This document shows, one piece after another, positions 1 to 15,837 of a stretch of DNA of 15,837 nucleotides. The notes below the pieces were generated by a model, which was given only the letters and a program-made list of their open reading frames with translations, made no database searches and was not told the origin of the DNA. The position numbers and the translations under genes were made by a program. How positions within the stretch are numbered: the first letter of the stretch is position 1; every line of letters starts with the position of its first letter. Source of the DNA: Candidatus Zhuqueibacterota bacterium (GTDB lineage Bacteria > BS750m-G25); assembly GCA_016783505.1 (NCBI GenBank), contig JADHWK010000050.1, forward strand, positions 1 through 15,837. The letters run 5' to 3'.

Positions 1-207
1 TTCACAACTTAAAGGTTCAGTGAACGTAAGGATGAACGCAACCGACAGACGGGAGACGAAACGAGCAGTCCAACCGATAGATCCCGTCCCGAAGTTTCGG
101 GATCGGGACAACCCGTTAATTTCTTGTAGCTAATTCTTAGAATTTCCGAGACGTTGAGTTATAACCTTTTTTGTGACGAGTATCAAAACAACATAAAGTA
201 GTTTGAA
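1..207. other. Non-coding upstream region
   Basis: I see no credible gene here. Positions 20-80 are rich in GAC/GAAC-like purine words without a clear period. A palindromic repeat at 82-108 is listed separately. The last 60 bases before the ATG at 208 are AT-rich and could hold a promoter, but I see no convincing -35/-10 pair. The upstream neighbour is outside the window, so this could be the tail of a longer intergenic region or the 3' end of an unrecognised RNA. Confidence 0.5.
82..108. repeat. TCCCGAA palindromic repeat, copy 1
   Basis: TCCCGAA (87-93) and TTCGGGA (96-102) form a perfect 7-bp inverted repeat around GT. TCCCG (82-86) and CGGGA (104-108) extend it by 5 bp with one bulged T (103). 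The 16-base core TCCCGAAGTTTCGGGA occurs in exact reverse complement at 15400-15415. This looks like a REP-like interspersed palindrome. It is not followed by a T tract, so a terminator role is unlikely. Confidence 0.6.
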
Positions 208-1509
208 ATGAATTCTTTAGTTAGACATTTGGCGTTCCTTAAAATTCTAATCATGGGCGGGCTTTTGATCCCGGGAATGACATTGTCTTTTGAAAGCCCC
301 CTCGTAGTGTTGCCCTTTCAAAACAGGACCGACCAGCGCGACCTGGACTGGCTGGGCTGGGTGTTGGCTGAACGGGTTAGCGACTATATGGGCAGGCTTT
401 CCCCATATGAACCGGTGGGACAGGATACGCTGAAAAGGGTGCTTCGAGAATGGGGATATGAGGAGTTCGGGCTGGCGGATCTGGTGCCGGTGATTCGGGT
501 GGGGGACCGCTTCGGGGCCAAAAAATTGGTACTGACCAACATAAAATCCGATAAGGATGGCCTGCTTTTAGAATCCCACCTCATTGACGTGCTGGAAGCC
601 CGCTGGGTGGATACCGTGTTGGTCTCCGGTGCCGAGGCCGATCTGTTTTACCTGGGAAAGAGATTAACCCTTGGTATCCTGGCCAAGATGGGGGCCCCGG
701 TGGATTCTGCTGATCGCGAGGGCTTTTTGCAGGAGCAAATCACGGATTACATGGTTCAGAAATTATATTATCAGGCAAGAGAGGCCGCCGCCCAATACGA
801 TTATGATAGAGCTCTGGATAATCTGGAAGAGGCCTTGGATGTCAACCCCGACTTTTCCCAGGCCAGGAAGGACTACATCGTCTACTGGGAGCTGGCCTCC
901 AGTAAACGGGTTTTTGATGAGATAATCAGTAAGACTCGCATCAGAGAAGATATGGGCCAGGAATTAGGAATTTTGGCCCACCAGATTATCTTCGGTGGCA
1001 TTCGAGTCCACGTGGACAGTCTGAAGTCGGTGGCGCTTTGGGGGTATTCTGATAGCCTCTATGCTATGCAGGTTTTCCTGACCATGACTTTTCCCGATAC
1101 CCTTAAGGAACATCTAAACCAGCAAATGGAGAAGTTGAGGGGCGGGAAGAGGGCTGACGGGAGCTACCGCATTGCGGACGATGATGGGCTGAATGTTCTC
1201 TTCTGCCGGCTTTTGAGCGTGCTTCAGCTCAAGGTCGTTTTGGTGGATTCCATGGGGGAAGTGGTTCGGGAGGCCTTTTTTAACCGCCAGAATTGTCAGC
1301 CTTACTTCCATCCGGGGATCATCCTGCCCCTGGGTCCCGATGATAAGGACCTGGGCTGGGCTCAGATGATGCCCATCTGCCCCGATTTTGATGTCTTCAG
1401 GATTTTGGAAAAACCCGTCCAATTCAGGGTAGAATTCGATAGGTTTGGACCCGATGAGGTAGGTAGAATTGAGCGATGCCTGCCCGCCATCGTGGCCCGT
1501 AAAGATTGA
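208..1509 (+). CDS. Exported CsgG/FlgO-like protein with TPR
   Basis: A 433-residue protein with an N-terminal hydrophobic segment (about residues 8-26) that looks like a signal peptide, so it is probably periplasmic or outer-membrane associated. Residues 33-61 contain VVLPFQNRT followed by LDWLGWVLAERVSDYM, the pattern of the CsgG/FlgO-type fold (VLPFxN-[RT], then a helix with LGxxLAE). Residues 186-225 (YYQAREAAAQYDYDRALDNL, then EALDVNPDF) form one clear tetratricopeptide repeat. The C-terminal half (240-433) is unrecognised and has four cysteines. The ATG at 208 has no Shine-Dalgarno, but it gives a complete signal peptide and no better start exists. FlgO-like proteins act at the outer membrane in flagellar or secretion contexts. 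No such genes are next to it, so the role stays open. Confidence 0.75.
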   Translation: MNSLVRHLAFLKILIMGGLLIPGMTLSFESPLVVLPFQNRTDQRDLDWLGWVLAERVSDYMGRLSPYEPVGQDTLKRVLREWGYEEFGLADLVPVIRVGDRFGAKKLVLTNIKSDKDGLLLESHLIDVLEARWVDTVLVSGAEADLFYLGKRLTLGILAKMGAPVDSADREGFLQEQITDYMVQKLYYQAREAAAQYDYDRALDNLEEALDVNPDFSQARKDYIVYWELASSKRVFDEIISKTRIREDMGQELGILAHQIIFGGIRVHVDSLKSVALWGYSDSLYAMQVFLTMTFPDTLKEHLNQQMEKLRGGKRADGSYRIADDDGLNVLFCRLLSVLQLKVVLVDSMGEVVREAFFNRQNCQPYFHPGIILPLGPDDKDLGWAQMMPICPDFDVFRILEKPVQFRVEFDRFGPDEVGRIERCLPAIVARKD

Positions 1510-1629
1510 GCAGTTATCCGAAATTTTGCATCTAAGCTTACTGGGACAACACGCGAAAGCTATCGATTATTAGTTCAAAGATGCCCGCTACATGGTGCGC
1601 CTGGGAGGCTGAGTGTAAGGAGGTGCAGT
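1510..1629. other. Intergenic gap before helical-repeat gene
   Basis: A 120-bp gap. No terminator or convincing promoter is visible. Its 3' end holds the strong ribosome-binding site TAAGGAGGTG (1616-1625), whose GGAGG ends 6 bases before the GTG at 1630. The transition from GC-richer coding DNA upstream to AT-richer DNA downstream falls about here, so this may be the left edge of an accessory block. Confidence 0.45.
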
Positions 1630-4323
1630 GTGAGACAGGAAAATGTGGTGGAGATCCTAAAGAAGAATGAAAATTATTGCAGTTCTGAGGTCGTGGAAAA
1701 AGCTGAAGCCCTTTTGAATAAATATGCGTCCCAGCCTGCGTTGCTCGAAATACTAGCTGCAGAATTGGAATATTTAGCAGAGCGAAAGTGTTCAGTCTCG
1801 GATTTCTCAGATTTAATAGATGTATATTCCAAACATTACGCGTTCTTTCGCAACATAAATACCCCACTTTCTAAAATCATGGTACAAGAAATAGGTAAGT
1901 GTGTGGTTGGTTTTTCTTCATTGGGTTCGCCATTGGGTGCGATACCTTCTGAGATGCTGGCTTATGTCTACTCAGAATTCTACGATCAGTTTCTAAAGAC
2001 GCTAGACCCTGAATTGACTGTCTTATTTGCTAAAAGTGTTGGTTTCATGTCCCAATACATGCCAATCAAGGTTTTACATCCGGACGTAGTAAAAAACTTA
2101 ATGCAGTTCTATCAGGACAATTGCGATTTCTTCAAAAAAGCTGATGTCAAGTACTGGGTCCTTCTGATAAACCTGTCAGGCAATATCATCTCTTTCACAG
2201 GTGAGACTAAGAATGTTGAGACGTTTTTCAATTTTTATAAAAAGAATCGGAACTCCTTTGGAAAGTTGGACTCCAGTATCGGCAAGGAAATAATAATGGC
2301 AGTCGGGGGCGTACTCAGTTCTGAATCAGATCCCACCGCTACGCGCAAGGTTGCCATTAGACTCGGAAAGATGTTGTTAAGCAATGCACTCACCTTACAG
2401 AATATCGACAAGGGGGTGGCAAAAGCATTGATAAGACAGACTTCGCCTGATGAAGAAGAGACGTTCAGAGAAGACCTTACCAAAATACTCTTAACCCTAT
2501 GCTGTGAGGCGTCCTCTTCTTTGGCTCAACTGAAAGGCGATGTTCTCTCGGCAACTATTTCTGAAATCAAGCAAACGATTTGCAGAACAGGAACCGAAGA
2601 AGCCGCAAGCGCACTTTTAAAGATCTATGTGGCGACTGCCGGGTTCCTCGCATCCCTAGAGCCAGAAATTGCCGAAGAGTTGGTCCGTTTAGCAGAATAC
2701 TTGTTTCGCGACACAGCTAATCAGCCAGGAATTATCAAACATATGGAGATTCTTGCTGAATACGCTTGGCTTTATAGCGACCTGGGAATTCATATATCGA
2801 AAAATATACTTGAGTTCACCAGCATCGAATTTACCGTTGACGGCAATGAAAAACATACTAGAAGACTTATGGAGTTCTACTCACGACACGGAAAACATTT
2901 TAAAGATGTTAATGCCGACATCGTTGAAGATCTTGTCGAACACTGCAATTCCTTTCTAATTGATGAAGACAATCAGGAACTAGCGGAGTTTATACTCAAG
3001 CTATGCGCAGGCGAGTACGAGGATGGACAAAAGTTCAATAGATCGTTAGCCAAAGAGATAGAGGCAAGAGTGGAAGAAGCGGCCAAGCAAGGCCTGCCGG
3101 AGACTGCCTTGGAGAAAACATTGATAGCGAGATTAAAACAACTGCCTAAAAAATGGGAGCCTAAAATACCGCCGAAAGGGCTAACAGTAGCAGCTTATGT
3201 GGCTTCTAAGAAGGACGTTGGTGGCCAGGACGTGCAGCCAGGTGATGCTTTTATGTCAGCGTCTACCCTAGCATTGGCAAATCAATGTCTCTTTAGCGGG
3301 CTTAAGCAAAACGCACCGTGGACTTGTGCCTATTCCATTGTTTGTCTTTCGTCTTTGGTTGAGGCTCTCGTCTCACAAAATCGCATAATTTACATTTACG
3401 ATGAGCCGCTTTTCTCTGAACGGCTCCCAATGAAGAGATGGGTCTGGGGTCTCCCAGACAAAGAGCGTCGGCTTCTTGCGCGCATCGAGTCACTCTTAAA
3501 AACGCCAGCATTAAGGCGAAGAGGAGAATTCCTTAATTTTCTGAAAGGTTATGGACTCTTTCGAAAGCTTGCTGAAGAAGCTGCCACCTATCTCAAACTT
3601 TCTTCCGTTCCTTTCGATAAAAAATGGACAGAAGATTATTTAGAGAAGCTGGCTCTCCATACCGCTGACACCCTTGAATTTTGCAGGTTTAAGAATTTTC
3701 TATACTTACCTAATCCCGTGGAGTCTACGTTTTCTACATATCATTTAGTGAACGAAAATTTGCGCGGCGCATCGGCAGCGCGAATTGCGATCATGTTAAT
3801 AGAAAGTGCCAGAGAGCGACAAGCAGTTAAAGCAAACCAAAGAAAGCAAGCTAAAGTATTTGATACCCGCCTTCCAATGATTTTTGCTGCAGTACTAAAA
3901 GAAGCCGATAAGCCTGAGGACATTATTCCTATCGCTTTACAAATGCGCGCGACCAAGGAAGCCAAGGTGTTCAGAGAGTGGGTCGTTTCTGTGGATAATG
4001 ATAGGTCTTTGGGAAACTTTAATAAAGAACTCGACGAGGTCCAAAATTTAGCTGACAGCTTGGCAAGTCGCGTAAAGGAGAGACCGAGGCGTATATCACT
4101 TCAGTTTGGCATCTCTGTCATCCCGCCTGCGCCGTCAATCGGGGTTTCCGTCGATGGTCCAGAATTAAGAGGGGCGCTGTTGACGAAACGGAAGAAGCAT
4201 CTTACCTTCCTTCATTCTATATTTGATGTGAGCATGTCCATAGCAAACTTAAGTAGAGAGATAAACAGAGTGTTCAAAATTAGGACAGATACAATGAAAG
4301 AGGTCATCGAACATATGTGGTAG
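1630..4323 (+). CDS. Unrecognised 897-aa alpha-helical repeat protein
   Basis: I do not recognise this protein. It has no signal peptide or membrane segment, so it is probably cytoplasmic. Residues ~20-460 contain a degenerate repeat of the form L-x-x-[FIV]-Y-x6-[FL]-x-x-[LVA]-[DNE], followed by a second amphipathic helix. The lead tyrosines are Y66, Y114 (off register by one), Y161, Y203, Y333 and Y417, i.e. spacings of 42-48 residues or multiples of them, implying a stacked-helix (alpha-solenoid) fold. Residues 515-600 form a less regular stretch (around YIYDEPLF, 588-595). A C-terminal part (~710-815) holds LPMIFAAVLKEADKPEDI and FREWVVSVDND, a pattern I believe recurs in uncharacterised bacterial proteins. 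The GTG start is set by the strong ribosome-binding site TAAGGAGGTG. DNA is more AT-rich than in the flanking housekeeping genes, and a HicBA pair follows, suggesting horizontal transfer. No catalytic motif is evident, so a scaffold or binding role is only a guess. Confidence 0.8.
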   Translation: MRQENVVEILKKNENYCSSEVVEKAEALLNKYASQPALLEILAAELEYLAERKCSVSDFSDLIDVYSKHYAFFRNINTPLSKIMVQEIGKCVVGFSSLGSPLGAIPSEMLAYVYSEFYDQFLKTLDPELTVLFAKSVGFMSQYMPIKVLHPDVVKNLMQFYQDNCDFFKKADVKYWVLLINLSGNIISFTGETKNVETFFNFYKKNRNSFGKLDSSIGKEIIMAVGGVLSSESDPTATRKVAIRLGKMLLSNALTLQNIDKGVAKALIRQTSPDEEETFREDLTKILLTLCCEASSSLAQLKGDVLSATISEIKQTICRTGTEEAASALLKIYVATAGFLASLEPEIAEELVRLAEYLFRDTANQPGIIKHMEILAEYAWLYSDLGIHISKNILEFTSIEFTVDGNEKHTRRLMEFYSRHGKHFKDVNADIVEDLVEHCNSFLIDEDNQELAEFILKLCAGEYEDGQKFNRSLAKEIEARVEEAAKQGLPETALEKTLIARLKQLPKKWEPKIPPKGLTVAAYVASKKDVGGQDVQPGDAFMSASTLALANQCLFSGLKQNAPWTCAYSIVCLSSLVEALVSQNRIIYIYDEPLFSERLPMKRWVWGLPDKERRLLARIESLLKTPALRRRGEFLNFLKGYGLFRKLAEEAATYLKLSSVPFDKKWTEDYLEKLALHTADTLEFCRFKNFLYLPNPVESTFSTYHLVNENLRGASAARIAIMLIESARERQAVKANQRKQAKVFDTRLPMIFAAVLKEADKPEDIIPIALQMRATKEAKVFREWVVSVDNDRSLGNFNKELDEVQNLADSLASRVKERPRRISLQFGISVIPPAPSIGVSVDGPELRGALLTKRKKHLTFLHSIFDVSMSIANLSREINRVFKIRTDTMKEVIEHMW

Positions 4324-4594
4324 TAAAGTTGCCAATCCTCGATAATATACTTGTCCAGGTAAGGTTTCACAACTATGAGGGGCCAACATAACGACACAGT
4401 GAAACCAGTAAAGTTTTCGATCCAGCCGCAGCTTTAATTAAATGTCACAAGAGAGGGACCCATAACTTCGGATAACATCGGCTTTCTGGTTCGCTATGCT
4501 CTCCAAAATTGGTTTGCGGCTAACTTCAGAAAGCTGAGAACGATATATGCCATATTTGAGCGAATAAAGCTATAGAAGAAAGGAGGAGGATAGC
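4324..4594. other. Intergenic region upstream of hicBA
   Basis: A 271-bp AT-rich gap without a gene. It holds an 8-bp inverted repeat (4481-4534, listed separately), a small inverted repeat ATATG-C-CATAT (4545-4555) that could be part of a hicBA operator or -10 region, and the strong ribosome-binding site AAGGAGGAGGA (4580-4590) just before the ATG of hicB. No clear terminator follows the 897-codon gene. The hicBA promoter is expected here, but I cannot fix its -35 and -10 boxes. Confidence 0.4.
4481..4534. repeat. Long-loop inverted repeat
   Basis: GCTTTCTG (4481-4488) and CAGAAAGC (4527-4534) are perfect 8-bp arms. The 38-base loop contains a smaller hairpin, CCAA-AA-TTGG (4503-4512). This could be a structured leader or a palindromic element. 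The size (54 bp) resembles an integron attC site, but I see no RYYYAAC/GTTRRRY core pair at the ends, so that reading is not supported. Confidence 0.35.
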
Positions 4595-4837
4595 ATGTTA
4601 ACAGAATACATCAATGCTGCAATGAAAAAAGCTAAGTATGAAATTCTTTCTGACGACAACACGTTTTATGGGGAGATTCCCGGCTTTGACGGCGTCTATG
4701 CCAATGCTGGTACCCTTGAAGCATGTCGGGATGAATTGGAGGAAGTTTTAGAAGAATGGATTTTCTTTAGGATATCTCGCAACCTACCATTGCCAACAGT
4801 TGAAGGAATTGAACTGACAATTAAGGAAGCGGTTTGA
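4595..4837 (+). CDS. hicB: HicB-family antitoxin
   Basis: An 80-residue protein of the HicB/UPF0150 family, the antitoxin that binds and blocks the HicA mRNA interferase. The family signature is visible: FYGEIPGFDGVYANAGTLEA (residues 24-43), then the helix CRDELEEVLEEWI, matching the usual pattern of E-I-P-x-x-x-G-x-x-A-x-G-x-T-x-x-E-[AC]. The protein stops right after this partial RNase-H-like fold and has no C-terminal DNA-binding (HTH or RHH) domain, so repression of its own promoter by HicB alone is doubtful. A strong Shine-Dalgarno (AAGGAGGAGG) precedes the ATG. The stop TGA overlaps the ATG of hicA, indicating coupled translation. Antitoxin-first order is common for this sub-type. Confidence 0.9.
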   Translation: MLTEYINAAMKKAKYEILSDDNTFYGEIPGFDGVYANAGTLEACRDELEEVLEEWIFFRISRNLPLPTVEGIELTIKEAV

Positions 4838-5055
4838 TGCCTCGTTTTAGGCCTATAAAAAGAAGAGAGTTGATACATTATTTGAGAGTTTTAGGCTTCG
4901 AGGGCCCTTATTCTGGAAGGAAGCACCAATTCATGATTAAGGGTGAAATTGTTTTACGACTTCCCAATCCCCATCAGAGTGATATTAGTAAAGAATTGCT
5001 TTCCAGAATTATTAGGCAAGCAAAGATTGATAAAAAGATATGGGAAGAGCTATAG
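4837..5055 (+). CDS. hicA: HicA-family mRNA interferase toxin
   Basis: A 72-residue HicA/YcfA-type toxin with the double-stranded-RNA-binding-like fold. It cleaves mRNA and halts translation unless bound by HicB. Visible hallmarks are RELIHYLRVLGFEG near the N terminus, the catalytic histidine in GRKHQFM, and the strand-loop IVLRLPNPHQSDISKELLSR with the conserved [IL]P-N/H-x5-I-x-x-x-[ST]-[LI] pattern. The start is placed at the ATG (4837-4839), which overlaps the hicB stop as TGATG. An in-frame TTG one codon upstream (4834) is less likely. AAGGAAG at 4823-4829 can serve as ribosome-binding site. The key histidine is present and the frame is intact, so the toxin looks active. Confidence 0.9.
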   Translation: MPRFRPIKRRELIHYLRVLGFEGPYSGRKHQFMIKGEIVLRLPNPHQSDISKELLSRIIRQAKIDKKIWEEL

Positions 5056-5153
5056 GTTATTACCCACTTCACCTACTTGATCAAGGAATACGAGGAACTA
5101 TCAAAATCCCCGAAGAAAAACCTGCATTTACCAAACTTCGTGATGCGCCATAG
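5040..5153 (+). CDS. Possible 37-aa small ORF after hicA
   Basis: An ATG at 5040 opens a 37-codon frame that overlaps the hicA end by 16 bases and stops at TAG 5151-5153. The product (beginning MGRAIGYYPLHLLDQGIRG, later IKIPEEKPAF) has protein-like composition, but I do not recognise it and see no ribosome-binding site. It may be a genuine small gene coupled to hicA, a remnant of a decayed gene, or chance. Coding status is uncertain. Confidence 0.2.
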   Translation: MGRAIGYYPLHLLDQGIRGTIKIPEEKPAFTKLRDAP

Positions 5154-5317
5154 AATTTGTTTGGGGAGTGACAACAGACTAGGGGAACGCATTTTCCTTG
5201 CGATCGGTCAGGCGCCCGATTGAAAAGTACGCCACAAAACCAAAATTTCGGGATTACTCCTCTTATTCCCACTTTTATACAGCAGATCATTGCCGCTGGC
5301 GAATTGATGAAAGGTCA
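5154..5317. other. Gap between hicA region and Cys-cluster gene
   Basis: No well-supported gene. The frame of the downstream protein is open back to a TTG at 5198, adding 40 residues (beginning RSVRRPIEKYATKPKF) that lack obvious protein character. I therefore place the start downstream. Another frame, ending at a TGA at 5220-5222, is also open for about 50 codons, so this may be degraded coding sequence. Confidence 0.35.
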
Positions 5318-6124
5318 ATGGATCGCATGGATAAAGAACGCCTCAAGAAACTCGCTGGAAACCCAAAGTTCATTCCGGGTATTTATAATTCCTGTGATCG
5401 GTGGTGTGAACGTTGTCCGTTCACCTCACGCTGCCTGAATTTCGCAGTCGGTGAAGAACAATTTAATGATCCAAAATCCCGTGACATAAATAACAAGGCT
5501 TTCTGGGCAAAGCTGTCGGAAACGTTTCGGCTAACGCTTGAAATGTTGAAAGAAATGGCGGAGGAGGAGGGCATTGATCTGGATTCCATTGATCTTGAGA
5601 AAGGAGTGGAGGAAGAGAGGCGCAGAAGAGTAACTGCCAAGAACCACGAATGTTCCCGTGCGGCGAAGGTCTATGGGGAAATGGTGGATAACTGGTTCGA
5701 TTCAGCAAAAGGACTATTTGAAAAAAAAGGTGATGAGCTAAGCTTAAAAGTACGGCTCGAGATACCGGATGTCAACCCAATTGGTGAAGCCGCCAGCCTC
5801 AAAGATGCAGTGGAAATCATCCGCTGGTATCAGCATCAGATTTACGTCAAACTTATGAGGGCAATTCGAGGGAGCTTGCAAGAAAGACCGGAGATTCTGG
5901 ATGAATTTCCCAGGGACTCGGATGGTTCAGCAAAGGTGGCGTTGATTGCTATGGATCGTTCGATTGCTGCCTGGGGAGAAATCGGTAACCATTTCCCTGA
6001 ACGAGAGGATGACATCCTCGATCTGCTTGTGCATCTTGACCGGCTACGCAGGAAAACCGAGAAAGTTTTCCCTGCGGCAAGGGCATTTGTCCGACCGGGA
6101 TTCGACGAAGTAGAACACGGATGA
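5318..6124 (+). CDS. Hypothetical protein with four-Cys cluster
   Basis: A 268-residue protein from the ATG at 5318, with GAAAGG just upstream. ATG 5327 (residue 4) is an equally plausible start, and a TTG at 5198 would add 40 residues. The distinctive part is FIPGIYNSCDRWCERCPFTS (residues 18-37), giving cysteines 26, 30, 33 and 39 spaced C-x3-C-x2-C-x5-C. This is a probable metal (Zn or Fe-S) site. The first three match the radical-SAM spacing C-x3-C-x2-C, but the rest of the protein is helical, charged and too short for that fold. Residues 63-120 and 160-250 look helical. From memory, similar 'YNxCDRWCERCPFTSRC' proteins occur as conserved hypotheticals in Bacteroidetes and deltaproteobacteria-like genomes, but I cannot verify this. 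There is no signal peptide. Function unknown. Confidence 0.75.
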   Translation: MDRMDKERLKKLAGNPKFIPGIYNSCDRWCERCPFTSRCLNFAVGEEQFNDPKSRDINNKAFWAKLSETFRLTLEMLKEMAEEEGIDLDSIDLEKGVEEERRRRVTAKNHECSRAAKVYGEMVDNWFDSAKGLFEKKGDELSLKVRLEIPDVNPIGEAASLKDAVEIIRWYQHQIYVKLMRAIRGSLQERPEILDEFPRDSDGSAKVALIAMDRSIAAWGEIGNHFPEREDDILDLLVHLDRLRRKTEKVFPAARAFVRPGFDEVEHG

Positions 6125-6308
6125 CACGCCTGCCTGCCGCAGGCAGGGATAAGGCGGATTCACACGGATTGATAACATTAAATGTTTTATTATTCTGATA
6201 AAGCGGTTAAGCCGTTTTAATGGACTTTAAGGGTTAGTGGGAAAAATCCCAAATCTGGGGTAATGGAATCTGTGGCGCCTGTAGAGCGTTTATCAACAAA
6301 TCAGAATC
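6125..6308. other. Intergenic region upstream of mutase gene
   Basis: A 184-bp gap with three hairpins: the GC-rich palindrome at 6129-6147, a stem at 6199-6219 (TAAAGCGG / CCGTTTTA, one G-U pair, loop TTAAG) that could be a weak terminator for the upstream gene, and TGGGA-AAAA-TCCCA at 6238-6251. Words like CACACGGATT near 6160 resemble the widespread ACACGGAT-type dispersed repeats. No ribosome-binding site precedes the ATG at 6309. Confidence 0.4.
6129..6147. repeat. CCTGCCTG palindromic repeat
   Basis: CCTGCCTGCCGCAGGCAGG is a perfect inverted repeat with 8-bp arms and a CCG loop, five bases after the stop of the upstream gene. Such CCTGCCTG/CAGGCAGG palindromes are typical dispersed intergenic repeats. 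No T tract follows, so it is listed as a repeat rather than a terminator, although it would form a stable RNA hairpin that could protect an mRNA 3' end. Confidence 0.6.
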
Positions 6309-7958
6309 ATGAAAACTAACGGCTTAGAAAAGGAATTCCGACGGTGGGAAGATGGAGTGAAAGCCCATCTTAAAAATTTTCCGGAGAGTAAAACCAGTTT
6401 TAAGACCGACGCTGGCATTCCCCTCGAAAGGATTTATTTGCCCCCGGCGGATGATGATTACTTGGATAAACTGGGTTTTCCCGGTCAGTATCCTTTTACC
6501 CGGGGGGTGCAGTCCACCATGTATCGGGGAAGGCTGTGGACTATGAGACAGTACGCAGGCTTCGGGTCGGCTGTCCAGACCAACCGCCGCTATCGGTACC
6601 TGCTTGCCCAGGGTCAGACTGGACTCTCGGTAGCCTTCGATCTGCCTACACAGATGGGCTACGATTCGGACCATCCTTTAGCTGAGGGGGAGGTGGGGAG
6701 GACCGGGGTGGCGGTTGATTCGCTGGCCGATATGGAAATTTTATTCCGGGGAATTAATCTGGAAAGGATTAGCACCTCGATGACCATAAATGCCCCCGCC
6801 GCCATTTTACTGGCAATGATAATAGCCTTGGCCAAAAAGCAAGGGGTAAAGCTTTCTTTTCTGCGGGGCACGGTGCAGAACGACATCCTGAAGGAATACA
6901 TCGCCCGGGGGACTTACATTTTCCCCCCGGGACCCTCGATACGGTTAACGGTGGACATCATGGCCTTTTGCCTGGAAAATCTGCCTCTGTGGAACACCCT
7001 GTCCATCTCCGGTTATCATATTCGCGAGGCGGGCGCCGATGCAGTTCAGGAGATGGCCTTCACCCTGGCGAACGGGATCGAATACGTCCGATCAGCCCTC
7101 GCTAGGGGTCTGTCGGTGGATTCCTTCGCCCCCAGGTTGAGCTTCTTTTTTAATGTGCACAACGACCTTTTTGAGGAGGTGGCCAAGTTTCGGGCCGCCC
7201 GTCGGGTATGGGCCCGTATCATGAAGAAGCAATTCGGGGCTCAGGATCCCCGCTCGATGATGTTGCGCTTTCATACCCAGACCGCCGGCTGCACCCTTAC
7301 CGCGCAGCAGCCCGAAAACAACATCGTCCGGGTGACCATCCAGGCCCTGGCGGCGGTTCTGGGGGGCACCCAGTCTTTACACACCAATTCCTGGGACGAG
7401 GCTTTGGCTTTACCGTCGGAGAAGGCGGCCAGAACCGCCCTCCGCACCCAGCAGATCATCGCCCACGAAAGCGGGATCGCCAATACAGCCGACCCCCTGG
7501 GGGGAGCCTACTTTGTAGAGAACCTGACCGATGAAATCGAAAACATGATTCTGGAATATTTAGAACGCATCGAAGCGATGGGGGGGGCCATTAAAGCGGT
7601 TGAAAAGGGATTCTTTCAGCAGGAGATCGCCCGCAGCGCCTATCAATATCAGAAGGCCGTTGAGTCGGGGGAAAAGGTGATCGTAGGGGTGAACCGATTT
7701 CAAGAACCAGAGTGCGGGAAGGCCCCTGTCCTTTCGGTTAATCCCGCTATCGAAATAGAACAGAAAAAGAGGCTTCAACAGCTTAAAAAAGGGCGGAATA
7801 CCGAAAAGGTCCATGCGGCCTTGGCTGAGCTCGAAGGGGCTGCCAGAGGGGAGGAAAACCTGATGCCGGCGATCTTAGAATGTGTGGAAAGTTACGCAAC
7901 CCTGGGGGAAATCACCATGGCTTTAAAGACTGTATTCGGGGAATATCGGGGATCTTAA
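6309..7958 (+). CDS. mcmA: Methylmalonyl-CoA mutase, catalytic (alpha) subunit
   Basis: A 549-residue B12-dependent acyl-CoA mutase large subunit, interconverting succinyl-CoA and (R)-methylmalonyl-CoA. Motifs in order: RQYAGFGSA (80-88), [20 protein letters not shown] (104-123), SMTINAPA (157-164), [12 protein letters not shown] (186-197), SGYHIREAG (234-242), RLSFFF and [16 protein letters not shown] (276-299), [20 protein letters not shown] (319-338). With a constant offset of -7, the Propionibacterium active-site residues Y89, Q197, R207, Y243, H244 and R283 fall on Y82, Q190, R200, Y236, H237 and R276. The Tyr/Arg pair argues for methylmalonyl-CoA over isobutyryl-CoA mutase. The C-terminal B12-binding domain is absent, as in archaeal and many bacterial split enzymes. 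The small subunit must be encoded elsewhere, and no MeaB/ArgK chaperone gene is nearby. The ATG at 6309 lacks a Shine-Dalgarno. Confidence 0.95.
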
Positions 7959-8060
7959 TGAAGCCTATGTTAAAAAACCGACCATTCTTACTTACTCTTA
8001 CTATTACCACCTGATTATCACAAAAGAACCCTAAATTTTTCTTAGACCAGTACCGATTAG
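7959..8060. other. Spacer downstream of mutase gene
   Basis: AT-rich non-coding DNA. The only visible feature is a pyrimidine stretch with repeated CTTACT-like words (7987-8003). I see no gene or regulatory site here. Confidence 0.4.
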
Positions 8061-8140
8061 GATAGCTGAGGACGGAGCAGATAAAGCAGCTGTCCTCCGC
8101 TGTTGGATCATTGCTCCTCGAGGGGACTTTTTATTTTTCA
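8061..8140 (+). terminator. Stem-loops with T tract after mcmA
   Basis: AGCTGAGGAC (8064-8073) pairs with GTCCTCCGCT (8092-8101) with one mismatch. Weaker pairs extend it to 8061/8104. A second short hairpin, CTCC-TCGA-GGGG (8114-8125), is followed by ACTTTTTATTTTT, so transcription from mcmA probably ends here before the next promoter. GGAGCA in the first loop (8074-8079) is complementary to TGCTCC (8112-8117), which would compete with the second hairpin. The termination call is moderate. The alternative pairing is an inference. Confidence 0.45.
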
Positions 8141-8149
8141 ATTTTTTCT

Positions 8150-8177
8150 TTGAAAACTACACATTTTTTGTTATATT
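8150..8177 (+). promoter_or_regulatory. Promoter of the RHH-VapC pair
   Basis: TTGAAA (8150-8155) and TATATT (8172-8177) match sigma-70-type -35 and -10 boxes at five of six positions each, with a 16-bp spacer. Transcription would begin near 8184, leaving a leader of roughly 33 bases before the ATG at 8217. This excludes the in-frame GTG at 8181 as a translation start. Confidence 0.6.
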
Positions 8178-8185
8178 AATGTGTA
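8158..8185. promoter_or_regulatory. Inverted-repeat operator candidate
   Basis: TACACATT (8158-8165) and AATGTGTA (8178-8185) form perfect 8-bp arms that bracket the -10 box (8172-8177). This is a typical place for an autoregulatory operator of a ribbon-helix-helix antitoxin, whose dimers bind short inverted repeats. Binding is inferred from position and family only. Confidence 0.5.
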
Positions 8186-8216
8186 TTATAAAGAGGTTAA
8201 AAAGAGGGAGTTTGAG

Positions 8217-8456
8217 ATGATCAGGATAAATGCAACTTTTGATGAGGATTTCTTGAAGCGGGTGGATCAGGAGGCTCAAAGAGAAAAGACCAGCAGAAGT
8301 GGGTTTATTCGCAAGGCCATTGAAGAGTACTTGCGTATGAAACAAAGGGAAGATCAAATCCGAAGGGCTATGTCTATCCAGGATTCCATTAGAAAGAAGA
8401 GCGGGTTAAGAAATGCTTTCCAACAGATCCGGGCTAATCGAAACCGAAGATGCTGA
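8217..8456 (+). CDS. Ribbon-helix-helix (CopG-like) antitoxin
   Basis: A 79-residue protein. Residues 1-40 show the RHH fold: strand MIRINATF, helix EDFLKRVDQEAQREK, turn TSRSG, helix FIRKAIEEYLRMKQ. RHH dimers insert the strand into the DNA major groove. The basic, helical C-terminal tail (40-79) is the expected toxin-binding part. The ATG at 8217 is chosen because AGAGGGAG (8203-8210) lies 6 bases upstream and the predicted transcript starts after the upstream GTG (8181). The gene overlaps the PIN-domain toxin gene by 44 bases, so the two are co-transcribed and probably translationally coupled. An operator-like repeat over its promoter suggests autoregulation. Confidence 0.85.
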   Translation: MIRINATFDEDFLKRVDQEAQREKTSRSGFIRKAIEEYLRMKQREDQIRRAMSIQDSIRKKSGLRNAFQQIRANRNRRC

Positions 8457-8910
8457 GGTATATATTTTAGATTCCTCAGTAGTTATAAAATGGTTTTCTG
8501 CTGAGGATGAACCTTACCTGAAGGAAGCCCTCCTTCTTCGCAGAGGGTTTTTAGAGCAACGGTGGTGTCTGGCCATCCCCGACCTGGTCTTATATGAAGT
8601 GGCCAATGTTTTACATATCAAAACACCGTTGACTGTCCGGGATGTTGAGAATGCACTCGCCAGTTTAGAATTGATGGGATTGGAGGTCATTTTTCCTGAG
8701 CTTTCGTTATTGTGTAGAGCGGTCTTTTTTGCTGAAGAATGGGGGCTTTCAGTGTATGATGCCGTTTTTGTGGCCCTCGCCGAAGGTACGGGTTTCCCCT
8801 TGATTACAGCTGACGCGGAATGTCTAAGAAAACTTGAGGGTCATAGACTTCCTGAGAATTTACAGGTTTATCTATTACAAGATCTTGGCCTTACAGAATC
8901 AATATTATAG
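8413..8910 (+). CDS. vapC: PIN-domain ribonuclease toxin (VapC-like)
   Basis: A 165-residue PIN-domain protein, most likely a VapC-type endoribonuclease held inactive by the preceding RHH antitoxin. The acidic residues that bind Mg2+ are all visible: D20 in YILDSSVVIKW, E62 in YEVANVL, D116 in LSVYDAVFVALAEG and D134 in LITADAECL, so the enzyme looks intact. The ATG at 8413 is the only in-frame ATG/GTG/TTG before the first conserved strand (residues 16-20), which forces a 44-base overlap with the antitoxin gene. No good Shine-Dalgarno is seen, consistent with coupling. The stop lies 8 bases before birA, so readthrough from this promoter into birA is likely. Confidence 0.9.
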   Translation: MLSNRSGLIETEDAEVYILDSSVVIKWFSAEDEPYLKEALLLRRGFLEQRWCLAIPDLVLYEVANVLHIKTPLTVRDVENALASLELMGLEVIFPELSLLCRAVFFAEEWGLSVYDAVFVALAEGTGFPLITADAECLRKLEGHRLPENLQVYLLQDLGLTESIL

Positions 8911-8918
8911 GGGACAGA

Positions 8919-9782
8919 ATGCCCGGCCAGCTCAACGAAGAGGAAATTTTAAGGGGGTTGAAGACCAGGTTTATGGCACGGAGCCTGAAAATTTTCAATA
9001 ATATTAAATCCACCAACGACCATGCCCGTTTACTGGCGGAAAACGGTGCCCCTGAGGGCACGGTGATCCTGGCCGACTGGCAGTCGAAAGGTAAGGGGCG
9101 GATGGGTCGAAGCTGGGAGTCGGCGGCTGGGAAAGGAGTCTGGTTTTCCATCATCCTGAGGCCCAACCTCTCTGTTGACAGGGCACCCCTGCTAAACCTG
9201 ATGGGAGCCCTGGCCGTTTATCGAACGATCCTCGGATTGGGGGATTCGTGGTCTTCCACTAATCCCAAACTTTCTTTGAAATGGCCAAATGATGTGCTCC
9301 TGGATGGGAAGAAGGTATGCGGCATTCTATCCGAATTGGGTACTGATGAGGACCGAGTCCAGTATGTAGTGGTGGGTGTGGGTCTCAACATCAACCATGC
9401 CCCCGAGGATTTTTCCCCTGCTATCCGGCATCAGGCCACTTCACTGAAATTGGGGTGGGAAAGCAAAGAGGAGCTGCCCAGGAATTCCATCTTTTCTGCC
9501 GTTATTAACCAATTTGAGAAGGATTACCTTGTAAACTTAAAGGATAACTTTAAGATTACGGTGGACGACTGGATGGCTGAAACGGGTATGATCGGGAGGG
9601 TTGTCCGACTCAGACAGGGGCGAAGAACATTCGAAGGGTATGTCAAGGACCTGGGAAGCGGGGGTGAACTGATCCTTCAGACAGAAGGGGGTGGTCTAGT
9701 TTCAGTGACTTCCGGGGAGGTGGACTTATTAGGGGTTAATGCAGTCAACCGAAGTTTAAATCACCTTAACTTAGTGCCTTAG
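8919..9782 (+). CDS. birA: Biotin-[acetyl-CoA-carboxylase] ligase, no HTH
   Basis: A 287-residue biotin protein ligase that activates biotin to biotinyl-5'-AMP and attaches it to the biotin carboxyl carrier domain of carboxylases. Motifs: IKSTND (29-34), the biotin/ATP loop QSKGKGRMGRSW (55-66), KWPND (121-125), DGKKVCGIL (129-137) with the expected biotin-contacting lysine, and VGVGLNINH (152-160). The C-terminal SH3-like cap is about 222-272. The N-terminal DNA-binding HTH of E. coli BirA is absent, so this is a class I ligase, not a repressor. AGGGGA precedes the ATG. It sits 8 bases after the PIN toxin stop, so it may share that promoter. coaX, a frequent partner, follows after a 208-bp gap. 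Confidence 0.95.
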   Translation: MPGQLNEEEILRGLKTRFMARSLKIFNNIKSTNDHARLLAENGAPEGTVILADWQSKGKGRMGRSWESAAGKGVWFSIILRPNLSVDRAPLLNLMGALAVYRTILGLGDSWSSTNPKLSLKWPNDVLLDGKKVCGILSELGTDEDRVQYVVVGVGLNINHAPEDFSPAIRHQATSLKLGWESKEELPRNSIFSAVINQFEKDYLVNLKDNFKITVDDWMAETGMIGRVVRLRQGRRTFEGYVKDLGSGGELILQTEGGGLVSVTSGEVDLLGVNAVNRSLNHLNLVP

Positions 9783-9990
9783 TTCCCAAAAATTCGGTGA
9801 CCTAAATTTGATATAACAAATGCCAGCACTCGGACGTCTAACCCTGATCCGGCGACTGCCGGGGAAGGGTCTCAACCCCTCAGAGATTCTTCATCCGTTA
9901 ATTAAGATTTGACAAAGTCTATGATCTTGTCTTAATTGACTTTGGACTTTTTATTATATGCTTATCAATTTATAAAATATCCGGGTTGCT
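9783..9990. other. birA-coaX intergenic region with hairpins
   Basis: A 208-bp gap. It contains ATTTG-CAAAT (9806-9821), CCGGC-GACT-GCCGG (9849-9862) directly followed by GGGT-CTCA-ACCC (9867-9878), and an 8-bp inverted repeat AATTAAGA/TCTTAATT (9900-9907, 9930-9937). TTGACA (9909-9914) is a perfect -35 box inside the last repeat. The best -10, TTAATT (9932-9937), is weak, so the coaX promoter assignment is tentative. It does not match a riboswitch class I can identify. Confidence 0.4.
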
Positions 9991-10758
9991 ATGTTACTGG
10001 TAATGGACATCGGTAATACCAACGTTGTGTTGGGGATTTATGATGGGGACGAGCTTAAGGCCCACTGGCGGCTCTCGGCGTCGGTCAGCCGTACGGTTGA
10101 TGAAAGCTGGATCATGGTGCGCATGTTCTGCCAAAATAGCGGGATTCAGGCAAAAGAGATCACCGGAGTGGCCTTAGCCTCAGTAGTGCCTAATCTGACC
10201 CCGGTGTTCGTTGAGATGGTGAACGCCTATTTAGGCGTCAAGGTTATTGAGGTGACCGCCGATGTTTGTCCATATTTAGTCATACATTACGATAACCCCC
10301 ATTTGGTAGGGGCCGATCGCCTCTGCAACGCCGTGGCCGGCTACGTCAAATTTGGGGGTCCCCTGATAATCGTTGATTTTGGAACCGCCACCACCTTCGA
10401 TGTAATCGAAAAAAAAGGGGATTATTTAGGGGGGGTCATCGCCCCCGGGGTGGAGACCTCGGCCCTGGACCTTCACCAAAGAGCCGCCAGGCTGCCCAAG
10501 GTGGAATTTGCCTACCCCCCGAAGGTCATCGGAACCAGTACCGAGGGAAGCATAAAGGCGGGTATCCTGTACGGGGCGGTGGACCTGGTGGACGGCATGG
10601 TTCATAGAATCTGGGACGAACTGGGAGGAAAAACCCAGGTGGTGGCCACCGGGGGCTTCGCCCCCCTGATCGCAGAAAGATCCGCTACCATTGGTTCCAT
10701 AGAACCCTTTTTAGTTTTAGAGGGCCTAAGGATTATTTACATGCGTGCCAATAGATGA
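9991..10758 (+). CDS. coaX: Type III pantothenate kinase
   Basis: A 255-residue CoaX, which phosphorylates pantothenate in the first committed step of CoA biosynthesis. It belongs to the acetate/sugar kinase-Hsc70-actin fold. Motifs: MDIGNTNVVLGIYDG (5-19, phosphate-binding), GADRLCNAVA (107-116, with the catalytic Asp109), IVDFGTATTFDVI (127-139), GGVIAPGV (147-154) and TGGFA (220-224). Length is normal for the family. The ATG at 9991 has no Shine-Dalgarno; ATG 10003 would remove four residues just before the conserved DIGNTN. This form is insensitive to CoA feedback and replaces CoaA. Confidence 0.96.
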   Translation: MLLVMDIGNTNVVLGIYDGDELKAHWRLSASVSRTVDESWIMVRMFCQNSGIQAKEITGVALASVVPNLTPVFVEMVNAYLGVKVIEVTADVCPYLVIHYDNPHLVGADRLCNAVAGYVKFGGPLIIVDFGTATTFDVIEKKGDYLGGVIAPGVETSALDLHQRAARLPKVEFAYPPKVIGTSTEGSIKAGILYGAVDLVDGMVHRIWDELGGKTQVVATGGFAPLIAERSATIGSIEPFLVLEGLRIIYMRANR

Positions 10759-10899
10759 GAAGGCAAAAGTCAAAAGATGACCCGACCTACGTTTCTGACT
10801 GTGTTATCAAAATCTTAACTTTATAAAATTCATAGTGTTCCAGCGACATCGTTACAAACGGCGTCGAATCAATTGAAACTTTTGGACAAAAATCAATAA

Positions 10900-12432
10900 A
10901 TGAGTGTTAAAAATTACTTTCTGTCCATAATTTGCTTCCCGTTGCTTTTTACCTGGATTTGGGCCCAACCCCGGATTGATGTCGTCTATCCCCGGGATGA
11001 AGATGGCGATGGACACATTTACATGCGAGAGATAGACTCCACCTTCATTTTCGGATCGGTATTTCCATCTAAATCCAAACTTGAAATCAACGGACTCTCT
11101 GTTGACATATATAAAAATGGAGCTTTTTTGGCTTTCGTTACGGTTCCTCGTAAAGGGCCTTTCGATCTCTGTTGTGTTGCCTCCCTGAATGGGGCTGCCG
11201 ACACGGTGTGGGTATCCATTGAGCGTCTTCAGCCGGAACCTGAGGTTATGTCGGATAGTTTACTGGATTCCCTTACTATTATGGGGTTTGATTCTCTGCT
11301 GGTTGATTCGGTGTTCCCCGGGGTTGTATTTCCCCGGCTGGCGGAGTTTATCCGGCCATACAACGTGGTGCAGACCCATCCAGAGGGGGTTTACTATTTT
11401 TTTCCTTTAAAGGGAACCAGGGCTCTGGTTTGGGAAGCTAAGGAGGACTTTTATCGGCTGGAGCTTTCCCCGACTGAGGAGGGTTGGGCCCACGGGCATT
11501 ACTTAAGCCTTCGTGACTCTTTAGAAGAAATTCCAGTTAATTTCGTTGATGACATCCTCGTCAAGGATCTTTGTGATCGTACCCGCATTACATTTCTCGT
11601 TGAGGAAAAACCCCTCTTTCGGGTAGATCAAGACCCTGAGCTTAAGACACTAACCCTCACCTTTTATCGTACCAGAGCCGCCACGAACATCATCACCTAT
11701 GATTTTCAAAACCCCCAGGTTAGCCGGATTAAGTGGGAGCAGCCCGGCCAGGATGTCTACCGATTAGTGATTAAATTGAACCACCGCCAGCCCTGGGGCT
11801 ACCGTACCGAATACCAAAACGGCAGGTTCATCCTTGATCTGCGAAAACCTCCCATTATCCACCGTCATGTTCTTGAGGGGAGGAAGATTTGCATTGACCC
11901 CGGACACGGGGGCGAGGAAGATGGGGCTATCGGTCCCACCCGGCTTTTGGAAAAGGATATAAATTTGGCCGTGAGTCTGTCTTTAAGGAAAATGCTGGAA
12001 AGAAGGGGTGCCCAGGTGGTGTTAACCCGGGAGGGGGACCGGGACATGGGTCTTTATGAGAGGGTTGCGTTTGCCGACTCGGCGGGTGCTGACCTTTTAA
12101 TCTCCATCCATCACAACGCCCTGCCAGATGGGATCAATCCCTTCATCAATCACGGCAGCGGCACCTATTATTATCAGCCCCAGAGCCTGCCCCTGGCTCG
12201 GGCCATTCACAAGAATCTCTTAAAAACTTTAAAACTGAATGATTACGGTCTGTATTACGATAACCTGGCCCTATGTCGGCCCACCTGGCCCCCGGCGGTG
12301 CTGGTGGAAGCGGCCTTCATGATGTATCCCCCCGAGGAAGAATTATTAAAAAAGAAGCGATTTCAGAAAAGGATCGCCAGGGCGGTTTACAGAGGGATTG
12401 TCGAATTTCTAAATGAGTGTCGGGAAGAATAA
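10900..12432 (+). CDS. N-acetylmuramoyl-L-alanine amidase (Amidase_3), exported
   Basis: A 510-residue periplasmic cell-wall hydrolase that cleaves the bond between N-acetylmuramic acid and L-alanine in peptidoglycan. Residues 1-22 form a signal peptide (hydrophobic LSIICFPLLFTWIWA). The middle (about 25-320) is beta-rich and may include an AMIN-like targeting region (roughly 230-320, e.g. LTLTFYRTRA and YRLVIKLN), with an acidic Ser/Asp linker near 112-137. The catalytic Amidase_3 domain spans about 327-507, with zinc and catalytic residues visible: H336 (IDPGHGG), E351 (LEKDINLA), H404 (SIHHNA) and E470 (VLVEAAFM). This is the AmiA/B/C family; which member is not decidable. The ATG at 10900 has an A-rich leader without Shine-Dalgarno. 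Confidence 0.93.
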   Translation: MSVKNYFLSIICFPLLFTWIWAQPRIDVVYPRDEDGDGHIYMREIDSTFIFGSVFPSKSKLEINGLSVDIYKNGAFLAFVTVPRKGPFDLCCVASLNGAADTVWVSIERLQPEPEVMSDSLLDSLTIMGFDSLLVDSVFPGVVFPRLAEFIRPYNVVQTHPEGVYYFFPLKGTRALVWEAKEDFYRLELSPTEEGWAHGHYLSLRDSLEEIPVNFVDDILVKDLCDRTRITFLVEEKPLFRVDQDPELKTLTLTFYRTRAATNIITYDFQNPQVSRIKWEQPGQDVYRLVIKLNHRQPWGYRTEYQNGRFILDLRKPPIIHRHVLEGRKICIDPGHGGEEDGAIGPTRLLEKDINLAVSLSLRKMLERRGAQVVLTREGDRDMGLYERVAFADSAGADLLISIHHNALPDGINPFINHGSGTYYYQPQSLPLARAIHKNLLKTLKLNDYGLYYDNLALCRPTWPPAVLVEAAFMMYPPEEELLKKKRFQKRIARAVYRGIVEFLNECREE

Positions 12433-12590
12433 TCCCAAATCCGGAAATTCAACACTGAATTTTTGATTGCTAATTGCCAATTATTAAAACGTAGGCTCCA
12501 GTATCAATGAGCAATCATCAATCATTTTAGTGACAATCTGTGAAATCTGTGGTTGAGGATTTCATAACGGTCCTCATTAAACTTTTACGA
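12433..12590. other. Gap between amidase and endonuclease V genes
   Basis: A 158-bp gap. AAATTCA-ACAC-TGAATTT (12445-12462) runs into TTG and could be a weak AT-rich terminator. The words AATCTGTGAAATCTGTGG (12536-12553) belong to the widespread ACAGATT-type dispersed repeat seen in many uncultured bacteria. A GTG at 12540 is in frame with endonuclease V, but lies in this repeat. Confidence 0.4.
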
Positions 12591-13280
12591 ATGAAATTAC
12601 ATCACCTTCATTCCTGGGATGTTTCCCCTAGCGGGGCGGTGACCCTTCAAAACGAGTTAAGGGGAAAAGTTCTTTTAACCGAGGGGTTGAAAGAAGTCCA
12701 ATTTATTGCAGGGGCTGATGTAAGCTATTCAAAGGGTGATGACCTTCTTTGGGCCGGGGTTTTGGTGTTCACCTGGCCCGGGTTGATCCTAGTAGAAGAA
12801 CAAGTGGTTCAGGGAAAGGCTTCTTTCACTTATATTCCCGGTTTGCTTACCTTCCGTGAAGGTCCCGTTCTACTGAGGGCGTTTGAAAAGCTGAAAACCG
12901 ATTCTGATCTGATTCTGTTCGACGGTCAGGGGATGGCTCATCCCCGGGGGATGGGGATTGCCTCCCATCTGGGGCTGTGGCTGGGCCGACCCACGCTGGG
13001 ATGTGCCAAGAGCCGGCTGGTGGGCAAGCATGATGAAGTGGGGATAAAAGCGGGGAGCTTTTCCTATCTGGAACACAAAGGCCGGGTTGTGGGGGCCGCT
13101 CTGAGGACCAAGGATCGGGTTAACCCCGTCTATGTCTCACCGGGATATGGGCTATCACTTGAAGAAGCTATTGAGTGGACATTGAAAACCTGTCGAGGGT
13201 ATCGGCTTCCGGAACCCACTCGACAGGCTCACTTGGCCGTCAACAGGATCCGCCTGCAGGAAAGCAAGTCTAAAGAATAA
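12591..13280 (+). CDS. nfi: Endonuclease V (deoxyinosine 3' endonuclease)
   Basis: A 229-residue endonuclease V, which nicks DNA one nucleotide 3' of deoxyinosine as the first step in repair of deaminated adenine. From the ATG at 12591 the active-site residues are D43 (GADVSY), Y81-I-P-G, E90 (FREGP), D111 (DGQG), H117 (AHPRGMGIASHLG) and K140 (CAKSRL). These positions coincide within one residue with Thermotoga EndoV (D43, E89, D110, K139), which supports this start over the in-frame GTG at 12540 that would add 17 residues. No Shine-Dalgarno is visible. Confidence 0.95.
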   Translation: MKLHHLHSWDVSPSGAVTLQNELRGKVLLTEGLKEVQFIAGADVSYSKGDDLLWAGVLVFTWPGLILVEEQVVQGKASFTYIPGLLTFREGPVLLRAFEKLKTDSDLILFDGQGMAHPRGMGIASHLGLWLGRPTLGCAKSRLVGKHDEVGIKAGSFSYLEHKGRVVGAALRTKDRVNPVYVSPGYGLSLEEAIEWTLKTCRGYRLPEPTRQAHLAVNRIRLQESKSKE

Positions 13281-13298
13281 CAAACTGAACTAAGGGAT

Positions 13299-13364
13299 AA
13301 AAAGGCTTAAAAGGGCTTCAAAAGGCTAAAAGGGCATAGAAGGCATAAAAGGCTTATAGGGATG
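13299..13364. repeat. AAAAGGC-type imperfect tandem repeat
   Basis: About seven units of 8-11 bases alternate between AAAAGGC and AAAAGGGC cores, e.g. AAAAGGCTT, AAAAGGGCTTC, AAAAGGCT, AAAAGGGCAT, AGAAGGCAT, AAAAGGCTT. It starts 19 bases after the endonuclease V stop. The purine strand is the coding strand. It is too regular to be random, but it is not a CRISPR (units too short, no spacers). Confidence 0.6.
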
Positions 13365-13405
13365 AAAGCACTTTTGCTTGAACATTACAGACATGCAGTC
13401 CGAAA

Positions 13406-13422
13406 ACCCATGATGTATGGGT
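13406..13422. repeat. Inverted repeat 1 upstream of deacetylase gene
   Basis: ACCCAT (13406-13411) and ATGGGT (13417-13422) form a 6-bp hairpin with loop GATGT. Its CCCAT/ATGGG arms recur in the next inverted repeat. Confidence 0.45.
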
Positions 13423-13453
13423 ACGAGTGGCATAGAGCGAATAGGTCTAAATA

Positions 13454-13481
13454 AATTCCCATACTAATCGAAATGGGAATT
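13454..13481. repeat. Inverted repeat 2 upstream of deacetylase gene
   Basis: AATTCCCAT (13454-13462) and ATGGGAATT (13473-13481) are perfect 9-bp arms around a 10-base loop. No T tract follows. Confidence 0.55.
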
Positions 13482-13517
13482 CCGATAAATCGTGATGAAT
13501 CATCCCGTCCAAGTTCT

Positions 13518-13535
13518 AATCCAATTGATTGGATT
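13518..13535. repeat. Inverted repeat 3 upstream of deacetylase gene
   Basis: AATCCAATTGATTGGATT is a perfect 8-bp inverted repeat around TG. The core AATTGATT is shared with inverted repeat 4, whose centre lies 34 bp downstream. TTGATT (13525-13530) inside it could be a -35 box, with TAGGAT (13548-13553) as a weak -10 at 17-bp spacing. An operator role is possible. Confidence 0.55.
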
Positions 13536-13549
13536 TGTAGAGAACCTTA

Positions 13550-13571
13550 GGATAGTAATTGATTACTATCC
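13550..13571. repeat. Inverted repeat 4 upstream of deacetylase gene
   Basis: GGATAGTAAT (13550-13559) and ATTACTATCC (13562-13571) are perfect 10-bp arms around TG, the longest tight palindrome I find in the window. It covers the in-frame TTG at 13559, which argues against that codon as the deacetylase start. Confidence 0.65.
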
Positions 13572-13585
13572 ATGCATCTGATACT

Positions 13586-14527
13586 ATGACAGGGCTTGTC
13601 TATCACCCCGATTATTTGAAACATGATCCCGGTCCCGGTCATCCCGAGAGACCCGAACGGCTGACGGCTATCCGGGATCATCTGGAAAAGCAGGCACTTT
13701 TGAAAAAACTGGTCTTAATTAACCCGGAACCAGCGGCATTGGAATGGGTGGAGAGGGTCCATACCACCGCCCATATCCATTTTGTCAGGGATGTGGCGGG
13801 ACGTGGGGGTGGGCTGCTGGATTTCGGGGATACACCAGTTTCACGGGAGTCTTACCGTGCCGGTCTGCTGGCCGTCGGTGGGGTTATCGGCGCCATAGAT
13901 GCTGTGTTGGGGGGGAAGGTCCATAATGTCTTCTGCGCCTTAAGACCCCCCGGTCATCACGCCGAACGGGACCGAGCGATGGGATTTTGTCTGTTCAACA
14001 ATATCGCCATCGGGGCCCGATACGTCCAACAGCACTATGGATTGAAAAAGGTTTTCATCGTGGATTGGGACCTCCATCACGGCAACGGCACCCAGCATAT
14101 TTTCTACCAAGATCCCACCGTGTTCTACTTTAGTCTCCATCAGTTCCCTTATTACCCGGGGACGGGGGCCGCTTCCGAAACCGGTAAAGGGGAGGGTGAG
14201 GGTTTTACCTTCAACGTCCCCATGCTTGCCGGGCAGGGAGACGAGGAATATCTTGGTATATTACGGAAAGATTTTCGTCAACTGGTGGAAAAGTTCAAGC
14301 CGGATTTTATACTTATTTCTGCCGGCTTCGATGCCCACCGGGATGACCCCTTGGGGGGGATCAATCTGTCCACTAACGGCTTCCGGGAGATAACCCGGAT
14401 CGTCAAGGAGGCCGCCGGCCAGCTCTGTCAAGGGAGGCTGGTTTCTACGTTGGAAGGGGGATATAACCTAACTGCCCTGGCAGAGAGCGTGGCTGCCCAT
14501 GTGGGGGAATTGCATCAGACCGTTTAA
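13586..14527 (+). CDS. Histone-deacetylase-family amidohydrolase
   Basis: A 313-residue zinc amidohydrolase of the arginase/deacetylase fold, removing acetyl groups from lysine-like or polyamine amines. Bacterial members include AcuC and acetylpolyamine amidohydrolases. Visible parts: HPERPERL (19-26), RPPGHHAERDRAMGFCLFNN (120-139, with the His124-His125 charge-relay pair), VDWDLHHGNGTQ (159-170, zinc ligands Asp162 and His164), SLHQFPYYPGTG (183-194), SAGFDAHRDDPLGG (245-258, zinc ligand Asp249) and the catalytic Tyr293 in EGGYN. The active site is complete. Substrate is not decidable. The ATG at 13586 starts at the conserved first strand. A TTG at 13559 would add nine residues but lies inside a palindrome. 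No Shine-Dalgarno. The next gene begins within 72 bases of the stop, so the two may be co-transcribed. Confidence 0.92.
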   Translation: MTGLVYHPDYLKHDPGPGHPERPERLTAIRDHLEKQALLKKLVLINPEPAALEWVERVHTTAHIHFVRDVAGRGGGLLDFGDTPVSRESYRAGLLAVGGVIGAIDAVLGGKVHNVFCALRPPGHHAERDRAMGFCLFNNIAIGARYVQQHYGLKKVFIVDWDLHHGNGTQHIFYQDPTVFYFSLHQFPYYPGTGAASETGKGEGEGFTFNVPMLAGQGDEEYLGILRKDFRQLVEKFKPDFILISAGFDAHRDDPLGGINLSTNGFREITRIVKEAAGQLCQGRLVSTLEGGYNLTALAESVAAHVGELHQTV

Positions 14528-14599
14528 ATGCAAAGTGTGAAGTTTGAAGTGGAAAAAGTTAATAGAATGAATAACTTAAATCAAATGGGAGCGAGAAAA

Positions 14600-15361
14600 A
14601 TGTTTAGATTTGCAGTAATAATAGGACAGCTAGTTTTGATCGTTGGTATTCTTAATTGCACTCAATACCAGGAGAAAAAGTTATCGGAAGGGGAAATGAA
14701 AGAGAAAGGTGAGAAATACGCCAAGCGGCGGGCAGAGATGGTTGCCCACCAGATCAAGGCCCGGGGGGTCAAAGACAAGCTGGTGCTTCAGGCTATGGGG
14801 AAGGTCCCCCGGGAGAAGTTCGTCCCCCTGGCCCTGAAGCCCATGGCCTATTTTGACCAGCCCCTGCCTATCGGGGAGGGCCAGACCATCTCCCAACCAT
14901 ACATCGTGGCTTTAATGACTGAACTTATGGGGTTAAAGGGGGGGGAGAAGGTGCTGGAGATCGGCACCGGGTCGGGATACCAGGCGGCCATTTTAGCCGA
15001 GATCGCCGCCGAGGTTTATAGCATTGAAATCGTCAAGCCCTTGGCCGACAAGTCCCGGACGAGGCTGGAAAATATGGGATACCGGAACGTCACCGTTCGC
15101 TGCGGGGACGGTTACCAGGGGTGGCCGGAGCAAGCCCCCTTTGATGCCACAATTGTCACCGCGGCCCCAGAACATATCCCACAGCCGCTGGTGGATCAGC
15201 TCAAGGTAGGGGGGAGGCTGGTCATTCCCGTGGGGGATTGGTATCAGGAACTAGTTCTGATTACCAAGGGAAAGAAAGGGATAACCAAGAAAAAAATCAT
15301 CCCCGTGAGGTTCGTCCCTATGACCGGCGAGGCCCAGGAAAGAGAGAAAGAAAAGGAGTGA
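14600..15361 (+). CDS. pcm: Protein-L-isoaspartate O-methyltransferase, probable lipoprotein
   Basis: A 253-residue PIMT that methylates L-isoaspartyl residues with S-adenosylmethionine to start repair of damaged proteins. The catalytic part runs from about residue 40: [13 protein letters not shown] (47-59), VPREKFVP (69-76), the substrate segment [15 protein letters not shown] (92-106), SAM motif [14 protein letters not shown] (118-130), [14 protein letters not shown] (181-194) and PVRFVPMTG (235-243). Residues 1-20 are a hydrophobic signal ending in ILNC, a lipobox-like site, so the enzyme may be exported and lipid-anchored. Asn before the Cys is unusual. ATG 14600 is chosen because GGGAG (14587-14591) lies 8 bases upstream and it yields a clean signal peptide. 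In-frame ATGs at 14528, 14567 and 14585 exist, the first directly abutting the deacetylase stop. Confidence 0.9.
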
Positions 15362-15364
15362 ATA

Positions 15365-15378
15365 TTCGGATATCCGAA
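15365..15378. repeat. Perfect 14-bp palindrome
   Basis: TTCGGATATCCGAA is self-complementary and starts 4 bases after the pcm stop. It could be a protein-binding site or a degraded copy of the nearby CGGGA-type repeats. Confidence 0.5.
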
Positions 15379-15399
15379 GTAGAGTTTTTTGGATTGCTT

Positions 15400-15415
15400 T
15401 CCCGAAACTTCGGGA
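15400..15415. repeat. TCCCGAA palindromic repeat, copy 2
   Basis: TCCCGAAACTTCGGGA is the exact reverse complement of the 16-base core at 87-102: 7-bp arms around AC. It probably belongs to a genome-wide family of short intergenic palindromes. Confidence 0.6.
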
Positions 15416-15424
15416 TTGAAACAA

Positions 15425-15466
15425 TGCAGTGACATCCCGAATAATCGGGACAGGCTGGTCACTGCA
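15425..15466. repeat. Nested inverted repeat after pcm
   Basis: Outer arms TGCAGTGAC (15425-15433) and GTCACTGCA (15458-15466) are perfect over 9 bp. Inside lies TCCCGA-ATAA-TCGGGA (15435-15450), related to the neighbouring repeat. The result is a two-tier hairpin with a 7-base bulge on the 3' side. Only AAATTTTACTT follows, so it is a weak terminator candidate at best. Confidence 0.6.
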
Positions 15467-15536
15467 CTCCAAATTTTACTTAAGGAAAAATCCACATTTT
15501 CAATATAAATCCTAAAAATGATACGGATGATCAGCC

Positions 15537-15809
15537 ATGGATTTAAAGACCTTTTTTGTTACCTTCGGCATGATCTTTTTAGCCGAGCTAGGTGATAAGA
15601 CCCAACTGGCGGTCTTGTCTCTGACCGCAGATACCCGAAAACCAGTGGCTATCTTTTTGGGTGCCATGATCGCCTTTGCTGCCATTACCCTGCTGGCAGT
15701 GATCTTCGGAGAGGCGCTGGCCAAATTCGTCCCCGAATTTTATCTTAAAAAGGCGGTGGCTTTGATTTTCATCGGCGTCGGGATCATTATTTTTCTGGGG
15801 AAATATTGA
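15537..15809 (+). CDS. GDT1/UPF0016-family membrane cation exporter, single repeat
   Basis: A 90-residue inner-membrane protein of the TMEM165/GDT1 (UPF0016) family, known for Mn2+/Ca2+ transport. The signature E-x-G-D-[KR]-[ST] is present as ELGDKT (residues 17-22) at the end of the first membrane helix (about 5-16). Further hydrophobic segments are 37-58 and 72-88. Most characterised members have two such repeats (about 190-230 residues). This has one, so it would work as a dimer or with a partner encoded by a neighbouring gene, which would lie beyond the window end. The frame is complete, with TGA at 15807-15809. The start ATG at 15537 has no clear Shine-Dalgarno. Confidence 0.88.
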   Translation: MDLKTFFVTFGMIFLAELGDKTQLAVLSLTADTRKPVAIFLGAMIAFAAITLLAVIFGEALAKFVPEFYLKKAVALIFIGVGIIIFLGKY

Positions 15810-15837
15810 TCAATACCAGAGAACAGCCTAAGCTGAC
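15810..15837. other. Window end, no feature
   Basis: Twenty-eight bases after the GDT1-like stop. No feature can be supported. A partner gene may begin beyond the edge. Confidence 0.3.

Follow-up and report, generated by a model that had tools for sequence, protein, structure and literature searches.

The stretch of DNA analysed here (15,837 nucleotides; hereafter the window) carries a gene for a protein of 897 amino acids that is made up of two parts. The N-terminal half contains a repeat with a period of 42 residues, and the C-terminus (residues ~663-888) is a remote relative, not a member, of the PHROG 13435 family. The chances are about even that the product is a laterally acquired, two-half accessory protein that acts in a conflict with phages or mobile elements. 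The coordinates of the features are collected in Table 1.

Table 1. Features of the gene for the 897-residue protein and of its HicBA neighbour (window positions; residues in the numbering of the protein)
Feature	Positions	Strand	Basis
Shine-Dalgarno AGGAGG	1618..1623	+	sequence; 6 bases 5' of the GTG start
897-aa two-part protein: predicted helical repeat half and phrog_13435-like C-terminal half	1630..4323	+	
Repeat units 1-4 (residues 59-106, 107-153, 154-195, 196-237), best-conserved tandem	1804..2340	+	self-alignment, repeat HMM, autocorrelation
Degenerate repeat units 5-6 (residues 238-279, 280-325), period register only	2341..2604	+	offset-42 diagonal 154-435
Repeat units 7-10 (residues 326-367, 368-409, 410-451, 452-493)	2605..3108	+	self-alignment, repeat HMM
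Possible counterpart of the N-terminal LIDNAT segment of the family (residues 539-600), with FMSAST in its place and the Asp missing	3244..3429	+	alignment
C-terminal family region (residues 663-888), including YLPNP (692-696) and LP...EDIIP..LQMR...FREW (748-784)	3616..4293	+	BLASTP, relatives-only HMMs
HicB-type antitoxin (UPF0150), neighbour only	4595..4837	+	E=1.1e-31
HicA-type toxin, neighbour only	4834..5055	+	E=8.8e-8

The reading frame is intact from its GTG start, and the strong Shine-Dalgarno sequence mentioned in the preliminary description is indeed found ahead of it. The gene occurs as a single copy in its own genome, an assembly of 2.5 Mb in 89 contigs that has no match to TIGR02013 (RpoB). 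Its GC3 is 0.44, compared with 0.53-0.65 for most of the larger housekeeping genes in the window, and its codon fit is low in comparison to the same genes; both halves are alike in their AT-richness relative to the flanking DNA. Because of the low GC3 and the poor codon adaptation, a lateral acquisition of the gene would fit. Inverted repeats flank the gene (1513-1528 and 4461-4476) and are, by a hand estimate, within chance expectation. No tRNA or Rfam match is present in the window. With the exception of HicBA and a ribbon-helix-helix/PIN pair, the neighbours in the window are housekeeping genes. This pair (8181-8910), a ribbon-helix-helix reading frame overlapping a PIN-type one as judged by eye, resembles a second toxin-antitoxin module. 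Other proteins of the window are a 433-residue one (208-1509) with a signal-like start, a weak TPR match and an opening that by eye resembles FlgO/CsgG, and a 308-residue one (5198-6124) with a CDRWCERCPFTSRC cysteine cluster and a lowish GC3 of 0.48; the latter has no family above cut-off and a weak AlaRS-like match (E=2.5e-4).

The existence of the N-terminal repeat is confirmed by several lines of evidence. Aligned to itself without gaps, the protein matches best at an offset of 42 (residues 154-435), with a score of 70; the top score among 60 shuffles of the N-terminal half is 47. Autocorrelation over residues 54-497 has its peak at a lag of 42, followed by 84, and none of 1000 shuffles reaches this peak. 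The motif Y-x6-[FL]-x2-[LIVA]-[DNE] occurs in five copies for 0.26 expected, a number attained in none of 5000 shuffles; in the copy at Tyr114 one extra residue is inserted. Furthermore, leave-one-out profiles made from five of six units mostly recover the held-out unit, weakly, at 2.7-10.5 bits (reached by 0-1 of 100 shuffles), with the match for the unit beginning at residue 107 landing at the edge of the repeat that follows. The six tyrosines previously listed (residues 66, 114, 161, 203, 333 and 417) are all present, and the pattern described around them, Phe or Leu about seven residues on and then [LVA]-[DNE], corresponds to this motif. The count of six units has to be replaced, since about ten fit the period between residues 59 and 493. 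Similarly, of the repeat length of 42-48 residues originally proposed, only the period of 42 holds throughout, the first two units alone being longer (47-48). Degenerate copies are found at units 5, 6, 8 and 10; units 5-6 (residues 238-325) escape the repeat HMM, and among units 7-10 only 7 and 9 are canonical.

The repeat has not been assigned to a named family, as had been supposed: no significant match to the protein is found in Pfam, NCBIfam, PADLOC, PHROGs or the sequences of the PDB, and none of the Pfam repeat models matches the 42-residue unit. A search with the repeat HMM detects no copy in the C-terminal relatives or in their neighbouring genes, and no relatives of the repeat half turn up in any collection searched. 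As judged from these comparisons, the fusion of the repeat half to the C-terminal module is unique to the source genome within those collections.

With respect to shape, an AlphaFold2 model of the full-length protein from its single sequence consists nearly entirely of paired helices, at a very low mean pLDDT of 37 that makes it uninformative. A model of two repeats (residues 154-238), for which the alignment was composed of other repeat pairs from the protein itself, has a mean pLDDT of 71, near 80 in the first unit and ~55 in the second, and contains four helices, two per unit (2-17, 20-37, 40-57 and 62-79). This supports, at moderate confidence, a helix pair as the predicted structure of each unit and agrees with the helical repeat initially suggested; the model does not extend to the shape of the full array. 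A solenoid would be the shape of the whole N-terminal half. In the predicted fragment the two helices per unit are reminiscent of TPR, HEAT and similar alpha-solenoids, whereas the 42-residue unit with its Tyr-x6-Phe signature differs from these. Comparison of the two-repeat model with solved structures by Foldseek and VIA-align gives no meaningful match, which shows little for a helical fragment of 85 residues.

Direct searches do not reveal relatives of the protein as a whole. Scans of genome contigs and IMG/VR with it find none, and tblastn returns nothing real from plasmids, with the whole protein and its parts, or from phages, with the whole. The best tblastn match, in Rhizobium (E=0.08), comes from a permease gene read out of frame, and the strongest of the weak matches in 386 genomes are, on inspection, a sigma-54 activator, PheT and one unrelated protein. 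A Trypco1 assignment of residues 791-830 was dropped because it stays below the cut-offs (14.1 for 24.6 bits in Pfam, 14.3 for 23 bits in NCBIfam) and is not matched by any C-terminal relative. Relatives of the C-terminus were located in a different way, by a search of plasmids with a rough, artificial bait of 125 residues, prompted by the likeness of residues 749-815 to an unannotated type of protein. This bait served solely to locate real sequences and carries no evidential weight. It led to a Leptospira plasmid protein (E=2e-6), and a profile including it to two cyanobacterial proteins (E ~1e-7), which led in turn to a gene on a Pseudomonas aeruginosa megaplasmid and to a provirus-like IMG/VR contig (L033).

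The kinship itself is based on comparisons with these natural sequences. The best pairwise match of the protein is to Leptospira WP_017857411, with 24% identity over 217 residues (BLASTP, single-comparison E=1e-5); both cyanobacterial proteins align over the same region with E=2e-5 to 4e-5. An HMM made from the relatives only, excluding both the bait and the 897-residue protein, scores the latter at 31.3 bits (E=5.6e-9); 1000 shuffles reach at most 5.1 bits and unrelated reading frames at most 6.4. When the Leptospira, cyanobacterial, provirus or Pseudomonas lineage is dropped, the score becomes 19.5, 22.9, 36.2 and 33.7 bits, respectively, and the protein ranks first in every case. Invariant positions in the alignment of the six sequences include P696, P749, R773, R782 and P835. 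The view of the whole protein as an orphan is thus no longer tenable for its C-terminus; the idea that the C-terminal half is a separate domain is supported.

PHROG 13435 matches the provirus member (E=1e-157), a piece of the Pseudomonas gene (E=2e-119) and one of the cyanobacterial proteins (E=2e-14), and not the 897-residue protein, which has no match to it at E<=1 in a PHROGs scan. The likeness to this family resides in a helical C-terminal core, Y-x-P-x-P followed by LP...(E)D...Q-x-R...RE-x, whereas the protein lacks the LIDNAT start and has ~500 extra N-terminal repeat residues. The whole N-terminal LIDNAT...VQR motif is absent; the possible counterpart given in Table 1 has a local similarity inside the shuffle range and is not significant on its own. 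Because of the missing LIDNAT start and the lack of a direct match, the C-terminus is best described as a remote relative of the family and not as a member. In the Leptospira protein (L015:5344-6429) the last 350 residues are laid out similarly, whereas the repeat half is lacking. Only five relatives have been found: the A6 profile yields no more in 386 diverse genomes, and none in two additional phyla (174 and 169 genomes), the latter a result that shows little as it has no positive control.

The genes surrounding the relatives are of a defence type at several loci. In the Leptospira plasmid, WP_017857411 is third in an apparent operon, preceded by a gene like PD-Lambda-4_A and one for a 353-residue protein. 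The first of these (L015:2197-4131) matches the C-terminal half of PD-Lambda-4_A with E=5.8e-72; the N-terminal half is absent. The Pseudomonas member lies downstream of a ResIII/DEAD helicase (ResIII E=3.8e-18) and, two genes away, of a TPR protein of 1015 residues, in which a PIN-TPR-GreABC match (E=2.6e-5, 24.9 bits) stays under the Pfam cut-off of 27.8. The provirus-like member is preceded by a PIN gene and followed by a cytosine methylase, in a setting of phage structural genes. In the cyanobacteria, a PIN gene comes after one copy, and a small reading frame that looks RelE-like by eye comes after the other. These five loci, which are anecdotal and have no matched control, are suggestive of a tie between the C-terminal family and defence.

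Two of these contexts recall described systems. PD-lambda systems were reported by Vassallo et al. 2022 (PMC9519451), and a review (PMC10952713) lists PD-lambda-4 as having a P-loop NTPase. The C-terminal half of its A component adjoins the Leptospira family member, whereas the 897-residue protein and its relatives match no PD-lambda-4 protein and the former has no P-loop NTPase; a PADLOC scan of it for PD-Lambda-4_A and _B finds neither, the only match being an irrelevant one to ZorG (E=0.02). The PIN type of PIN-TPR-GreABC was described in the TPR-GreA/B-C-PIN conflict system (Kaur et al. 2021, PMC8195603). A TPR protein with such a match is encoded near the Pseudomonas member, whereas the repeat studied here has 42 residues and TPR 34, and a Pfam scan of the 897-residue protein gives no TPR, GreA/B-C or PIN domain. 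As observations on these loci, the Leptospira operon, with the C-terminal half of PD-Lambda-4_A and then two small unannotated proteins, may be a variant of PD-lambda-4, and the TPR protein with the ResIII-type helicase (L032:11693-18029) on the P. aeruginosa megaplasmid may form a defence cassette. The Pseudomonas family gene (L031:3510-7966) is split by reading frames named by eye as a reverse transcriptase of the group II intron type and as transposases.

In the favoured reading, the N-terminal half (about residues 20-500), as a predicted solenoid of ~10 two-helix repeats, most likely provides a surface to which a partner or an invader molecule binds. Detection or docking of this target or partner would fall to the solenoid, and the C-terminal half (about 540-897), a remote relative of a rare family of prophages, plasmids and cyanobacterial accessory loci, would relay the signal within a response against phages or mobile elements. 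This domain is probably non-catalytic, because the Asp of LIDNAT, conserved in several relatives, is missing. The sensing step and the relay are proposed along with the defence role, which is suggested by the genes that neighbour the relatives. The gene, the repeat, the C-terminal kinship and the contexts of the relatives are established; the last three support the accessory reading, as do the helix pairs of the two-repeat model and the low GC3 and codon fit. Against it stand the small number of relatives, the isolation of the repeat half, the very low confidence of the full-length model, the lack of a direct PHROG 13435 match, the PIN-TPR-GreABC match being below cut-off and the PD-Lambda-4_A match being devoid of the N-terminal half. 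Of the defence or stress scaffold envisaged in the preliminary description, the defence part is linked to these contexts through the relatives of the C-terminus, and a partnership with HicBA is unsupported. A more specific version, which would make the protein the sensor-scaffold of a defence system not yet described and consisting of a single protein or a few genes, combining the 42-residue repeat with a module employed by prophages, plasmids and cyanobacteria in defence cassettes that otherwise differ, is put forward tentatively and seems somewhat doubtful.

The main rival to the accessory reading is a lineage-specific cellular scaffold, for example in an envelope or cytoskeletal complex, whose C-terminus has a common ancestry with the prophage/plasmid family and no role in defence. 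It would agree with the absence of a known function for any member of the C-terminal family, of a catalytic motif and of the repeat anywhere else, and with the housekeeping character of the neighbours other than the two toxin-antitoxin-like pairs. The low GC3 and codon fit, and the location of the relatives on prophage, plasmid and toxin-antitoxin-rich loci, argue against it, and it appears rather unlikely. A PIN-like nuclease would explain the LIDNAT start (strand, Asp, Asn-Ala-Thr, helix) as the first PIN-type active-site motif, which the provirus, Pseudomonas and cyanobacterial members conserve together with Asp residues further on, and would make the 897-residue protein a degenerate or RNA-binding version. 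However, no family member has a Pfam PIN match, the spacing of the acidic residues differs from the usual PIN set, and the protein reads FMSAST at the place in question, so this is improbable.

A tripartite toxin-antitoxin system, with HicBA and the protein working together, is suggested by the common strand, the AT-richness of both and the distance of 271 bases from the stop codon to the start of HicBA. HicBA likewise has a low GC3 (0.37) and codons that are poorly adapted relative to the window's housekeeping genes. However, the module is complete, with overlapping HicB and HicA genes and a strong Shine-Dalgarno of its own, and it is found beside none of the five relatives. On these grounds, and given the gap, a partnership with HicBA is unsupported, and the tripartite system is quite improbable. 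An artefact, either a gene foreign to the genome or a chimera, has some basis in the assembly (60% complete and 1.8% contaminated), which is the lone representative of its phylum in the genome collection searched. Against this, the frame runs unbroken for 897 codons behind a good ribosome site, the AT-richness relative to the flanks is similar in the two halves, and typical genes lie on either side; misassembly or contamination is therefore highly improbable.

An apparent orphan can thus be linked to a sparse, unnamed family that is spread over a plasmid of the Spirochaetota, a megaplasmid of the Pseudomonadota, a provirus-like contig and the Cyanobacteria. The novelty lies in the 42-residue repeat, for which there is no named family here; the C-terminal family was known already, only as an unnamed PHROG. 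Repeatedly placed beside genes of a defence type, this family provides a concrete and testable candidate module, here fused to a new type of helical repeat.
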